Shown piece after piece: positions 1 to 64,000 of a stretch of 64,000 bases of DNA; within the stretch, counting starts at the first letter, position 1; each line of letters starts with the position of its first letter. The stretch comes from Martinezella lusitana (GTDB lineage: Bacteria > Pseudomonadota > Alphaproteobacteria > Rhizobiales > Rhizobiaceae), in the NCBI RefSeq assembly GCF_900094565.1, contig NZ_FMAF01000013.1, positions 62,001-126,000 on the forward strand, given 5' to 3'. A program made the translations under genes and the position numbers. A model generated the notes under the pieces. It had not been told where the DNA came from and did no database searches. It worked only from the letters and a program-made list of their open reading frames with translations.

Positions 1-147
1 TCCTGGCATTTCGCGCCTATCTCGCGCGCGCCCCGCCGGTCGGCCTCATCTGACCGGTTAACGCGCCCTTTGGCGCATTCCCCGACATGACCTACGTCCG
101 CCAGCGGCACCACCGCTGGCATCAGCGTATTTCCAAGGATAATACCC
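1..147. other. Left edge and secDF leader, two small hairpins
   Basis: The first 53 bases read openly in frame 3 to a TGA at 51-53, which may be the tail of an upstream gene, but too little is present to name it. Two hairpins follow: GCGCC/GGCGC with a CTTT loop (63-67 and 72-76) and CCAGCGG/CCGCTGG with a 5-nt loop (101-107 and 113-119). Neither has a T-run, so they are not clear terminators. A ribosome site (AAGGAT) precedes the secDF ATG. An upstream yajC would be expected but is not visible. Confidence 0.35.
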
Positions 148-2706
148 ATGCGCACTTCACCATGGCTGGTGGCACTCTACTCGGTGATCATCGTGCTTGG
201 CATTCTCGTTGCCTTGCCGAACGTACTTCCGCAGTCGGCTCTCAGCAAAATCCCAAACTGGCTGCCGCATAGCCAGGTACCGCTCGGCCTCGACCTTCGC
301 GGCGGCTCCTATCTCGTCCTCGAAGTCGACGAGAAGGACCTGACGAATGGCCGGCTGCAATCGCTGCAGCAGGATTCGCGCCGCGTTCTGCGCGACAAGA
401 ACATCCAGACCCGCTCGATCATCCGCAACGGCAACCAGGTCGTCGTAACACTCACCGATCCCACGCAAAGCGGCGATGCGGTGACGCAGTTGCAGACGCT
501 TGCCAACACGGTCACCTCGGGCCTCTCCGCCGGCCAGTCAGACCTGACGATCGCCCCGAACGGCGGCACGATCACTATGTCCTTCTCGCAGGCCGGTATC
601 GCCAGCAATGTCGATTCCGCCGTCCAGCAGAGCCTTGAAGTCATCCGCAAGCGCGTCGACCAAGTGGGCGTTGCCGAACCGACCATCCAGCGCGTCGGCC
701 CGAACCGCGTTCTCGTGCAGCTTCCGGGCGCACAGGACCCGTCGCGCCTGCGCGAGCTGCTCGGCTCGACCGCGAAGATGTCCTTCCACCTGCTTGCCGA
801 CAATGCCGATCCGAACAATCCCGGTCCCGGCGTCACGATCCTCAAGGATGAGCAGGGCAACAGCTATCCGGTCCTCGACCGTATCGAACTGTCCGGCGAC
901 CGCCTGACGGACGCCCGCGTGAGCTTCGATCCGAACACGCATGAGCCGCTCGTCACCTTCCGTTTCGACAGCGCCGGTGCCAACCGCTTTGCCGAAATCA
1001 CCCGCGAAAATGTCGGCAAGCCTTTCGCCATCGTCCTCGACAACAAGGTGCTGAGTGCACCGAATATTCGTGAGCCGATCACCGGAGGTTCGGGCCAGAT
1101 CTCCGGCAACTTCACCGCCGACAGCGCTACCACGCTCGCAGCCCTGCTGCGCGCCGGCGCGCTCCCGGCCAAATTGACCGTCATCGAAGAACGCACCGTC
1201 GGCGCTGACCTCGGCGCCGATGCGATCCAGAAGGGCATCTATAGCGGCCTGGTAGGCTTCGTCTTGGTTGCCGCCTTCATCTTCGTGCTTTATGGCGCCT
1301 GGGGCATTCTCGCGAATTTTGCACTGCTCGTTCACACGATCCTGACCTTCTCGGCCCTGACGCTGGTCGGCGCCACGCTGACGCTGCCCGGCATCGCCGG
1401 CATCGTCCTCGGTATCGGCCTTGCGGTTGATGCCAACGTTCTCATCAACGAGCGTATCCGCGAAGAAACCCGCAAGGGCCGCGGCGCCTTCGCCGCCATC
1501 GATAACGGCTTCAAGAAGGCTTATTCGACGATTATCGACGGCAATATGACGGCCCTGATCGCGGCCGCCATCCTGTTCTACTTTGGCTCCGGCCCGGTTC
1601 GCGGCTTTGCCGTGACCATGGGGCTCGGCCTCATTATCTCGATGTTCACCTCCGTCGCCTTCGTGCGCGTCGTGATGATCGCCATCACCCGTCGCCGCAA
1701 GCTGAAGGTGCTCAACATCAGGCCGCTGATCCCCTTCAGCCCCTATGACAGGCACATTCACTTCATGAAGGCCCGCTTCTTTGGCGTCACCGTCTCGGCG
1801 ATCCTGTCGATCGCCTCGGTGGTGCTATTCATCCATCCAGGCCTCAACTACGGCGTCGATTTCCGCGGCGGCATCCAGATGTCGGTCAAGACCAAGGACG
1901 CGGCCGACTTGTCGACGTTCCGCCAGGGGCTGAACACACTCGGCCTCGGCGAAATCTCACTGCAGTCTTTCGGCGACAACAACAGCATCCTTGTCCGCGC
2001 CCAGCGCCAGGACGGCGGCGAAGAGGCACAGACAGCAGCGGTGACCAAGCTCAAGGCGGAAATCACCAAGATCGACCCAGCCGCGACCATTGAAGGCACC
2101 GATGTCATCGGTCCGAAGGTCTCGGGCGAGCTTGCCTGGGCCGGCATCCTGTCGGTCGTGATCGCCAGCCTGGCGATGCTCGTCTACATCTGGGTGCGGT
2201 TCGAATGGCCGTTCGCAGTCGGCGCAATCGTCACGCTGGTGCTCGACGTCACCAAGGCGATCGGCTTCTTCGCGATCACCGGCCTCGATTTCAACCTGAC
2301 GGCCATCGCCGCGATCCTGACGCTTGTGGGATATTCGGTGAACGACAAGGTCGTGGTCTATGACCGCATGCGTGAAAACATGCGGCTCTACAAGTCGATG
2401 CCGCTGCGCGAGATCATCGACAAGTCGATCAACGAGACCCTGGCGCGAAGCCTCTATACCAACGCCACCGCCTTCCTGGCGCTGGTGCCGATGGCGATCT
2501 GGGGCGGCAGCGCCGTCTCCAGCTTCGCGATCCCGATGGTGTTCGGCATACTTGTCGCTGGCGCCTCGTCGATCTTCATCGCAGCACCCATCCTGCTCTT
2601 CCTCGGCGACTGGCGCCGCCGTCACGCCAAGACAGTTGCCAACGACGAGAAGCCGGCGGACGGCAAGTCCGGCAAGGATAATAAGCAGATCCCCGCCGCG
2701 GAATAA
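148..2706 (+). CDS. secDF: Protein translocase subunit SecDF (fused SecD and SecF)
   Basis: This is an inner-membrane accessory of the Sec translocon that uses the proton-motive force to help pull secreted proteins out of SecYEG. At 852 aa it equals SecD plus SecF in one chain. The SecD half has an N-terminal membrane segment (about residues 8-28), the LGLDLRGGSYLV motif near residue 47, a periplasmic domain, and the membrane motif GIGLAVDANVLINERIREE near 425. The SecF half starts around residue 565 with NYGVDFRGG and carries GYSVNDKVVVYDRMREN near 730. The ATG is preceded by AAGGATAATACCC. The fused form is usual in Rhizobiales. Hairpins lie just after the stop. Confidence 0.97.
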   Translation: MRTSPWLVALYSVIIVLGILVALPNVLPQSALSKIPNWLPHSQVPLGLDLRGGSYLVLEVDEKDLTNGRLQSLQQDSRRVLRDKNIQTRSIIRNGNQVVVTLTDPTQSGDAVTQLQTLANTVTSGLSAGQSDLTIAPNGGTITMSFSQAGIASNVDSAVQQSLEVIRKRVDQVGVAEPTIQRVGPNRVLVQLPGAQDPSRLRELLGSTAKMSFHLLADNADPNNPGPGVTILKDEQGNSYPVLDRIELSGDRLTDARVSFDPNTHEPLVTFRFDSAGANRFAEITRENVGKPFAIVLDNKVLSAPNIREPITGGSGQISGNFTADSATTLAALLRAGALPAKLTVIEERTVGADLGADAIQKGIYSGLVGFVLVAAFIFVLYGAWGILANFALLVHTILTFSALTLVGATLTLPGIAGIVLGIGLAVDANVLINERIREETRKGRGAFAAIDNGFKKAYSTIIDGNMTALIAAAILFYFGSGPVRGFAVTMGLGLIISMFTSVAFVRVVMIAITRRRKLKVLNIRPLIPFSPYDRHIHFMKARFFGVTVSAILSIASVVLFIHPGLNYGVDFRGGIQMSVKTKDAADLSTFRQGLNTLGLGEISLQSFGDNNSILVRAQRQDGGEEAQTAAVTKLKAEITKIDPAATIEGTDVIGPKVSGELAWAGILSVVIASLAMLVYIWVRFEWPFAVGAIVTLVLDVTKAIGFFAITGLDFNLTAIAAILTLVGYSVNDKVVVYDRMRENMRLYKSMPLREIIDKSINETLARSLYTNATAFLALVPMAIWGGSAVSSFAIPMVFGILVAGASSIFIAAPILLFLGDWRRRHAKTVANDEKPADGKSGKDNKQIPAAE

Positions 2707-2727
2707 GCGGCAGCGCGATTGGAACAG

Positions 2728-2776
2728 GACATGCCCGGCCTCCGGGCATGTCCACCGGCGTCCACACTGGACACCG
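2728..2776 (+). terminator. Tandem hairpins after secDF
   Basis: A perfect 11-bp stem, GACATGCCCGG/CCGGGCATGTC, with a 3-nt loop spans 2728-2752. A second stem (CCGGCGTCCA pairing with TGGACACCGG, one mismatch) follows at about 2755-2776. The sequence after it is GGGGCGTTCTTT, a weak T-run. Together they probably end secDF transcription or protect its 3' end. Confidence 0.6.
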
Positions 2777-2816
2777 GGGCGTTCTTTCCGTCCGGAATTG
2801 CGCAAAGCAAAAACAT

Positions 2817-2855
2817 AGAGCGGTTAAGCGATTCAGTGAAACGCCTAGCCGCTCT
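2817..2855. repeat. Inverted repeat AGAGCGG...CCGCTCT
   Basis: AGAGCGG (2817-2823) and CCGCTCT (2849-2855) flank the inner sequence TTAAGCGATTCAGTGAAACG. The layout suits a mobile intergenic palindrome, and I recall similar sequences as common in Rhizobium genomes, but a genome search was not possible. A CCGGA-GAAG-TCCGG hairpin follows at about 2865-2878. Confidence 0.4.
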
Positions 2856-2882
2856 AAGTCTTTTCCGGAGAAGTCCGGTCGA

Positions 2883-3344
2883 TCACGGACATGATTTCGC
2901 GGACACGAGAGCCGCTTCAGCAATCATATCGACAGTGGATATGGAAGCGCTCTCGCCGGCTCCGGCGGGCCGATGGGGCGTGGTACCCTGCCGCGGTGAC
3001 AGGTAATTCTGCAGGAGGCCACCATAGACGACAGCAACCCTGCCGATTTCCGATTTGGCGGAGGCATGTGCCAAAGCTTTGGGCGAGGCGTGCATGAAGC
3101 CGTTCAAAGCACCAAGGCTACTCGCCGATTTGGCTTTTGACGTCGAAGCATCGCTCGCCGATGCGTCCTGAGCGGAATTGTCGGCGTTTTTGCTATTTGC
3201 ATGGCCACTGCCACTGCCATTGCCATTGCCGTTGCCAGCGCCATTGCCATTGTTGGCGAGAGCAGGAGAAGCGACAAGAACTGCGCCAAGCAGGATTGCG
3301 GAGACGGATCACGCGAGGAAATTTGTGTGATGTGTGATAAGCAC
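2883..3344 (-). pseudogene. Small secreted Asn/Gly-rich protein gene with an in-frame stop near its start
   Basis: Read from a GTG at 3344 with a good ribosome site (GGGAGA, 6 nt upstream), the frame gives 11 codons and a TGA at 3311-3309. It then continues with ILLGAVLVASPALA, a typical signal-peptide core with an Ala-x-Ala cleavage site. Next comes an Asn/Gly/Ser-rich stretch (NNGNGAGNGNGNGSGSG) and a conserved-looking tail (LGALNGFMHASPKALAHA). A C-to-T change in a CGA codon would create exactly this TGA. Alternatively, removing one A in CGCAATC would join the GTG at 3312 (VIRLR) to the same core. Either way the secreted frame lacks a usable start. It could be a real pseudogene or a sequencing error. 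No function is known to me. Confidence 0.6.
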
Positions 3345-3420
3345 GTGGTTCTCCCAACCAGACCCCTGCAACTTTCCTTTCATCGCTTCATGACTACGGA
3401 TATGGCGGGAGATCGAGTCT

Positions 3421-4293
3421 CTAGATGGACGGCATATGCAATGGCAGCCCGGGTCGCGGCGCCGTTATCTTTTCCACAGCACCATTGTCCTGCTCGCTGA
3501 CGAGCAAATGCTTGCCGTCGACAGTAAAGGCAATCTTGCCGGGCCGCGCGCCGTTCGTGCGGATATGGCCCGCCATCCTGCCCTCGGTATCGACAAGCGA
3601 AATTTCGCCCAATCCGTACATGGCGCAATAGAGCACGCCGCTGCGATCGAAAGCGATGCCGGCCGGCCCGCGCAACGCGTTGACGGTGGGCGATGTCATC
3701 GACTGCGCGAACATCTCCTGCCGCCCGCCGACGATCTGCCGATGAATTTTTCCGGTCAGGGTCTCGCTGTAATAGAGCAGCCCGTCGGCGCTGAAGGCGA
3801 TGCCATTGGCAAGGAGCAAGCCCGCGGCTAGGACCCTGATGACGCGGCCTTCGGCGGGATCGATCTGATAGACGCAGCCATTGTAGGCCGCCTTGAAGAA
3901 ATCCGGATGAATATGGCCGCCTTCGAGCAGATCGGCGGTGCGGATGCCCGAATCGGTCATGTAGAGCAAGCCGTCAGGCCCGAAAGCGAGATCGTTCGGA
4001 TGGAGAAACGAGCCGTCCGCGCCACCTTCGATCACCTGCAGCACCCGGCCCTGCGGCGAGAGCCTGACGAGGGAATGCTCTGGGCCGTCGGTTATCCAGA
4101 AGCAGCCATCGCCGTCGATCGCAATCCCGGTCGGACGACCACCGATCCGACAAACTTCCCGATGCGCACCGCTAGTGTCGAAAAGCTTCAGACCGCGGCG
4201 GGTATGATCCATCTCAACGAGCGCGATGCGCCCATCCGGCAAAGCCACCAGTCCGCCCGGCAGATGCAGCCCAGTGGCGATCGTTTCGTTCAT
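3421..4293 (-). CDS. SMP-30/gluconolactonase-like beta-propeller protein
   Basis: A 290-aa protein made of repeated six-bladed propeller strands: PDGRIALVEMD, GDGCFWITDGPEHSL, NDLAFGPDGLLYMTDSG, ANGIAFSADGLLYYSET and PAGIAFDRSGVLYCAMYG. The HPNDLAFGPDG and LANGIAFSADG segments are where this family places the metal-binding Asn and Asp residues of a lactonase site. The family hydrolyses sugar lactones such as gluconolactone, but many members have unknown substrates. There is no signal peptide, so it is probably cytoplasmic. It stands alone on its strand, and 275 bp separate it from the divergent helicase gene, so the context does not name a pathway. Confidence 0.8.
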   Translation of the reverse strand: MNETIATGLHLPGGLVALPDGRIALVEMDHTRRGLKLFDTSGAHREVCRIGGRPTGIAIDGDGCFWITDGPEHSLVRLSPQGRVLQVIEGGADGSFLHPNDLAFGPDGLLYMTDSGIRTADLLEGGHIHPDFFKAAYNGCVYQIDPAEGRVIRVLAAGLLLANGIAFSADGLLYYSETLTGKIHRQIVGGRQEMFAQSMTSPTVNALRGPAGIAFDRSGVLYCAMYGLGEISLVDTEGRMAGHIRTNGARPGKIAFTVDGKHLLVSEQDNGAVEKITAPRPGLPLHMPSI

Positions 4294-4568
4294 ATTCTGA
4301 AACCTTCACTCAACGCACTGCTGAAACCCAAAACTCAAGATGAGCGTCATAATGATACATAAGCATGAGGATAGTCCTTTTCGAGCCATGCCTGACCAAA
4401 TCCGGGTAGGATTCTTGCGCAAAAGATCACATCCCCAGCGAATCCCACAAATCTTGACAGGTTTAGGCAATTCGGAACATCCATAGAACGTCCGGATCAT
4501 TTCGCCGATTCGATTCGTCGCGGATTTGCGCCTGGCGCGCCCTTCATCCGAGGCATTCAGGAGAGTTC

Positions 4569-6638
4569 ATGAGCGCGGCCTATCTGGAAAAGCTGAACCC
4601 GGAGCAGCGACTGGCGGTGGAGCACGGCACAACGGCCGGCGACGGCCATGTCGCAGGGCCACTGCTTGTCATCGCCGGGGCCGGATCCGGCAAGACCAAT
4701 ACGCTTGCTCATCGTGTCGCGCATCTGATCGTCAAGGGCGCCGACCCGCGCCGGATCCTGCTGATGACCTTCTCGCGCCGTGCCGCCGCCGAAATGGGCC
4801 GCCGTGTCGAGCGAATCTGCCGCGAGGTGATCGGTGCCAATGCGGGTATTACAGCCGATGCGCTCGCCTGGAGCGGCACGTTTCACGGCATCGGCGCACG
4901 TCTTCTGAGAGATTATGCCGAGCAGATCGGGCTCGATCCGGCCTTCACGATCCACGACCGGGAAGACAGCGCCGACCTCATGAACCTCGCGCGCCACGAC
5001 CTCGGCTTTTCCAAGCTCGAAAGCCGCTTTCCGACCAAGGCGACATGCCTTGCCATCTATTCACGCTCCGTCAATTCGGAAGCACCGCTCGCAGAGATGC
5101 TGCGCGACTTCTTCCCATGGTGCGCGACCTGGGAACAACAATTGCGCGATCTCTTCGCCGCCTATGTCGAGGCGAAACAGGCGCAGAATGTGCTCGATTA
5201 CGACGATCTGCTGCTCTACTGGGCGCATATGCTTCAAGAGCCGCTGATCGCCGAGGATATCGGCGGTCGTTTCGACCATGTGCTCGTCGACGAATACCAG
5301 GATACCAACCGGCTGCAATCGTCGATCCTGCTGGCGCTGAAACCGGATGGCCGCGGCCTGACCGTTGTCGGCGACGATGCGCAATCGATCTATTCCTTCC
5401 GCGCGGCGACGGTGCGCAACATCCTCGACTTCCCGAAAGCCTTCACGCCCGCTGCCGATATCGTGACGCTCGACCGCAATTACCGCTCGACGCAGCCAAT
5501 CCTCGCCGCCGCCAATGCTGTCATCGATCTTGCTTCCGAGCGCTTCACCAAGAATCTGCGCACGGAACGGCAGAGCGTCGAGCGACCGCGACTGGTGACG
5601 GTGCGCGACGAAAGCGATCAGGCGCGTTATGTCGCCGACGAAGTGCTGGAAAATCGCGAGGGCGGCACCAGGCTCAAACAGCAGGCGGTGCTGTTCCGCA
5701 CCTCAAGTCATAGCGGGCCGCTGGAAGTGGAGCTTACCCGCCGCAATATCCCCTTCGTCAAATTCGGCGGGCTGAAGTTTCTCGACAGCGCCCATGTGAA
5801 GGACATGCTGGCCGCGCTGCGTTTCGCCCAGAACCCACGTGACCGGGTGGCGGGTTTCAGGCTGATGCAGCTTCTGCCCGGCGTCGGCCCCTCCACGGCG
5901 CAGCGCGTGCTCGACCAAATCGGCGAACATGCCAATCCGATCGCCGCCCTCGCCGAGCTTCCGACGCCGCCGCGCACGGGCGATGACTGGACCGTCTTCG
6001 TGGACACAATGCGAGACGTGAAGAGCGGCAAGGCCGGCTGGCCGGCGGAAATCGGGTTGGTGCGGCAATGGTACGAACCGCATCTGGAGCGGGCGCACGA
6101 GGATGCTGCGACGCGCCAGGCGGATCTCGTCCAGCTTGAGCAGATTGCCGCCGGCTATGGTTCGCGCGAGCGTTTTCTGACCGAACTGACGCTCGATCCG
6201 CCGGATGCCACCAGCGACCAGGCCGGCGTGCCGCTGCTCGACGAAGACTATCTGATCCTGTCGACCATCCATTCCGCCAAGGGGCAGGAGTGGACGAAGG
6301 TGTTCATCCTCAATGCCGTCGACGGCTGCATCCCCGCCGATCTCGCCGTCGGATCATCCGCAGAGATCGAGGAGGAGCGGCGCCTGCTCTATGTCGCGAT
6401 GACGCGGGCCAAGGACAATCTCGATCTCGTCACGCCGCAACGGTTCTTCATTCACGGCCAGCATGCGCAGGGCGACAAGCATGTCTTTGCCTCGCGCACG
6501 CGCTTCATCCCGGCGACATTGCTGCAATTCTTCGAAGTCTGCGGCTGGCCTCAGGCGCGGGCGGAAAGCCCCGCCGCCATTCGAGCCCGGCAGGTGCGCG
6601 TCGATGTCGGCGCGCGCATGCGCGGCATGTGGCGGTGA
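4569..6638 (+). CDS. UvrD/Rep family ATP-dependent DNA helicase (superfamily 1A)
   Basis: A 689-aa helicase with the full set of SF1A motifs: Walker A GAGSGKT (residues 37-43), motif II VLVDEYQDT (near 238), motif III VGDDAQSIYSFRA (near 267), motif IV LDRNYRST (near 303), motif V STIHSAKGQEWTKVF (near 565) and motif VI LLYVAMTRAKDNL (near 604). The family unwinds DNA 3' to 5' in repair or replication restart. The protein is of UvrD/PcrA size, but it lacks a long C-terminal tail, and the main UvrD may be encoded elsewhere, so no symbol is given. The ATG follows AGGAGAGTTC. It is transcribed alone. Confidence 0.93.
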   Translation: MSAAYLEKLNPEQRLAVEHGTTAGDGHVAGPLLVIAGAGSGKTNTLAHRVAHLIVKGADPRRILLMTFSRRAAAEMGRRVERICREVIGANAGITADALAWSGTFHGIGARLLRDYAEQIGLDPAFTIHDREDSADLMNLARHDLGFSKLESRFPTKATCLAIYSRSVNSEAPLAEMLRDFFPWCATWEQQLRDLFAAYVEAKQAQNVLDYDDLLLYWAHMLQEPLIAEDIGGRFDHVLVDEYQDTNRLQSSILLALKPDGRGLTVVGDDAQSIYSFRAATVRNILDFPKAFTPAADIVTLDRNYRSTQPILAAANAVIDLASERFTKNLRTERQSVERPRLVTVRDESDQARYVADEVLENREGGTRLKQQAVLFRTSSHSGPLEVELTRRNIPFVKFGGLKFLDSAHVKDMLAALRFAQNPRDRVAGFRLMQLLPGVGPSTAQRVLDQIGEHANPIAALAELPTPPRTGDDWTVFVDTMRDVKSGKAGWPAEIGLVRQWYEPHLERAHEDAATRQADLVQLEQIAAGYGSRERFLTELTLDPPDATSDQAGVPLLDEDYLILSTIHSAKGQEWTKVFILNAVDGCIPADLAVGSSAEIEEERRLLYVAMTRAKDNLDLVTPQRFFIHGQHAQGDKHVFASRTRFIPATLLQFFEVCGWPQARAESPAAIRARQVRVDVGARMRGMWR

Positions 6639-6683
6639 GTTCAAGCTCATTCTTTGAGGCTGTTGCTCGGCAAAGAGCCCCTC

Positions 6684-6807
6684 GCCCTCGCCCGGCTCGC
6701 TGGGAGAGGGAACTATAGCGTAAAACAGCCTGCTCTCAGTCCGGTTGAAGTAGCATGGGGCATAATCCCCCTCTCCCCGCGAGCGGGGAGAGGGCCGGGG
6801 TGAGGGG
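6684..6807. repeat. GC-rich palindromic intergenic repeat (copy 1)
   Basis: The core is a perfect 12-bp stem, CCCTCTCCCCGC (6769-6780) and GCGGGGAGAGGG (6783-6794), with a GA loop, followed by CCGGGGTGAGGGG. A weaker relative lies at 6684-6710. The same core recurs at 10558-10692 and 25658-25679. It sits between convergent genes and may stop transcription in both directions. Confidence 0.75.
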
Positions 6808-6848
6808 CAATCCGGGCTTTCAACTCACTGGACTGTTACCGATTATAC

Positions 6849-7730
6849 TCAACCAGCTTCCCGAAACATCTCGATGATCGCGGAAAAATCACGCCCTCCA
6901 TTGCCGAGCTTTTCAAACAGCGCGTAGAGCTGCGCCGCTTCCGCGCCTAGCGGCGTCGATGCACCGCTCGACAGCGCCGCCTCCTGCGACAGGCGCAGGT
7001 CCTTCAGCATCAAGGCTGCCGAGAACCCGGGCTTATAGTCGTTATTGGCCGGCGATGTCGGCACGGGGCCTGGCACCGGGCAATAGGTGTTGATCGACCA
7101 GCATTGGCCGGAGGAGGTCGAGGCGACATCGAACAGGGCCTGATGCGAAAGGCCGAGCTTTTCGCCGAGCACGAAGGCCTCGCAGACGCCGATCATGGAA
7201 ATGCCGAGGATCATATTGTTGCAGATTTTCGCCGCCTGTCCGGCGCCGGCATCGCCGCAATGGACGATCTTGCGGCCCATCACCTCCAGCAATGGCTTGG
7301 CGGCCGCAAAACTTTCCGGGGAGCCACCCGCCATGAAGGTCAGCGTTCCCGCCGAGGCGCCACCCGTGCCGCCCGAGACCGGCGCGTCAAGCGAGAGGCA
7401 GCCAACCTCACCCGCCATGACGTGAGCCTTGCGGGCACTATCGACATCGATGGTGGAACTGTCGATCAGCAGGGTACCCTTCGGCACGGAGCGAAGGATA
7501 TCGGTCCAGACCGTAAGGACATGCTGACCTTTCGGCAGCATAGTCACCACCACCTCAGCCTCCGCCAAGGCTTCGGTCAGCACGTTCGCGGGTTTGACTC
7601 CCGTTGCCTCGGCGGCCTTGAGCATGTCATGCGAGAGATCGTAACCGATGACGGCGTGGCCGGCCTTGACCAGATTGGCGGCCATCGGGCCTCCCATATT
7701 GCCGAGGCCGATGAATGCGATCCGTGTCAT
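6849..7730 (-). CDS. mmsB: 3-hydroxyisobutyrate dehydrogenase
   Basis: A 293-aa NAD-dependent dehydrogenase that oxidises 3-hydroxyisobutyrate to methylmalonate semialdehyde in valine breakdown. The N-terminal Rossmann motif is IGLGNMGGPMAANLVKAGH (residues 7-25). The substrate-binding segment is DAPVSGGTGGASAGTL, and the catalytic Lys lies in GAGQAAKICNNMILG. These features and the length match the family. The ATG follows GGGAGGAAAATC. It lies 20 bp after the 3-hydroxyisobutyryl-CoA hydrolase gene, the preceding step in the same pathway, and is probably the last gene of the minus-strand transporter/catabolic cluster. Related 2-hydroxyacid dehydrogenases (GarR, Gnd-like) are possible, but the neighbour supports this call. 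Confidence 0.88.
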   Translation of the reverse strand: MTRIAFIGLGNMGGPMAANLVKAGHAVIGYDLSHDMLKAAEATGVKPANVLTEALAEAEVVVTMLPKGQHVLTVWTDILRSVPKGTLLIDSSTIDVDSARKAHVMAGEVGCLSLDAPVSGGTGGASAGTLTFMAGGSPESFAAAKPLLEVMGRKIVHCGDAGAGQAAKICNNMILGISMIGVCEAFVLGEKLGLSHQALFDVASTSSGQCWSINTYCPVPGPVPTSPANNDYKPGFSAALMLKDLRLSQEAALSSGASTPLGAEAAQLYALFEKLGNGGRDFSAIIEMFREAG

Positions 7731-7750
7731 GATTTTCCTCCCATGATCCG

Positions 7751-8809
7751 TTATGCTGCGAAAAGCGGCGGCTGCGCCGGTACGAAGAAGCGGTCGATAT
7801 CGCTAGACCTCACCTCGGCAAGACTGGCCGGCGACCATTTCGGGTTGCGGTCCTTGTCGATGACGGCGGCACGGACGCCTTCGTAGAAATCATGATTATA
7901 CAATATGCCCAGGCAGGCGCCGAGTTCACGATTGAGGCACTCGGCGAGATCTCCGCTCGTACGCCCGGCGCGCAGCAGCCGCAGCGTCAGCTTCAGGCTG
8001 GTCGGCGAGCGGCCGGCAATCACGCCGGCGCTTTCGGCGGCGAATTCCCCCGATTCTTTGGCCAGCACCTGTAGAATCTCCTCGACCGTATCCCCTGCAA
8101 AGGCGCGATCGATCACGTCACGATTTGCCGCAAGGCGGCTCTCGCCTGCATCCGTTGCCATGGTCTTGATCAGGGCATGCACATCGGCGGCGGAAGCCGA
8201 GGCAGGCAGCGCCGCGATCGCATCTATCAATACAGGAAGCGCCGAGGAGGCAACACAATGATCGGCGAATCCTGCGTGCAGTGCGTCGGCGGCGTCGACG
8301 GGAAGGCCAGTCAGGCCCAGCCAGGTGCCGGCTTCGCCCGGCGCGCGCGGCAAGAGCCAGGTGGCGCCGACATCGGGGAAATACCCGATGCCTGTTTCAG
8401 GCATGGCAAGGCGCGTGCGTTCGGTAACGATGCGATGGCTGCCATGCGCCGAAAGGCCGACGCCGCCGCCCATGGTGATGCCGTCCATAAGCACGACATA
8501 GGGTTTGGGATAGCGTGAAATGGCATGGTTGAGCCGGAATTCCTCGCGCCAAAAGGTTTCCGCGCCGTCCGAACCCTCCTTGCCGCTCTGGTGCAGCAGG
8601 CGGATATCGCCGCCCGCGCAGAAGCCACGCTCGCCCTCGCCCTTGACGATGACGGCGGCGATGGCGTGATCGATGGCGAACTCCTCAAGGGCCGAGGTTA
8701 TCGTCCGCACCATAGGAAGCGTCAGGCTGTTCAGCGCCTTCGGCCGGTTGAGCCGGATGATGCCAGCCGATCCGCGTCGCTCGATGATCACTTCGTCCGT
8801 GCTATCCAT
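7751..8809 (-). CDS. 3-hydroxyisobutyryl-CoA hydrolase (enoyl-CoA hydratase/isomerase fold)
   Basis: A 352-aa crotonase-fold enzyme. The oxyanion-hole motifs are GFCAGGDIRLLHQSG and MDGITMGGGVGLSAHG, and PETGIGYFPDVGATWLL is the segment that marks the hydrolase subgroup, placing Glu and Asp at the active site. A length near 350 aa, not 260, also fits the hydrolase. It releases 3-hydroxyisobutyrate from its CoA ester in valine catabolism. A longer reading from a GTG at 8851 exists, but the ATG at 8809 has AGGAG 7 nt upstream and begins the conserved region, so it is preferred. The next gene downstream takes the next pathway step. Confidence 0.87.
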   Translation of the reverse strand: MDSTDEVIIERRGSAGIIRLNRPKALNSLTLPMVRTITSALEEFAIDHAIAAVIVKGEGERGFCAGGDIRLLHQSGKEGSDGAETFWREEFRLNHAISRYPKPYVVLMDGITMGGGVGLSAHGSHRIVTERTRLAMPETGIGYFPDVGATWLLPRAPGEAGTWLGLTGLPVDAADALHAGFADHCVASSALPVLIDAIAALPASASAADVHALIKTMATDAGESRLAANRDVIDRAFAGDTVEEILQVLAKESGEFAAESAGVIAGRSPTSLKLTLRLLRAGRTSGDLAECLNRELGACLGILYNHDFYEGVRAAVIDKDRNPKWSPASLAEVRSSDIDRFFVPAQPPLFAA

Positions 8810-8946
8810 GCAAATCTCCTGTCCTTGCCGCCAGAACCGTTCGCATTTCACGGAACTGCCGGACCGTTCCGGTTCTTTGTCTTATCGCAACTCCGGACGG
8901 AAAACCGCTGCGCACTTTTCCTGGACTTGCTCTCATCAGCAGGCGT

Positions 8947-10542
8947 TCAGCGGTTGTCGGCAAGGATCATCTCAGCCGCCTTTTCGGCGATCATGATCGT
9001 CGGCGAGTTGGTGTTGCCCGATGTGATCGACGGCATGATCGACGCATCCGCGATGCGCAGCCCTGCAAGGGCGCGCAGCCGCAGACGGGGATCTACGACG
9101 CTTTGCGGATCGCTACCCATGCGGCATGTGCCGACGGGATGGAAAATCGTCGTGCCGATGTCGCCGGCGGCGCGCTCGAGATCAGCATCGGTCTGATAGG
9201 ACGGGCCGGGCTTGAACTCCTCCGGACTGAATCTCGCGAAGGAAGGCTGCGCCACGATCCGCCGCGTCAGGCGGATGGAGCGCACGGCGATCTCGCGGTC
9301 GCGCGATGCGGAGAGATAATTCGGGCTGATTGCCGGCTGCATGGCAAAGTCGGGGCTGCGGACATGCACCGAGCCGCGGCTTTCCGGCCTCAGGTTGCAG
9401 ACGCTGGCGGTGATCGCCGGAAAAGGATGGACGGGATCGCCGAACTTGTCGAGCGAGACCGGCTGCACGTGATATTGCAGATCCGGCGTTTCCTTGTCCG
9501 GCCCGGAGCGGGTGAAGATGCCGAGCTGACTCGGCGCCATCGCCATCGGCCCGGAGCGGCGGATGAGATATTCGAGGCCGATCGCCGCCTTGCCCATGAG
9601 CTTCGTCGCCTTCTCGTTCAAGGTGGGAACGCCGGTCACCTTGTAAGCCATGCGAAGCTGCAAGTGATCCTGCAGGTTTTCGCCGACGGACTTGACCTCG
9701 CGGACGACCTCGATGCCGGCCTTGCTCAACACATCGCCCTGCCCGATGCCTGACAGTTCGAGGATCTGCGGCGAGCCGATGGAGCCGGCCGACAGCACCG
9801 TCTCCTTGCTTGCGTAGACGCGCTTCGCCACGCCATCGTGCTGGAACTGGACGCCGATCACGGCATCACCCTCGATGACGAGGCGCCGCACCTGGGCCTT
9901 GGTGTAGACCGTCAGATTGCCTCGCTTCATTGCCGGCCGCAGGAAGGCCTTCGCCGTATTCCAGCGGATACCGGAACGCTGGTTGACGTCGAAATAGCCG
10001 GAGCCCTCATTGTTGCCACGATTGAAATCGGCCGTTTCGGGGATGCCTGCCTCGCGGGCTGCCGCCTGGAAGGCGTCGAGCACGGCCCAGCGCACACGCG
10101 CCTTCTCCACCCGCCATTCGCCGCCGGCGCCGTGCATCTCGTCCTTGCCCCTGTAATGATCCTCGGACTTGGTGAAATAGGGCAGCACGTCTTCCCAGCC
10201 CCAGCCGGTGCAGCCGAGCTGCCGCCAGAGATCATAGTCGCGCGCCTGGCCGCGCATGTAGATCATGCCGTTGATGGAGGAGCAGCCGCCAAGCACCTTG
10301 CCGCGCGGATAGTTCAGCGAGCGACCGTTCAGCCCCGCCTCGGGCGTCGTGGTGAAGCACCAGTCGGTGCGGGGATTGTTAATGCAATAGAGATAGCCGA
10401 CGGGAATATGGATCCAGTGATAGTTGTCATTGCCGCCCGCTTCCAGCAGCAGCACCCGATTGTTGGGATCGGCCGAGAGCCGGTTGGCAAGCAGGCAGCC
10501 GGCACTGCCGGCACCGATGATGATGTAGTCGAAGCGATCCAT
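8947..10542 (-). CDS. GMC-family FAD oxidoreductase (choline/alcohol dehydrogenase type)
   Basis: A flavoprotein of 531 aa. The N-terminal FAD-binding motif is YIIIGAGSAGCLLANRLS, followed by VLLLEAGG. GMC signature 1 is GKVLGGCSSINGMIYMRGQ, and signature 2 is GSIGSPQILELSGIG. The C-terminal active-site region has HPVGTCRMG, DASIMPSITSGNTNSPT and IAEKAAEMIL, giving the usual His and Asn pair. Family members oxidise alcohols to aldehydes. BetA-like choline dehydrogenases are closest in layout, but no betaine genes are nearby, so the substrate is open. It sits inside the transporter cluster, between livM and the hydrolase gene. The ATG at 10542 is chosen over a TTG two codons earlier. Confidence 0.88.
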   Translation of the reverse strand: MDRFDYIIIGAGSAGCLLANRLSADPNNRVLLLEAGGNDNYHWIHIPVGYLYCINNPRTDWCFTTTPEAGLNGRSLNYPRGKVLGGCSSINGMIYMRGQARDYDLWRQLGCTGWGWEDVLPYFTKSEDHYRGKDEMHGAGGEWRVEKARVRWAVLDAFQAAAREAGIPETADFNRGNNEGSGYFDVNQRSGIRWNTAKAFLRPAMKRGNLTVYTKAQVRRLVIEGDAVIGVQFQHDGVAKRVYASKETVLSAGSIGSPQILELSGIGQGDVLSKAGIEVVREVKSVGENLQDHLQLRMAYKVTGVPTLNEKATKLMGKAAIGLEYLIRRSGPMAMAPSQLGIFTRSGPDKETPDLQYHVQPVSLDKFGDPVHPFPAITASVCNLRPESRGSVHVRSPDFAMQPAISPNYLSASRDREIAVRSIRLTRRIVAQPSFARFSPEEFKPGPSYQTDADLERAAGDIGTTIFHPVGTCRMGSDPQSVVDPRLRLRALAGLRIADASIMPSITSGNTNSPTIMIAEKAAEMILADNR

Positions 10543-10557
10543 GTTCAAAACTCAGTC

Positions 10558-10692
10558 ATTCGTTCTCCCGCGTGCGGGGAGAGGGTTAGGGTGAGGGGCA
10601 TGAAGGTTCGGCAAATCCCGGCTTGCGGATCAATCTCGAAATAGCCCCTCATTCGCCCTTCGGGCACCTTCTCCCCGCGAACGGGGAGAAGG
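10558..10692. repeat. GC-rich palindromic intergenic repeat (copy 2)
   Basis: Two stems fill the gap between livM and the oxidoreductase gene. The first is a shorter CTCCC/GGGGAG hairpin near 10563-10583. The second is a perfect 11-bp stem, CCTTCTCCCCG (10667-10677) and CGGGGAGAAGG (10682-10692), with a CGAA loop. The flanks GTTAGGGTGAGGGG and TAGCCCCTCATTCGCCC are themselves nearly complementary, so the whole block can fold as one long structure. It is the same family as the copy at 6.7 kb. Confidence 0.75.
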
Positions 10693-10704
10693 AAAGGCAA
10701 CCAA

Positions 10705-11697
10705 TCAACGCCGATATTCAAATCCCAGCTTCCGTCCCAGCCGCGACGCATAGAATTCGCCGATGACGCCACGCCGGAAGAGCAGGACACAGACCATGAA
10801 GACGATGCCGGTGATGATGGTGACGGGGAATTCCGACGTCGCGAGGTAGTTTTCCAGGGTCGCTACGAATCCCGCGCCGAAGAGCGGGCCGATCAGCGTG
10901 CCGATGCCGCCGAGCAGGGTCATCAGGATCACTTCGCCCGACATCTGCCATGCGACGTCGGTGAGCGTCGCGAACTGGAAGACCAGCGCCTTGACCGCTC
11001 CGGCGAGCCCCGCCAGCGCCGCCGACATGACGAAGGCGCCGAGCTTGTAATGCGCGACGGAATAGCCGAGCGAGATCGCCCGCTGCTCATTCTCGCGGAT
11101 CGACTTCAGGATCATGCCGAAAGGCGAATTGATGAAGCGCCAGATGATCAGAACGCCGATCAGGAACACGGCGAGGACGAAATAATACATGTTGAAGGAA
11201 TTGTTGAGATCGAGGATGCCGAAGAGATAGCCGCGCGGCACGGACTGAATGCCGTCCTCGCCATGGGTAAACGCAGCCTGCAGGCAGAAGAAATAGAACA
11301 TGTAGGACAGCGCCAGCGTGATCATGGCGAAGTAGATGCCCTGCCGTCGGATCGCGACGAAGCCCATGACCAGGCCGAGCAGCGCCGCGCCGGCGACGCC
11401 GATCAGGATGCCGAGCTCCGGCGGCACGCCCCACTCCTTCACCGCATAGGCGGTGAAATAGGCGGCACCGCCGAAGAAGGTGGCATGACCGAAGGAGAGC
11501 AGGCCTGCATAGCCGAGCAGCAGGTTGAAGGCGCAGGCGAACAGTGCGAAGCAAAGCACCTTCATGACGAAGATCGGGTAGATGAAGAACGGCGCCCAGA
11601 TCAGCCCGACGACGCCGATAACCAGCAGCAGTTTCTGCGCCGAAAACCTCTGGTGTCGCCTGGATCCCAATGTGGTCAGATCAACCATCTCACGCAT
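10705..11697 (-). CDS. livM: Branched-chain amino acid ABC transporter permease, LivM type
   Basis: A 330-aa inner-membrane permease with about nine hydrophobic segments. The family region LLLGYAGLLSFGHATFFG, typical of LivM, is present, as is the cytoplasmic loop GMILKSIRENEQRAISLGY that contacts the ATPases. It pairs with the LivH-type permease encoded upstream, and the two genes overlap by 8 bp, which suggests coupled translation. The tail after the last segment is short. The binding protein, two ATPases and two permeases form one complete five-gene uptake system. The substrate is probably a branched-chain amino acid or similar small acid. Confidence 0.9.
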   Translation of the reverse strand: MREMVDLTTLGSRRHQRFSAQKLLLVIGVVGLIWAPFFIYPIFVMKVLCFALFACAFNLLLGYAGLLSFGHATFFGGAAYFTAYAVKEWGVPPELGILIGVAGAALLGLVMGFVAIRRQGIYFAMITLALSYMFYFFCLQAAFTHGEDGIQSVPRGYLFGILDLNNSFNMYYFVLAVFLIGVLIIWRFINSPFGMILKSIRENEQRAISLGYSVAHYKLGAFVMSAALAGLAGAVKALVFQFATLTDVAWQMSGEVILMTLLGGIGTLIGPLFGAGFVATLENYLATSEFPVTIITGIVFMVCVLLFRRGVIGEFYASRLGRKLGFEYRR

Positions 11698-12577
11698 CCC
11701 GACCGAAGAGGCCCGCGGGCCTGATGAGCAGCACGATCGCCATGATCACGAAGATGACGATATTCGACGCTTCCGGATAGAAGACCTTGGTCAGGCCCTC
11801 TGCAATTCCGAGCATATAACCTGTCACGATCGCGCCCATGATCGACCCCATGCCGCCGACGACGACCACGGCAAAGACGATGATGATCATGTTCGATCCC
11901 ATCAGCGGCGAGACCTGATAGATCGGCGCCGCCAGCACGCCGGCAAAGGCGGCAAGTGCGACACCGAAACCATAAGTCAGCGTCAGGAGCACGGGCACAT
12001 TGACGCCGAAGACCTGGACGAGCACGGAATTTTCCGTCGCCGCGCGCAGATAGGCGCCGAGCTTGGTCTTCTCGATCAGCAGCCAAGTGCCGATGCAGAC
12101 GATGAGAGAGGCGATGATCACCCAGCCGCGATAGACGGGCAGGAACATGAAACCGATGTTCCTGGCACCCGCCAGTTCCGCCGGCACCGCATAAGGCTGG
12201 CCTGAGGAGCCGTAGAGATAGCGGAACGTGCCCTCGATGGTCAGCGCCATGCCGAAAGTGAAGAGCAGGCCGTAGAGCGGATCGATGTTGTAAAGCTGGC
12301 GCAGGCATAGCCGCTCGACGAGGGCACCGAACAGACCGACGATCAGCGGCGCCACGATCAAGGCCGGCCAATAGCCGATCCCGGCATAGGCGAGCAGCAG
12401 ATAGGCTGTGAAGGCGCCGAGCATGTAAAGCGCGCCGTGAGCAAAATTGATCACCCGCAGCATGCCGAAGATGATCGCGAGCCCCAGGCTCAGCAGCGCA
12501 TAAAAGGAGCCGTTGATGAGGCCGATCAGCAATTGTCCGAGAAGGGCCTGGGTGGGGATACCGAATATCGTCGTCAT
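11690..12577 (-). CDS. livH: Branched-chain amino acid ABC transporter permease, LivH type
   Basis: A 295-aa membrane protein with the LivH pattern: QLLIGLINGSFYALLSLGLA at the N terminus, GMLRVINFAHGALYMLGAF next, and the ATPase-contact loop TKLGAYLRAATENSVLVQVFG in the middle. The C-terminal segment has GGMGSIMGAIVTGYMLGIAEG. It forms the heterodimeric pore with the LivM-type permease. Only 3 bp separate it from the livF stop, and it overlaps livM by 8 bp, so all are likely on one mRNA. Confidence 0.92.
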   Translation of the reverse strand: MTTIFGIPTQALLGQLLIGLINGSFYALLSLGLAIIFGMLRVINFAHGALYMLGAFTAYLLLAYAGIGYWPALIVAPLIVGLFGALVERLCLRQLYNIDPLYGLLFTFGMALTIEGTFRYLYGSSGQPYAVPAELAGARNIGFMFLPVYRGWVIIASLIVCIGTWLLIEKTKLGAYLRAATENSVLVQVFGVNVPVLLTLTYGFGVALAAFAGVLAAPIYQVSPLMGSNMIIIVFAVVVVGGMGSIMGAIVTGYMLGIAEGLTKVFYPEASNIVIFVIMAIVLLIRPAGLFGRDA

Positions 12578-12580
12578 GGT

Positions 12581-13282
12581 TCAGACCCCCAGCGCTTTGT
12601 GCAGCATGTCCATGCGCTCGGGCAGTTCGCCGACCGGAAACTCCGAGACCATCTGGCCGTGATCCATCACATAGAAGCGGTCTGCAATGCGGCTGGCGAA
12701 ACGGAAGTTCTGCTCGACCAGCAATATGGTCATCCCTCGCGCCTTGAGCTTCTGCAGGACCTCGCCGATGCGCTGGACGATGACGGGCGCAAGGCCTTCC
12801 GTGGGCTCGTCGAGCAGCAACATGCGAACGCCGGTGCGCAGGATGCGCGCCATGGCGAGCATCTGCTGCTCGCCGCCGGAAAGCTTGGTGCCGGCGCTGT
12901 TGCGGCGCTCGTGCAGATTGGGAAACAGTTCGAAAATCTCGTCGACCGTCATCCCGCCTGATGCCACGACCGGCGGTAACATCAGGTTTTCATAGACGCT
13001 GAGCGTCGAGAAGATGCCGCGTTCCTCCGGAACGAAACCGATGCCCTTGTGGGCGGTCTTGTGCAAAGGCACCTGCATCATGTCGGCGCCGGCAAAGGCG
13101 ATCCTGCCCTTGCGCGCGCGGACGATGCCGACGATGGTGCGCAATGTCGTCGTCTTGCCGACGCCGTTGCGGCCAAGGATGGTGACGGTTTCGCCCTCGC
13201 CGACCCGCATGTCGACGCCATGCAGGATGTGGCTTTCGCCATACCAGGCATTCAGCCCCTGGACTTCGAGCAACGCCGCCAT
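12581..13282 (-). CDS. livF: Branched-chain amino acid ABC transporter ATPase, LivF type
   Basis: A 233-aa ABC ATPase. Walker A is GRNGVGKTT, the ABC signature is LSGGEQQMLAMARIL, Walker B is MLLLDEPTEGLAP, and the switch His lies in ILLVEQNFRFA. Compactness and the EGLAP sequence after Walker B are typical of LivF. It powers the two permeases together with LivG. The ATG at 13282 has GGAGG 7 nt upstream and lies only 2 nt after the livG stop. A TTG two codons earlier is less likely. Confidence 0.93.
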   Translation of the reverse strand: MAALLEVQGLNAWYGESHILHGVDMRVGEGETVTILGRNGVGKTTTLRTIVGIVRARKGRIAFAGADMMQVPLHKTAHKGIGFVPEERGIFSTLSVYENLMLPPVVASGGMTVDEIFELFPNLHERRNSAGTKLSGGEQQMLAMARILRTGVRMLLLDEPTEGLAPVIVQRIGEVLQKLKARGMTILLVEQNFRFASRIADRFYVMDHGQMVSEFPVGELPERMDMLHKALGV

Positions 13283-13284
13283 CC

Positions 13285-14067
13285 TCAAGCCTCCTCCATG
13301 CCCATATAGGCTTCGCGGACGCGCGGGTCGCGGCTGACCGTGGCGTAATCGCCCTGAGCCAGGATCTCGCCGCGCTGCAGCACGGTCACCTGATGGCAGA
13401 TGTCAGCGACGACGGAGAGATTATGCTCCACCATCAGCACGGCCCTGTCGCGCGCCACCTCGCGGATGATGGCGGAGACGGTGTTGACATCCTCCAGCCC
13501 CATGCCGGCCATCGGCTCGTCGAGCAGCAGCACTTTCGGGTCGAGCGCCAGGGTCGTCGCGATCTCCAGCACGCGCTTGCGGCCATAGGAAAGATCGGCG
13601 GCAACGGCATCCCGCTCCTTCGAAAGTCCGACGGACGCGAGAAGCTGCTCGGCGCGGGCGTTGAGGCTGTCGAGCGCCGAGATCGGCCGCCAGAATTGAT
13701 GGGCGAGATTGCTCGTCCTCTGCAAGGCGACACGAACATTGTCGAGCACGGTCAGATGCGGAAAAACAGCCGAAATCTGGAAGGAGCGCACGAGGCCCAT
13801 GCGCGCCACCTTGTCGGGTCTCGTGCGGGTAATATCGGTGCCGAGCAGCGTGATCGTGCCGTGGGTGGGCTGCAGGAACTTGGTGAGCAGGTTGAACACC
13901 GTCGTCTTGCCGGCGCCGTTCGGGCCGATCAGCGCGTGGACGCGGGCATGCTGCACATCGAGATCGACATTCTTGACGGCGGTAAAACCACCGAAATCGC
14001 GGCGGAGTCCCCGGGCGGACAAGACCACCCGAGGCTCTTCATGCTGATCTATTGCTGATATCGCCAT
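13285..14067 (-). CDS. livG: Branched-chain amino acid ABC transporter ATPase, LivG type
   Basis: A 260-aa ABC ATPase. Walker A is GPNGAGKTT, the Q-loop region is MGLVRSFQISAVFPHLTVLDN, the signature is LSYGRKRVLEIATTL, Walker B is VLLLDEPMAGMG, and the switch His is in LMVEHNLSVV. The LivG insertion after Walker A (QPTHGTITLLGTDITRTRP) and the C-terminal sequence DPRVREAYMG are characteristic. It lies 15 bp after the binding-protein stop and 2 bp before livF. Confidence 0.93.
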   Translation of the reverse strand: MAISAIDQHEEPRVVLSARGLRRDFGGFTAVKNVDLDVQHARVHALIGPNGAGKTTVFNLLTKFLQPTHGTITLLGTDITRTRPDKVARMGLVRSFQISAVFPHLTVLDNVRVALQRTSNLAHQFWRPISALDSLNARAEQLLASVGLSKERDAVAADLSYGRKRVLEIATTLALDPKVLLLDEPMAGMGLEDVNTVSAIIREVARDRAVLMVEHNLSVVADICHQVTVLQRGEILAQGDYATVSRDPRVREAYMGMEEA

Positions 14068-14082
14068 CGGCCGGCCGTAACC

Positions 14083-15291
14083 TCATTGCTTGACGAGATC
14101 GCAACCACTCTTGGCGGGATCGATATAGGCTTCCTTGCCAGGAATGGTTGCCAGCACGTTGAAGTAATCCCACGGCTGCTTGCTCTCATCCGGCTTCTTG
14201 ACCTGGAGCAGATACATGTCGTGGATCATGCGGCCGTTGGCGCCGACCGTGCCGCCGCGGCCGAAGAAATCATCGACCGGCATTTCATGCAGTTCCTTGG
14301 CGACGGCCTCGGTATCATCAGTGCCGGCCTTCTGCACCGCCTTCAGATATTGCGTGACGGCGGAATAGGTGCCGGCGTGGATCATGTTCGGCATCTTGCC
14401 GGTGCGGGCGAAGAAGCGCTTGCCGAATTCGCGGCTCTTGTCGTCGAGGTTCCAGTAATAGCCCTCGGTCAACGTCAACCCTTGAGCCGCCTGCAGGCCG
14501 AGGCCGTGGACTTCGGCGAGCGTGAAGAGAAGTGCCGCCAGATGCTGGCCGCCCTGGGTGATGCCGAATTCCGAGGCCTGCTTAATGGCGTTGGAGGTAT
14601 CGAGGCCGGCATTGGCAAGGCCGATGACCTTGGCGCCGGACGATTGCGCCTGCAAAAGGAAGGATGAGAAATCATTCGTCGACAGCGGATGGCGAACGGA
14701 ACCCAAAATCTTGCCGCCGCTTGCCTTGACGTAATCGCCGGTCTGCTGCTCCAGCGAATAGCCGAAGGCGTAGTCGGCCGTGAGGAAGAACCAGGTATCG
14801 CCCCCCTGCTTGACCAGCGCGCCGCCGGTGCCGACGGCCAGAGCATGCGTGTCATAGGCCCAGTGGAAGCCATAGGGCGAGCATTGCTTGCCTGTCAGAT
14901 CCGTCGTTGCAGCGCCGGTGACGATATCGATCTTCTTCTTCTCCTTGGCGACGGCCTGCACGGCAAGCGCCACCGACGAGGTCGTCAGCTCCATGATCGC
15001 GTCGACCTTGTCCTGGTCGTACCACTGGCGGGCGATGTTCGAAGCGATATCCGGTTTGTTCTGATGGTCGGCATCGACGATCTCGATCGGCGCGCCGAGC
15101 ACCTTGCCACCGAAATCCTCGACGGCCATCTTTGCAGCCTCCACGGACGACTTGCCGCCGAAATCGGCATAGACGCCCGACTGGTCATTCAGGATGCCGA
15201 TCTTGACGACACCGTCGGACGCGCCGGCGGCGAAAGCCGCTGTGCTGGTTGCAAGCAGAAGTGCCAGGGATGCAATAAGACTCTTTCGCAT
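14083..15291 (-). CDS. Periplasmic binding protein of the LIV-type ABC transporter
   Basis: A 402-aa secreted protein. The signal peptide is MRKSLIASLALLLATSTAAFA, cut before AGASDGVVKIG (the reader should treat the cut as predicted). The mature part is a type 1 periplasmic fold: KIGILNDQSGVYADFGG, then VDAIMELTTSSVALAVQ and GDTWFFLTADYAFGYSLE. It captures the ligand and delivers it to the LivH/M pore. The ATG at 15291 follows GGGAGGAGAAT. A longer start 8 codons earlier would spoil the signal peptide. It is the first gene of the minus-strand operon and faces a LysR regulator across 171 bp. Confidence 0.92.
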   Translation of the reverse strand: MRKSLIASLALLLATSTAAFAAGASDGVVKIGILNDQSGVYADFGGKSSVEAAKMAVEDFGGKVLGAPIEIVDADHQNKPDIASNIARQWYDQDKVDAIMELTTSSVALAVQAVAKEKKKIDIVTGAATTDLTGKQCSPYGFHWAYDTHALAVGTGGALVKQGGDTWFFLTADYAFGYSLEQQTGDYVKASGGKILGSVRHPLSTNDFSSFLLQAQSSGAKVIGLANAGLDTSNAIKQASEFGITQGGQHLAALLFTLAEVHGLGLQAAQGLTLTEGYYWNLDDKSREFGKRFFARTGKMPNMIHAGTYSAVTQYLKAVQKAGTDDTEAVAKELHEMPVDDFFGRGGTVGANGRMIHDMYLLQVKKPDESKQPWDYFNVLATIPGKEAYIDPAKSGCDLVKQ

Positions 15292-15323
15292 ATTCTCCTC
15301 CCAGAGATTTGGCAAAAATGAAT

Positions 15324-15451
15324 CTGTTCAAAATTGGCCAGCCGCTTTCCTCCAAACGACTTTCCGAGACGTGCAGGATCAAGGAAATCGCGCGTTGACG
15401 CAAGTCGCGATTGCAATTAATTCCAAACAGGGTCTGTTCATTTTTGAACAG
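15324..15451. promoter_or_regulatory. LysR-type operator region between the transporter and its regulator
   Basis: A perfect palindrome CTGTTCA-TTTT-TGAACAG lies at 15434-15451, with the T-N11-A form expected of LysR sites. It ends 11 bp before the LysR ATG. A second CTGTTCA half-site lies at 15324-15330, near the binding-protein gene. Two spaced sites in a divergent gap suggest the regulator controls both its own gene and the transporter operon. Confidence 0.65.
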
Positions 15452-15462
15452 AAGGGGGAAAC

Positions 15463-16389
15463 ATGAAGGGCACGCCGCACTTTACCTGGGACGATCTGCA
15501 ATTCTTCCTCGCCGTGGCGCGAACCGGGCAGCTTTCGACCGCGGCCCGGCAGTTGCGCACCAGCCATGCCACCGTTTCGCGCCGCATCGACCGGCTGGAA
15601 TTCGCCCTGAAGGTCAAGCTCTTCGAGCGCAATCCGCGCGGCTACATGCTGACGGGCATGGGCCAGCGGTTCATCGACACGGCGGAGCGCATGGAGCAGG
15701 AAACCGAGCGTCTTCGGACGGATCTTTCCGCCGGATCGGCGGCGCAGCGCGGTGTAGTGCGCATCAGCGCGCCGGAAGGCTTTTCGAATTTCTTCTTTAC
15801 CGGCGTGCTGCCGGAATTCACGGCTAAACATCCGACCATTTCGCTGGAGCTGATCACCATCCAGCAGATCATGTCGCTCTCGCGCAAGGAGGCCGACATC
15901 GTCGTCGTGCTCGACCCGCCGAAGGCCGGCCCCTATTTCACCGAGAAGCTGACCGACTATCACCTTCAGGTCTATGGATCGCAAGATTATCTCGCCAGCC
16001 ATCGAGCGATCGAGAGCCGCGACGACCTGCCCGACTGCGCTTTCATCGGCTATATCGAGGACATGATCTTCGCGCCGGGGTTGGACTATCTCGGCGACGT
16101 CCATCCGCGCATCAGGCCGCAATTCCAGAGCTCGAGCATCTTCGCGCAACTGACGGCGACCAAGAACGGACTGGGGCTTTGCGTGCTGCCGTTTTTCATC
16201 GCCGGCAAGCATCCGGATCTGCAGGTCGTGCTGCCGCAGGAAGTGGATCTCAAGCGCCACTATTGGATCACCTGCCACCGCGATCTGCGCCAATCGCCGC
16301 GCGTGCGCACCGTCATCGATTTTCTGACGGAAGCCGTACGCCGGAATGCGCCGGCCTTTCTCGGGCCTTGGAGAGGTGCTGACAGTTGA
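15463..16389 (+). CDS. LysR family transcriptional regulator
   Basis: A 308-aa regulator. The winged helix-turn-helix covers residues 8-67 with FLAVARTGQLSTAARQLRTS and ATVSRRIDRLE. The effector-binding domain follows, with SAPEGFSNFFFTGVLPEF and a C-terminal TCHRDLRQSPRVRTVIDFL. It is divergent from the LIV-type operon and has a palindromic site in the shared gap, so it is the probable regulator of that operon. The ligand is unknown, although a valine-derived acid is a fair guess given the enzymes encoded. The ATG follows GAAGGGGGAAAC. Confidence 0.92.
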   Translation: MKGTPHFTWDDLQFFLAVARTGQLSTAARQLRTSHATVSRRIDRLEFALKVKLFERNPRGYMLTGMGQRFIDTAERMEQETERLRTDLSAGSAAQRGVVRISAPEGFSNFFFTGVLPEFTAKHPTISLELITIQQIMSLSRKEADIVVVLDPPKAGPYFTEKLTDYHLQVYGSQDYLASHRAIESRDDLPDCAFIGYIEDMIFAPGLDYLGDVHPRIRPQFQSSSIFAQLTATKNGLGLCVLPFFIAGKHPDLQVVLPQEVDLKRHYWITCHRDLRQSPRVRTVIDFLTEAVRRNAPAFLGPWRGADS

Positions 16390-16404
16390 TGCCGTCGGCT
16401 CCGG

Positions 16405-17442
16405 CTACCGGATGCTCGGGGCAGCGTAGACCTTCTTGAGCCCGCCCGCATCGAAGCTTGAACGTTGCGCAAGCTGCAGTTCCCAATCCAGCGACGAGCG
16501 CACGATCGTTTCCAGGCAATTGTATTTCGGCGCCCAGCCGAGTTCCCGATGGGCGAGCGTCGCATCGGCGACGACGCTGGCCGTGTCGCCCGGCCGGCGC
16601 GGCGACATGTGGATGCGGAAAGCACGGCCATGGACGCGCATGACCATGTTGAGCACATCAAGCACGGAATAGCCCAGGCCATAGCCGCAATTGGCGACCA
16701 GCGGCCGGCCGCCGCTGCGCAGATGGCGCAGCGCCATGAGGTGCGCGTCCGCAAGATCGCTGACATGGATGTAGTCGCGAACGCCCGTTCCGTCATGCGT
16801 CGGATAGTCGGTGCCATAGATATCCACTTGATGGCGGCGGCCGAGTGCCGCCTCGCAGGCAACCTTGATGAGATGGGTCGCACCCTCGGTCGACTGGCCG
16901 GCCCGCCCCTTAGGGTCGGCGCCGGCGACGTTGAAGTAGCGCAGCGCGACATAACGGAAATCATAGGCCGCAGCGGCATCGCGCAGCATCAGCTCCGACA
17001 TGAGCTTGGATTGACCATAGGGCGATTCAGGCCGCAATGGTGCGCCTTCGCTGACCGGCCTTTCCGCGGGCTGCGGACCGTAGACGGCGGCGGTGGAAGA
17101 AAAGACGAAATGACGGATGCCAGCCTTGACGGCGGCGCTCATCAGGATGCGGGTCTTGCCGGTGTTGTTTTCGTAATAGGCGAGAGGATCCTCGATCGAC
17201 ATCGGCACCACGGCCGAACCGGCAAAGTGGATGATGGCGTCTATGTCGTTTTCGGCGAAAATCTTCTGCAGCAGCGCTTCGTCCGCCATGTCGCCGAGAT
17301 AGAACCGGGCGGCGGGCGGAACAGCCCAGCGAAAACCGGTCGAAAGGCGGTCGACGACCACCACGTCCTCGCCCGCTTCAAGCAATCTCCAGACCATATG
17401 GCTGCCGATATATCCGGCTCCGCCCGTCACCAACACCGTCAT
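16405..17442 (-). CDS. galE: UDP-glucose 4-epimerase
   Basis: A 345-aa short-chain dehydrogenase that interconverts UDP-glucose and UDP-galactose for exopolysaccharide and lipopolysaccharide synthesis. The NAD motif VTGGAGYIGSHMVWRL is at residues 5-20. The catalytic Ser is in VFSSTAAVYG and the catalytic Tyr and Lys are in YGQSKLMSE. The substrate segment RYFNVAGADPKGRAGQS and a C-terminal PRRPGDTASVVAD also fit. In rhizobia this enzyme may be called ExoB. The ATG at 17442 is chosen, since the longer reading starts with TTG and adds six residues before the conserved strand. Confidence 0.92.
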   Translation of the reverse strand: MTVLVTGGAGYIGSHMVWRLLEAGEDVVVVDRLSTGFRWAVPPAARFYLGDMADEALLQKIFAENDIDAIIHFAGSAVVPMSIEDPLAYYENNTGKTRILMSAAVKAGIRHFVFSSTAAVYGPQPAERPVSEGAPLRPESPYGQSKLMSELMLRDAAAAYDFRYVALRYFNVAGADPKGRAGQSTEGATHLIKVACEAALGRRHQVDIYGTDYPTHDGTGVRDYIHVSDLADAHLMALRHLRSGGRPLVANCGYGLGYSVLDVLNMVMRVHGRAFRIHMSPRRPGDTASVVADATLAHRELGWAPKYNCLETIVRSSLDWELQLAQRSSFDAGGLKKVYAAPSIR

Positions 17443-17636
17443 TCTTCGCGTCCCCGCCAAGTCGTATCGGCGATATATGAGGGTTGTATTCGTGCGATTT
17501 GATTAAAAGCCTGCGCTGAGCAGACTGTAGGAAGGGGAAGTTTGTTTCTATGGTTAGGTAGGGATTTGCGGGATCGGTCGCATTTTATCGATTGGCTATA
17601 CGACGGGTAAGTATCGATATCGAGGAGGATGCGCAT

Positions 17637-17666
17637 CCCCCTCTGTCACTGTCGTGACAGAGGGGG
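17637..17666 (-). terminator. Strong hairpin after the aminotransferase gene
   Basis: A perfect 12-bp stem CCCCCTCTGTCA/TGACAGAGGGGG has the loop CTGTCG. It lies 36 bp past the aminotransferase stop on the minus strand. There is no T-run. A diverged relative of the left arm (CCCCCTCTCTCATTGTCGTGA) occurs at 38277-38297, so this is also a dispersed repeat. Confidence 0.6.
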
Positions 17667-17701
17667 TATCAGAGGTGCGGCAATCGCGAAGATGCTTCTC
17701 G

Positions 17702-18868
17702 TTACAAACTCAAAATATACCGGCTCAACCGCTCTGCGGCATCGGCGACCTGAGCCGCGTCGCGCAGGAAGCAGGCGCGCAGGAAGAGTTCGCCGCCCTG
17801 CCCGAAAGCCGTTCCGGGCGCGAGGCCAACGCCGGTCTTGTCGACGATGTCGATGGCGGCTCCGCGGCTGTCGGTGACGCCGTCGATCTTGAGGAAGGAA
17901 TAGAGCGCTCCATCCGGCTTCAGCGTCTGCACGCGATTGGTGGCGATCAGGGCATCGCAGAGAATATCGCGAGAACGGGTGGCCTTGGCGATGTTCGAGC
18001 GAACGAAGTCATCGCCCTCGTTCAGGGCGGCGACCGCGCCGCGCTGCATGAATTGCGCGACGCCGGATGTCGAATATTGTACGAGATTTTCGATTACCTG
18101 GCCGAGTTCGGCCGGCGCGACGATCCAGCCGACCCGCCAGCCGGTCATCGACCAGTTCTTCGAGAAGGAATTGACGAAGAGGATCTTGTCGTCGGCTTCC
18201 TTGATATCGAGGAAACTCGGCGCGCGGCCGCCGGCATAATAGTAGAGCGCGTAGATTTCGTCGGCCATGATCCAGAGACCGTGCTTTCGCGCCAGCGCCA
18301 GAATATCGGCAAGATCCTGATGCGTTGCCGTCCAGCCGGTCGGGTTTGATGGGGTGTTGATGAAAAGACCCTTGGTCTTCGGCGTGATCGCAGCCTCGAG
18401 ACGCCCGAGATCGAGCGACCATTTGCCATTCTCGAACTGCAGCGGCACATCGACGGAGCGGGCGCCTGATATCTCCAGCGCGGCGGCGATATTCGGCCAG
18501 GCGGGTGTCAGATAGACCATTTCGTCGCCGGGCGAGGTGATCGCCTGTACGGAAAGCTGGATCGCCTGCATGCCGGAGCCGGTGACGTAGAAATGCTCCA
18601 TCGGCAAGGAGGTGCCGAAGTGCCGGCCATAGTAATCGGCGAGCGCCTGGCGCAGTTCCGGAATGCCGCGTTGCCAGGTGTAGAAGGTTTCGCCGGCGTT
18701 GAGCGAGGCCATGGCGGCGCGATTGATGAAATCCGGCGTCGGCAGATCGCCCTCGCCGACCCAGAGCGGCAGGAGGCCGTCACGGCCACGGGCATAATTC
18801 ACAACTTCGACGATCCCGCTTTCGGGTGCTGCAAGCGCACGCGGGCTGAGGCTATTCAGTATCGACAT
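17702..18868 (-). CDS. Pyridoxal phosphate-dependent aminotransferase, class I/II
   Basis: A 388-aa fold-type I aminotransferase. The PLP Lys lies in NSFSKNWSMTGWRVGWI, with PSNPTGWTA and the Asp of IMADEIYALYYY as further cofactor contacts. The N-terminal substrate loop is PLWVGEGDLPTPDFI. The family moves amino groups between amino acids and 2-oxo acids; the sequence does not settle whether the substrate is aspartate, alanine or another. The ATG at 18868 has GGAGACTTTGC in front, and the longer frame adds a non-conserved stretch. It is monocistronic, with a hairpin terminator downstream. Confidence 0.88.
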   Translation of the reverse strand: MSILNSLSPRALAAPESGIVEVVNYARGRDGLLPLWVGEGDLPTPDFINRAAMASLNAGETFYTWQRGIPELRQALADYYGRHFGTSLPMEHFYVTGSGMQAIQLSVQAITSPGDEMVYLTPAWPNIAAALEISGARSVDVPLQFENGKWSLDLGRLEAAITPKTKGLFINTPSNPTGWTATHQDLADILALARKHGLWIMADEIYALYYYAGGRAPSFLDIKEADDKILFVNSFSKNWSMTGWRVGWIVAPAELGQVIENLVQYSTSGVAQFMQRGAVAALNEGDDFVRSNIAKATRSRDILCDALIATNRVQTLKPDGALYSFLKIDGVTDSRGAAIDIVDKTGVGLAPGTAFGQGGELFLRACFLRDAAQVADAAERLSRYILSL

Positions 18869-18958
18869 GCAAAGTCTCCGGTTTTCGCCTTCATAGAGCA
18901 CAATGGTGGGCAAATCCCATGACTTTGCCTTAGTGATCGATCGATTTTGGTGATGAAT

Positions 18959-18989
18959 AAAGCCCCGGCCCTTGTCGGGCCGAGGCTTT
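18959..18989 (-). terminator. Intrinsic terminator of mscL
   Basis: A 13-bp stem with one mismatch (18959-18971 with 18977-18989) has a 5-nt loop. On the minus strand it reads AAAGCCTCGGCCC...GGGCCGGGGCTTTATT, just past the mscL stop. Confidence 0.7.
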
Positions 18990-19012
18990 AAAATCAGCGG
19001 CGCGGAACCCCC

Positions 19013-19438
19013 TCAACGCTTGGCGAGAAGGTCGCGGATCTCGGTGAGCAACTGCACATCCGCCGGCGGAGGCGCTGCCTCGGCGATCTTCTCTTCCTTG
19101 CGCTCGACTTGCTTGCGCAACGTGTTCACGCCCTTGACCATCAGGAAGATGATCCAGGCGAGGATGAGGAAGTTGATGAGGACGGTGATGAAATTACCGT
19201 AGGCGAAAACCGCACCCTGGGCGCGGGCAGCCGCCAGTGTCGGCGCATTGACCGCCGAGGAGAGACCGAAGAAGTAGTTCGAGAAATCGAAGCCGCCGAA
19301 AATCGCACCGACGACCGGCATGATGATATCGTCAACCAGCGATTTCACGATGCCGCCGAAAGCACCGCCGATGATCACTCCGACGGCGAGATCCATGACA
19401 TTGCCGCGTGCGATAAATGCCTTGAATTCATTAAGCAT
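19013..19438 (-). CDS. mscL: Large-conductance mechanosensitive channel MscL
   Basis: A 141-aa inner-membrane channel that opens under membrane tension and vents solutes during osmotic downshock. The N-terminal helix and first membrane segment, [20 protein letters not shown], are near-invariant in the family. The second segment is [17 protein letters not shown], followed by a charged C-terminal helix ([15 protein letters not shown]) that forms the cytoplasmic bundle. Length is standard. The ATG follows AGGGGTCTGCTCA. It is transcribed alone, with a terminator at 18959-18989. Confidence 0.97.
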
Positions 19439-19689
19439 TGAGCAGACCCCTTCGCGTTGCCGTTGAATTCGCTAAAGATAATTAGCATCATCTTCTGCTT
19501 TATTTTTCAATAACAAATTGACGAAGAGCCCCATTCCGGCACGCGTATTCCAAGGAAATTCCATTGCATTGACAATTTTTGCGTGTATTCATCCGTTAAC
19601 TTGTTCGTCAGTTGCGGGCAACCAATCAAAGTCGCAAAGAAGACAGCCCGACAGCGTCTGGTGAGTCGTGCGCCGGAATCGACGCCGTC

Positions 19690-20256
19690 TCAAGTTCGGG
19701 ATGTGTCCCTCGGCATTGCTCGTGCGATGAGTTCGCGAACATAATCTGTGCCGGGCGCCTGATCGAAAAGGACGCGATACATGATCGGCGAAATGACGTG
19801 ATCCATCAGCTCGACCAGGGTCGGAAAGGCTTCACCGTATTCCTTGGCCCGGGCAATGAGCACACATAATTGATGCTGGGTGTAGCCGCTGCACCTTTCG
19901 GCATTTGTCGCATCGGCGGCCGAGAGCACATCGCGGATCATCTCCCGGCCGACGCCGGAGGCCATTTCGTCTGCATATTGCTCGACCCAGGCTTCGAGAT
20001 CGTCGCGCGCGCTGCCGATCTTTGGCGGCGCGCCGTCAGGCTGCAGGCGCGAGGCAGCGACATCGGCCAGGAGCTCCTGCAGATCGCCCCAGCGGCGATA
20101 GATCGTCGACGGCGTGACATTGGCGCGCTGCGCAATCAACGGGATCGTCACATCGGCGCGATCCATTGTCGAGAGCATATCGCGGACGGACTGGTGCACC
20201 GCAGCCTGAACCCTGGCGCTGCGCCCACCCGGACGCGGGTTTTCCCTATAGCCCAT
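19690..20256 (-). CDS. TetR family transcriptional regulator
   Basis: A 188-aa repressor-type protein. The helix-turn-helix is about residues 18-65, with VTIPLIAQRANVTPSTIYRR and WGDLQELLADVAASRL. The remaining helices (to RELIARAMPR) form a ligand-binding domain of the TetR C-terminal type. It is divergent from an MFS transporter gene, and repeated boxes lie between the two, so it probably represses the pump and itself until an inducer binds. The ATG at 20256 is used. A TTG four codons upstream is possible. Confidence 0.88.
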   Translation of the reverse strand: MGYRENPRPGGRSARVQAAVHQSVRDMLSTMDRADVTIPLIAQRANVTPSTIYRRWGDLQELLADVAASRLQPDGAPPKIGSARDDLEAWVEQYADEMASGVGREMIRDVLSAADATNAERCSGYTQHQLCVLIARAKEYGEAFPTLVELMDHVISPIMYRVLFDQAPGTDYVRELIARAMPRDTSRT

Positions 20257-20308
20257 AAACCTTGCCAATCTTTCCCTTTTGCCTATCGTGAACGGGGTTG
20301 ACTGTCCA

Positions 20309-20379
20309 CTAACGCAAATTATTTGCTTTTGTGCATGCGGCGCTCTATATGAGCCTAACGCAATCTTTTAGCTTTAAGC
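20309..20379. promoter_or_regulatory. Repeated operator boxes between TetR and MFS genes
   Basis: Two similar boxes lie in the 135-bp divergent gap: CTAACGCAAATTATTTGC (20309-20326) and CTAACGCAATCTTTTAGC (20355-20372), both followed by TTT. The first contains a 6-bp-arm palindrome GCAAAT-T-ATTTGC. The spacing of 46 bp places one box near each gene. These are the likely binding sites of the TetR protein. Confidence 0.65.
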
Positions 20380-20391
20380 AGGATATAGTCG

Positions 20392-21603
20392 ATGCCCTCG
20401 ATCGAATCCACTGCCAGCACTCCGATTTCGCCGGCCAGACGCCTGGCGCCGTTCTATTATGCAGCGACGAGCGCCCTGTTCTTTGCCGCTTCCTCCGCGC
20501 CGACACCGCTTTATCGCCTCTACCAGCAGGCCTTCGCCTTTTCGCCGGTGCTGATCACGGTGATCTTCGCCGTCTATGCCTTCGCCCTGCTCGTCGCGCT
20601 GCTCATCGTCGGTTCGATCTCCGATCATCTCGGCCGCCGCCCGGTGATCTTTGTGTCCATCCTCCTCAATATGGTGGCGATGGCGTTGTTTTTAATGGCC
20701 GAGGGTCCGAATTGGCTGATTGCCGCGCGCATCGTGCAGGGCCTGGCAACGGGCGCCGCAGCAAGCTCCATCGGCGCCGCGCTTGTCGATCTCGATCCGA
20801 TCAAGGGTTCGATCACCAACAGCCTTGCGCCGCTTGCCGGCATGGCGATCGGCGCGCTCGGTACGAGCCTGCTGGTCGAGTACGCGCCGGCGCCAACGCT
20901 GTCTGTCTATGCCGTGACGCTCGTCCTGCTTGCCATTCAGGCCGTGCTTCTCTGGCTGGTGCCGGAAACGACCCGACGCCGGGCCGGGCTTCTCGCATCG
21001 CTGAAGCCGGAAGTGGCGGTTCCGCCGCAGGCTCGCCGCACATTGCTGGCGCTGACGCCGATCAATGTTGCCGTCTGGGCCCTCGGCGGCTTCTATCTAT
21101 CGCTGGTGCCCTCGCTCGTGAGTGCGACGACCGGCAGCACGGCGCCTCTCGTCGGCGGCTCCGTGGTCGCGGCGCTGACGATCAGCGGCGCGGGTGCTGT
21201 GTTTCTGCTGCGCAAGAGATCGTCCGCGACATCAATGACATTTGGCATATCGAGCATGACGCTCGGCGTATTGACTGTCGTCGCCGGCGTGCATGCGGCT
21301 GAGGTGTCGATCCTTGCCGCGGGAACGCTGATCGCCGGCGCAGGCTTCGGCGCGACTTTCCTCGGCACCGTGCGCAGCATCATGCCGCTGGCGAAGCCGG
21401 ACGAGCGCGCCGGGCTGCTTTCGGCCTTCTATATCCAGAGCTACCTCGCCTTCAGCGTGCCGGCGATCCTGGCAGGCTTCCTGTCGAAGGCGCTCGGATT
21501 TGCTGCGGCAGCCGACATTTACGCGGCGGCGATCCTTCTGCTGGTCGGCTGGGGTGTCGTTGCCCTGCGGGCTGGCAAGGAGAAACCCTTGAGCATAGCG
21601 TAA
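20392..21603 (+). CDS. MFS efflux transporter
   Basis: A 403-aa inner-membrane protein with twelve predicted segments. The loop 2-3 motif SISDHLGRRPVIF is the MFS motif A. Other marks are ARIVQGLATGAAASSIGAAL and the central PETTRRRAGLLASLKPE loop. The C-terminal half has ERAGLLSAFYIQSYLAFSVP. Such proteins export drugs or metabolites by proton exchange. The TetR gene opposite, and the shared boxes, suggest inducible efflux. The ATG at 20392 follows CAGGATATAGTCG. Confidence 0.88.
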   Translation: MPSIESTASTPISPARRLAPFYYAATSALFFAASSAPTPLYRLYQQAFAFSPVLITVIFAVYAFALLVALLIVGSISDHLGRRPVIFVSILLNMVAMALFLMAEGPNWLIAARIVQGLATGAAASSIGAALVDLDPIKGSITNSLAPLAGMAIGALGTSLLVEYAPAPTLSVYAVTLVLLAIQAVLLWLVPETTRRRAGLLASLKPEVAVPPQARRTLLALTPINVAVWALGGFYLSLVPSLVSATTGSTAPLVGGSVVAALTISGAGAVFLLRKRSSATSMTFGISSMTLGVLTVVAGVHAAEVSILAAGTLIAGAGFGATFLGTVRSIMPLAKPDERAGLLSAFYIQSYLAFSVPAILAGFLSKALGFAAAADIYAAAILLLVGWGVVALRAGKEKPLSIA

Positions 21604-21611
21604 GATAATCC

Positions 21612-22055
21612 TTACGGTTTCAGTTCGAGTTCGGCGCGGCCGCTGCCGTCCATCGCAAATGGCACCGACGTGTGCTCATGCACGATCTTCCAGACGCCGG
21701 CCTGCTTTCTGAGGCCGAGCGTCTGGCGGAACCAGAGGTCGACTTCGAAGCCATCGGTCTTCCGGCCAGTCATATGCACAAGCCCGGTCCAGAAGGCGAC
21801 GTCTTCACCGACAGTCAGCTTGACGTCGACGGCATCGCCGCCGATCGGGCCTTGCCAGGTCGAAAACCAATTCTCCAAGCCATCTGCACCTTTGCCCTTG
21901 TGCACCAGGGGTGCCGCCAGCGTGAAGCTGACGATATCGTCGCTCAGATGCCCAACGACACCAGCCGCATGCTTGTTGCCAAGGGCGGTGGCCCAGCTTG
22001 CAAGCACGGCACCAATGGCTTCGGCCTCGTCGCGATTGCCGATGATCTCTGTCAT
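21612..22055 (-). CDS. SnoaL/NTF2-like protein
   Basis: A 147-aa protein of the small cone-shaped NTF2 fold. It has the usual order: N-terminal helices (EAEAIGAVLASWATALGNKH), then LSDDIVSFTLAAPLVHKGKG, then the beta-sheet with FWTGLVHMTGRKTDGFEVDLWFRQTLGL and a final WKIVHEHTSVPF. SnoaL-like proteins may be ketosteroid-isomerase-like enzymes or binding proteins; no substrate can be inferred. The ATG at 22055 has AGGAGAGTGAC just upstream, whereas the longer frame (from 22127) adds an unlikely basic stretch. It is convergent with the MFS gene, 8 bp apart. Confidence 0.8.
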   Translation of the reverse strand: MTEIIGNRDEAEAIGAVLASWATALGNKHAAGVVGHLSDDIVSFTLAAPLVHKGKGADGLENWFSTWQGPIGGDAVDVKLTVGEDVAFWTGLVHMTGRKTDGFEVDLWFRQTLGLRKQAGVWKIVHEHTSVPFAMDGSGRAELELKP

Positions 22056-22155
22056 GTCACTCTCCTCGGTTTGATGGACTGAGCAGAGGACGAACGAAAA
22101 GGGTCGCTCCCGACAGAAGCGGCCCATTTTTTGCTGTCCGCGATGGATTATTGCC

Positions 22156-24366
22156 TCAAGCCGCCTTCTCGACGCCGTAGGGATTGAAGCGGCCGTAGAA
22201 GCTCTCGCCCTTCACGGCCATGTCCTTCAGGAGTGCCGTTGGTTTGAAATGCGGACCATAGGCCGTCGCGAGCTTTTCGCAGAGATCGACAAAAGCCTGG
22301 GCGCCCATGCCATCGATGTAAGACAGCGCGCCACCGGTATAAGGTGCAAAGCCGAAGCCGAGAATGGAGCCGACATCGGCCTCACGTGGATCGGTGACGA
22401 TGCCCTCTTCCATGGTACGCGCCGCCTCAAGCGCGATGGTGACGAGGAAGCGCTGCTTCAGCACGCCGACATCGACGTCATCGGCCTTCTTCTGCGGATA
22501 AAGCTCTTTCAGGCCCGGCCAAAGCGACTTCTTGGCCGGTTTCGGCGGATAGTCGTAGAAACCCTTGGTATTCTTCCGACCGAGGCGACCTTCGCCTTCC
22601 ACAAGACCACTGACTAGCTGCATGTGACGCGGATCGACCGCTTTCTCACCGAGATCCGCGACGGTCGCCTTCAGGATCTTGTAGGACAGATCGATGGCAA
22701 CTTCGTCGTTGAGCGCCAGCGGGCCGACAGGCATGCCGGCCATCTTGGCGGCATTCTCGATCATCGCCGCGGGCACGCCTTCGATCAGCATGTCATAGGC
22801 TTCATGGATGTAACGGAAGACGCAGCGATTGACGAAGAAGCCGCGGGTGTCGTTGACGACGATCGGCGTCTTCTTGATGGCGGCGACGTAATCCAGCGCG
22901 ACGGCAATGGCACGGTCGCCCGTTTCCTTGCCGAGGATGACCTCGGTCAGCATCATCTTCTCGACGGGCGAGAAGAAATGGACGCCGATGAAATCCGCCG
23001 GGCGCTTGGAATTCCTGGCAAGGCCGGAGATCGGCAGCGTCGAGGTGTTGGAGGCGAAGATGGCGCCTGCCGGCAGCACGGCTTCCACCGCTTCGATGAC
23101 GGCCTTCTTGACGTCGCGATCCTCGAACACCGCCTCGATGACGAGATCCGCATCCTTCAGATCGGAGTAATCGGCCGAGGGCGTGATGCGGGAAAGCAGG
23201 GCTGCTCCCTCATCCTGAGTCAGTCTTCCCTTACCAATTGAATCCTTGACCAAACCTTCGCCGACACCCTTGCCCTTGGTCGCGGCTTCCATATCACGAT
23301 CGATGAGCGTGACCGGGATGCCGGCCGCTGCGGTGACATAGGCGATGGAAGCCCCCATGAAACCGGCGCCGACAACGCCGACTTTCTTCAACTCCGTCTT
23401 GGGCTGTCCCGCCGGGCGGCGGGCACCCTTGCCGAGCTCCTGCATGGAGATGAACAGCGAGCGGATCATCGAATAGGCTTCGGTGGTCTGCAGCACATGC
23501 GTGAAATAGCGCTGCTCGATCTTCAGGCCGGTGTCGAAGGGAACCTGCAGACCTTCATAGACGCATTTCAAGATAGCGAGTGCGGCCGGATAATTGCCCG
23601 ATGTCTCGCGGCGCAGGATGGCCGGGGCTGCCGGCCAGAGCTGGGCTGCGGCCGGCGTCCAGATGCCGCCGCCCGGCGCCTTGAAACCCTTTTCATCCCA
23701 GGGTGCGACCGGCTTCAGGCCGTCCTTGATCATCTGTTTGGCCGCGGGGATCAGCTGATCCGGCTCGACCACCTGATGCACCAGGTTCATCGCCTTGGCG
23801 CGCACCGCCGTCAGCGACTGGCCCGTCGTCATTATCTGCAAAGCCGATTGAGCGTCAGTCAATCGTGACACACGCTGCGTGCCGCCGGCACCCGGGAAGA
23901 TGCCGACCTTGACCTCGGGCAGCGCGATCTTGACGCTCTTGGCGCTCGAAGCGACGCGTCCGTGGCAGGCCAGCGACAGCTCGAAGGCACCGCCCATGCA
24001 GGTGCCGTTGATGGCCGAAACCCACGGCTTGCCGCAGGTCTCCAGCTTGCGGAACAGGCCGGTCATGCGACCGACAAGATCGAAGAGCTTCTGCGTCGCG
24101 GCGGCCGGATCCCTGGCCTTCTCCTCCTGATAGAACGAGAACATCGACTTGATCATCGACAGATCGGCACCGCCGGAGAAGGACGATTTGCCCGAGGTGA
24201 AGACCACGCCCTTGACGGCTGCATCGGCAACTGTCGCGTCGATGATGGCGTTCAGCTCGTCCATCACCTCGGCGGTGAAGACGTTCATGGACTTGCCGGG
24301 CATGTCCCAGGTGACGAGTGCTACGCCGTCTGCGTCGGTCTCGACAGTGAAATTTGTGTAAGCCAT
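22156..24366 (-). CDS. Bifunctional enoyl-CoA hydratase / 3-hydroxyacyl-CoA dehydrogenase (fatty acid oxidation alpha subunit)
   Basis: A 736-aa two-enzyme protein for beta-oxidation. Residues 1-190 form a crotonase domain with the oxyanion segments [18 protein letters not shown] and [16 protein letters not shown]. From about 327 a dehydrogenase begins with [16 protein letters not shown], followed by [33 protein letters not shown] and [20 protein letters not shown]. It hydrates 2-enoyl-CoA and oxidises the product with NAD. FadB and FadJ have this order. It is 14 bp downstream of the thiolase gene and ends the operon. Confidence 0.93.
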
Positions 24367-24380
24367 TGGTTTCCCCTCCC

Positions 24381-25589
<1,209 letters not shown>

Positions 25590-25657
25590 GTCTCATCTCC
25601 CTGCGGCGGCGTGCCGCCTTCCAATTCAGCATATGGCGACCGAAGCCGCGAATTCCC

Positions 25658-25679
25658 CCTTCTCCTCTCGGGGAGAAGG
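25658..25679. repeat. GC-rich palindromic intergenic repeat (copy 3, short)
   Basis: An 8-bp stem CCTTCTCC (25658-25665) and GGAGAAGG (25672-25679) sits between the acyl-CoA dehydrogenase stop and the thiolase start. The core matches the copies at 6.7 and 10.6 kb. Lying inside an operon, it may reduce read-through or stabilise mRNA ends. Confidence 0.65.
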
Positions 25680-25685
25680 TAGAAT

Positions 25686-27482
25686 TCAAAAGGCTTCCGC
25701 CGCCAGTTCCATCATCGTGTCTGCGCCGGTTTCGATGCGGGCCTTGCGCAGCGCCGTTTCCGGCATGATGCGCTCCATGTAGAACCGCGCCGTGACAAGC
25801 TTGTTCTTCAAATAGTCTTCGCGCGCGCTGTCGCCGTTCGCAAGGCCATCCTGCGCCGCCTTCGCCATCTTCGCCCACATATAGCCGAGGACGACGAGGC
25901 CGAAGAGGTGCATGTAATCGGTCGAGCCGGCACCGGCATTGTCGGGCTTGGCCATGGCGTTCTGCATGAACCACATGGTCGCGGCCTGCACGTCGTTCAA
26001 GCCCTTCTTCAAATGCTTGGTGAAGAAGCCCATCTGTTCGTCGTTGCGATGCTCCTCGCAGAAATCGCCGATCTCCTTGAACATGGCCATGACGGCGCGG
26101 CCGCCGTTCAGCGCCAGCTTGCGGCCGACGAGATCCAGCGCCTGAATGCCGTTGGCCCCTTCATAGATCATGGTGATGCGGGCATCGCGGACATACTGGC
26201 TCATGCCATGCTCTTCGATATAGCCGTGGCCGCCAAACACCTGCTGCGCCATGACGGCATGTTCGAAACCCTTGTCAGTCATCACGCCCTTGAGGATCGG
26301 CGTCGCCAGGCCGAGAATATCGTCGGCGGACTGGCGTTCCTTCTCGTCTGGCGAGCGATGGGCGATATCAGACTTCAGCGCCGTCCACAGCAGAAAGGCA
26401 CGGCCGGCCTCGTTGAAGGCACGGATGGTCATCAGCGTGCGGCGGATATCGGGATGGACGATGATCGGATCGGCCTTCTTGTCCGGCGCCTTAGGGCCGG
26501 AGAGCGCGCGGCCCTGGATGCGTTCGCGGGCATAGGCGGCGGCGTTCTGATAGGCAATCTCGGCGATCGAAAGCCCCTGCAGGCCGACGCCGAGGCGCGC
26601 CTCGTTCATCATGACGAACATGGCGTTGAGGCCCTTGTTCTCGGCGCCGATCAGGAAACCGGTGGCCTCGTCATAGTTCATCACGCAGGTCGCGTTGCCA
26701 TGGATGCCCATCTTATGCTCGATCGCGCCGCAGGAGACCGGGTTGCGCGCTCCGAGCGAACCGTCTTCCCTAACGAGGAACTTCGGAACGATGAACAGCG
26801 AAATGCCCTTGGTGCCTTCAGGCGCCCCCTCGATGCGAGCAAGAACGAGATGGACGATATTGTCCGTCATGTCCTGTTCGCCGGCGGAAATGAAGATCTT
26901 CTGGCCGGAAATCTTGTAGCTGCCGTCGCCTTGCGGAACCGCCTTGGTGCGCAGCAGCCCGAGATCGGTGCCGCAATGTGGCTCGGTGAGGTTCATGGTG
27001 CCGGACCATGTGCCATCGACCATCTTCGGCAGATAGGTCTGCTTCTGCGCGTCGGAGCCATGCACGAGGACGGCCGCGATCGCGCCCTGGGTGAGGCCGG
27101 GATACATCATCAGCGACATATTGGCGGCGGAGGTGTATTCGCCGACAGCGCAATGCAGCACATAGGGAAGCCCCTGGCCGCCGAACTCCTCCGGCACCGC
27201 CAGGCCCAGCCAGCCGCCTTCGCGATAGGCGCGATAGGCGTCCTTGAAGCCCTTCGGCGTCGAGACGGTGCCGTCATCATGGCGCACGCAGCCTTCCTGG
27301 TCGCCCGAATAGTTCAGGGGGAAGAGCACCTCTTCGGACAGCTTGGCCGCTTCGCCGACGATCGCTTCGATCATGTCGGGCGTGGCTTCGGCGTAACCCG
27401 GCAGATTGTTGTAACGCTCGAGCCCGAGCACATCGTTCAGGACGAAGAGCGTATCGTTCACCGGTGCCTTGTAGACTGGCAT
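25686..27482 (-). CDS. Acyl-CoA dehydrogenase (long, with C-terminal extension)
   Basis: A 598-aa flavoenzyme that makes the 2,3 double bond of acyl-CoA, the first beta-oxidation step. It has the N-terminal extra helix region ([19 protein letters not shown]) seen in 590-600-aa members. The core motifs include [34 protein letters not shown] and [16 protein letters not shown]. The catalytic Glu is in [18 protein letters not shown], near residue 438. A C-terminal helical domain follows to AEAF. It is first in the operon; the ATG follows GGAGGAATTCGAGAA. A palindromic operator lies 67-88 bp upstream of the ATG. Confidence 0.94.
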
Positions 27483-27542
27483 TTCTCGAATTCCTCCAAT
27501 TCGCCGCCGGATCTCAGATTCCGGCCACTGGGCTACTCTTAC

Positions 27543-27570
27543 AAAATATTGACGTTTGCGTAAACGTCAA
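27543..27570 (-). promoter_or_regulatory. Operator and promoter of the beta-oxidation operon
   Basis: A palindrome with perfect 9-bp arms, TTGACGTTT (27549-27557) and AAACGTCAA (27562-27570), has GCGT in the centre. On the minus strand the outer arm supplies a -35 TTGACG, and TATTTT at 27548-27543 lies 16 nt further as a -10 candidate, so a bound protein would cover the promoter. The form recalls sites of MerR-type regulators of fatty-acid and branched-chain breakdown (LiuR type); that link is recalled from family knowledge, not shown here. Confidence 0.7.
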
Positions 27571-27716
27571 ATTTGTGCCGCGCGTTGAAATTTTGGTGAC
27601 GGGCGATGCGGGAACTGTTGGATCCAGGCAGTGGGAAACACCGGTTTTGGAGGTGCCGCCGGCGCAGTCCCTTCATAAGAATATCCGAACATTCGATTAT
27701 GGAACCGAAATAAAAG

Positions 27717-27740
27717 GTTAAGACTTCGGCAAAACTTAAC
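27717..27740. promoter_or_regulatory. Inverted repeat in the acyl-CoA dehydrogenase/podJ gap
   Basis: GTTAAG (27717-27722) and CTTAAC (27735-27740) are 12 nt apart in the 485-bp divergent gap. The gap is otherwise AT-richer than its surroundings, and I see no other gene in it. The repeat may be a regulator site for podJ. It does not fit the CtrA spacing of TTAA-N7-TTAA. Confidence 0.3.
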
Positions 27741-27967
27741 GAGTTGTTTACCACGTTTCGTAAATTGTACGAGTTGAGCAGCAATGCTTCGCGTTTCTTC
27801 AATTTTGTCCTTTGAGGAAACGCCGTTTTGCGGCTCGGTTTGAGGAAAGCCAATATATTTATCCCTTTCCGAATGGTGGGATGCGGGCGGCGCGGAAACG
27901 TCGCGATGTCCTCGTCCTGTCAGTCCGGTGGCCCGTAGTGGTCGATAGTTCGAAGCGAGCAAAAGAC

Positions 27968-30900
27968 ATGAGCGGATCGCGATCAAATCCTACCGGTACG
28001 GGCGACTGGGCGTCGCTGGACGCTTTGAGCCGCACGATCGAGGGGCTGGAGGCGCGCATAGAGGGCCTGATGGGCACCGCCGCCTCCCGGGAGACCCGCC
28101 AGCGCGTTGCCGGCGGCTATGCAGCCGCTCCCGAGCGGGCCGCCGTACCGGAGCGCATGTCACCCCGCGTCGAACGCGAGGCCCCGGTCAGCCGACCCTA
28201 TGAACGCCCGCTGCGTGCCGAGCGTCAGGAAAACGATATTCGTCCCGACCCGCTTGCGGAGATCCGCCAGCGCCAGCGCGCGCTTGAGGCGAACCGCGAG
28301 CGGCTGCACGCGCGCCGTGACGATATCGCCCATGCCGAACCACAGCCGACCCGCCGGCCGGTCGATCCTTATACCTCCGCGCGCCAGCCGCAGCGGCCGA
28401 CCGCCGAAAGCTCAGTCGACATCGCCCAGGCGCTCGTCAACCTTCGCCAGGATCTCAAGCGTGACATCGCCGAAAGCGTGACCCGCGAAGTCGGCGCCTT
28501 ACGCCTCGAAATCCGCGACATCCGCGAGAGCGCGCAGAACACGCAATTCGCCGCCGACGTTCGCGAAGACATGACTCGCCTTGCCGACAGCATCAATCAA
28601 CTCGCTGGCCAGCCGGAAACGATGGGCCTGAAGGCCGAGTTCGACGAGCTCCGCTCCCTGATGGACGGCCTTGCCCGCGAGGAATCCCTGCATCATGTCG
28701 AGCGCCAGGTTAAGGCAATCGACACCGCCGGCCTGCAGGATGAGCTCGTTTCGCTTGCTTATCGCCTCGACGACATGAAACAGCAGCTGGCCGGCAGGAA
28801 CGACAGCCCGGCCGTGCATGCCCTGGAAAACAAGCTGCTGGCGATCGCGACCGCCGTGGAGAGCTTCGGCAGCATGATGCAGCCGCAGGATCAGGCGATG
28901 CAACGGCTGGAAGGCCGCATCGGCGGCCTTGCCGATCAGATAGACCTGATGGGCCGCGATGCGGCGCGGCGCCAGCCGGCCGACGATCTCTCCGGTCGTC
29001 TTGAAGCGCTCGCCGTGCGTATCGACGAATTGGGCAGCGCCAAGGCCGTCGCCCGGCTCGAGGAACGTCTGGACCAGCTTTCCTACATGATGGAGCACTC
29101 GCAGAAGGCCGCCGTGCAGCCCGAGCTCGTCGGTTATCTCGCCGACATCTCCCACAAGATCGATGCACTGGAGCATGGGTCGGTCGATCACGTGCTGGCG
29201 GACCGGCTCGATTACCTGGCCCGCCGCATCGACGAGATGGATTTTCATCCGCCGCTTCCCGCGGCCGGCCTCGACGACGGCATGGCTCACCGGCTGGAGG
29301 GGCGCCTGTCCGATATCGCGGCACGGCTGGAGGCCAGCACGGCCGCAGCGCCCACGGACACGCAGGCGCTGCGCAATCTCGAAGAGCAGATTGCCCATCT
29401 GTCCGCATTGCTGACGAATGAACCGAGGGCTGCTGCCGACCACATCCCGGTCGATTTCGACCGCCGGATGAGCGCCATCGAAGACTATATGGCGACCAAT
29501 GACGAATACATCATCGAAGCGGCGCGCCACGCGGCGGAAGCAGTCGTCGAGGCCTATTCCCGGGACGGCGGGATCGGCAATGGCGTGCAGGCCGTCGATA
29601 TGTCCGCTCTTAGCGCGCTCGCCGAGGATCTTCGCCATTTAGAGGATCTCAGCCGCAGCAGCGACGAACGCACGCACCGCACCTTCGAGGCGCTGCATGG
29701 CACGCTGCTGCAGATCGCCGACCGCCTGGATCACATGGAGCATCGCCGGCCGACACCTGCCATGCCCGGCGCCGGCTTCGAAAGCGACGTCTTCGCCGAA
29801 GAGAATGCGCCGGCAGTGAAACCGCCGATGGCCGGGCAGCAGAAGGCCGGGCCGATCATCCGCACGATTGCGCCCGCCGAATCCGCCGTCTCTTCCGAGG
29901 TCGCCATCGCGGAAGCGATCGATGCCAACACGAAAGCCGAAATCAAGGCGGCTGCGAAGAAGAGCGGCTCGAAGGCCGGTCTGCTCGCCAGCCTTGGCAA
30001 GCGTTTGTTCACGCCCGAAAAGGCGGAACCGATCTTCCCGCCGGACCGCCCGGTCATCGAACAGGCGCCGTCGATCGATCCCGCCGACATGATGCCCGCC
30101 GAAGAGGCCAACGCGCTGCTGGAGCCGGGCTCGGGCGCGCCCGACATCAAAAAAATCCTGGAGCGCGTGCGCGCCAGCCAGAATGCCGCGCGCAACGGCA
30201 ACAGCCGCCAGCCGACCGAAATCGAACGCGCCGACTATATCGCAGCAGCCCGCCGCGCCGCTCAGGCAGCGGCGATGGAAGTCGACCAGACGCAGCGCTC
30301 GACCCCTTCGTCCAAGAAGGACGCAAAAAAGGGCGGTGCATTTTCGCGCTTCCGTCGGCCGATCCTGCTTGCCGTCGGCGCAGCCCTGCTCGCCATCATG
30401 GCGTTTCCGCTGGTCAACACGCTGACGCGCGGCCAAAAGGCCCTGCCGCCCGCAGAGGTCTCGACGATGGCCTCGCCGGCAGCCAGCGCCGCGACCAACG
30501 GCATCGCCGCCAATGCAAGCCCGATGGTGAACAACCAGCAGCTCGCAAACCAATCCGCCTTGCCTGCCGTTTCCACGGGCAATGCGGCGGACGTTCAACA
30601 GACGGCAGCGCCCACCAATCCGGCCCCTGCGCAGACAAACGATCACCTGACGGTCGCTGCTCCGCTCGACGGCAACCAGGCAAGCGAGGCTCTGGCTCCG
30701 GTCGGCAGCACGCCGCCGTCCGCACAGCAGACGGCAGCCTTCGTTCCGGCCGACAAGGCAGCGCCGGCAGCAGCTTCCTCAGCGCCAACGGACATCAGTG
30801 TGCCCGACGGCATCCAGCCGCCTTCGCTCGCCGCCGCCGCCAAGTCGGGCGACCCGGTCGCGCTTTTCGAAATCGGCGCACGCTATACGGATGGTCGCGG

Positions 30901-31651
30901 CGTCGCGGCGGATCTCAAGCAAGCGGCAAGCTGGTATCAGCTTTCGGCCGACAAGGGTTACGCGCCCGCGCAGTACCGTCTTGCCAGCATGTACGAGAAG
31001 GGCAACGGCATCGACCACGATCTGGCCAAGGCCAAGCAATATTACGAGCAGGCCTCCAATCAGGGCAACGCCAGCGCCATGCATAACCTCGCCGTCCTCT
31101 ACGCCTCGGGCGCTGCCGGCCAGCAGGATTATGATTCGGCGGCAAACTGGTTCATCCGCGCCGCCAACCTCGGCGTGTCCGACAGCCAGTTCAACCTCGC
31201 GATCCTCTATGCGCGCGGCAACGGCGTGAAGGCGGATCTGCAGGAATCCTACAAGTGGTTCGCGATCGCCGCAAAGAGCGGCGACAAGGACGCCGCTCAG
31301 AAGCGCGACGAGGTCGCCAACGCCATGAAGCCGGCCGATCTCGAAAGCGCTCGCGCCAAGGTCGACCTCTGGAAAGTGCAGCCGACCGACGCCAAGGCCA
31401 ACGGCACCGACATTCCGGAGGAATGGACGACCGGCAAGGGCGTGAACACAGCCTCCATCGACATGAAGAAGGCTATTCGCAACATCCAGGCGATCCTCAA
31501 CAAGAACGGTTTCGACGCCGGTGCGCCTGATGGCAGCATGGGCGACAAGACCGTGGCGGCATTGAAAAGCTTCCAGAAGTCGGTCGGCCTGCCGTCGGAC
31601 GGCCGGGTGACCGATCAGGTCGTCAAGGAGCTTCTGGCCCGCAACAAATAG
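27968..31651 (+). CDS. podJ: Polar organelle development protein PodJ-like (coiled coil, membrane segment, Sel1 repeats, peptidoglycan-binding domain)
   Basis: A 1227-aa bitopic protein. The cytoplasmic part (to about residue 790) is rich in coiled-coil heptads of the form LEERLDQL and LADRLDYLARRIDEM. One membrane segment (ILLAVGAALLAIMAFPLV) lies near 796-815. The periplasmic part has a low-complexity linker, about four Sel1 repeats (YTDGRGVAADLKQAASWYQL, then three more) near 955-1100, and a C-terminal peptidoglycan-binding domain (AIRNIQAILNKNGFDAGAPD). This order matches PodJ, which marks a cell pole and organises growth and division in Caulobacter and Agrobacterium. The frame is open from 27812, but the ATG at 27968 starts the conserved region. 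A terminator follows. Confidence 0.88.
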   Translation: MSGSRSNPTGTGDWASLDALSRTIEGLEARIEGLMGTAASRETRQRVAGGYAAAPERAAVPERMSPRVEREAPVSRPYERPLRAERQENDIRPDPLAEIRQRQRALEANRERLHARRDDIAHAEPQPTRRPVDPYTSARQPQRPTAESSVDIAQALVNLRQDLKRDIAESVTREVGALRLEIRDIRESAQNTQFAADVREDMTRLADSINQLAGQPETMGLKAEFDELRSLMDGLAREESLHHVERQVKAIDTAGLQDELVSLAYRLDDMKQQLAGRNDSPAVHALENKLLAIATAVESFGSMMQPQDQAMQRLEGRIGGLADQIDLMGRDAARRQPADDLSGRLEALAVRIDELGSAKAVARLEERLDQLSYMMEHSQKAAVQPELVGYLADISHKIDALEHGSVDHVLADRLDYLARRIDEMDFHPPLPAAGLDDGMAHRLEGRLSDIAARLEASTAAAPTDTQALRNLEEQIAHLSALLTNEPRAAADHIPVDFDRRMSAIEDYMATNDEYIIEAARHAAEAVVEAYSRDGGIGNGVQAVDMSALSALAEDLRHLEDLSRSSDERTHRTFEALHGTLLQIADRLDHMEHRRPTPAMPGAGFESDVFAEENAPAVKPPMAGQQKAGPIIRTIAPAESAVSSEVAIAEAIDANTKAEIKAAAKKSGSKAGLLASLGKRLFTPEKAEPIFPPDRPVIEQAPSIDPADMMPAEEANALLEPGSGAPDIKKILERVRASQNAARNGNSRQPTEIERADYIAAARRAAQAAAMEVDQTQRSTPSSKKDAKKGGAFSRFRRPILLAVGAALLAIMAFPLVNTLTRGQKALPPAEVSTMASPAASAATNGIAANASPMVNNQQLANQSALPAVSTGNAADVQQTAAPTNPAPAQTNDHLTVAAPLDGNQASEALAPVGSTPPSAQQTAAFVPADKAAPAAASSAPTDISVPDGIQPPSLAAAAKSGDPVALFEIGARYTDGRGVAADLKQAASWYQLSADKGYAPAQYRLASMYEKGNGIDHDLAKAKQYYEQASNQGNASAMHNLAVLYASGAAGQQDYDSAANWFIRAANLGVSDSQFNLAILYARGNGVKADLQESYKWFAIAAKSGDKDAAQKRDEVANAMKPADLESARAKVDLWKVQPTDAKANGTDIPEEWTTGKGVNTASIDMKKAIRNIQAILNKNGFDAGAPDGSMGDKTVAALKSFQKSVGLPSDGRVTDQVVKELLARNK

Positions 31652-31686
31652 GCTTTGCGGCTCCTGCGGAGTTCAGGACATCGACA

Positions 31687-31713
31687 TGCCGGCGCCACCA
31701 TGCCGGCATTTTT
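31687..31713 (+). terminator. Intrinsic terminator of podJ
   Basis: A 7-bp stem TGCCGGC (31687-31693) and GCCGGCA (31702-31708) with an 8-nt loop is followed directly by TTTTT. It lies 36 bp after the podJ stop. The rest of the gap to 31950 shows no gene. Confidence 0.8.
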
Positions 31714-31950
31714 CGTTTCGGGGAGCCGCGATACGCACTGCCGTCTACATCCTGTCACCCGTCTGCTGGATCAACGTCACAGAAATGCGGAAAAATCCGC
31801 GCTAGAGTGGAGCCAGCAATTCGAAAACTGAAGCGGCATGGCTTTTCCTAAGGCTCTGGCAACGATTTCAGATTAGAATCCGCTGTTTAAAGGGGAAAAT
31901 GGTCCGGGCTCCGGTCGACATGCCGGAATGCCTGCAAATGGGAACAACGC

Positions 31951-32874
31951 GTGACGATCTATCTGCCGATCGCAGAACTGTCGGTGAATATCCTCATTAT
32001 TCTCGGCATGGGCGCAGCCGTAGGGTTCCTCTCCGGCATGTTCGGCGTCGGCGGCGGCTTTCTCATCACGCCCCTCCTGATCTTCTACAACATCCCGCCC
32101 GTCGTCGCGGTCGCCACCGGCTCCAATCAGGTCGTCGCCTCCTCGGTCTCGGGCGCGCTTACCCATTTTCGCCGCGGCTCGCTCGATCTGAAGCTGGGGG
32201 CGATACTTCTGGCGGGCGGCCTTGCGGGTGCGACGTTCGGCCTCTGGCTGTTCGTGCTGCTGCGCCGACTGGGCCAGATCGACCTGATCATCTCGCTGAT
32301 CTACGTGCTTTTGCTCGGCACCGTCGGAACGCTGATGCTGTGGGAAAGCGTGCGGGCGATGCGCCGGGCCGCGGGAAAGCTGCCGCCGTCCTCCGGCAAG
32401 CCGCGCCATCATAACTGGGTGCAGCGCCTGCCCCTGAAGCTGCGCTTCAAGAAATCCAAGCTCTATCTCAGCGCCATACCGGTCGTCGGCCTCGGCTTCT
32501 TCGTCGGCATGCTGACGCCCATGGGTATCGGCGGCGGCTTCATCCTCGTGCCGGCCATGATCTATCTGCTGCGCGTTCCGACGAACGTGGTCGTCGGCAC
32601 CTCGCTGTTCCAGGTCATTTTCGTGACGGCCTTCACCACCATCGTCCAGGCCGCAACCAACTATTCCGTCGATATCATACTGGCCTTCCTGCTGATGGTG
32701 GCGGGCGTCGTCGGCGCCCAATACGGCGTGCGCGTCGGCCAGAGGCTGCGCGGCGAGCAGTTGCGCGCCTTGCTCGGCCTCCTCGTTCTCGCCGTCGGGC
32801 TTCGCCTGGCAATCGCCCTGGTGGTCACGCCAGCAGACGTCTATTCTGTCGTCCTCGAAGGGGTAAGCAGATGA
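31951..32874 (+). CDS. TauE/SafE family sulfite exporter-like permease
   Basis: A 307-aa inner-membrane protein with two repeated halves. Each half has the family motif: GFLSGMFGVGGGFLITPLL at residues 26-44 and FVGMLTPMGIGGGFILVP near 190. A cytoplasmic loop rich in basic residues (about 130-165) separates them. The family exports or imports sulfite, sulfoacetate and similar anions, with substrate unknown here. The start is GTG at 31951 with GGGAAC upstream. Its stop overlaps the next gene by 4 bp (ATGA), so the two are translationally coupled. Confidence 0.88.
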   Translation: MTIYLPIAELSVNILIILGMGAAVGFLSGMFGVGGGFLITPLLIFYNIPPVVAVATGSNQVVASSVSGALTHFRRGSLDLKLGAILLAGGLAGATFGLWLFVLLRRLGQIDLIISLIYVLLLGTVGTLMLWESVRAMRRAAGKLPPSSGKPRHHNWVQRLPLKLRFKKSKLYLSAIPVVGLGFFVGMLTPMGIGGGFILVPAMIYLLRVPTNVVVGTSLFQVIFVTAFTTIVQAATNYSVDIILAFLLMVAGVVGAQYGVRVGQRLRGEQLRALLGLLVLAVGLRLAIALVVTPADVYSVVLEGVSR

Positions 32875-33680
32875 GGCGCGTCGGCTTGCTCATCGCCGCG
32901 ACACTGCTGCTTGCGCCGCTCGGCGGCCAGGCGCAGGTGCTTCTCGATCAGCCGACGACCTCGACATCATCGCGCGAGACTATGGAGATCGGCACCTCGA
33001 CGAGCGAGATCGCCATCACCTCAGACTTCGCCGGCGCCGACCTGACGATCTTCGGCGCCCTTTCGAACACCGACCAGCTGCTTCTGGCGATCGGCCAGTA
33101 TGACATCGTCGTCGTGCTGGAGGGCCCACGCGAAAACGCCACGGTGCGTAGGAAAGAGCGCGTCTTCGGCATCTGGGTCAACACCCGGTCGATGACATTC
33201 GAGCATGTGCCGCAGGCCTATTCTCTGTCGAGCACGCGCGCCGTCGACAATATCACCGCGCCGCTCGAACTCAGCGACCGCGGCATCGGCGTCGACCATA
33301 TTCCCCTGACCCCGGTCGGCTTCGTCGGCAATGTCGCTGACGTGCCGGAATTCCGGCAGGCCTTCCGCCGGCTGCAATCGGCCGGAGGCCTCTATGAAAG
33401 CGATCCGGCAGGCGTGCGCTTCGTCAGTTCCACACTGTTCAAAGCGACGCTCAGAATACCCGCCGATGTGCCGAACGGCGTGCATACGGTGCGCGCCTAT
33501 CTCTTCAAAACCGGCAAGTTTCTGAACGAAAAATCCCTGCCGCTGCGGGTCATCAAGACTGGCATAGAGCAGATGATAACCGACGCCGCGCACCAGCGAC
33601 CGATCACCTACGGCGTGTTCTCCGTCTTGCTGGCATTGATTACCGGATGGGCGGCAAGCTTCATATTCCGGAAAAGCTGA
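32871..33680 (+). CDS. TIGR02186 family membrane-anchored protein
   Basis: A 269-aa protein with a signal peptide (RVGLLIAATLLLAPLGGQA) and a C-terminal membrane segment (TYGVFSVLLALITGWAASF). The domain between, with EIAITSDFAGADLTIFGAL and IVVVLEGPRENATVRRKER, matches the alphaproteobacterial TIGR02186 family as I recall it. The family has no established function. It is nearly always next to the TauE/SafE permease, as here, with a 4-bp overlap, so it probably is a periplasmic partner of that transporter. It is convergent with the HxlR gene with no gap. Confidence 0.8.
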   Translation: MRRVGLLIAATLLLAPLGGQAQVLLDQPTTSTSSRETMEIGTSTSEIAITSDFAGADLTIFGALSNTDQLLLAIGQYDIVVVLEGPRENATVRRKERVFGIWVNTRSMTFEHVPQAYSLSSTRAVDNITAPLELSDRGIGVDHIPLTPVGFVGNVADVPEFRQAFRRLQSAGGLYESDPAGVRFVSSTLFKATLRIPADVPNGVHTVRAYLFKTGKFLNEKSLPLRVIKTGIEQMITDAAHQRPITYGVFSVLLALITGWAASFIFRKS

Positions 33681-34184
33681 TCATTCGCTTTTCTTGCGCT
33701 CGACGACCGCGAGATAGGCTTGCGTCAATCTGCCAAGCACCGACGGCGTGCCCGGTGGCAGCACCTTGCCGAGATGCCTGGCGCGCAGTTCGTCCATGAA
33801 ATCCTCCCAGAGCTTCGGCCCACCCTCTTCCAGCAGCTCGGCGCGGATCGACAGTTCCTCCGAGACCGGAAGATGCTTGCGGCCCCAGGCGCCCATGTGG
33901 GCAAAGAGCGGCACGAGATCGATCGCCATCTCGGTGAGGCTGTAGACGGCTTTCTGTTTGTGGGTGGGATCATCGTCACGGGTGAGAAGCCCGCGCTCGA
34001 CCAGCCGCTTCAGGCGGTCGGCGAGAATATTCGAAGCGATACCCTCCTCCGACTTCTGCAGCAGCTCGCGGAAATGGCGGCGATTGCCGAACATGATGTC
34101 CCTGATGATGATCAGGCTCCAGCGATCGCCGAGGATTTCCAGCGTCAGATTGATCGGGCAGCCTGAGCGGTGCAATGCGTCCAT
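33681..34184 (-). CDS. HxlR family transcriptional regulator
   Basis: A 167-aa winged-helix regulator. The HxlR core is CPINLTLEILGDRWSLIII, RRHFRELLQKSEEGIASNIL, and RLKRLVERGLLTRDDDPTHK followed by YSLTEMAIDLVPLF. Cys8 near the N terminus is where many HxlR proteins sense electrophiles or oxidants. The ATG at 34184 has GGAGACTCTT upstream; the earlier ATG at 34217 has no ribosome site and lies in the operator. It is divergent from a DHFR-like reductase gene that it probably controls. Confidence 0.9.
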   Translation of the reverse strand: MDALHRSGCPINLTLEILGDRWSLIIIRDIMFGNRRHFRELLQKSEEGIASNILADRLKRLVERGLLTRDDDPTHKQKAVYSLTEMAIDLVPLFAHMGAWGRKHLPVSEELSIRAELLEEGGPKLWEDFMDELRARHLGKVLPPGTPSVLGRLTQAYLAVVERKKSE

Positions 34185-34197
34185 AAGAGTCTCCAAA

Positions 34198-34255
34198 AAC
34201 TGCTTGCATTTTGCCATCAGTCGAACTAGTTTTCAACTGCTTGCATTTAGCAAGC
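34198..34255. promoter_or_regulatory. Direct repeat operator between HxlR and reductase genes
   Basis: The 14-bp sequence AACTGCTTGCATTT is repeated exactly at 34198-34211 and 34235-34248, with starts 37 bp apart. The second copy extends into the perfect palindrome GCTTGC-ATTTA-GCAAGC (34239-34255). These are likely sites for the adjacent HxlR regulator. Confidence 0.75.
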
Positions 34256-34293
34256 GGTTTTGATCATGATACGGTTATGGCGAAGGAAAAACG

Positions 34294-34854
34294 ATGAGGA
34301 AGCTTGTTGTCTGGAATCTTATGACGCTCGACGGCTACTTCGAGGGAATCAAGCCATGGGACCTCGATTTTCACATGCTCACCTGGGGCGACGAACTGGA
34401 ACGCTATGCGACCGAGCTCGGCCACGAGGGCGACCTATTGATCTTCGGCCGCAAGACCTATGAGGGAATGGCCGCCTACTGGCGGACCGCAACTGAGACA
34501 CCCGATATCGCCGCCTATATGAACGGTATCGCCAAGATCGCCGCCTCGCGGACGCTCGACAAGGCGGAATGGAACAATACCCGCGTGGTTCGCGACATTG
34601 CCGCCGAAGTCAGGAAGTTGAAGGAAGAGCCCGGCAAGACCATGTTCGTCTTCGGCAGCGCCGAGGTGACGGATGTGTTGCTCAAGGCTGATCTGGTGGA
34701 CGAGATCCGCATCTGCCTCGTTCCCGTCGTGCTGGGCGCCGGCAATCCGCATTTCAAGCCGGCAGCCGAGCAGAGACCGTTGAAGCTGCTTGAATCCAGA
34801 GCGCTGAAAACGGGAGCGGTGGTCCTGCGCTACGAGCCGGTGAAATTTGCCTGA
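34294..34854 (+). CDS. Dihydrofolate reductase family protein (RibD C-terminal type)
   Basis: A 186-aa reductase fold protein. It has the DHFR-like start RKLVVWNLMTLDGYFEG, the NADPH-binding LLIFGRKTYEGMAAYW, then FVFGSAEVTDVLLKADLVDE and LVPVVLGAGNPHF. This is the YwjB/YyaP subgroup, which is not a true folate enzyme and whose substrates are unknown. Its gene faces HxlR, and the operator repeats in the gap suggest induction by a reactive compound. The ATG follows AAGGAAAAACG. Confidence 0.87.
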   Translation: MRKLVVWNLMTLDGYFEGIKPWDLDFHMLTWGDELERYATELGHEGDLLIFGRKTYEGMAAYWRTATETPDIAAYMNGIAKIAASRTLDKAEWNNTRVVRDIAAEVRKLKEEPGKTMFVFGSAEVTDVLLKADLVDEIRICLVPVVLGAGNPHFKPAAEQRPLKLLESRALKTGAVVLRYEPVKFA

Positions 34855-34860
34855 AATGCT

Positions 34861-35598
34861 TCAGGCCGACAGATTGCCAAACCGCACCGAATAGATCCGG
34901 TCGCGGCCGAGCAGGTGGGCGATCAGGCTCTCCGGCTCGAACAGGCCGGCCATGGCCTTGTGGCGAAGGTCGAGGCCGCCGGTCATGACGCCGAAGGCGG
35001 GCATCAGCAGACGTGCGCCGTCCGTGGCGAAACATGGGCGTCGCACCGATTTCTCACGGCGACGGACGGTGGCGGAAGGATGCAGGTGGCCGGCGATCTC
35101 GCCGGCATGCCGTCCCGTCTTCGGCTCGTGGCGGAAGGTCAGCCCGCCATAGTGCATCTCGTCAACCGAATGACCGGGCAGATCGACGGTACCGTCCGGA
35201 TCATGATTGCCGTTGATCCATATCCATTCGCGGCCGCGCGCCATGGTGACGATCAGGCTCCGAAACTCCTCCGGCAGATGCTGCGAGCCAAGGCGATCGT
35301 GGAAATTGTCGCCAAGCGAGACGACGAGCTTCGGGTCGTAACGGGAGATGACGGCTGCCAGCACGGTCAGCGTCGCCAGCGTATCGTAAGGCGGCAGCAG
35401 CATGCCGCGGCGGGCGAAAGCGGCGCCCTTTTCCAGATGCAGATCGGAGACGACGAGAATGCCGGCATCCGGCAGATAGAGGGCACCGAGCGGATCGCAG
35501 AGGGCGGCAACGCCGTGAACGACGGTCTCGGCGCCCGACGCAGTTGTCGCGCCGTTCCCTTGACCGTTGATATCTCGCGCTAGCGCCAGGCGGTTCAT
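34861..35598 (-). CDS. pdeM: Ligase-associated DNA damage response endonuclease PdeM
   Basis: A 245-aa metallophosphoesterase. The metal-binding motifs are in order: DLHLEKGAAFARRG (D-x-H), SLGDNFHDR (GD), INGNHDPDG (GNHD) and GEIAGHLHPSA (GH-x-H). The layout and the neighbouring Lhr-like helicase gene, 78 bp upstream, identify the PdeM family, which is encoded next to a helicase, an exonuclease and an ATP-dependent ligase. Here only the helicase partner is present. The ATG at 35598 is chosen over a GTG one codon earlier. Confidence 0.86.
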   Translation of the reverse strand: MNRLALARDINGQGNGATTASGAETVVHGVAALCDPLGALYLPDAGILVVSDLHLEKGAAFARRGMLLPPYDTLATLTVLAAVISRYDPKLVVSLGDNFHDRLGSQHLPEEFRSLIVTMARGREWIWINGNHDPDGTVDLPGHSVDEMHYGGLTFRHEPKTGRHAGEIAGHLHPSATVRRREKSVRRPCFATDGARLLMPAFGVMTGGLDLRHKAMAGLFEPESLIAHLLGRDRIYSVRFGNLSA

Positions 35599-35676
35599 CA
35601 CCCTAATACTCTACCTTTGTCGTCTGTTTCGCATGATCTCGTCCAATAACCGCTTCACACTTTTTGGGATCATGCT

Positions 35677-38187
35677 TCATTCCATGGCCTCGCGGATCAG
35701 GTCGTCGGCAGCCTCCGCAAGCACGGCATCGTGGGCCTCGCCAGGCACCGGCACCTTGCCGATTTCCAGCATCACCGGCACGGCGAGCGGCGAGATGTGA
35801 TCCAGCGCCCGGTGGGTGATATGGCCTTTGATTCGTCTCAGCATATCTCCAAGTCGGCCGATATCCAAAAGTCCCGTCGCGGCATCCTGCCGGGTCGCCT
35901 GCAGCAGGATATGATCCGGCTCGTGGCTGCGCAGCACGTCATAGATCAGGTCGGCGGATACCGTCACCTGACGGCCGGTCTTTTCCTTGCCGGGATGCCG
36001 GCGCTCGATCAAGCCGGCAATCACGGCACAATTGCGGAAGGTGCGTTTCAGCAGGAAGGATTCGTCGAGCCAGGCCTCGAGATCATCGCCGAGCATGTCC
36101 TCATCGAACAGATCGGAGAGGCTGAGACGGCGATTGGCGATCATCATCCCCATATCCTCCAATCCCCATATGCCAAGGGAATAATCGGTGGCGACAAAGC
36201 CCATCGGCTTGGCCCCGGCCCGCTCCAGCCGGCGGGTCAAGAGCATGCCGAGCGTCTGGTGCGCCAAACGCCCCTCAAAGGGATAGGCGACCATGTAGGC
36301 GCGGCTGCCGCGTGGGAAAGTCTCGATGAGAAACTCGTCGCGCCGTGGCAGCAGCGATTTTTCCTTCTGGAGTTCCAACCAGTCACGCACCTGATCCGGC
36401 AGGCGATGCCGTCGGTCGGGATCGGCGATCATCGCCCGCACCTGATCGGCGAGATAGGTTGACAGCGGAAACTTGCCGCCGGCATAGGATGGGATTTTCG
36501 GGTCCATGGAGAAAGCCTGCGACGCTAGGCATTCGTTCTCTCGGATGCCTTCGAAGCGCAGCACCTTGCCGGAGAACAGAAACGTATCCCCGGGCGAAAG
36601 CTGTTCGAGAAAATACTCCTCGACCTTGCCGAGCGGCGCTCCCCCTCGCCCGAGCGAGCCGAGCGCATTGCGCTTCACCATGCGGATATTCAGCATCGCC
36701 TCTTCGACGATGGTGCCGAGGTTAAGACGGTATTGTTGGGCGACCTGCGGATTGGAAACGCGCCAGCGTCCTTCCGGCGTCTTGCGGATGCGGGCATAGC
36801 GCTCATAGGTTCTGAGCGCATAGCCGCCAGTGGCGACGAAATCGACGATGCGCTCGAAGGTTTCCCAGGAGAGATCGGCATAGGGAGCGGCGCTCTGCAC
36901 CTCATCATAGAGCTCCAGCATGTCGAAGGGCTCGGCGCAGGCCATGCCGAGCACATGCTGGGCGAGAACATCGAGCGCGCCGGCGCCGATCGGCGGCGTA
37001 TCCTGCGCGCCGATATAATTGGCGTCGAGGGCTGCCTGGCATTCCATGACCTCGAAGCGATTGGCCGGCACCAGGATTGCCTTGGAAGGCTCATCCATGC
37101 GGTGATTGGCGCGGCCTATACGCTGGGCGAGGCGGCTTGCGCCTTTGGGCGCACCGACATGGATGACGAGATCGACATCGCCCCAGTCTATGCCGAGATC
37201 GAGCGTCGAGGTGGCGACGACAGCGCGCAGGCGGTTGGCGTCCATGGCCGCCTCCACCTTGCGGCGCTGGCCGACATCGAGCGAGCCATGGTGCAGGGCG
37301 ATCGGCAGGTTGTCGTCATTGGCGGACCACAGCTCCTGAAACAGCATTTCTGCCTGCGAGCGCGTGTTGACAAAGAGCAGCGTGGTGCGATGGGCCTTCA
37401 GCTCGCGATAGATATCGGGGATCGCATACTTCGCGGAATGGCCGGACCAGGGGATGCGCTCTTCGGTTGATAGTATCGATATGTCAGGCTTGGCGCCGCC
37501 ATCGACCAGAACTAGGCCGGCATGTTGCTCCTTCCCTTGCTCTTGCGCCACCAGCCATTTCTGCAGGTCCATCGGCTGGGCGACGGTGGCTGAAAGGCCG
37601 ATGGTCCGGACGCTTGGCGCGAGCCTGCGGATGCGGGCGAGACCGAGCGACAGCATGTGACCGCGCTTGGAGGTGACCAGCGAATGCAGCTCGTCGAAGA
37701 CGATATATTTCAGATCCTTGAAGAAGCGCTCGGCCTCGCGATTGGCGAGCAAAAGCGCCACCTGCTCTGGCGTCGTCAGAAGAATATCGGGCGGATTGAG
37801 TTTCTGGCGCTGCCGCTTGCCGGCAGGCGTATCGCCGGTGCGGTTTTCGACCGAAACAGGCAGACCCATTTCGGTAACGGGCTTCATCAGGTTGCGCTCG
37901 ATATCGACGGCGAGCGCCTTCAGCGGCGAGATGTAGAGCGTATGGATGCCGGTGAAGGCCGAGCCGGGCGGGACTTTGCCGCGGCGGGTGAGATCGGTGA
38001 GCGACGGCAGGAAGCCCGCCAGCGTCTTGCCCGCGCCCGTCGGTGCGATCAATAGCGTGCTTTCGCCGGCCTCGGCGCGAGCTAACAGTTCGAGCTGATG
38101 GGCACGCGGCTGCCAGCCCTTTTCCGCAAACCAGCGGATGAAGGGGGCAGGCAGGGCAAGAGGGTGCTCCGGGTCGATCTGGTCCAC
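35677..38187 (-). CDS. Ligase-associated DNA damage response DEXH-box helicase (Lhr-like)
   Basis: An 836-aa superfamily 2 helicase. The motifs are: APTGAGKTLAGFLPS (I), SPLKALAVDIERNL (Ia), YIVFDELHSLVTSKRGH (II, DELH), IGLSATVAQP (III), VVATSTLDLGIDWGDVD (V) and RIGRANHRMDEPSKA (VI). A winged-helix and a C-terminal domain follow, as in Lhr. Repair function is inferred from the family. The frame is open to 38919, but that is antisense to an Rrf2 gene. The conserved protein starts near VDQIDPEHPLALP, so the GTG at 38187 is chosen; an ATG at 38244 is also possible. Neither has a strong ribosome site. Confidence 0.88.
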   Translation of the reverse strand: MDQIDPEHPLALPAPFIRWFAEKGWQPRAHQLELLARAEAGESTLLIAPTGAGKTLAGFLPSLTDLTRRGKVPPGSAFTGIHTLYISPLKALAVDIERNLMKPVTEMGLPVSVENRTGDTPAGKRQRQKLNPPDILLTTPEQVALLLANREAERFFKDLKYIVFDELHSLVTSKRGHMLSLGLARIRRLAPSVRTIGLSATVAQPMDLQKWLVAQEQGKEQHAGLVLVDGGAKPDISILSTEERIPWSGHSAKYAIPDIYRELKAHRTTLLFVNTRSQAEMLFQELWSANDDNLPIALHHGSLDVGQRRKVEAAMDANRLRAVVATSTLDLGIDWGDVDLVIHVGAPKGASRLAQRIGRANHRMDEPSKAILVPANRFEVMECQAALDANYIGAQDTPPIGAGALDVLAQHVLGMACAEPFDMLELYDEVQSAAPYADLSWETFERIVDFVATGGYALRTYERYARIRKTPEGRWRVSNPQVAQQYRLNLGTIVEEAMLNIRMVKRNALGSLGRGGAPLGKVEEYFLEQLSPGDTFLFSGKVLRFEGIRENECLASQAFSMDPKIPSYAGGKFPLSTYLADQVRAMIADPDRRHRLPDQVRDWLELQKEKSLLPRRDEFLIETFPRGSRAYMVAYPFEGRLAHQTLGMLLTRRLERAGAKPMGFVATDYSLGIWGLEDMGMMIANRRLSLSDLFDEDMLGDDLEAWLDESFLLKRTFRNCAVIAGLIERRHPGKEKTGRQVTVSADLIYDVLRSHEPDHILLQATRQDAATGLLDIGRLGDMLRRIKGHITHRALDHISPLAVPVMLEIGKVPVPGEAHDAVLAEAADDLIREAME

Positions 38188-38276
38188 GCGGGCAAATGTA
38201 ATGGATATGCGGCGGATGAGAAGCGGGGATGTTTGACTTCGCATCGTTGGTTTTGGAGTTCGTAGAAAGTGTGCAC

Positions 38277-38322
38277 CCCCTCTCTCATTGTCGTGACATC
38301 TCCCCCACAAGGGGGGTGTCGG
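38277..38322. repeat. Palindromic repeat between helicase and Rrf2 genes
   Basis: CCCCCTCTCTCATTGTCGTGA (first 20 bases match the 17.6-kb hairpin closely) is followed by a CCCCC-ACAA-GGGGG hairpin near 38309-38322. It looks like a diverged member of the same dispersed repeat family. Confidence 0.45.
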
Positions 38323-38381
38323 GCGCGCAGCATATCGACAGCCACCTTTCAGGCTACATACCGCCCCAATTAAAAAAACAA

Positions 38382-38416
38382 TTGACTCCGAGAATAATCG
38401 CGGATAAAAAATATCC
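38382..38416 (+). promoter_or_regulatory. Promoter and operator of the Rrf2 gene
   Basis: A -35 TTGACT (38382-38387) and a -10 TAAAAA (38405-38410) are 17 bp apart. The perfect inverted repeat GGATA-AAAAA-TATCC (38402-38416) covers the -10. This arrangement suits autorepression by the Rrf2 protein. Confidence 0.6.
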
Positions 38417-38436
38417 ATGATTAGAGAGGCCGAGAC

Positions 38437-38940
38437 ATGAAACTCGGAGACGGCGTCGAACAATCCATCCATTGCGTCAGCATGCTGGCTGGATTGTCGG
38501 ATGGAGGTGTGCTTTCGGCCGCTGCCCTTGCCGAATTTCATGGCGTCTCGGTCAGCTACCTTCTGAAGCATCTGCAGGCGCTTTCGGGCGCGGGCATTCT
38601 CGATACGGTTCCAGGGCCGAAAGGCGGCTATCGGCTGGCGCGCAAGCCCGAGGCGATCAGCCTGCTTGATATCGTGCTGGCCGCCGAGGGTCCGGCGCCC
38701 GCCTTCCGCTGCGCGGAAATCCGCCAGCGCGGCCCGAGCCCATTGCCGGGGCGCTATTTCGCCAAGCCCTGCGGCATCAACGCCGCCATGCTTGCGGCTG
38801 AACGCGCCTATCGGGCCGAACTGGCCAAAACCAGCATCGCCGACGTGCTGACCGACCTCAGGCAAACGGACACGGACGGCGGCATAAACGCGAGGGGCTG
38901 CGCCTTTCTCGCGATCCATGAACGCAAGACCAAAAGCTGA
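38437..38940 (+). CDS. Rrf2 family transcriptional regulator
   Basis: A 167-aa winged-helix regulator. The Rrf2 core is GVLSAAALAEFHGVSVSYLL, then LQALSGAGILDTVPGPKGGY and RLARKPEAISLLDIVLAAEG. Four Cys residues follow, in SIHC (near residue 13), FRCAEI, KPCGIN and RGCAFL; the spacing is wider than the C-x5-C-x7-C cluster site of IscR, so an iron-sulfur cofactor is possible but not clear. It lies 29 bp before an AhpD-like gene and probably regulates it. A palindrome covers its own -10. Confidence 0.9.
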   Translation: MKLGDGVEQSIHCVSMLAGLSDGGVLSAAALAEFHGVSVSYLLKHLQALSGAGILDTVPGPKGGYRLARKPEAISLLDIVLAAEGPAPAFRCAEIRQRGPSPLPGRYFAKPCGINAAMLAAERAYRAELAKTSIADVLTDLRQTDTDGGINARGCAFLAIHERKTKS

Positions 38941-38969
38941 ACCAAGAACTTGAACCCAAGGAGAAGACC

Positions 38970-39431
38970 ATGCATCCCCGTTTCAATTTCGCCAAAGCCT
39001 CGCCCGACTCCTACAAGGCCATCGTCGCACTGGAAAACTTCGTCCAGAGCTCGGGTCTGGAGCGCCGCTTCATCCACCTGATCAAGCTTCGCGCCTCGCA
39101 GATCAATGGCTGCGCCTATTGCGTCGACATGCATGTGAAGGAAGCCCGGCACGACGGACTTAGCGAACAATGGATCAACCTGATGTGCGTCTGGTGGGAA
39201 TCGCCTGTTTATGACGACCGCGAACGCGCCCTGCTTCGCTGGGTCGACTCCGTCACCAAGATTGCCCAGACGGGCATACCGGATGCCGACTACGAACCGC
39301 TGAAACAACATTTCAGCGAAGAGGAGATCGTCAAGATCACCGTGGCGATCTGCGCGATCAATATCTGGAACCGGCTCGCCGTCGGCTTCCGCGCGCTGCA
39401 TCCGGTCGATGCGGCAAACAAGGCGGCCTGA
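38970..39431 (+). CDS. Carboxymuconolactone decarboxylase / AhpD-like protein
   Basis: A 153-aa helical protein of the AhpD-like subgroup. The redox motif is INGCAYCVDMHVKEA, giving the C-x-x-C pair and the following His found in alkylhydroperoxidase AhpD. The rest includes ERALLRWVDSVTKIA and EEEIVKITVAICAINIWNR. It probably reduces peroxides with thiol partners. It is on the same strand as the Rrf2 gene, and the ATG follows AAGGAGAAGACC. Confidence 0.88.
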   Translation: MHPRFNFAKASPDSYKAIVALENFVQSSGLERRFIHLIKLRASQINGCAYCVDMHVKEARHDGLSEQWINLMCVWWESPVYDDRERALLRWVDSVTKIAQTGIPDADYEPLKQHFSEEEIVKITVAICAINIWNRLAVGFRALHPVDAANKAA

Positions 39432-39476
39432 GTTTCCTTTTCCTAAACATGCTGTGCGTCGCCGCTCGCCACTGAA

Positions 39477-39513
39477 CGCCGTCATCCTCGGGTCAAGCCC
39501 GAGGATGACGGCG
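39477..39513 (+). terminator. Strong hairpin after the AhpD-like gene
   Basis: A perfect 16-bp stem (39477-39492 with 39498-39513) closes a TCAAG loop. The arm includes GTCATCCTCGGG. It lies 45 bp after the AhpD-like stop. No T-run follows, so it may be a dispersed palindrome used as a terminator. Confidence 0.6.
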
Positions 39514-39583
39514 TCTGGGTTAGCAGCCGGCGCACATGAGAATCTGGGCGATAAACGCCATTTGATAAGCTCAGAACTGGCCC

Positions 39584-39623
39584 AAAAAAACGAATGACGC
39601 GGGACCGAAGTCCCGCGTCATTC
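39584..39623 (-). terminator. Intrinsic terminator of glnII
   Basis: A perfect 14-bp stem GAATGACGCGGGAC/GTCCCGCGTCATTC with a 4-nt loop (39592-39623) is followed on the minus strand by G and a run of seven T residues (39590-39584). It lies 39 bp after the glnII stop. Confidence 0.88.
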
Positions 39624-39662
39624 ATTCACTTTCCTATGCTCAGCAAGCCAAGCTTGGAAGCT

Positions 39663-40703
39663 TTAGGCGGCAGCCGAAGCGAAGCCTTCAGTCGAGACTT
39701 CCGAGATGGTCTTCAGAACCTGCGAAGCGATCTGGTAGGGGTCGCCTTGCGAGTTCGGGCGACGATCTTCGAGGTAGCCCTTGTAGTCGTTCTTGATGAA
39801 GGAGTGAGGAACGCGGATCGAGGCGCCGCGGTCAGCAACGCCGTAGCTGAACTTGTTCCACGGAGCAGTTTCGTGCTTACCGGTCAGACGCTTGTCGTTG
39901 TCCGGGCCGTAGACGGCGATGTGAGCGTCGAGGTTCTTGTCGAACTGAGCCATCAGCGCTTCGAAATAAGCCTTGCCGCCGACTTCGCGCATGAACTTGG
40001 TCGAGAAGTTGCAGTGCATGCCCGAGCCGTTCCAGTCGGTGTCGCCGAGCGGCTTGCAATGGAACTCGATGTCGATGCCGTACTTTTCCGTCAGGCGCTG
40101 CAGCAGGTAGCGGGCCATCCAGATCTGGTCGGCGGCCTTCTTGGAGCCCTTGCCGAAAATCTGGAATTCCCACTGGCCCTTGGCCACTTCGGCGTTGATG
40201 CCTTCATGGTTGATGCCGGCTTCCAGGCAAAGATCGAGATGCTCTTCGACGATTTCGCGAGCAACGTCGCCGACATTGCTGTAGCCGACGCCGGTGTAGT
40301 ACGGGCCCTGCGGAGCCGGGTAGCCGGCTTCCGGGAAGCCGAGCGGACGGCCGTCCTTATAGAAGAAGTATTCCTGCTCGAAGCCGAACCATGCGTCTTC
40401 ATCGTCAAGGATGGTCGCGCGGCTGTTGGAAGCGTGCGGCGTAACGCCGTCCGGCATCATGACTTCGCACATGACGAGGGCGCCGTTGGTACGGGCCGGG
40501 TCGGGATAGAGGGCGACGGGCTTGAGCACGCAATCGGAGCTGCGGCCTTCGGCCTGCATCGTCGACGAACCGTCGAAGCCCCAAAGCGGAAGCTGCTCAA
40601 GCGTCGGAAATGCGTCGAATTCCTTGATCTGCGTTTTACCGCGCAGGTTCGGTACCGGGGTGTACCCGTCGAGCCAGATATACTCGAGCTTAAATTTCGT
40701 CAT
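39663..40703 (-). CDS. glnII: Type II glutamine synthetase GlnII
   Basis: A 346-aa eukaryote-like glutamine synthetase that makes glutamine from glutamate, ammonia and ATP, found mainly in rhizobia and actinomycetes in addition to GlnA. The start is KLEYIWLDGYTPVPNLRGKT. The active-site region includes DDEDAWFGFEQEYFFY (metal Glu residues), AGINHEGINAEVAKGQWEF and NGSGMHCNFSTKFMRE, then SYGVADRGASIRVP (the ATP/glutamate Arg). Size is typical (346 aa, versus 450-470 for type I). The ATG at 40703 follows GAGGTGCGTA; a TTG-type longer start is less likely. It is divergent from gstI. Confidence 0.97.
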   Translation of the reverse strand: MTKFKLEYIWLDGYTPVPNLRGKTQIKEFDAFPTLEQLPLWGFDGSSTMQAEGRSSDCVLKPVALYPDPARTNGALVMCEVMMPDGVTPHASNSRATILDDEDAWFGFEQEYFFYKDGRPLGFPEAGYPAPQGPYYTGVGYSNVGDVAREIVEEHLDLCLEAGINHEGINAEVAKGQWEFQIFGKGSKKAADQIWMARYLLQRLTEKYGIDIEFHCKPLGDTDWNGSGMHCNFSTKFMREVGGKAYFEALMAQFDKNLDAHIAVYGPDNDKRLTGKHETAPWNKFSYGVADRGASIRVPHSFIKNDYKGYLEDRRPNSQGDPYQIASQVLKTISEVSTEGFASAAA

Positions 40704-40786
40704 TACGCACCTCATAACAGTTAATCAGGCGAAGTAGAAAAAATTGCCGGCACGCCCGCCGAAAAATCCTTCACTACAAACGGCTG
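40704..40786 (-). promoter_or_regulatory. Predicted glnII mRNA leader (about 83 nt)
   Basis: If the sigma-54 match at 40798-40812 is used, transcription begins near 40786 and leaves a leader of about 83 nt before the glnII ATG. The GstI protein is reported to inhibit glnII expression after transcription, so the leader is the expected target. I see no strong hairpin in it. Confidence 0.45.
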
Positions 40787-40797
40787 CCACATGACAT

Positions 40798-40812
40798 GCA
40801 TTTGACATGCCA
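40798..40812 (-). promoter_or_regulatory. Sigma-54 (-24/-12) promoter of glnII
   Basis: On the minus strand the sequence is TGGCATGTCAAATGC, matching the TGGCACG-N4-TTGC consensus with GG and GC at the exact 10-nt spacing. glnII is known in rhizobia to be NtrC/RpoN-dependent, which supports it. A possible NtrC site, CGCA-cgcttt-TGCG near 40857-40870, lies upstream but is weak. Confidence 0.7.
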
Positions 40813-41144
40813 GATTACGCGGCTGTTCGACTCGAGCGACGAGGATTTCGCAATTCGCACGCTTTTGCGCGGGGATTTATGAGCATTAAATGCCCAAATC
40901 TTTTCAAATCGTAAGCCGCTCGACGGCAGGTGCTGCCAACTTGTCGCACCCTCGCCGATTCGGGCCGGCCCGAAAAATCGGCCGGTTCAGACAGGGGGCG
41001 CCGATCTGGCGACATCTAAATTGCCTATAATTTCAACGTTTAGCATTTTTTTTGAGCAGAATGCTGAAATCTGCGTTTGGCTCTGCTATATATGAGTTGT
41101 CTCTTCAAGCACGCCCGCTTGAACACCAAAAGGAGAGACAAAGA
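40813..41144. other. Upstream part of the glnII/gstI gap
   Basis: No gene is visible here. The GGCCGGCC-centred palindrome CGGGCCGGCCCG lies at 40961-40972, and inverted GGTGC...GCACC sequences lie near 40928-40950. A TATATA element precedes gstI at about 41087-41093 and may be its -10. The stretch just 5' of gstI is AT-rich, as in a promoter. Confidence 0.4.
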
Positions 41145-41336
41145 ATGGCAATCCGTGTTCAACACGAAACGGCAAAGATTTATCAGTTTCCCGTCAAGGC
41201 CCGCCCTACCGCGGTCGGCCAGCGCGCTAAGCTAAACCTCACCCCGGACATCGGCACGAGCATCGCGACGGCTGCATTCGACAGCTGGTATCACGAAGCT
41301 GCGATCGTCGAGTCCGACGAGACCCGCAAACAGTAA
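41145..41336 (+). CDS. gstI: GstI, glutamine synthetase II translation inhibitor (DUF2735)
   Basis: A 63-aa protein. It starts MAIRVQHETAKIYQFPVKAR and has a C-terminal FDSWYHEAAIVESDETRKQ. Length, sequence style and position, divergent from glnII, match gstI of Rhizobium leguminosarum, whose product lowers GlnII synthesis at the level of translation when nitrogen is ample. The longer frame from 41052 is unlikely, because AGGAGAGACAAAG sits right before the ATG at 41145. In known cases NtrC represses gstI and activates glnII. The identification rests on recalled features, not a search. Confidence 0.88.
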   Translation: MAIRVQHETAKIYQFPVKARPTAVGQRAKLNLTPDIGTSIATAAFDSWYHEAAIVESDETRKQ

Positions 41337-41348
41337 ATCACTGGCCGT

Positions 41349-41984
41349 CTAGAAGGCGATATAGCGATCCGAGCGGTGATTGATCGCGAGGAAGAGGTTG
41401 AGGGCGATTGCGCCCAACACCGAGCAGATGACCACGAATGGCGAGGTCACTGCAAAAGCGACCGCGAGAACGCAAAGGTCGACCGCAAGCTGCACTAGCC
41501 CCGCACGTATGCCGAAACGCTCCTGCAAATAGATCCCCAATATGCCGACACCGCCCAGGCTGGCGCGGTGACGGTAGAGTGCGAGCAGTCCAAAGCCGAG
41601 CAGGATGCCGCCGAGAAGTGCCGACCAGAGGGCGTTGACATGGGCCACCTCGAACAGGCGCGGCTGAATATTGGTCAGCAGCGAGGTCAGCGCAATGGCG
41701 ATGAAGGTCTTCACCGTGAAGGCGGGACCGAGCTGCTTCAGCGACAGATAGAAGAACGGCAGATTGACCACGAAGAAGGCCAGGCCGAAATTCACGCCGA
41801 TCGCATAATGCAGCAGGAAGGCGACGCCGGCGGTGCTGCCCGTCAACAGCCCGGCGCTCGAAAGGCAGAAAAGCCCGAGCGACGAAACCAGACTGCCGGA
41901 AACTATGCCTTGAATATCCTCGACCAGCGAATGCCGGGTCGCGGACGTGTTCCAGACGCCAAAGGCGCTCTTCAGGTTTGCCAT
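41349..41984 (-). CDS. YitT family membrane protein
   Basis: A 211-aa inner-membrane protein with about six hydrophobic segments. Family features are GIVSGSLVSSLGLFCLSSAG, LLTGSTAGVAFLLHYAIGVN and FGLAFFVVNLPFFYLS, then GGILLGFGLLALYRHRASLG with GGVGILGIYL. YitT proteins are of unknown function; the N-terminal repeated segment is seen throughout the family. The ATG follows AGGGGAAAGCAC. Its stop lies 13 bp from the gstI stop on the other strand. Confidence 0.85.
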   Translation of the reverse strand: MANLKSAFGVWNTSATRHSLVEDIQGIVSGSLVSSLGLFCLSSAGLLTGSTAGVAFLLHYAIGVNFGLAFFVVNLPFFYLSLKQLGPAFTVKTFIAIALTSLLTNIQPRLFEVAHVNALWSALLGGILLGFGLLALYRHRASLGGVGILGIYLQERFGIRAGLVQLAVDLCVLAVAFAVTSPFVVICSVLGAIALNLFLAINHRSDRYIAF

Positions 41985-42090
41985 GTGCTTTCCCCTTTGT
42001 TTTCAGGGAATTTGCTGAAAGCCCGTGCCACAATCAAGAGCAAATATGTAAGGAATACTGACCTATTTAAAATTCGCAAGAATCGATCGG

Positions 42091-43035
42091 TCAGGCGGAT
42101 TTGCGCGTAATGAACAGAATGCCGTGGACCGGTTTTCCGGCATCCATGCGAATGATGCTGCGCGCGAGATCCTGTACCGCAAAGCCATGGTCGGCCAACA
42201 CCTCCCTCACATAGGCTTCCGAATGGGCGAAACGCAGAGAGTGGCGTAGCACATAGCCCTCAGGATGCTCCGCATCCTCGACCGAAAAGGCGAAGACGGC
42301 ATTGTCGGCCGCCAGCATGCGCGTGATCGCCATGACGCCATGCAGATCGCCCAGATACATCAAGACATCGGCGGCGGTGATGAGATCTGCCCGTCCCGGC
42401 GCCAGCCCGGCATCGAAAACGCCCGATAGAAGCGGCTCCAGCGACAGATCGGCCTGGCCGAGATGGTCGTAGACGCCCTTCTCCGCTGCCTTGGCGAGCA
42501 TGCCCTTCGACAGATCGAAGCCTTCGAGCCGATCGACGCGCCCGCGGATCTCCGGCCCGAACAGGCCGGTGCCGCAGCCGAGATCGACGGCGAGTTGGAA
42601 ATGCGTTGATATATCGGCCGTGCCGGCGATCAGGGCCGCAAGCTTGCCCGGAACGCTATAGCCAAGCTTCCCCACCAGCGAAGTCTCGAACCGATCGGCG
42701 TAATCGTCGAACAGCCGCTCGACGTAAAGGCTCGGGGGCCGGTCCGGCACCGCCACTGCTCCCAGAACCGCAAGCTTAAGGCGCGCGCCGAAGACGTCGC
42801 CGGCATCCAGCGCCAGCACCTCGTTCAATGCAGCGATCGCGCCCGGCGCATCGCCGGCCTTTTCGCGATAGGTCGCGAGGGTGAACCAGCCCGCGGCCCA
42901 GTGCGGCACAAGCTCCAGCGCCTGTTCCATCAATTCGCCGGCGCTCGCTGGCTCGCCGCCCTCGGCAAGCATTTTCGCGTAGTCGGCACGACGGTCGGCA
43001 ATGACATCGCCGGAGGAAAGCTGGCTCGGCAGCAT
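42091..43035 (-). CDS. TPR-containing class I SAM-dependent methyltransferase
   Basis: A 314-aa protein. The first 90 residues hold two TPR-like units (AGELMEQALELVPHWAAGWF and PGAIAALNEVLALDAGDVF). A Rossmann methyltransferase follows, with motif I LAVDLGCGTGLFGPEIRG near residue 150 and motif II ADLITAADVLMYLGDLHGV. The substrate is not known; the TPR part suggests a protein. The ATG at 43035 is used. It lies alone on its strand. Confidence 0.83.
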   Translation of the reverse strand: MLPSQLSSGDVIADRRADYAKMLAEGGEPASAGELMEQALELVPHWAAGWFTLATYREKAGDAPGAIAALNEVLALDAGDVFGARLKLAVLGAVAVPDRPPSLYVERLFDDYADRFETSLVGKLGYSVPGKLAALIAGTADISTHFQLAVDLGCGTGLFGPEIRGRVDRLEGFDLSKGMLAKAAEKGVYDHLGQADLSLEPLLSGVFDAGLAPGRADLITAADVLMYLGDLHGVMAITRMLAADNAVFAFSVEDAEHPEGYVLRHSLRFAHSEAYVREVLADHGFAVQDLARSIIRMDAGKPVHGILFITRKSA

Positions 43036-43202
43036 GGGTTCGATCCTGTTTGACGCTCGGCTTTGGACGCGGCCACAAAAAAACTCAAGTCCTATTTCAG
43101 GCAGACGCGTGTTTGAGATGGATGCCAGGCAAAAGCGCTTGCGCGCAGCAGCCCGCGGCCCTATCTCAAAACCGACCGACTGCCCACTATGGAGACGTCA
43201 GC

Positions 43203-43469
43203 ATGTCCGATCAGGTGAACAGATTCCTCGGCGACTCGCCGGGCCGCACAGTGGTGAAGCTCGTTGTCGTATCGCTCGTCGTCGGCTTCGTGATGAAGTT
43301 CTTCGGCTGGCGGCCGCTCGATTTCCTCAACGGCCTGCGCCGCTTCGTCGTCGATCTCTGGCACAGCGGCTTTGCTGCGCTCGGTGAGTTCGGTGATTAT
43401 CTGGTTATTGGCGCATCCATCGTCATCCCGCTCTTCATCATTCTCCGATTGTTCAATTATAACCGCTGA
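43203..43469 (+). CDS. Small two-segment membrane protein (DUF6460-like)
   Basis: An 88-aa protein with two hydrophobic segments (VVKLVVVSLVVGFVMKFFGW and YLVIGASIVIPLFIILRLF). The sequence MSDQVNRFLGDSPGRTVVKL resembles a short alphaproteobacterial family I recall as DUF6460. The function is unknown. The ATG at 43203 is preferred over a long upstream extension that lacks conservation. Its stop is 1 bp before the next ATG, so the two are probably co-translated. Confidence 0.7.
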   Translation: MSDQVNRFLGDSPGRTVVKLVVVSLVVGFVMKFFGWRPLDFLNGLRRFVVDLWHSGFAALGEFGDYLVIGASIVIPLFIILRLFNYNR

Positions 43470-43470
43470 C

Positions 43471-43974
43471 ATGAATTCCCAGACATTGCCTTATACGCGC
43501 CGCGATACGCTGCGCCTCGCCGCCCTTGCGCTCGCTGCCTCCGTTGCGAGCTGCGCCACGCCGCCTGCCCGCCTTTCCAACACGCCGGCCAGCGACCAGA
43601 CCGCCTCCGCCCTACCGCTCGTCAACGCGCTGCGCGCCAAGAACGGGCTGCCGCCGCTGAAGATCGACACCGCCGCCAGCACCGCCGCCGTCTATCAGGC
43701 GCGACGCATGGCGGATGCCGGCAAGATGGAACATCTGATCGGCATCGGCGACGATTTCGGCAAGCGGGTCAAGGCGAGCGGCGTCAAGTTGCCGGCCGCC
43801 GAAAACATCGCCGAGGGCCAGCGCGACGTGAACGCCGCTGTCACGGCCTGGATCAATTCGCCGAAGCATTTGCACAACATGCTCGGCAAATATGACGGTA
43901 TCGGCGTCGCTCTTGCCTATGCCCCCTCTTCCGGCAGCAAGCCCTATTGGTCCATGGTGCTCTCCACGGATTGA
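43471..43974 (+). CDS. CAP-domain (SCP-like) lipoprotein
   Basis: A 167-aa protein. The signal region has a twin-arginine-like start (YTRRDTLRLAALALAAS) and a lipobox ending in SVASC, so it is probably a lipoprotein. The CAP domain includes PLVNALRAKNGLPPLKID, AVYQARRMADAGKMEHLIG and PAAENIAEGQ, then NSPKHLHNMLGKYDGIGVAL. Bacterial CAP proteins have no settled role; some bind lipids or act on the cell envelope. It starts 1 bp after the previous stop and is followed within 17 bp by the MATE gene. Confidence 0.86.
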   Translation: MNSQTLPYTRRDTLRLAALALAASVASCATPPARLSNTPASDQTASALPLVNALRAKNGLPPLKIDTAASTAAVYQARRMADAGKMEHLIGIGDDFGKRVKASGVKLPAAENIAEGQRDVNAAVTAWINSPKHLHNMLGKYDGIGVALAYAPSSGSKPYWSMVLSTD

Positions 43975-43991
43975 GGAGGCGCGAAGCAGAT

Positions 43992-45341
43992 ATGAATGTT
44001 CAGGACGCGAGCGGAAGGGTTCTGCCCTTCGATGTCACACATCGGCTCGTGCTGTCGATCGCGCTTCCGATGACCCTCGGCTTCATGACGACGCCGCTGC
44101 TCGGTCTTGCCGACACCGCCGTCGTCGGCCATCTCGGCCAGCCGGATGCGCTTGCGGGACTTGCGATCGGCGCGGTGCTCTTCGATCTCATCTTCGCAAG
44201 TTTCAACTTTCTGCGCGCCTCCACGACCGGGCTTACCGCACAGGCCTATGGCCGCCATGACCGGCACGAACAGCAGGCGGTCTTCTGGCGTGCCCTGATC
44301 TCGGCACTCGGCTGCGGCTTCCTGATCGTCGTACTGTCGCCCGTCCTGCTCTGGCTCGGCATCAAGCTGATGGGGCCGCAAGGTGCCATTGCCGATGCAA
44401 CACGCACTTACTTCTCCATCCGCATGCTCTCCGGCCCGGCGGCACTTGCCAATTACGCGCTGCTCGGCTTCGTGCTCGGTCGCGGCCAGGGCCGCATCGG
44501 GCTGCTGCTGCAGACCGTCATCAACGGCGTCAACATCGCGCTCGCCATTTTTCTCGGCCTCTGGCTCGGCTGGGGGGTTGCCGGCGTCGCCTGGGGCACG
44601 CTGATCGGTGAGGCGACCGGCACGCTGCTGGGGCTCGCCATCGTGATACGCAGCTTTGCCGCCGAAGAGAGGCCGGCGCGCGCCGAATTGCTGTCGCGCT
44701 CCAAGCTCACGCAGCTCTTCGCGCTCAACCGCGACATCCTCATCCGGACCTTCGTGCTGATCGGCGCATTCACACTAATGACGCGCATCGGCAACAGCTT
44801 CGGCGCGGTGATGCTGGCCGCCAATGCGGTGCTGATGAACTTCTTCCTGCTGTCCGGCTATTATCTCGACGGACTGGCGAACGCCGCAGAGCAGATTACC
44901 GGCCGCTCAATCGGCGCCAACTATCGGCCTGCCTTCGAGCGCGGATTGAAGCTGACCGGGCTTTGGTCCTTCGGGCTGGCGCTTGCCGCTGCCGTGTTCT
45001 TCTTCACCGTCGGCCCGGCGCTGATCCGCCTGCTGACGACTTCGCAGGAGGTTCGCGCCGCTGCCGAAACCTATCTGCCCTGGGCCGCCGTCACGGGTCT
45101 GACAGGCGCTCTCGCCTTCTTGATGGACGGCGTCTTCATCGGCGCCACCTGGTCGCGCGACATGCGCAACCGGATGCTGATGTCCTTCGGTGGCTACCTT
45201 ATAGCGCTTGCGATCCTCGTCCCGACGCTCGGCAATCACGGCCTGTGGATGGCCATGAATGCCTTCCTGCTGTTCCGCGGCATCTTCCTGGCCATGGGCC
45301 TGAAGAAACGGGCCGATCAGACGTTCCGGTTCGCCCAGTAG
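43992..45341 (+). CDS. MATE family efflux transporter (DinF-like)
   Basis: A 449-aa membrane protein with twelve predicted segments in two halves. Characteristic parts are [39 protein letters not shown] and [20 protein letters not shown], then [20 protein letters not shown] and [20 protein letters not shown]. DinF-type members have this pattern. They export drugs or organic cations by ion exchange. The ATG at 43992 follows GGCGCGAAGCAGAT. The last 25 bp overlap the pyrD stop on the other strand. Confidence 0.9.
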
Positions 45342-46405
45342 TCCAGCCTGATGTCGCGCAGGTCGCGGATCGAGCCCGCACGCTCGCGGTCGAGCAGCTT
45401 CGACAGGCCGGCGACGATCTGGCCGGGCAAGCCCGGCCCTTCATAGACCATGCAGGAATAAAGCTGCACCAGATCGGCACCTGCCTTGATCTTCTCCAGC
45501 GCCGTCTCGGCCGACGAGACGCCGCCGACCCCGATGATCGGGAGAGCGCTGCCGACACGGCGGCGCATCTTCGCCAGCACAATGGTCGACTTCTCGAAGA
45601 CCGGCTTGCCGGAAAGGCCACCCGCCTCTTTCGCCTGTCGCTGATCCTTCAACCCATCGCGCGAAAGCGTGGTGTTGGAGACGATCAGGCCGTCCAAAGC
45701 GTGGGCCAAGGTTTCGGCCGCGATGTCGTCCATGCCCTCCTCGGTCAGATCAGGCGCGATCTTCAAGAAGACGGGGATGCGCTTGCCGGCCTTCGCTGCC
45801 TCCTCGTCGCGGGCGGCGAGCACGGCCGACAGCAGCGCCGACAGGCTTTCGCGCCCCTGCAGATCGCGCAGGCCCGGCGTATTGGGCGAAGAAATGTTGG
45901 CGGTGAAATAGCGCGCCACGGAATAGAAGCGGCGAATGCCGGTGACGTAGTCGGCGATGCGGTCGACGCTGTCCTTGTTGGCACCGATATTGACGCCGAT
46001 GATGCCCTTGCCGCGAACAGCCTGCAGCCGGCGGAGAGCCGCTTCATGACCTTCATTGTTGAAGCCGAGGCGGTTGATGACGCCCTCGTCCTCGACGAGA
46101 CGGAAGATGCGCGGGCGCGGATTGCCGGGCTGCGCCTTCGGCGTCACCGTGCCGATTTCGGTAAAGCCGAAACCGAGCTTCAACAGGGCTTCCGGCACCT
46201 CGGCGTTCTTGTCGAAGCCGGCCGCCATGCCGATGGGATTGGCGAAGTCGAGCCCGGCGACGGTCTGGCGCAGGCGCGGATCGGCGCTGACGCGGCAAGC
46301 CGGCACGAGGCCGGACTTCAGCGCCGCAATCGACATGCCATGCGCCGTTTCCGGATCGAGGAGGAAGAGGCCGCGCCGGCCGAGATCACGAAAGGCTCCG
46401 ATCAT
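45317..46405 (-). CDS. pyrD: Dihydroorotate dehydrogenase (quinone), class 2
   Basis: A 362-aa membrane-associated flavoenzyme that oxidises dihydroorotate to orotate in pyrimidine synthesis. The N-terminal helix [20 protein letters not shown] anchors it to the membrane. The catalytic Ser is in [20 protein letters not shown] contacts lie in [28 protein letters not shown] and [19 protein letters not shown]. Class 2 is shown by the N-terminal extension and Ser in place of Cys. The start is 4 bp inside the DUF952 gene's stop, so the two are coupled. Confidence 0.96.
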
Positions 46406-46746
46406 TCGGCCATCTCCGGAAAGACATGCGCACCATCGGAACCGATCGGCAGCGGCTTTTCCCAGAGCACCGCCGAAAGCGGCAGCGGCGCGTAGAGATG
46501 CGGGAAGAGATCGCCGCCACGCGAGGGCTCGAACACCAGCTTCTCGCCAAGCACATCGCCGTCGATCGCCACCAGCAGCAGCCCTGCCTGGCCGGCGAAA
46601 TAGAGCTCCGCGGTTTTCACCGCCTGCCTGGCCGTGGACAGATGAATGAAGCCGTCGGTCAGATCGATCGCCGCGCCATTAAAAACGCCGGTTTGTCTGG
46701 CCTGCTGCCAGAGCGCATCCGGCACGATCTTGTAAACCACTGGCAT
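46402..46746 (-). CDS. DUF952 family protein
   Basis: A 114-aa protein with family features [39 protein letters not shown] and [20 protein letters not shown], then [13 protein letters not shown]. This family resembles ADP-ribosyl cyclase or glutathione-S-transferase-like enzymes in parts, but its role is unproven. Starts at 46758 and 46755 are also possible; the ATG at 46746 fits the usual start of the family (VVYKIV). It is upstream of pyrD and overlaps it by 4 bp. Confidence 0.8.
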
Positions 46747-46867
46747 CGCGGTCATCATCCCTATGTGAACATTTGCTCTGATAGGGCTTTGCACGAAAAC
46801 CGCCGTCGATGTCCACGGGGAAACGTGCGCGAAGATGCACAGTTAAGCAGAAAATCCGGAGGATGAC

Positions 46868-47296
46868 ATGACGAAGGAAATGAGAATCGGCATCGCGGCC
46901 CTGCTTCTGCCCGCCGCTGTTCTTCTGACTGCACCCGCATTCGCGGCCGAACCGGACGCAACGCGCTTCCAGCTGGAGCGAAGCGGCGATCATTTCGTCC
47001 GCCTCGATCGGCAGACCGGCGCGATGTCCATCTGCCAGGATCAGAACGGCAACCTCGTCTGCCGCATGGCCGCCGACGAGCGCGCCGCCTATGACGACGA
47101 GCTCGACCGTCTCTCCGACCGCGTGACCAAGCTGGAAAAGACCGTTGCCTCCAACAACGGATCAAGCCTTCCGAGCGACGCCGATGTCGATCGCACGCTC
47201 GGCATCATGCAGAAATTCATGCGCGGCTTCATGGGCATGGCGAAGGAATTCCAGAACGAGCAGCCGGACACCAAGCCGCAGCCACAGAAGACCTGA
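46868..47296 (+). CDS. Hypothetical secreted protein with coiled-coil segment
   Basis: A 142-aa protein with a clear signal peptide (RIGIAALLLPAAVLLTAPAFA, cleaved at Ala-x-Ala). The mature part has RFQLERSGDHFVRLDRQTGA, a pair of Cys residues in MSICQDQNGNLVCRM, then a helical DDELDRLSDRVTKLEKTV likely to be a short coiled coil. The tail is Pro/Gln-rich. I do not recognise a named family. The two Cys residues could form a disulfide in the periplasm. The ATG follows GGAGGATGAC. Confidence 0.75.
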   Translation: MTKEMRIGIAALLLPAAVLLTAPAFAAEPDATRFQLERSGDHFVRLDRQTGAMSICQDQNGNLVCRMAADERAAYDDELDRLSDRVTKLEKTVASNNGSSLPSDADVDRTLGIMQKFMRGFMGMAKEFQNEQPDTKPQPQKT

Positions 47297-47437
47297 GGCC
47301 CGGGATAGCTGGGCGATGAAAGCACAGGGATAAAGGACCGTATTCCTATCTCGCCCTTTACTCGCCAAAATGCCTCGGTTAACCTTTTTGCAATGAGTTG
47401 AGCGCCGGGCCATCCGGCGCGCGGATGCTGAGCGGCG

Positions 47438-48091
47438 ATGCTGTCACATGAGCAGATATGGGGTGCGATAGACAGGCTCGCCGAGCGATATGCCTTGACG
47501 CCCTCCGGTCTGGCACGCCGAGCGGGGCTCGATGCTACGTCCTTCAACAAGTCGAAGCGGTTGAGCCAGGACGGGCGCCTGCGCTGGCCATCGACGGAAT
47601 CGATCGCCAAGGTGCTGGATGCGACAGGCGCGAGCCTCGAGCAATTTCTGGGTTTCCTGCGGAGTGGCGAGATGTCCGCCCAGGGAATTTCACCAGCCGG
47701 CAGCTCCATTCCGCTTATCGGTTTTGCCCAGGCAGGCGCCGGCGGTTTCTTCGATGACGGCGGCTTCCCGGCGGGCCAGGGCTGGGATATGGTGGAATTT
47801 CCCGCCGCGACCGGGCATGAGGCCGGCGTCTATGCGCTGGAGATACAGGGTGAAAGCATGCTGCCGCTTTACCGCGACGGCGACATTCTGATCGTCGAAC
47901 CAGGGGCTCAGATCCGGCGAAACGACCGTGTCGTGGTCAAGACCCGCGACGGCGAAGTCATGGCCAAGGTCTTGCTGCGGCAGAGTGCACGCTCGATCGA
48001 GTTGATGTCGCTCAACCCCGAGCACCCCAACCGCAGCTTCGATCTGGCGGATGTGGAATGGATCGCCCGGATCATATGGGCAAGCCAATAG
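47438..48091 (+). CDS. HTH-type regulator with S24 (LexA/CI-like) peptidase domain
   Basis: A 217-aa repressor. The N-terminal domain has a helix-turn-helix at about 20-65 (LTPSGLARRAGLDATSFNKS then WPSTESIAKVLDATG). The S24 domain carries the catalytic pair Ser140 (EIQGESMLPLYRDGD) and Lys177 (DGEVMAKVL); the 37-residue distance matches LexA. A possible Ala-Gly cut site lies at 99-100 in GFAQAGAGG. Self-cleavage on DNA damage or other signal is probable. It is a chromosomal member of the CI-like group and is not close to the prophage. Confidence 0.86.
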   Translation: MLSHEQIWGAIDRLAERYALTPSGLARRAGLDATSFNKSKRLSQDGRLRWPSTESIAKVLDATGASLEQFLGFLRSGEMSAQGISPAGSSIPLIGFAQAGAGGFFDDGGFPAGQGWDMVEFPAATGHEAGVYALEIQGESMLPLYRDGDILIVEPGAQIRRNDRVVVKTRDGEVMAKVLLRQSARSIELMSLNPEHPNRSFDLADVEWIARIIWASQ

Positions 48092-48106
48092 GAAAGTTTT
48101 CTCGGT

Positions 48107-49252
48107 ATGCGTCGTAATATTTTGCTTGGAGGTGTGGCGGGCGCGGTGGTCGGTTCGTGGTTGACGCTGATCGTGGTCCAGCTGGGAGAGCATGGCTTTT
48201 CTCTGCCCCACCGAGGCGCTAGCGGCGCGGTGACGGAAAATCGGCCGGCGACAGCGCCGGCGGAAACCGCCAAGGCCGATCTCACGCCTGCGAAGAATAA
48301 TGATGCGCCAAAGCCCATCGATACAGCTAAGCAGGACGATACGACCTCCAATAAAACGCAGCCGGAAGATCAGACCGGGGCGCCGCCCGCCAAGCCGGCC
48401 GTGGAGATAGCGCCTGGCAGCGATGTAAGTAAGGCTGCGGAAGACAACGCAGCCACTGCTCAGCCGGCAGTGGCGCAAGAGAGCAAGGCCCTTCCCGCCA
48501 CAGCGCAGTCGACCAATGTTTCGGCAAAGCCGAATGAGGCGCCGCCGGCACGGTTCTTGAAAAACACGGACACGCCCTCGGACCAGACTTCAGGGCCAAC
48601 CGAAGTCGCGGCGGACAAGGCCAGCGCCGCATCGACATCGCCGGATCCTGCGCCTGCCGACCAGGCTAAAGTAGATCCGACGCCGGACAACCGGATGCCG
48701 GCCGATCAGATCGACAGGCAGATGGCTGCATCCGAACATCAGACCCTTCCGCCCCGGCCTCAGTCGGAGCAGGCTTCGCTCGGTGATGCGCAGAAACCTG
48801 AGGAGCAGATAAAGCCCATCGAGCTTGTCCGACCCTTCGCGGATCAGGCGGGTGTGCTGACCATTGCGGGCAGGAGCGTGCAGCTCACCGGCATCATCCC
48901 AACCGATGTCGATCGGATGTGCACCGGCCCGAGCGGCAAAAGCTGGCCTTGCGGACTGGCTGCCCGCACCGCATTCCGCATGTATTTGCGCGGACGCACC
49001 ATCGACTGCGACCTGCCGAGCGCGACCTGGCAGGGCACGGTGAAAGGTGCCTGCCGCTATGTTCGCGTCGATCTCAGCGCCTGGCTCGTGCGTTTCGGCT
49101 GGGCCGAGCCGGAACCCGGATCGCCGCTGGCGCCGCTTGTCGACGAAGCAAAGCAGAAGCAGCGCGGCATCTATGGTGACGACCCACGAAAGACTGGAAA
49201 ATCGACCCTTGGGCCTGCTTTGCCCAAGGAAGATCCGCTCAATCCGATCTGA
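48107..49252 (+). CDS. Membrane-anchored SNase-like (thermonuclease family) protein
   Basis: A 381-aa protein. One N-terminal membrane anchor (NILLGGVAGAVVGSWLTLIV) is followed by a long Ala/Pro/Thr/Asp/Lys-rich linker (residues 35-235). The C-terminal domain is SNase-like: VLTIAGRSVQLTGIIPTDVD, CGLAARTAFRMYLRGRTIDC and KGACRYVRVDLSAWLVRFGW. In true SNases Arg35, Glu43 and Arg87 are catalytic; the Glu is not clear here, so it may not be active. The gene starts 16 bp after the S24 regulator stop. Function is unknown. Confidence 0.75.
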   Translation: MRRNILLGGVAGAVVGSWLTLIVVQLGEHGFSLPHRGASGAVTENRPATAPAETAKADLTPAKNNDAPKPIDTAKQDDTTSNKTQPEDQTGAPPAKPAVEIAPGSDVSKAAEDNAATAQPAVAQESKALPATAQSTNVSAKPNEAPPARFLKNTDTPSDQTSGPTEVAADKASAASTSPDPAPADQAKVDPTPDNRMPADQIDRQMAASEHQTLPPRPQSEQASLGDAQKPEEQIKPIELVRPFADQAGVLTIAGRSVQLTGIIPTDVDRMCTGPSGKSWPCGLAARTAFRMYLRGRTIDCDLPSATWQGTVKGACRYVRVDLSAWLVRFGWAEPEPGSPLAPLVDEAKQKQRGIYGDDPRKTGKSTLGPALPKEDPLNPI

Positions 49253-49330
49253 CGCCTTGCTTCCGCCACCAGCTTTTGCCATGAGACGCGCGACTTTTCA
49301 GTCTGCCAAATTCGAAGGACTTCGCCTGTC

Positions 49331-49744
49331 ATGAACAAGCCGCTTTCCGCTCACGAGGCCCTCATCTACGTCATGGTACTGGCCTCGGCCGTCGATCGAA
49401 CGATGAACGACCGGGAACTCAGCCGGATTGGAGAACTCATCCACGCCCTGCCGGTTTTCAAGGGTTTTGACGACGAGACGCTGATCTCGGTCTCCCGCGA
49501 TTGCGCCAAGCTTCTGGCGAACAATGAGGGGCTCGATATCGTACTTGAAACCGTGCGCGACACCTTGCCGGCCCGGCTCTACGACACGGCGTATGCGCTC
49601 GCCGTGGAAGTCGCGTCGGCCGATCTGTCGGTCAAGGCGGAGGAATTGCGCCTTCTCAGCCTGCTTCGCGACCGCCTGGGCCTCGACAAGCTCACCTGCG
49701 CGGCCATCGAGCGCAGCGCGATTGCCCGCTACCGCAAGGCCTGA
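49331..49744 (+). CDS. TerB-like tellurite-resistance family protein
   Basis: A 137-aa all-helical acidic protein. It has LIYVMVLASAVDRTMNDREL, which carries the TerB-type Asp/Glu metal motif at the first helices, and the related AYALAVEVASADLSVKAEEL in the second half, so the fold looks like an internal duplication. TerB proteins bind metal ions; not all act in tellurite resistance. It stands alone without other ter genes. Its stop touches the stop of the gene on the other strand. Confidence 0.82.
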   Translation: MNKPLSAHEALIYVMVLASAVDRTMNDRELSRIGELIHALPVFKGFDDETLISVSRDCAKLLANNEGLDIVLETVRDTLPARLYDTAYALAVEVASADLSVKAEELRLLSLLRDRLGLDKLTCAAIERSAIARYRKA

Positions 49745-50620
49745 TCAATAGAGCCCGTAAGGGAAATAACGCAGATAGATTTCCTGCAGCCTGCCATCGC
49801 GGGACAGAGTGGCGAGGGAATGATTGATCGCCGCCGTCAGATCGGCGTCCTGCTGACGCAGCATGATGGTCATGCCTTCGCCGAGGAACTGCTGGGAGAG
49901 ATAGGGACCGTCGAAAAGGGCGCAGCATTTTTCCGCCGCCGGCGACGATACCCAGAAGGACAGTTGCAAGCCGTCGGCAAAGACGGCATCGATCTTGCCG
50001 TCCTTGACGGCCGCCAGAAGAGCCGCCTTGTCGTCAAACGGCACCGGCTTGATCGCCGGGAAGAAAGCCGCCATCATAGCCTCGTGCATCGTCCCCTTGA
50101 CCACGCCGACGGGGTGTCCGGCAAGCGATGCGGCCGTCGTGCCGCTGATCGGAGCCTTGAGGTTGCGGACGAAACGAGCCGGCAACGTCAGGAAGGGGCG
50201 TGAAAAGGCGAAGGTCTTGCGCAGCTCCGGGGTCACGGCGACGCCGGCAATCACCGCATCGCCCTGCGAAGCCGTGAGCGCCCCCTGCAATTCGTTGAAC
50301 GGTAACGCCTGGATCTGGCATTTGTCCGATATGCCGAGTTCGTCGCAGATCTTGCGGGCGAGCTCGACATGAAAGCCTGCGAGCTTGCCGTTCTGATCGA
50401 CGAAATTGAAGGGCGGGAAATCGATCGAGGTCAGAAACCTCAATCTCACCAAAGAAGACAGATCAGGTTTCGGCAGTCGCTCGCGCGCATCGAACAGGAT
50501 CGGCAGGCTCGGCGGCTTGGCTTCCTGGGCGGCAAGCGGCAAGGCGCACGACATGGCGATCAGCGCCGCGCGCGCCAGAAGCTTCGTTGCGGAGGTTGGC
50601 GACGAAAGGCAAACACGCAT
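49745..50620 (-). CDS. Family 3 extracellular solute-binding protein
   Basis: A 291-aa secreted binding protein. The signal peptide covers about residues 1-32 (LLARAALIAMSCALPLAAQE). The family pattern follows: LRFLTSIDFPPFNFVDQNGK, LAGFHVELARKICDELG, GDAVIAGVAVTPELRKTFAF and SRPFLTLPARFV, then GVVKGTMHEAMMAAFFP and DGKIDAVFADGLQLSFWV. It likely binds an amino acid or small acid, but no permease gene is adjacent. The ATG at 50620 has GGAGGCTGG upstream and is preferred to the longer frame. Confidence 0.88.
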   Translation of the reverse strand: MRVCLSSPTSATKLLARAALIAMSCALPLAAQEAKPPSLPILFDARERLPKPDLSSLVRLRFLTSIDFPPFNFVDQNGKLAGFHVELARKICDELGISDKCQIQALPFNELQGALTASQGDAVIAGVAVTPELRKTFAFSRPFLTLPARFVRNLKAPISGTTAASLAGHPVGVVKGTMHEAMMAAFFPAIKPVPFDDKAALLAAVKDGKIDAVFADGLQLSFWVSSPAAEKCCALFDGPYLSQQFLGEGMTIMLRQQDADLTAAINHSLATLSRDGRLQEIYLRYFPYGLY

Positions 50621-51048
50621 GGTGATGATCCAGCCTCCGGTCGTGTGTATCGATCCCTGATTCACCAACCGATGTAGCAGAGTCATGCCGCAGGGGGAAT
50701 ATCGCGCCAAGGAATGATGGCGGCAGCGTCCGCAAGATGAATGGCGGACGCGTGCCGCACCGGTCGGTTGCGAGATTTTGAACAAGCACAAAATTGCCGT
50801 GGGAATTCGGCCGCATAAGTGCCCTCGTTAGCGGTCGATTAAGCTCTATTGATTGTACTCGCGGCATCGACGACGTCGGCCCGGCAGCCGATCGCATGAT
50901 GCAAGTCGTCCGAGCCTTCTTCGCAAGGTATCCCGCAAATTCGGCTTCATCCGCACATATCAGGCGGCGCGATCCTCACCGTCCTTCCAAGACGAGCGGA
51001 CCCTTGCGCATTCTCCTCGATAAGGGCGCGGCACCCAAATGGACCATC
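50621..51048. other. Gap between binding-protein and chemoreceptor genes
   Basis: A 428-bp divergent gap. The chemoreceptor frame is open upstream to 50794, but the encoded residues are basic and non-conserved, so I treat this as non-coding. The half nearest the receptor is GC-rich. I see no strong promoter or palindrome. Confidence 0.4.
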
Positions 51049-53061
51049 ATGTTCAGGAACCTGAAAATCAAAACCAAGATGCTTGCCGTGATCCTTTTTC
51101 TCGGCCTCATCTCCTTCGCCGGCCTGCTGTATATCGCCGGCGAGTCCCGCAAGGCGGACCAGGCCTACAAGGCCTTCCTCGATCGGGAAGCCATTGCGGC
51201 GACGGAAGGGGCGCGCTCGAATTCCGCCGCACTGGCCGGGGTACTGCAGGCAAGCCTGATGCTGAATTTCGATCCCGGCAGCGATGCCGTCAAGACGGCG
51301 GCGACGGCGGGCAGCAGCTATTTCAGCGAGGCGAAGGATAGGCTGAAGCATGCCGAGAGCCTTGTCCCCGCCCGGAAGCAGCCCATCGACGCGATCCTCG
51401 CCGGACTGGATGACTTGCAAACGCTCACGAACAAGGCGATCGAGCAGCGCAAGAATGGCGACGCCAAAGGCGCCGAGGCGGGCATGGCCGTGGTCAACGA
51501 CAAACTGCTCAAGCTCATGGTGCAGATGCAAGCCAATGGCGATGCGCTGGCAAACCGAATGAACAGCGGCGGCGATGCCTTGTCGGCGGAGGTCAACAGT
51601 GCCATCGATTATACGCTCGGCACCCTTGGTGCCGTGACACTTCTCTCCCTGATCTTCGGCATGTATGTCGCGCAGAAAAGCATTGCTGCGCCGCTGATGC
51701 ATCTGCATCACCGCATGACGACGCTCGCCGGCGGCGATACGGCAAGCGAAATCGAAGGCCACGACCGTCGCGACGAGATCGGCCAGATGGCATCAGCCGT
51801 CGTCGTGTTCCGCGACCACGCGATAGAACGCGCGCGGCTCGCGGCGCAGGCCGAAGCCGACCGGACGCTCAGCGACAGCGAACGCGCTCAACGCGAGGTT
51901 CGGCAGGCTGCCGAGGCAGCGCATCTGCAGCAGGCCGTTCAAGCGGTCGGCGATGGCTTGAAGCGTCTTGCGGAAGGCGATCTCATGACGCGCATCGACA
52001 CCCAATTCGTCGAACATCTCGATCAGCTCCGGCAGGACTTCAACAACGCGCTCCTCAAGCTCGACGGGGCAATGCACGCGGTCGGCGCCAATGCCAGCGC
52101 CATCAACGCCGGTGCCAACGAAGTCCGTGGCGCAGCCGACGAGCTTTCAAGGCGCACGGAACAACAGGCGGCATCGGTCGAGGAAACCGCCGCCGCGCTG
52201 GAACAGATCACCACGACGGTCAAGGACGCCGCCAGGCGTATGCAGGAAGCAAGTCAACTCGTCGTCCATACGCGCGCAGGCGCGGAGCGGTCCGGCGAGG
52301 TCGTTCGCAATGCCGTAGAAGCCATGCAGCAGATCGAAAAATCCTCCGGGGAGATCAGCAACATCATCGGCGTCATCGACGAGATCGCCTTCCAGACCAA
52401 TCTGCTGGCGCTGAACGCCGGCGTCGAAGCCGCCCGCGCCGGCGAGGCCGGCAAGGGCTTTGCCGTCGTCGCCCAGGAAGTGCGCGAGCTGGCGCAACGG
52501 TCCGCCAATGCCGCCAAGGAGATCAAGACGCTCATCGCCACCTCCGAAACGCATGTCCGGACCGGCGTCGGCCTGGTCAACGAAACCGGCAAGGCACTCG
52601 ACGCCATCGTCTCGGACGTGCAGGAAATCAACCGGCATGTACACGCGATCGCCGAAGCCTCGCGCGAGCAGTCGGCCGGCCTGCAGGAGATCAATACCGC
52701 CGTCAACGCCATGGATCACGGCACCCAGCAGAACGCCGCCATGGTGGAGGAAAGCACGGCTGCGAGCCACAGTCTGGCGACCGAGGCCGCCTCTCTGGCG
52801 GCACTCATCGGCCAGTTCCGCACGAGCGGAGGCGAGGCTGCACATGTACGTGCGGCGCCTGCCGCAACCAATGCGCCGCGGCCCACTGCGCGACCCCTGC
52901 CACGACCTGCGCCAGCTCCCGTCATCCGGGCTGTCGACGGCGTGAAGGCACGTCCGGCGCCCTCGCCGGCGCGCGCGCTCGGCCAGAAATTGCTGAGTGC
53001 GTTCAGTGGCAATCAGCCACCGGCCACGACGAGCAAGGACGCGGACTGGACGGAATTCTGA
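51049..53061 (+). CDS. Methyl-accepting chemotaxis protein with CheR-type C-terminal pentapeptide
   Basis: A 670-aa chemoreceptor. The first membrane segment is near residues 11-30 (MLAVILFLGLISFAGLLYIA) and the second near 187-206 (GTLGAVTLLSLIFGMYVAQ), framing a helical periplasmic sensor. A HAMP domain follows (PLMHLHHRMTTLAGGDTASE), then a second HAMP-like region. The signalling domain has VDEETAAALEQITTTVKDAA-like helices and the highly conserved tip IDEIAFQTNLLALNAGVEAA. The protein ends with DWTEF, a CheR/CheB-docking type pentapeptide. The ATG at 51049 is used; no clear ribosome site is present. Confidence 0.93.
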   Translation: MFRNLKIKTKMLAVILFLGLISFAGLLYIAGESRKADQAYKAFLDREAIAATEGARSNSAALAGVLQASLMLNFDPGSDAVKTAATAGSSYFSEAKDRLKHAESLVPARKQPIDAILAGLDDLQTLTNKAIEQRKNGDAKGAEAGMAVVNDKLLKLMVQMQANGDALANRMNSGGDALSAEVNSAIDYTLGTLGAVTLLSLIFGMYVAQKSIAAPLMHLHHRMTTLAGGDTASEIEGHDRRDEIGQMASAVVVFRDHAIERARLAAQAEADRTLSDSERAQREVRQAAEAAHLQQAVQAVGDGLKRLAEGDLMTRIDTQFVEHLDQLRQDFNNALLKLDGAMHAVGANASAINAGANEVRGAADELSRRTEQQAASVEETAAALEQITTTVKDAARRMQEASQLVVHTRAGAERSGEVVRNAVEAMQQIEKSSGEISNIIGVIDEIAFQTNLLALNAGVEAARAGEAGKGFAVVAQEVRELAQRSANAAKEIKTLIATSETHVRTGVGLVNETGKALDAIVSDVQEINRHVHAIAEASREQSAGLQEINTAVNAMDHGTQQNAAMVEESTAASHSLATEAASLAALIGQFRTSGGEAAHVRAAPAATNAPRPTARPLPRPAPAPVIRAVDGVKARPAPSPARALGQKLLSAFSGNQPPATTSKDADWTEF

Positions 53062-53145
53062 GAACGCCGCGATCGTAAACCATTTGGCGAATAGACTGCA
53101 GGCGGCACGTCTTAACGAATGCCGCCTGTTTCGACACGTCAATGC

Positions 53146-53733
53146 CTATCGGTTTGTCAATCTCTTCGAAGAAAGAAGCTGCTCGATATTTTCGGCAGTG
53201 GAGTTGTCTTTCTGTCCGCGCCATTTCAGCAATCTGGCGGGCGCACCGACATAGATGCCGTATGGCTCGGTCTTCCCCTTGACGACGGCATTCGCGCCGA
53301 TGACGCATCCCCTAGCGATATGGGAGCCGCCCAGGATCTTCGCTCCCGCGCCGATCCAGACATCATCTTCGATGACGACAGGCTTCCTCGTGAGACCCTG
53401 CTGGCGGATGGGCTGGGTGAGATCATCGAAATTGTGATCGAAGGATACGACCATGGCATGGGCGGCGATCCGCACATCGTTGCCGATCGAAATCCCGCCA
53501 CTGCCCAACAGAATTGTGTACTCGTTGAAGGAGACGTGATTGCCGATATCGATGCTGCCTTTTTGCGCATCGATGACGACGCCCTTGCGGAAATGCCCCT
53601 TTGCGCCGATGCGAACACTGCCGCGCTTCCAGATGATCGTCGTTCCCAGCGGAATTTTCGTGCTGCGCGATATCGTGAGCACGCCACGCACAAAGATCGC
53701 CTTCAATCTGTAGAACCATGCAATGCCGCGCAT
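53146..53733 (-). CDS. Hexapeptide-repeat acyltransferase (LbH fold)
   Basis: A 195-aa left-handed beta-helix acyltransferase. Hexapeptide turns include VRIGAKGHFRKGVVIDAQKG, SIDIGNHVSFNEYTILLGSG, GISIGNDVRIAAHAMVVSFD and VVIEDDVWIGAGAKILGGSH. The catalytic His is in FDHNFDDLTQPIRQQG, and the C-terminal VVKGKTEPYGIYVGAPARLL is typical of O-acetyltransferases of sugars. It probably modifies a surface polysaccharide. The ATG at 53733 has AAGGAG 7 nt upstream; the longer frame from 53868 is not supported. Confidence 0.9.
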   Translation of the reverse strand: MRGIAWFYRLKAIFVRGVLTISRSTKIPLGTTIIWKRGSVRIGAKGHFRKGVVIDAQKGSIDIGNHVSFNEYTILLGSGGISIGNDVRIAAHAMVVSFDHNFDDLTQPIRQQGLTRKPVVIEDDVWIGAGAKILGGSHIARGCVIGANAVVKGKTEPYGIYVGAPARLLKWRGQKDNSTAENIEQLLSSKRLTNR

Positions 53734-53851
53734 AAGGACGCTCCTTTCAAGGGGCACTCCTTTTGCCATTCTTGTCTGGCACCCACCTGAATGAGCCAGC
53801 ATATGGCGACGCGGAGGCGAGGCGGCAAGTGTTGCCGTTTTCTTGCATCCT

Positions 53852-54046
53852 TCACCTACGCTCCGCAAGGCCTGTGATCAAGGCAACCGCGCCAAAGCCT
53901 GCGGCCGTTGCACAGACGGCAACCCAGCCACCAAAATCCCATGCGGTGCCGGCAAGCGCCGAGCCCAGCGTGCCGCCGAGAAAGAAGATGCCGACGAAGA
54001 GACCATTGATGCGTCGAGCTGGCGAAGCCATGAGCGCCGATTGCGC
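53852..54046 (-). pseudogene. Remnant of an MFS transporter (C-terminal end)
   Basis: The minus-strand frame reads INGLFVGIFFLGGTLGSALA, AGTAWDFGGWVAVCATAAG and FGAVALITGLAERR to a stop at 53852-53854. This is the last two membrane segments of an MFS-type transporter. Everything upstream of about 54046 is missing, and the other remnant (LysR) begins at that point. It is a fragment, not a gene; an ATG at 54031 is fortuitous. Confidence 0.78.
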
Positions 54047-54268
54047 ATGTCGCTGGTATCACGCGGTCTCGGTATCGGCGTCCTGACACCGGCGGCGCTA
54101 TCGGAAAGCCGCTGGCGCGATGCCGTCGAGGTCATCGAGGCGCCGGATTTCAGCCCGAAAGTCGTCAACTGGCTGATGCATCGCCCGCAGGCCGGACGCC
54201 TCGCCCGCCCGATCGCAACCTTCGGCGAAGCGCTGAAGGTTGCGCTGAAAACAAGAGGCCGTTTTTGA
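54035..54268 (+). pseudogene. Remnant of a LysR-type regulator (C-terminal end)
   Basis: The plus-strand frame reads RLRMSLVSRGLGIGVLTPAA, AVEVIEAPDFSPKVVNWLMH and RPQAGRLARPIATFGEALKV to a stop at 54266-54268. This is the end of a LysR effector domain. The DNA-binding part is absent. It abuts the MFS remnant on the other strand. Together they are what remains of a divergent regulator/transporter pair. Confidence 0.72.
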
Positions 54269-54279
54269 CAAGGGCAAGT

Positions 54280-54326
54280 TGGAGCGGGTGAAGGGAATCG
54301 AACCCTCGTATTCAGCTTGGGAAGCT
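54280..54326 (-). other. 3' half of tRNA-Gly(CCC), predicted attachment site
   Basis: On the minus strand this is the last 47 nt of a glycine tRNA: anticodon loop TTCCCAA (anticodon CCC), GCTGA stem, T-arm GAGGGTTCGATTCCCTT, acceptor strand CACCCGC and CCA. The 5' half is missing, and the sequence to the right does not fold as its D arm. This is the usual scar where an element has inserted in a tRNA 3' end. The intact tRNA should lie at the other (right) end of the element. Confidence 0.82.
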
Positions 54327-54526
54327 CGACTTGTTGTCGATGGTTCTAGCACTTAGATGTAAAACTCCGCCGTTTGCGCGCGAAAAAGCCCTTTAGTATC
54401 AATACGGATGTAAAACCGATAATGTTTCAGTTCGGGCAAAATGTGTCGTCATAAGAAGGTTGACAGGCGGTTAATTTCCGGTCACAGAGCTGTTGACTTC
54501 CACAGAAGTGTTAAAGGCACTATCTT
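54327..54526. other. Island left edge and hicAB promoter region
   Basis: This 200-bp AT-rich stretch has no gene. The perfect inverted repeat ACTTC-CACA-GAAGT (54495-54508) lies about 20 bp before the hicA ATG and could be a HicB operator. A TTGACT -35-like element overlaps it. No obvious -10 at correct spacing is seen. Confidence 0.4.
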
Positions 54527-54715
54527 ATGAATGCCGCCGAGCTTAAGAAGCTTCTCACCAAAAATGGCTGCAAATTCGAGAACCATCGCGGCGGTAGCGG
54601 TCACATAACCGTCAGACGTGGGGAACGTATCAGCGTGATGCCCGTTCATGGGAGTAGTAAGGAACTGGGCAAAGGTCTCGTCGCTAAAATTCTAAAAGAC
54701 CTAGGGATAAAATAA
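54527..54715 (+). CDS. hicA: HicA family mRNA-interferase toxin
   Basis: A 62-aa toxin with a double-stranded RNA-binding-like fold that cleaves mRNA and arrests growth. The catalytic His is His26 in HRGGSGHITVRRGER, and the C-terminal MPVHGSSKELGKGLVAKILK is the family signature. The ATG follows AAAGG at suitable distance. The stop overlaps the hicB start by 1 bp, as in other hicAB operons. Confidence 0.93.
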   Translation: MNAAELKKLLTKNGCKFENHRGGSGHITVRRGERISVMPVHGSSKELGKGLVAKILKDLGIK

Positions 54716-55167
54716 TGGGCAGGTATTATGAACTCACGATCGCAATGGATGAGGCTGAGGACGGCACTCATTCTTGGATGGTAACGGCACCAGCATTTCC
54801 GGAAGTCACCACCTTCGGAGATACGCAGCCAGAAGCTTGCCTTGAAGGTCTGAAGGCGATTGAGGAAGCGATCTCCGCTCGCATTGCGGCTGGAGAGGAT
54901 CTTCCCCTGCCGCTTGATAGCTCCAATGGCATTGTTCGCTCCGTAGAGGTTCCGCTGCTAACCTATTTCAAATGCGCACTGTATATGATCTGCAGATTCA
55001 AGGACGTTTCACGCGCAGATTTGGCGCGCCGTCTCGGCTGGCATCGAGAACAGGTGGATCGATTATTCAGGATCGACCACAAATCACAGATTGACCAAAT
55101 TGAGGCGGCTTTCAAGGCTATAGATGTGTCTATTGGAGTAGACATCCCTCTTCCTCAAGCTGCATAA
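54715..55167 (+). CDS. hicB: HicB family antitoxin with C-terminal DNA-binding domain
   Basis: A 150-aa antitoxin. The N-terminal HicB domain has YYELTIAMDEAEDGTHSWMV, PAFPEVTTFGDTQPEACLEG and LKAIEEAISARIAAGE. The C-terminal part is a helix-turn-helix (VSRADLARRLGWHREQVDRL then IEAAFKAIDVSIGV). HicB neutralises HicA and represses the operon. The start overlaps hicA by 1 bp. A good hairpin terminator follows. Confidence 0.93.
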   Translation: MGRYYELTIAMDEAEDGTHSWMVTAPAFPEVTTFGDTQPEACLEGLKAIEEAISARIAAGEDLPLPLDSSNGIVRSVEVPLLTYFKCALYMICRFKDVSRADLARRLGWHREQVDRLFRIDHKSQIDQIEAAFKAIDVSIGVDIPLPQAA

Positions 55168-55179
55168 TCGCCAATGAGA

Positions 55180-55201
55180 AAACCCCGCTAATGCGGGGTT
55201 T
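55180..55201 (+). terminator. Intrinsic terminator of hicAB
   Basis: A 9-bp stem AAACCCCGC (55180-55188) and GCGGGGTTT (55193-55201) has a TAAT loop. It lies 13 bp after the hicB stop. The A-rich left arm makes it work for the opposite strand as well, where the ATPase gene ends at 55250. Confidence 0.85.
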
Positions 55202-55249
55202 CGCCTTTCAGTGTGGCTGGTCATCCATCAATACCTGTTTAATGGATAT

Positions 55250-56530
55250 TCAAACTCCGCCGAGGGAACTCAGCTTGGTGGACGAGCGCAGGAAAAAGAG
55301 GAAGTACGGTTCCAGGATATTCAGAATGTTCTCGTCCCATTCTAGGATTGGCACGCGAGGCGATAGGTTTTTTGAGAGCGGTGTATCCATCTGAGAAAGC
55401 GCCTGACTAATGCTCGAGCCAACCGGTTTCTCATCGATTGTTATGCGCTGTACACGATCGAGCAAGTTGTCATAGGTGAAAGTCAACTGAGGGGGGGCGT
55501 CGCTGATAGCTAGAAGCACTGATCTGTAAACGTCCCCAGTTGACCCGTCGCTAAAGCGAAATTGTTTCCGCTCCTGGCCGCGCTCTTTTGGTCCAGAGTG
55601 TAGGCCGTCGACTACGGAGGAATAATCCGACATCGCCGAGGTCCGTTCGAATGTTCGCGCAAGATCCGCCTCATTCACCTCGATTCGCGCCATCTGATCA
55701 AGTTGTTCCGTGACGGCTTTCTCGCGGCACAAGTTGAGGCAAAGGCTTTGCATCAACTGCGGGCTACCAAATGCTTCGGCTGCAAGTCGCTCAATAACAG
55801 AATTAGCTAGGTCGATATTCAACTTCGGGAACCCTAATTTCCCGATGACTTGAAGCTCGTTGATATCCCAATAACCGATATTAACCGCCGCAATTCGACC
55901 ACTTAACTCTGGGTTGCTTCGAACCACGTCATCTGATCTGTGGGGGACAGATGCCGCACAAATTTTAACGCCCCGCTCGGCAGCGAACTTTACCTGTCTG
56001 CCAAGTTCACCTTGGACATCCTTGGGAATGTAATGGAAGTCATCGATGAAGAGTATGAAATCGCTGTTGGCAATCTCTGCGATCACGCCCGGAAGGCCGC
56101 CGACCCGCCGAGTTTTAGTGACAGCAGAACTCCCTGTTAACGAAGAAGTTAGCGAGCCCGTTGCCTCTCCCTTGACCAGTATCGCCGAAATGCCACCTTT
56201 CATACTGCCACTTATTGACCCTGTCGTCGCAGTTACGTCGGTCTCTGACTCGGTATCCGCTCCACCCATCCATTGGATCGCCTGATCCCAAAGATCATCT
56301 GCCTTGGTAATGGTGGCACCCGAAACGAGAATGATTAAGTTGGGATCGACGAGTTTGTGGATCAGTACAGACTTTCCAGCCTTCGATGGACCTGAAACCG
56401 ACGCAACTACCTTCGGGGTGTCTAGAGCGTCTCTTAGCAGTTCTTCAAGTTTCAAATCGCGTCGATCCACGTAAGTGTGAACCGGCGTGTCATTAGGTGT
56501 AAAAACTTCTGTCGCGCGCAATTTTGACAT
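55250..56530 (-). CDS. P-loop ATPase of unknown function with Gly/Ser/Thr-rich insert
   Basis: A 426-aa cytoplasmic ATPase. Walker A is ASVSGPSKAGKSVLIHKL (Gly47-Ser54) and Walker B is SDFILFIDDFHYIPKD (Asp163/164), with a sensor-like VKICAASVPHRSDD next. Between them (about 98-140) lies a low-complexity insert, TATTGSISGSMKGGISAILV followed by KGEATGSLTSSLTGSS. The C-terminal helical half has AEAFGSPQLMQSLCLNLC, a STAND/AAA-like winged helix. It stands alone between hicAB and the SEC-C gene. I recall similar ATPases in mobile islands, but no function can be assigned. The ATG at 56530 follows GGGGATTGAA. Confidence 0.72.
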   Translation of the reverse strand: MSKLRATEVFTPNDTPVHTYVDRRDLKLEELLRDALDTPKVVASVSGPSKAGKSVLIHKLVDPNLIILVSGATITKADDLWDQAIQWMGGADTESETDVTATTGSISGSMKGGISAILVKGEATGSLTSSLTGSSAVTKTRRVGGLPGVIAEIANSDFILFIDDFHYIPKDVQGELGRQVKFAAERGVKICAASVPHRSDDVVRSNPELSGRIAAVNIGYWDINELQVIGKLGFPKLNIDLANSVIERLAAEAFGSPQLMQSLCLNLCREKAVTEQLDQMARIEVNEADLARTFERTSAMSDYSSVVDGLHSGPKERGQERKQFRFSDGSTGDVYRSVLLAISDAPPQLTFTYDNLLDRVQRITIDEKPVGSSISQALSQMDTPLSKNLSPRVPILEWDENILNILEPYFLFFLRSSTKLSSLGGV

Positions 56531-56633
56531 TTCAATCCCCTGACTTGACCGCAACTTACGCGAAAGCGCGAACAGTTCAAAGGTTGATTTTTTTCAGTAC
56601 GCGTGACGCCCCACCTCTAAAACAGCGATAGGC

Positions 56634-56885
56634 ATGCTTGGCACGTTGCTGAACGGACTGAAGAAGCATGAGGCGCACCGAGCAGCGTTCGAAACGATAT
56701 ATATCTTGGTGCTTCCAAGAGTGTGGTCCATGCGCCTCTCCGGGCTCGTGCGCTGGCGCCTAGCTTTCATCTCCCCTGCTGATGATAGCGAGCTTGCTGA
56801 ACTTCTGTGGTTCGACGCGAACATGAATGCCCGACAAATTACGCTCGACGTAAGTCTGTTAGAACACGTTCCAGAAACGGCATAG
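56634..56885 (+). CDS. Small hypothetical protein
   Basis: An 83-aa open frame with the ending LWFDANMNARQITLDVSLLE. It resembles no family I know. A weak ribosome site (GATAGGC) precedes the ATG. The frame on the other strand (56594-56824) is similar in length but more basic, so the plus reading is preferred. It could be spurious. Confidence 0.35.
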   Translation: MLGTLLNGLKKHEAHRAAFETIYILVLPRVWSMRLSGLVRWRLAFISPADDSELAELLWFDANMNARQITLDVSLLEHVPETA

Positions 56886-56943
56886 CGACGGACAAATTAG
56901 AAATGTGGTTGCATGTTGATAATGTTAGCGATGGGCAGCAGGT

Positions 56944-57855
56944 ATGGGCGAAGCAAAACGAAAAAGAGAAGCCGTCTTGAATGGGCCATGCCCTTGTGGG
57001 TCAACGAAAGCATCTCGGCTCTGCTGTTTCAATGGTCGCGACTGGCATAAGCCGCCGGCCGTTCTCGGCCTAAAGTCGCTTCCGCCGGCGTCTCAAGTTG
57101 AGAAGTGCTATATGCGTGAACTCGGTTCATGCGTCGCTCCCATTTCCGGCGAGCATTTGATTTCACAGTCGGTAATCGAGATATTGAAAGACGACGGTGA
57201 ATTCACAATCAGCGGCATGCCGTGGCAGGAAGCGGGCGAGGAAAAGATACTCGCACCGCAGAGCCTTCGAACAAACTGCCTTTGCGTCAAGCATAACAGT
57301 GCGCTGCATCGCCTTGATGATGCTGCCAGCTATCTATTTGGCTCTCTCAAGTCATTTCTTGAATGTGACAACGGATTCAGACATGCAATCGTAGCGGGTC
57401 ACGACATTGAGCGCTGGCTGCTGAAAACAGCTAAAGCCTTCGCTGTCTCGGGCAATTTCGCACGGGGGAGAGCGCCCCTGTCCGGCGTTTTCTCACAGAG
57501 CACCGGCGTGTTGGATATGCTCGATAACCCGCACCAATGGGCGAACGGTGCGGGCCTCTACTGCTTGATGAAGACCGGCGATCTCGCCGAAAATCACAAA
57601 CGGTTCCAGCTCCAACCTCTTACCAACGATAGAGACGAAATCGAGGCGCTGCAGCTCAACATTTTGGGTCTATCATTCATACTACAACTCGCGCCATTCG
57701 ACGCTACGAAGCATGCGTATTTGCAAGGAGCACAATTCCGCCCCGGACGTATCCTCGTTTGTTACCCGAAATCAACAAACTGGCTCACTCTAAGTTGGGT
57801 GGACGGGCATGTGCACAAGGAGATGACACTGCATTACCAAGGCCCAGCGCCTTGA
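56944..57855 (+). CDS. SEC-C motif protein with HNH-like Cys/His cluster
   Basis: A 303-aa protein. The N terminus has a SEC-C zinc motif, GPCPCGSTKASRLCCFNG (Cys16, Cys18, Cys27, Cys28), after a basic GEAKRKREA. A second cluster follows: KCYMRELGSC, PISGEHLISQSVIEIL and NCLCVKHNSALHRLD, which match an HNH-nuclease finger (C-x-C pair, EH, then C-x-C..HN). The rest is helical and unassigned. The HNH assignment is inference. It is in the island next to the ATPase gene and ends at a hairpin shared with the lysis cassette. Confidence 0.65.
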   Translation: MGEAKRKREAVLNGPCPCGSTKASRLCCFNGRDWHKPPAVLGLKSLPPASQVEKCYMRELGSCVAPISGEHLISQSVIEILKDDGEFTISGMPWQEAGEEKILAPQSLRTNCLCVKHNSALHRLDDAASYLFGSLKSFLECDNGFRHAIVAGHDIERWLLKTAKAFAVSGNFARGRAPLSGVFSQSTGVLDMLDNPHQWANGAGLYCLMKTGDLAENHKRFQLQPLTNDRDEIEALQLNILGLSFILQLAPFDATKHAYLQGAQFRPGRILVCYPKSTNWLTLSWVDGHVHKEMTLHYQGPAP

Positions 57856-57862
57856 TTTCCGA

Positions 57863-57895
57863 GAAGCCGCCGACTTCCGCAGGCGGCTTCCTTTC
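57863..57895 (+). terminator. Terminator of the SEC-C gene
   Basis: A 9-bp stem GAAGCCGCC (57863-57871) and GGCGGCTTC (57882-57890) with a 10-nt loop is followed by CTTTCTT. It lies 8 bp after the stop and separates the gene from the convergent holin. Confidence 0.78.
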
Positions 57896-57901
57896 TTCCT
57901 G

Positions 57902-58225
57902 TTAACCGGCAATCCGCCGAGAGAACCACTTCTGAAACAGCACCTCCGTCCCGCGTGGCCCAAGGTAGGCCAGCCCGGCAATCAGGCCCGTTGTTGCCGG
58001 TGGTCCAACGTTCAAATAGGAGGCAATCCCCTCCCCTATGAACGCCATTCCGAAGGCTACCGGGATTTCCCAAAGCAGTTCGATGCCGAAGAATTTCCGG
58101 CGACCCTTGCGCGCTTCGTTGCTATGCCACATCGCGCGGCCCAACATGGCGCCGACAATAGTGGAGAGTGCGCCGCCACCCCAAGCGTTCAGCAGTTCGT
58201 AAAGCGAATTGTATTTATCCGACAT
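57902..58225 (-). CDS. Phage holin, LydA type (holin superfamily III)
   Basis: A 107-aa membrane protein. It has LYELLNAWGGGALSTIVGAM, LGRAMWHSNEARKGRRKFFG, LLWEIPVAFGMAFIGEGIAS and AGLAYLGPRGTEVLF, matching the LydA-type holin family. Holins open the inner membrane so that endolysin reaches the wall. The ATG overlaps the outer-spanin stop by 1 bp (TGATG). It is last in the lysis cassette. Confidence 0.82.
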   Translation of the reverse strand: MSDKYNSLYELLNAWGGGALSTIVGAMLGRAMWHSNEARKGRRKFFGIELLWEIPVAFGMAFIGEGIASYLNVGPPATTGLIAGLAYLGPRGTEVLFQKWFSRRIAG

Positions 58226-58443
58226 CAATCTGACTTTCCGCAGTAGAGGGCATAGCGTCCGCGATGCCGGGCGATGCTGACGGCGGCGGGGCGGTCATGT
58301 GCTACAAGGTAGCTGTTGGTTTCTGGACGCGGATCGATCGGCACCAGAAGGTCGCACGGCTCAATCGCCTTGGCCGTCGGGCTGCACGCAGCCACCGAGC
58401 AACAGGCACAAATCAGCATCGTCAGCCTGAATAGCTTGTTCAT
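58225..58443 (-). CDS. Outer-membrane lipoprotein spanin (Rz1-like)
   Basis: A 72-aa lipoprotein. The signal region MNKLFRLTMLICACCSVAAC gives lipobox Cys20, so it goes to the outer membrane. The mature part is Pro-rich (LLVPIDPRPETNSYLV) and short, as in o-spanins. Its start lies inside the inner-spanin gene in another frame (83 bp of overlap), the classic Rz/Rz1 layout. The stop overlaps the holin start. Confidence 0.78.
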   Translation of the reverse strand: MNKLFRLTMLICACCSVAACSPTAKAIEPCDLLVPIDPRPETNSYLVAHDRPAAVSIARHRGRYALYCGKSD

Positions 58444-58606
58444 CGATCTTTTGTCCGTCTTTGAGGATGGTGACGCGGCCCGCTTGAAGCGTTGCCACGA
58501 TCTCGGCTATGGCCGCATGTCTGCCGGCCAGATAGGCGGGCGCAATCGCCAAGGCGGCACCGATCACGATGCCGCCGCCGATCTTAATATAGTCGAATGG
58601 CGTCAT
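58361..58606 (-). CDS. Inner-membrane spanin (Rz-like)
   Basis: An 81-aa protein with an N-terminal membrane segment (YIKIGGGIVIGAALAIAPAY) and a helical periplasmic part (HAAIAEIVATLQAGRVTILK). It is shorter than lambda Rz but has the same order and overlap with the Rz1-like gene. The ATG at 58606 overlaps the endolysin stop by 4 bp (ATGA). Spanins fuse the two membranes at the end of lysis. Confidence 0.75.
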   Translation of the reverse strand: MTPFDYIKIGGGIVIGAALAIAPAYLAGRHAAIAEIVATLQAGRVTILKDGQKIDEQAIQADDADLCLLLGGCVQPDGQGD

Positions 58607-59247
58607 GAGAGCTTCCGCCACGCGAGATAGACTGTGAGAACAACAACGATCAGCGCGATAGCCATCCGCAGCCAATCGCCGGAAGAGAGATCGCCCTGTT
58701 GCGCCGAAACGATTTCGACGGCCTTCACAAGCGGCTCTTGAGCGACAGGTGCCGCCGCACCCATGCCACCGGCAACGAGCGCGACGGCCTTGGATTTGGC
58801 TCGCGTCTCCGTCTCCGCCGTGTACTTGGCACCAGCAACCGGCCCCTTCGAAGGATATTGCTTCCAAGGCAATTGCCAGTGGGGGCCATCCTTGAATGTC
58901 TTCCAGTCTCCGCCCCACTCGATAGCAATGCGGAGTTCCTTCGCCGCCTGTTTCATGGCCTTGACGATCTTGTGGTAAAGCGGCCAATCCCAAGAGACCG
59001 AGCCGTTGACGACGGGCGCAAGATCGACCGCATGGCCATAGCCATTCTCCGCGCGCAGATGCCGCGAATTCATCGTCGTGGATGCGCCGGATGTGACCAT
59101 CTCTTTTTGGCGTCCAATGTCGCGGACGCCCTCAAGCACGGTGAAATCAACCTCCGTGATCTGGATTGCACGACGGACGACGCGCACAAGATCGGGGTGA
59201 ACGCCAATAAGGCGCGAATTGCTTCGCGCCGACAGCGTGTAAGCCAT
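58603..59247 (-). CDS. M15 family peptidase endolysin with C-terminal membrane anchor
   Basis: A 214-aa D-Ala-D-Ala carboxypeptidase/L-Ala-D-Glu endopeptidase type enzyme. The metal site is given by RHLRAENGYGHAVDLAP (His and Asp) and KDGPHWQLPW (second His), with catalytic Glu and Trp in AIEWGGDWKTF. A C-terminal membrane segment (MAIALIVVVLTVYLAWRKL) follows a linker rich in Ala/Glu/Lys; such anchors are seen in endolysins of alphaproteobacterial phages. The ATG at 59247 follows GGAGAGAGACT. It opens the lysis cassette. Confidence 0.86.
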   Translation of the reverse strand: MAYTLSARSNSRLIGVHPDLVRVVRRAIQITEVDFTVLEGVRDIGRQKEMVTSGASTTMNSRHLRAENGYGHAVDLAPVVNGSVSWDWPLYHKIVKAMKQAAKELRIAIEWGGDWKTFKDGPHWQLPWKQYPSKGPVAGAKYTAETETRAKSKAVALVAGGMGAAAPVAQEPLVKAVEIVSAQQGDLSSGDWLRMAIALIVVVLTVYLAWRKLS

Positions 59248-59278
59248 AGTCTCTCTCCATATTTTGGGGGTAAAAATT

Positions 59279-59302
59279 GCACCATATAACTTTACATGGT
59301 GC
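59279..59302. promoter_or_regulatory. Inverted repeat before the DUF4160/DUF2442 pair
   Basis: GCACCAT (59279-59285) and ATGGTGC (59296-59302) are separated by 10 bp. The repeat lies in the 95-bp gap between the endolysin and DUF4160 genes. It is a candidate operator for the HTH domain of the second protein. Confidence 0.6.
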
Positions 59303-59342
59303 ATAATATGCCCTATGTTTCCCCCATCGAAGTGAGGGGCAT

Positions 59343-59585
59343 ATGGGCAAGCTGGTTCAAATCGGAAACATCGTCATTCGGGTTTACGCGAACGACCATT
59401 TGCCGCCGCACTTCCATATCATCACCCCCAATGGGGATGCCTTGGTGGACATCGAAACGCTGGAAATCCTACGCGGCAAGCTGGCGCACAAGGCACGAGA
59501 CACCGCCCTTGGATGGGCGCACAAGAACAAGGCGGCTATCGCCGCCGAATGGAACCGGACCAATCCCCGCTTTCCCATCGCTTGA
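59343..59585 (+). CDS. DUF4160 family protein
   Basis: An 80-aa protein with GKLVQIGNIVIRVYANDHLP, the family PPHFHIITPNGDALVDI motif (His pair), and a final LGWAHKNKAAIAAEWNRTNP. DUF4160 proteins are often the first gene of a pair with DUF2442; toxin-antitoxin activity is suspected but not shown. The ATG follows GAGGGGCAT. The second gene begins 14 bp later. Confidence 0.85.
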   Translation: MGKLVQIGNIVIRVYANDHLPPHFHIITPNGDALVDIETLEILRGKLAHKARDTALGWAHKNKAAIAAEWNRTNPRFPIA

Positions 59586-59599
59586 GGAAGGAAACGAAA

Positions 59600-60079
59600 A
59601 TGGACATGCCGCGCATCGAAAGTGTAACGCCAGCGTCAAACATGACGCTGGAAATTCAATGGAAGGGTGCCCCGGCATCCACCGCAAATCTCGTAGGCTG
59701 GATTGCGACCGGCGGCGAACTGCTCGCCCCACTTAAGTCGCCCGATGTCTGGAAAACCGCGACCGTTTCAGACTATGGCGCAACAGTCGAATGGGCCGGC
59801 GACGATCTGGCGATTGATGCCTTTCACCTTTTCCAAATCGCGGAAGATCAGCGCGATTTCGCGGTTGAGGATCTGCGCAGATGGCAGGAAGAAATTGGGC
59901 TTTCCAACAACGAGGCGGCGGATTTCCTTGGCGTCAGTCTGCGCACATGGAAAAACTACCGCGCGGGTGCACCGGTCAGCCATGCCGTCAAGATGCTGCT
60001 GCGCGCGAGCCAACGCGATCCGCTGTTAATGCACGCTCATTACCGGCCGCGCCAGACCGGCAGGCCGAAAGCTGCCTAG
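59600..60079 (+). CDS. DUF2442 protein with C-terminal helix-turn-helix
   Basis: A 159-aa protein. The N-terminal part is DUF2442-like (RIESVTPASNMTLEIQWKGA, then LLAPLKSPDVWKTATVSDYG and WAGDDLAIDAFHLFQIAEDQ). The C-terminal part is a Cro-type helix-turn-helix (WQEEIGLSNNEAADFLGVSL and RTWKNYRAGAPVSHAVKMLL). The fusion suggests it represses its own operon, as an antitoxin would. The ATG at 59600 follows AAGGAAACGAAA. The inverted repeat at 59279-59302 is its probable site. Confidence 0.8.
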   Translation: MDMPRIESVTPASNMTLEIQWKGAPASTANLVGWIATGGELLAPLKSPDVWKTATVSDYGATVEWAGDDLAIDAFHLFQIAEDQRDFAVEDLRRWQEEIGLSNNEAADFLGVSLRTWKNYRAGAPVSHAVKMLLRASQRDPLLMHAHYRPRQTGRPKAA

Positions 60080-60279
60080 CCGCCCCGGCGGGCTCTCTGG
60101 CTAACGCAACCAAAGACGACGAAAATAACGTATCGGATGGGCATCCCCTGGCCCCCTAGAAAAATAGTGGCCCAACAGCACAATTGACGTGAGTATTCCG
60201 CGATCATAATGGGACGCTAACCGATTGCAAATTTTACACACACAACTGAATATTCAGATTGTTAATATCGGGAGAAAGC

Positions 60280-61149
60280 ATGATTTCCTTGCTCCACACA
60301 CTGTTGGAACTCGGCCACTCCACCTCGCAGAACTTGGAATTCGCTCATTCGCCCGATGTAAAGGTCAGCTACGGAGAAGAGACGATTACTGAAACGAATT
60401 TGCTGGAGATCAGGCGGCGCCATCCGCACAAAGTGACACTGCTGACATTTTCAAAATCGCAGGAAAGCAAGAACACCGGGGCCGACTGGGAGTGGCATAT
60501 TATCGGAAAAGTCTACACGCTGAAGATGCGCGTACAAGCCAAGAGAATTCATAAGGCCGGCGGAATTGGAAACCTGAGGCAGATGGGCAAAGGAGCCGCC
60601 AAACCGCAGATAGATTTGCTCATTGAAGATGCAAAAGCGAACGGTCTCTTTCCTGCATACTGCTTTTATTGCGCCGAACCCCAAAGGTCTTACTGGGTGA
60701 AGGGAACCGTAGAAGAAGAAGCCGAAGCGTTCGAAACCGGTTGCCTGATTGCGGACGCTGAAACTGTGAAATCACAAACGCCAAAAAAACTTGATGAGAT
60801 CGAAAACGATACCGTTCCCTGGCATTTTTTGTGTGCGAGACACAAGTTCTCATCGAGTCGAGGCCCCTATATTAGGCGATTTCAGGAAGACGTTCCGATT
60901 GAGCGATATGTCGGGCAATTTGTAGAAGAAGTCATCCCGTCCTATGAAGAGCGCGCGACCAATATTGGACTGCCTACGATCTTCCAGCTGAACGACAGGC
61001 GCTCTAGGCTTGACGAGAGAAAAGGGATATCCCGCACGCCTGAGGTCGTCGATAAAGAGATCATTCCAGAGGATTTTGAAAGGCGCGGAATAACCAGATT
61101 TTTAAGGATCGACATGCGGAAACCCGATCTGTTTGCGATAAGAGCCTGA
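60280..61149 (+). CDS. DUF6615-like protein with a PD-(D/E)XK-type signature
   Basis: A 289-aa protein. The N-terminal region has SYGEETITETNLLEIRRRHP, KNTGADWEWHIIGKVYTLKM and RVQAKRIHKAGGIG. The order E34, D69-x-E71, then Q86-A-K88 fits a PD-(D/E)XK nuclease core. A Cys-rich segment (AYCFYCAEPQRSYWV) and later HFLCARHKF suggest a zinc site. I recall such sequences as DUF6615. The ATG at 60280 has GGGAGAAAGC upstream. It is an isolated gene between the DUF2442 and tail genes. Nuclease activity is inferred. Confidence 0.68.
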   Translation: MISLLHTLLELGHSTSQNLEFAHSPDVKVSYGEETITETNLLEIRRRHPHKVTLLTFSKSQESKNTGADWEWHIIGKVYTLKMRVQAKRIHKAGGIGNLRQMGKGAAKPQIDLLIEDAKANGLFPAYCFYCAEPQRSYWVKGTVEEEAEAFETGCLIADAETVKSQTPKKLDEIENDTVPWHFLCARHKFSSSRGPYIRRFQEDVPIERYVGQFVEEVIPSYEERATNIGLPTIFQLNDRRSRLDERKGISRTPEVVDKEIIPEDFERRGITRFLRIDMRKPDLFAIRA

Positions 61150-61278
61150 CCATCCGACTTATCAAGGCTAAGGCGACGCAGGCCGTCACATCGACGGACA
61201 TTTGTATCCAGAAACATTATAGAATGGCTACGTTGGACCGAAAGCGGAAATGAACAAGCCACGCTGACGCTCCAACGA

Positions 61279-62436
61279 CTAGTTCTCGTCCGTTCGTCCG
61301 AACCGGCGCGGCGTTAGGAATGCGGAAGGCGTGGCCGGCGTGCCCGGCGCGCTGTTCGGTGCAACCTTGCCGCCGGCATCGGATGAGCCGGACGAGCCAC
61401 CGTTTTCACTCTGTCCGCCGCCCTCGCCTTCGGTCCCCGACTTACCGTCGTATAGCCGCCCGGAAACATCAACCTCAAAGCCTGATGTCTTTGTGTATTT
61501 GGAGCGCACCGTCTTGATGATGTAGGGCACGCCGTCCAGTCCAGGGCGAACTTGCGCGAACAGAAGCGGCAAGCCGGCCTCTATGTCGGCATCGCCTAGC
61601 ACCGTCACCGAAACCGCGCCCTCCCCGCGCGCAAGCTCTTTCGCCTTGGCGCGAGCCGCCTTGTCGGCTTCGGCAGGCGAGGAAAAGGCTTCGGGAATGC
61701 GGTAAACGCTGTCGCCATCGGCATCCGCTTCGGCCTCGATTTCGACACGCTTCGCCTTGTCGGCATCCTGATAGTAGGAGACAACCTTGCTGTATTTCGT
61801 GCGGTCGTTGATATCGACTTTCAGCGTGCCGGTTTTGATGACGGACGGCGTGAGGATGATCGAGCCGAGCGACGAGCCGGAAGCCGACAGGCCAGAGCCG
61901 CGCCGGGCAAACAATAGTCGCCCCTGCTTGATGGCGAACAGGGCGTTATGCCGATCTGCGAGCCGCCGCAGGAAATGGATGTTCGTCTCGTCTTGCTGGC
62001 CTATCCAGTCGTAAGTATGCCCGGCAAGGTCGCCGTCTACGGCTGGCGTCAATCCGCTTTCGCCGGCAATCTCCGCAATGATGTCGCCGAGCGTGGCCTT
62101 GTCCCATGCCCGTTCCTGCCGTTCTTTCAACTTGCCGCTGCGCAGGTCCGCCGCCTTGCCGGAAATCGACATTTTATAAGGCAGGCAATCGAGGCTGATC
62201 TTGTCAGCCGTGAATTGCCCCTTCGGAGTGAGGTTGTTGCCGTAGCCCATTTTGACCGAGATCACGGCACCCTTGCGCGGCAGGGCGAGGAAATTCGGCG
62301 GGCCGTCGTTCAGCTCGATATCGACCGTATCGGACTTCAACCCCTCTTCATCCGTCACCGTGACGGAAATCAGCCGTTCATAGAATTGCCCCGCGACGGG
62401 AACGCCATCGACGGTAATTTCAACACGAGGATGCAT
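61279..62436 (-). CDS. Phage late control protein D (P2 gpD-like tail protein)
   Basis: A 385-aa tail protein. It starts MHPRVEITVDGVPVAGQFYE and has the gpD pattern SVTVTDEEGLKSDTVDIELN, KGQFTADKISLDCLPYKMSI and DETNIHFLRRLADRHNALFA, then KYTKTSGFEVDVSGRLYDG. A Gly/Ser-rich tail (about 335-370) follows. In P2-like phages gpD belongs to the tail hub/baseplate region. The ATG at 62436 (GGGATT 6 nt upstream) is chosen; an earlier ATG at 62448 overlaps the X stop. Confidence 0.88.
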   Translation of the reverse strand: MHPRVEITVDGVPVAGQFYERLISVTVTDEEGLKSDTVDIELNDGPPNFLALPRKGAVISVKMGYGNNLTPKGQFTADKISLDCLPYKMSISGKAADLRSGKLKERQERAWDKATLGDIIAEIAGESGLTPAVDGDLAGHTYDWIGQQDETNIHFLRRLADRHNALFAIKQGRLLFARRGSGLSASGSSLGSIILTPSVIKTGTLKVDINDRTKYSKVVSYYQDADKAKRVEIEAEADADGDSVYRIPEAFSSPAEADKAARAKAKELARGEGAVSVTVLGDADIEAGLPLLFAQVRPGLDGVPYIIKTVRSKYTKTSGFEVDVSGRLYDGKSGTEGEGGGQSENGGSSGSSDAGGKVAPNSAPGTPATPSAFLTPRRFGRTDEN

Positions 62437-62438
62437 GT

Positions 62439-62651
62439 TCAATCCCATAGCCTTGTTAGACGATGTTCCGCGCTCACGCTCGGCATTTCCGGCATCAAAA
62501 TTTGCGTGCCGAACGGCAAGACCGGGCCGAGGCCAGCAAGCCCCGGATTGACGGCAAGCACCGCCTCGACAACCCCGGACGTTCGTCCGTAGTGAGAGAG
62601 GCAGGCGATATCGACCGTCTCGCCCTGTCGCGTTGTGTAAGTCTTTGCCAT
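62439..62651 (-). CDS. Phage tail protein X (LysM-like, P2 gpX)
   Basis: A 70-aa protein with TYTTRQGETVDIACLSHYGR, then VVEAVLAVNPGLAGLGPVLP and GTQILMPEM. This is a compact LysM-type unit seen in the tail X family. It lies between U and D genes on the same strand, the standard P2-like order. The ATG at 62651 is 5 bp past the U stop. Confidence 0.88.
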   Translation of the reverse strand: MAKTYTTRQGETVDIACLSHYGRTSGVVEAVLAVNPGLAGLGPVLPFGTQILMPEMPSVSAEHRLTRLWD

Positions 62652-62655
62652 GCGA

Positions 62656-63120
62656 TCACCGGAAAAGTTCGGAGAGGAAAGAGGTCGCGCTATCGACCAC
62701 CCCGCCGGCACTCGTCGCTGTCTCCGCCCGAATTCGCTTTAGCGAGATGACATAGGCATTGCGACGGGCCACGCCGCTGGCATCGTGAAAAGACATATCT
62801 TCCTCGACAGACTGCACCGTAAACATGCCGCGAATGACGCCCTCTATTGCGTCACCACTGACCAGCATCATTTCCGTGCCGGCCAATTGTGCGGCGATGA
62901 TGCCGTCGAGTTGCGATTGCCCGCCGAATTCTTCAGGAAACAAGACACCCTGAATCGTCACTTCGTCGGACGTTGGCCCGGTCCATTGCTGCGGATTGAG
63001 GGTTTGGCCCACGGAAATCTCAACCCAAGGCGTATTCACCTTGCGCTTGATACCCTGATAGCCAAAACCCAACGCCTCGAAGGCGTAGCCTCCGAGCATC
63101 ATCGATGCTACACTCGTCAT
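62656..63120 (-). CDS. Phage tail protein U (P2 gpU-like)
   Basis: A 154-aa tail protein with MLGGYAFEALGFGYQGIKRK, NTPWVEISVGQTLNPQQWTG and PTSDEVTIQGVLFPEEFGGQ, then GVARRNAYVISLKRIRAE. gpU helps form the tail terminator/hub region. The tape-measure and tail-sheath genes usually found just upstream are absent: the next bases (63155 on) belong to a plus-strand peptide and transporter gene. Confidence 0.88.
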   Translation of the reverse strand: MTSVASMMLGGYAFEALGFGYQGIKRKVNTPWVEISVGQTLNPQQWTGPTSDEVTIQGVLFPEEFGGQSQLDGIIAAQLAGTEMMLVSGDAIEGVIRGMFTVQSVEEDMSFHDASGVARRNAYVISLKRIRAETATSAGGVVDSATSFLSELFR

Positions 63121-63154
63121 GGTTTACCTAAAATTGAAGTGTTGAGGGTTGTGA

Positions 63155-63274
63155 ATGTCGCAAAGTGCGCAGGTCTGGGCCAAGCAGAAAAGCGCGTGGC
63201 CCAGGCGGATTGCGATGGGGGTCGCGGTTGCTGTTGGCATCTATGCCTATCAACATGACGAAGCTCGATATTGA
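63155..63274 (+). CDS. Small single-span membrane peptide coupled to the MFS gene
   Basis: A 39-aa open frame, MSQSAQVWAKQKSAWPRRIA then MGVAVAVGIYAYQHDEARY, with one membrane segment. GAGGGTTGTGA precedes the ATG at a good distance, and the TGA overlaps the MFS ATG by one base (TGATG). The coupling suggests a real gene and a partner of the pump, but no family is known to me. Confidence 0.5.
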   Translation: MSQSAQVWAKQKSAWPRRIAMGVAVAVGIYAYQHDEARY

Positions 63275-64000
63275 TGATGATCGCTTTGCATCGGTTGCCT
63301 GATAGCCTCGCGCCGCTCACTGTGCCGAAACTGCGACGACTGCTCCTCGCACAGATTCCTTCCGACCTAGCCGATTGGTTGGACTTTGTGGCGTTGAGCG
63401 CATTGGTGGCATTCCAATGGCAGCTTGGACCCCTAGCGGTTGCAAGTTTAACATTGGCGCTAGCGTTGCCGTATGTCGTTCTCGCCCCCGCCGTTGGCGT
63501 ATTGGTAGATCGAGCCGATCAGCGAATGCTGCTGGTAGCGAGTAACGTGATACGCGCCATTTCAACGGCGGCATTTGTTCTCGCGCCAAATCTCGTTGTG
63601 CTCCTTGTATGCGTCGTCATCAAATCCAGCGCCGACGCATTGTTCACGCCGGCAAAGCAGGCGGCAATTCCACTTCTTGCGACCCGTGACCGATTGTTTG
63701 CGGCGAATAGTCTCAGCCACGTCATTAATCAGCTGACCAAGATTGTCGGTCCAGCGTTGGGTGGAATTCTGACTGTATTTCTCGACCTGCAACAAATCTT
63801 CTTGGTGAACGCTGGCCTGTCGCTGATCGCGGCCCTGGTCCTCTTTGGTTTACCTGGTGGTTTGCGCACAGATCGCAGTGGAACCACTAAGGGAAAATTT
63901 GGCCAGGAGTTTGCCGACGGCCTGAGACACATTCGCCGCAAGCCAGTCCTGGCTACCGCCATTGTGGCAATGGCTCTCGGATATTTTCTAATCTTCCTTT
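63274..64000 (+). CDS. MFS transporter (partial, continues beyond window)
   Basis: The frame runs 242 codons to the window end without a stop. It starts MMIALHRLPDSLAPLTVPKL and shows four or more membrane segments: SDLADWLDFVALSALVAFQW, LALALPYVVLAPAVGVLVDR, LLVCVVIKSSADALFTPAKQ, then KIVGPALGGILTVFLDLQQI. The VLVDRADQRMLL segment is MFS motif A; the layout fits the EntS-like (MFS_3) group. It lies at the broken end of the prophage, next to tail gene U on the other strand. Starts at 63274 and 63277 are equally possible. Confidence 0.8.
   Translation, partial: MMIALHRLPDSLAPLTVPKLRRLLLAQIPSDLADWLDFVALSALVAFQWQLGPLAVASLTLALALPYVVLAPAVGVLVDRADQRMLLVASNVIRAISTAAFVLAPNLVVLLVCVVIKSSADALFTPAKQAAIPLLATRDRLFAANSLSHVINQLTKIVGPALGGILTVFLDLQQIFLVNAGLSLIAALVLFGLPGGLRTDRSGTTKGKFGQEFADGLRHIRRKPVLATAIVAMALGYFLIFL

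Follow-up and report, generated by a model that had tools for sequence, protein, structure and literature searches.

The analysed window is a 64,000-nucleotide stretch of a contig of Martinezella lusitana (Rhizobiaceae), in which an earlier note had pointed to a lone P-loop ATPase gene. The open reading frame is real and intact, coding for a protein of 426 amino acids (P0001), and is now assigned to the minus strand, the note having given no strand; a TTG located 24 bases upstream of the ATG is a possible alternative start. The gene stands alone, being convergent with a hicAB pair and divergent from the gene at 56944–57855 (Table 1). A perfect inverted repeat between the convergent hicB-like and ATPase genes is, judged by eye, a possible shared terminator and is not among the sites of the terminator scan; both promoter and terminator scans returned sites no more numerous than in shuffled sequences.

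The suggestion that this region is a cargo zone is supported by the finding of a prophage border. The border consists of a 44-bp tRNA-Gly 3' end, the only other exact copy of which in the genome is the intact tRNA-Gly(ccc) on a different contig, as expected if the two copies mark the ends of an integrated element. The ATPase gene lies ~0.9–1 kb inside this border and, rightward of the border, ten picked ORFs match endolysin, tail, tape-measure, baseplate, large terminase, replication and other phage families. The identical protein is also encoded on an IMG/VR viral contig (L002), which probably stems from the same genome as P0001. The hicA and HicB-like genes, located at the extreme prophage edge, were named as neighbours in the earlier note; the second neighbour at 56944–57855 had been called nuclease-like, a label that rests on sequence motifs. 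The start of this gene is Cys-rich and SEC-C-like, and a possible HNH-like pattern (GEH...C..H) can be made out by eye. The hicAB DNA (54527–55167) has a 76% identical stretch on a Sinorhizobium mexicanum plasmid and the 56944 gene has a DNA relative on a Bosea plasmid, and these separate plasmid relatives suggest that this prophage end is a mosaic. According to a passage of PMC9122126, P2-like phages keep defence genes in hotspots. In the phage late region, the DUF6615-matching gene is another possible cargo gene.

Table 1. Features at the prophage border and within the ATPase gene (positions are those of the window; residue numbers refer to P0001)
Feature	Position	Strand	Basis or remark
tRNA-Gly 3' end, 44 bp, prophage attachment border	54280–54323	minus	exact-copy search
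HicA	54527–54715	plus	Pfam, E 3e-13
HicB-like gene	54715–55167	plus	sub-threshold match only
Perfect inverted repeat CCCCGC/GCGGGG	55183–55198		
PDC-S59-type ATPase gene (P0001)	55250–56530	minus	intact ORF, 426 aa; ATG at 56530, stop at 55250
GSP (255–257) of the conserved GSPQLMQ motif	55760–55768	minus	alignment
R212, possible arginine finger	55895–55897	minus	invariant in 86 rows
Walker B region, residues 159–164	56039–56056	minus	sequence and alignment A3
Insert, residues 92–143, amphipathic beta-hairpin	56102–56257	minus	family columns, covariation, AlphaFold2
Distal hairpin, residues 106–127, outer face nearly charge-free, apolar tip 116–119	56150–56215	minus	86-row alignment
Walker A, GPSKAGKS, residues 47–54	56369–56392	minus	sequence and alignment A3
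Gene at 56944	56944–57855	plus	weak SEC-C hint; no Pfam family above cut-off
DUF6615-matching gene	60259–61149	plus	E 3.5e-7

While the earlier note held that nothing names the gene, PADLOC does: the protein matches the model PDC-S59 (PDLC05049; E 8.4e-32, residues 6–291), which carries no description. The family is thus already listed in PADLOC, as a defence candidate only. PDC stands for "phage defence candidate" in the wording of a passage of PMC11514479; the term is absent from the searched passages of the PADLOC papers PMC9252829 and PMC8565338. The name PDC-S59 occurs in none of the open-licence papers searched, and among the matches listed from such papers no activity test of the family was found; likewise, the titles and abstract openings of the matches listed in literature searches hold nothing on it. 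PHROG 6841, a phage family of unknown function, matches residues 7–307 (E 3.3e-10). With the sequence of P0001, Pfam yields almost nothing (AAA_16 at E 0.095) and the NCBIfam profiles give no match.

Relatives were collected from viral contigs (25 loci including the own locus), genome contigs (the best 80 of 117 candidates kept), plasmids (13, five of which cover at least 80% of the query) and phage records (one). They belong to Pseudomonadota, Myxococcota, Acidobacteriota, Bacillota, Bacteroidota, two archaea and others. From the 113 loci parsed, two alignments were built—A2, consisting of P0001 and 88 chosen full-length relatives, and A3, consisting of P0001 and 85 relatives (86 rows)—from both of which duplicates, fragments and the distant L111–L113 had been removed by hand. 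The PDC-S59 profile is matched by all 89 rows of A2, P0001 included.

The presence of Walker A (GPSKAGKS) and Walker B (FILFIDD, residues 158–164) confirms the protein as a P-loop ATPase, and G47, K50, G52, K53, D163, D164, H166 and R212 are identical in all 86 rows of A3. R212 may correspond in position to the RuvB-type arginine finger, which is located in a similar motif, and as a possible arginine finger it would fit ring assembly; the GSP at residues 255–257 resembles what we take to be the GxP motif of STAND ATPases. AlphaFold2, run with the 86 rows, gave a model of mean pLDDT 89.5 and pTM 0.84. In this model the fold of the core resembles that of Orc/Cdc6- and STAND-type ATPases, C-terminal part included. 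The best match is 2qen (Z 18.9, rmsd 5.5, 305 aligned residues); others include Cdc6/Orc (Z 17.3 and 17.1), the NRC4 resistosome (13.2) and TnsC and MuB (~13), while the matches in a library of viral structures are chiefly clamp-loader-like and other ATPases. Sequence searches for close solved relatives gave none that was convincing. Over the whole group of 2qen, 2fna (both archaeal ATPases, which we take to be of the STAND type) and Cdc6/Orc1, the overall fold is the same (Z 16–19, rmsd 5.5–8), but sequence identity to P0001 is just 12–19%, and P0001 lacks a DNA-initiation context. We know of no comparable long amphipathic hairpin in any of them. Pfam families found in the 86 members at E<=0.001 are of the AAA type only, and the C-terminal repeat sensor and separate effector of classical multidomain STAND proteins are missing from the 426 residues; the protein is, therefore, termed STAND-like and not a classical STAND ATPase.

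The insert between the Walker motifs, which had been described as unusual and low-complexity, is Gly/Ser/Thr-rich and placed as reported, but it is better bounded by residues 92–143 than by 98–140, and instead of being a peculiarity of P0001 it is an amphipathic hairpin throughout the family. Over the 86 rows, G, A, S and T make up ~52% of the insert versus ~26% of the remaining protein, and Cys occurs in the insert of one row (L106). The distance between the GK[ST] motif and the Walker B acid is 105–112 residues in 85 of the 86 rows; in the sole outlier, L006 with 147, the count seems to start from an earlier GKT near the N-terminus. Sequence identity within the insert is 15%, compared with 31–56% in the other regions (32 representatives of <50% identity). 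What is retained is a face pattern: polar and apolar-small residues alternate strictly in columns 103–116 and 119–132, which flank the apolar tip. This alternation is the strongest among windows with high column variability, and its phase is kept in 27 of the 28 scorable representatives (four of the 32 were dropped for gaps), with means of 3.24 and 3.12 against a shuffle standard deviation of ~0.28. Some conserved windows outside the insert, such as 203–215, alternate equally or more strongly. The two strands mirror each other, with r 0.83 at i+j=235 and 0.77 at 233.

Charges covary between the strands as in a ladder along i+j=233, a diagonal that holds seven of the nine strongest negative charge pairs. 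Strongest is the pair 109–124 (r -0.84; 48 opposite, 1 same), with further pairs at 93–140, 113–120, 105–128, 103–130, 111–122 and 107–126, and there is a weaker signal at 235. None of 1000 shuffles was equally low, and the 32 representatives alone gave the same result. Residue-volume covariation between the strands showed no register. On the outer face, charge is found in 19–41% of rows at positions 92–102 and in 22–41% at 133–143, falling to 9–16% at 104, 129 and 131 and to 0–6% at 106–127. For the inner face, the mean is 4.4 charges at its 12 distal positions and the net charge is near zero, which argues against DNA binding. At the 14 outer distal positions, 54 of the 86 rows have no charge, 18 have one, nine have two and five have three or four. 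The apolar face is mild for a membrane, being chiefly composed of Ala, Gly and Val. By our estimate, strands of 10–11 residues tilted by ~37 degrees span ~26–29 angstroms, approximately the membrane core, and the distal residues 106–127 are proposed as the membrane-spanning part of the hairpin. Taken together, the insert is not mere disorder but has, as judged from the family columns, the pattern of an amphipathic beta-hairpin that spans a membrane.

Structure prediction including the insert, a check which the earlier note had proposed, shows the hairpin base (93–105/130–142) folded and the tip (107–130) at pLDDT <50; for a second member, the same topology was obtained with most of the hairpin below 50. 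The predicted hairpin register is 235, two apart from the strongest charge register, 233. Single sequences show the pattern less clearly: with shuffles within the insert, alternation reaches p 0.16 for P0001 and p<=0.05 in 10 of the 32 representatives. A hairpin scan based on hydropathy only placed the best hairpin inside the insert in 29 of the 86 members, nine of the 86 lying above the 95th percentile of the background, and family members scored much like other proteins (median 3.80 versus 3.55). Applied to barrel-family frames of L114 and L115 as an outer-membrane control, the scan scored 2.95 and 4.49 versus the background median of 3.55; hence, it misses true barrels too. Given this and the weak single-sequence statistics, we rely on family-wide columns and covariation.

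Several relatives depart from the pattern. The features sought in a beta-barrel former—an amphipathic hairpin with an apolar tip and a charge-poor, apolar face as long as a membrane span—are present across the family, with five of the 86 rows (L056, L067, L069, L080 and L093) breaking the charge pattern through three or four outer charges. L069 and L080 are the sole archaeal rows, while L056 and L067 belong to a myxobacterial clade whose remaining four rows carry two outer charges each. Outside the 86 rows, the GK[ST]-to-Walker B distance is shorter in L110 (96), L111 (91) and L019 (65 residues) and longer in the distant L112 and L126 (114 each); in the phage member L120, the insert is also short by eye, and in the distant L126 and L127 inspection by eye suggests that a hairpin-like insert ending in an apolar tip is retained. 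L019, located on the Selenomonas plasmid pSRC6 (5001–6137), has lost the hairpin and has DG in place of DD in Walker B, so that it looks as if inactivated; its near relative L097 has both the hairpin and the Walker B DD. L019 lies near another AAA ATPase and R-M genes.

The combination of a hairpin of fixed length and free sequence, a membrane-length span that is poor in charge and salt bridges on the opposite face leads us to propose, with slightly better than even confidence, that this prophage-borne, stand-alone AAA+/STAND-like ATPase acts as an infection-triggered pore former. In the resting state, the protein would be monomeric and soluble, its hairpin folded at the base and flexible at the tip. 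The C-terminal part would sense a phage cue, ATP binding would induce ring assembly, and the hairpins would zip into a beta-barrel, putatively in the cytoplasmic membrane. Loss of the membrane potential would then stop the infected cell before phage release. The full pattern is rare here in single-membrane hosts, examples being Pseudobutyrivibrio L085, which has no outer charge, and the Niallia plasmid member L020, assigned by eye. The two registers, strong at 233 and weak at 235, are two apart, which fits a barrel whose shear number equals its strand number, one register for the interface within a subunit and one for that between subunits; this is not proof, given that a diagonal contact within one hairpin equally gives an offset of two residues. 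If the proposal is true, sequence written off as low complexity can have a function that only family-wide patterns reveal, and an unexplained listed candidate, PDC-S59, gains a testable mechanism.

The principal rival places the hairpin outside the membrane, as an elongated helix-2-type AAA+ insert that grips a phage or host protein within the ring, the partner being remodelled or sensed. Helix-2 inserts of other AAA+ proteins occupy a comparable position, and in the predicted model the hairpin is located between helices 77–87 and 146–153, directly before the Walker B strand. This reading also explains the amphipathicity, the apolar tip and the members with a charged outer face. It sits badly with the 15% identity, at which only the face pattern is retained, unlike in a specific binding loop, and with a charge-poor stretch of ~10 residues per strand that is symmetric and of membrane-span size; we regard it as less likely than the pore former, but as deserving serious consideration.

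The proposed pore former would share a principle with bacterial gasdermins, other beta-barrel pore formers and plant resistosomes, namely a triggered oligomer, a pore and death. Gasdermins are not known to have an ATPase and resistosomes use N-terminal helices, while in P0001 the proposed pore element is a beta-hairpin inside the ATPase domain. Bacterial gasdermin systems are distinguished by an adjacent protease gene; here, no partner recurs in more than five of 102 loci.

Whole-genome searches additionally revealed two related ATPases, L113 (E 4.6e-13) and L131 (E 1.9e-12, the same gene as L128), one from the same bacterial family as the host and the other from the same order. They share with PDC-S59 a related ATPase core and plasmid carriage but, unlike PDC-S59, are without the hairpin, the GK[ST]-to-Walker B distance being 44 residues as compared with 105–112. 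A C-terminal TIR domain was detected in L113 (E 4e-8), and L131 shares 44% identity with L113 over almost the entire length, including the TIR part. Five plasmid relatives align over 95–97% of L113 and are of near-equal length, so that no large insert is present; four of them are annotated as "TIR domain-containing protein" and one record is unannotated. The plasmid relatives of L113 and L131 come from Acetobacter, Azospirillum, Gloeothece, Curtobacterium and Pantoea. Conversely, Pfam detected neither TIR nor another effector family in the 86 hairpin members at E<=0.001; among the viral contigs, none with a TIR relative was found. These few independent cases give a hint that hairpin and TIR may be interchangeable effectors on one switch. 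A broader proposal, whose chances we put at a little under even, is that of a "beta-resistosome", a single-protein immune ATPase of many bacterial phyla with a pore hairpin inside the ATPase domain, for which a TIR domain could be exchanged; sensor, motor and executioner would be united in one 425-residue chain. If true, this would be a new killing route in which the immune ATPase itself becomes the pore and no separate effector is needed.

The interpretation in the earlier note is partly supported. A role as a single-gene anti-phage candidate is the best-supported one for the gene, with the PDC-S59 match, prophage and plasmid carriage, patchy spread and the missing recurrent partner speaking for it and the anti-phage activity itself being putative. 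The gene is present in five of 151 genomes of the host family and in eight of 347 of the host order, the own genome being counted in both. The tree of the 86 rows, 20 of which are without a group label, shows partial clustering by phylum but is mixed, with 19 group-label changes compared with a possible minimum of 14 and 34 in shuffles. L023, L027 and L031 are 83–86% identical, yet from different alphaproteobacterial families.

The gene neighbourhoods were analysed in 102 of the 113 loci, with 850 neighbour ORFs picked by a length-and-codon rule and not by a gene finder; no partner gene recurred in more than five loci. Among the five neighbour clusters that reach five loci, three are tail completion, baseplate and endolysin (PHROG match, one member each), one is scattered and one consists of fragments of the family's own gene; those in a fixed place are phage tail genes. 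For the defence context, 197 neighbours within two genes in the genome-contig loci were considered, from which 150 were selected and 137 scanned. PADLOC gave 51 families, and of the 25 listed none has more than three members, most being PD-T4-6 models; Pfam gave 91 families, and the 25 listed include DpnI, BsuBI/PstI and AbiTii, each as an isolated case. Given that known defence genes are rare among close neighbours, enrichment in defence islands is not claimed.

This scarcity, together with the location next to tail-completion and baseplate genes in five related prophages and the sharing of some neighbours within the myxobacterial clade, agrees with a phage moron or domesticated host gene that serves lysogeny or physiology instead of defence. 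We hold this to be improbable, since the gene also occurs on plasmids and in many phyla, outside that phage context, and is listed by PADLOC as a defence candidate. Highly improbable is a regulator of mobile elements of the TniB/TnsC-like AAA+ type, to which weak Pfam TniB matches in three of the 86 members and the fold similarity to TnsC and MuB point, but for which no linked transposase recurs in the neighbourhoods; to our knowledge, a hairpin of this kind is absent from TnsC and MuB.

Some myxobacterial loci have neighbours in common, as in vertically kept genes. Their clade (L047, L049, L055, L056, L065 and L067) has a more polar insert, with two to four charges on the outer face of each member, shares part of its neighbours and may be a vertically kept variant with a different role. 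In L040, L078, L095, L096, L104, L129 and L130, the family copies are apparently split or frameshifted, which may reflect a costly or dispensable gene or sequencing error.
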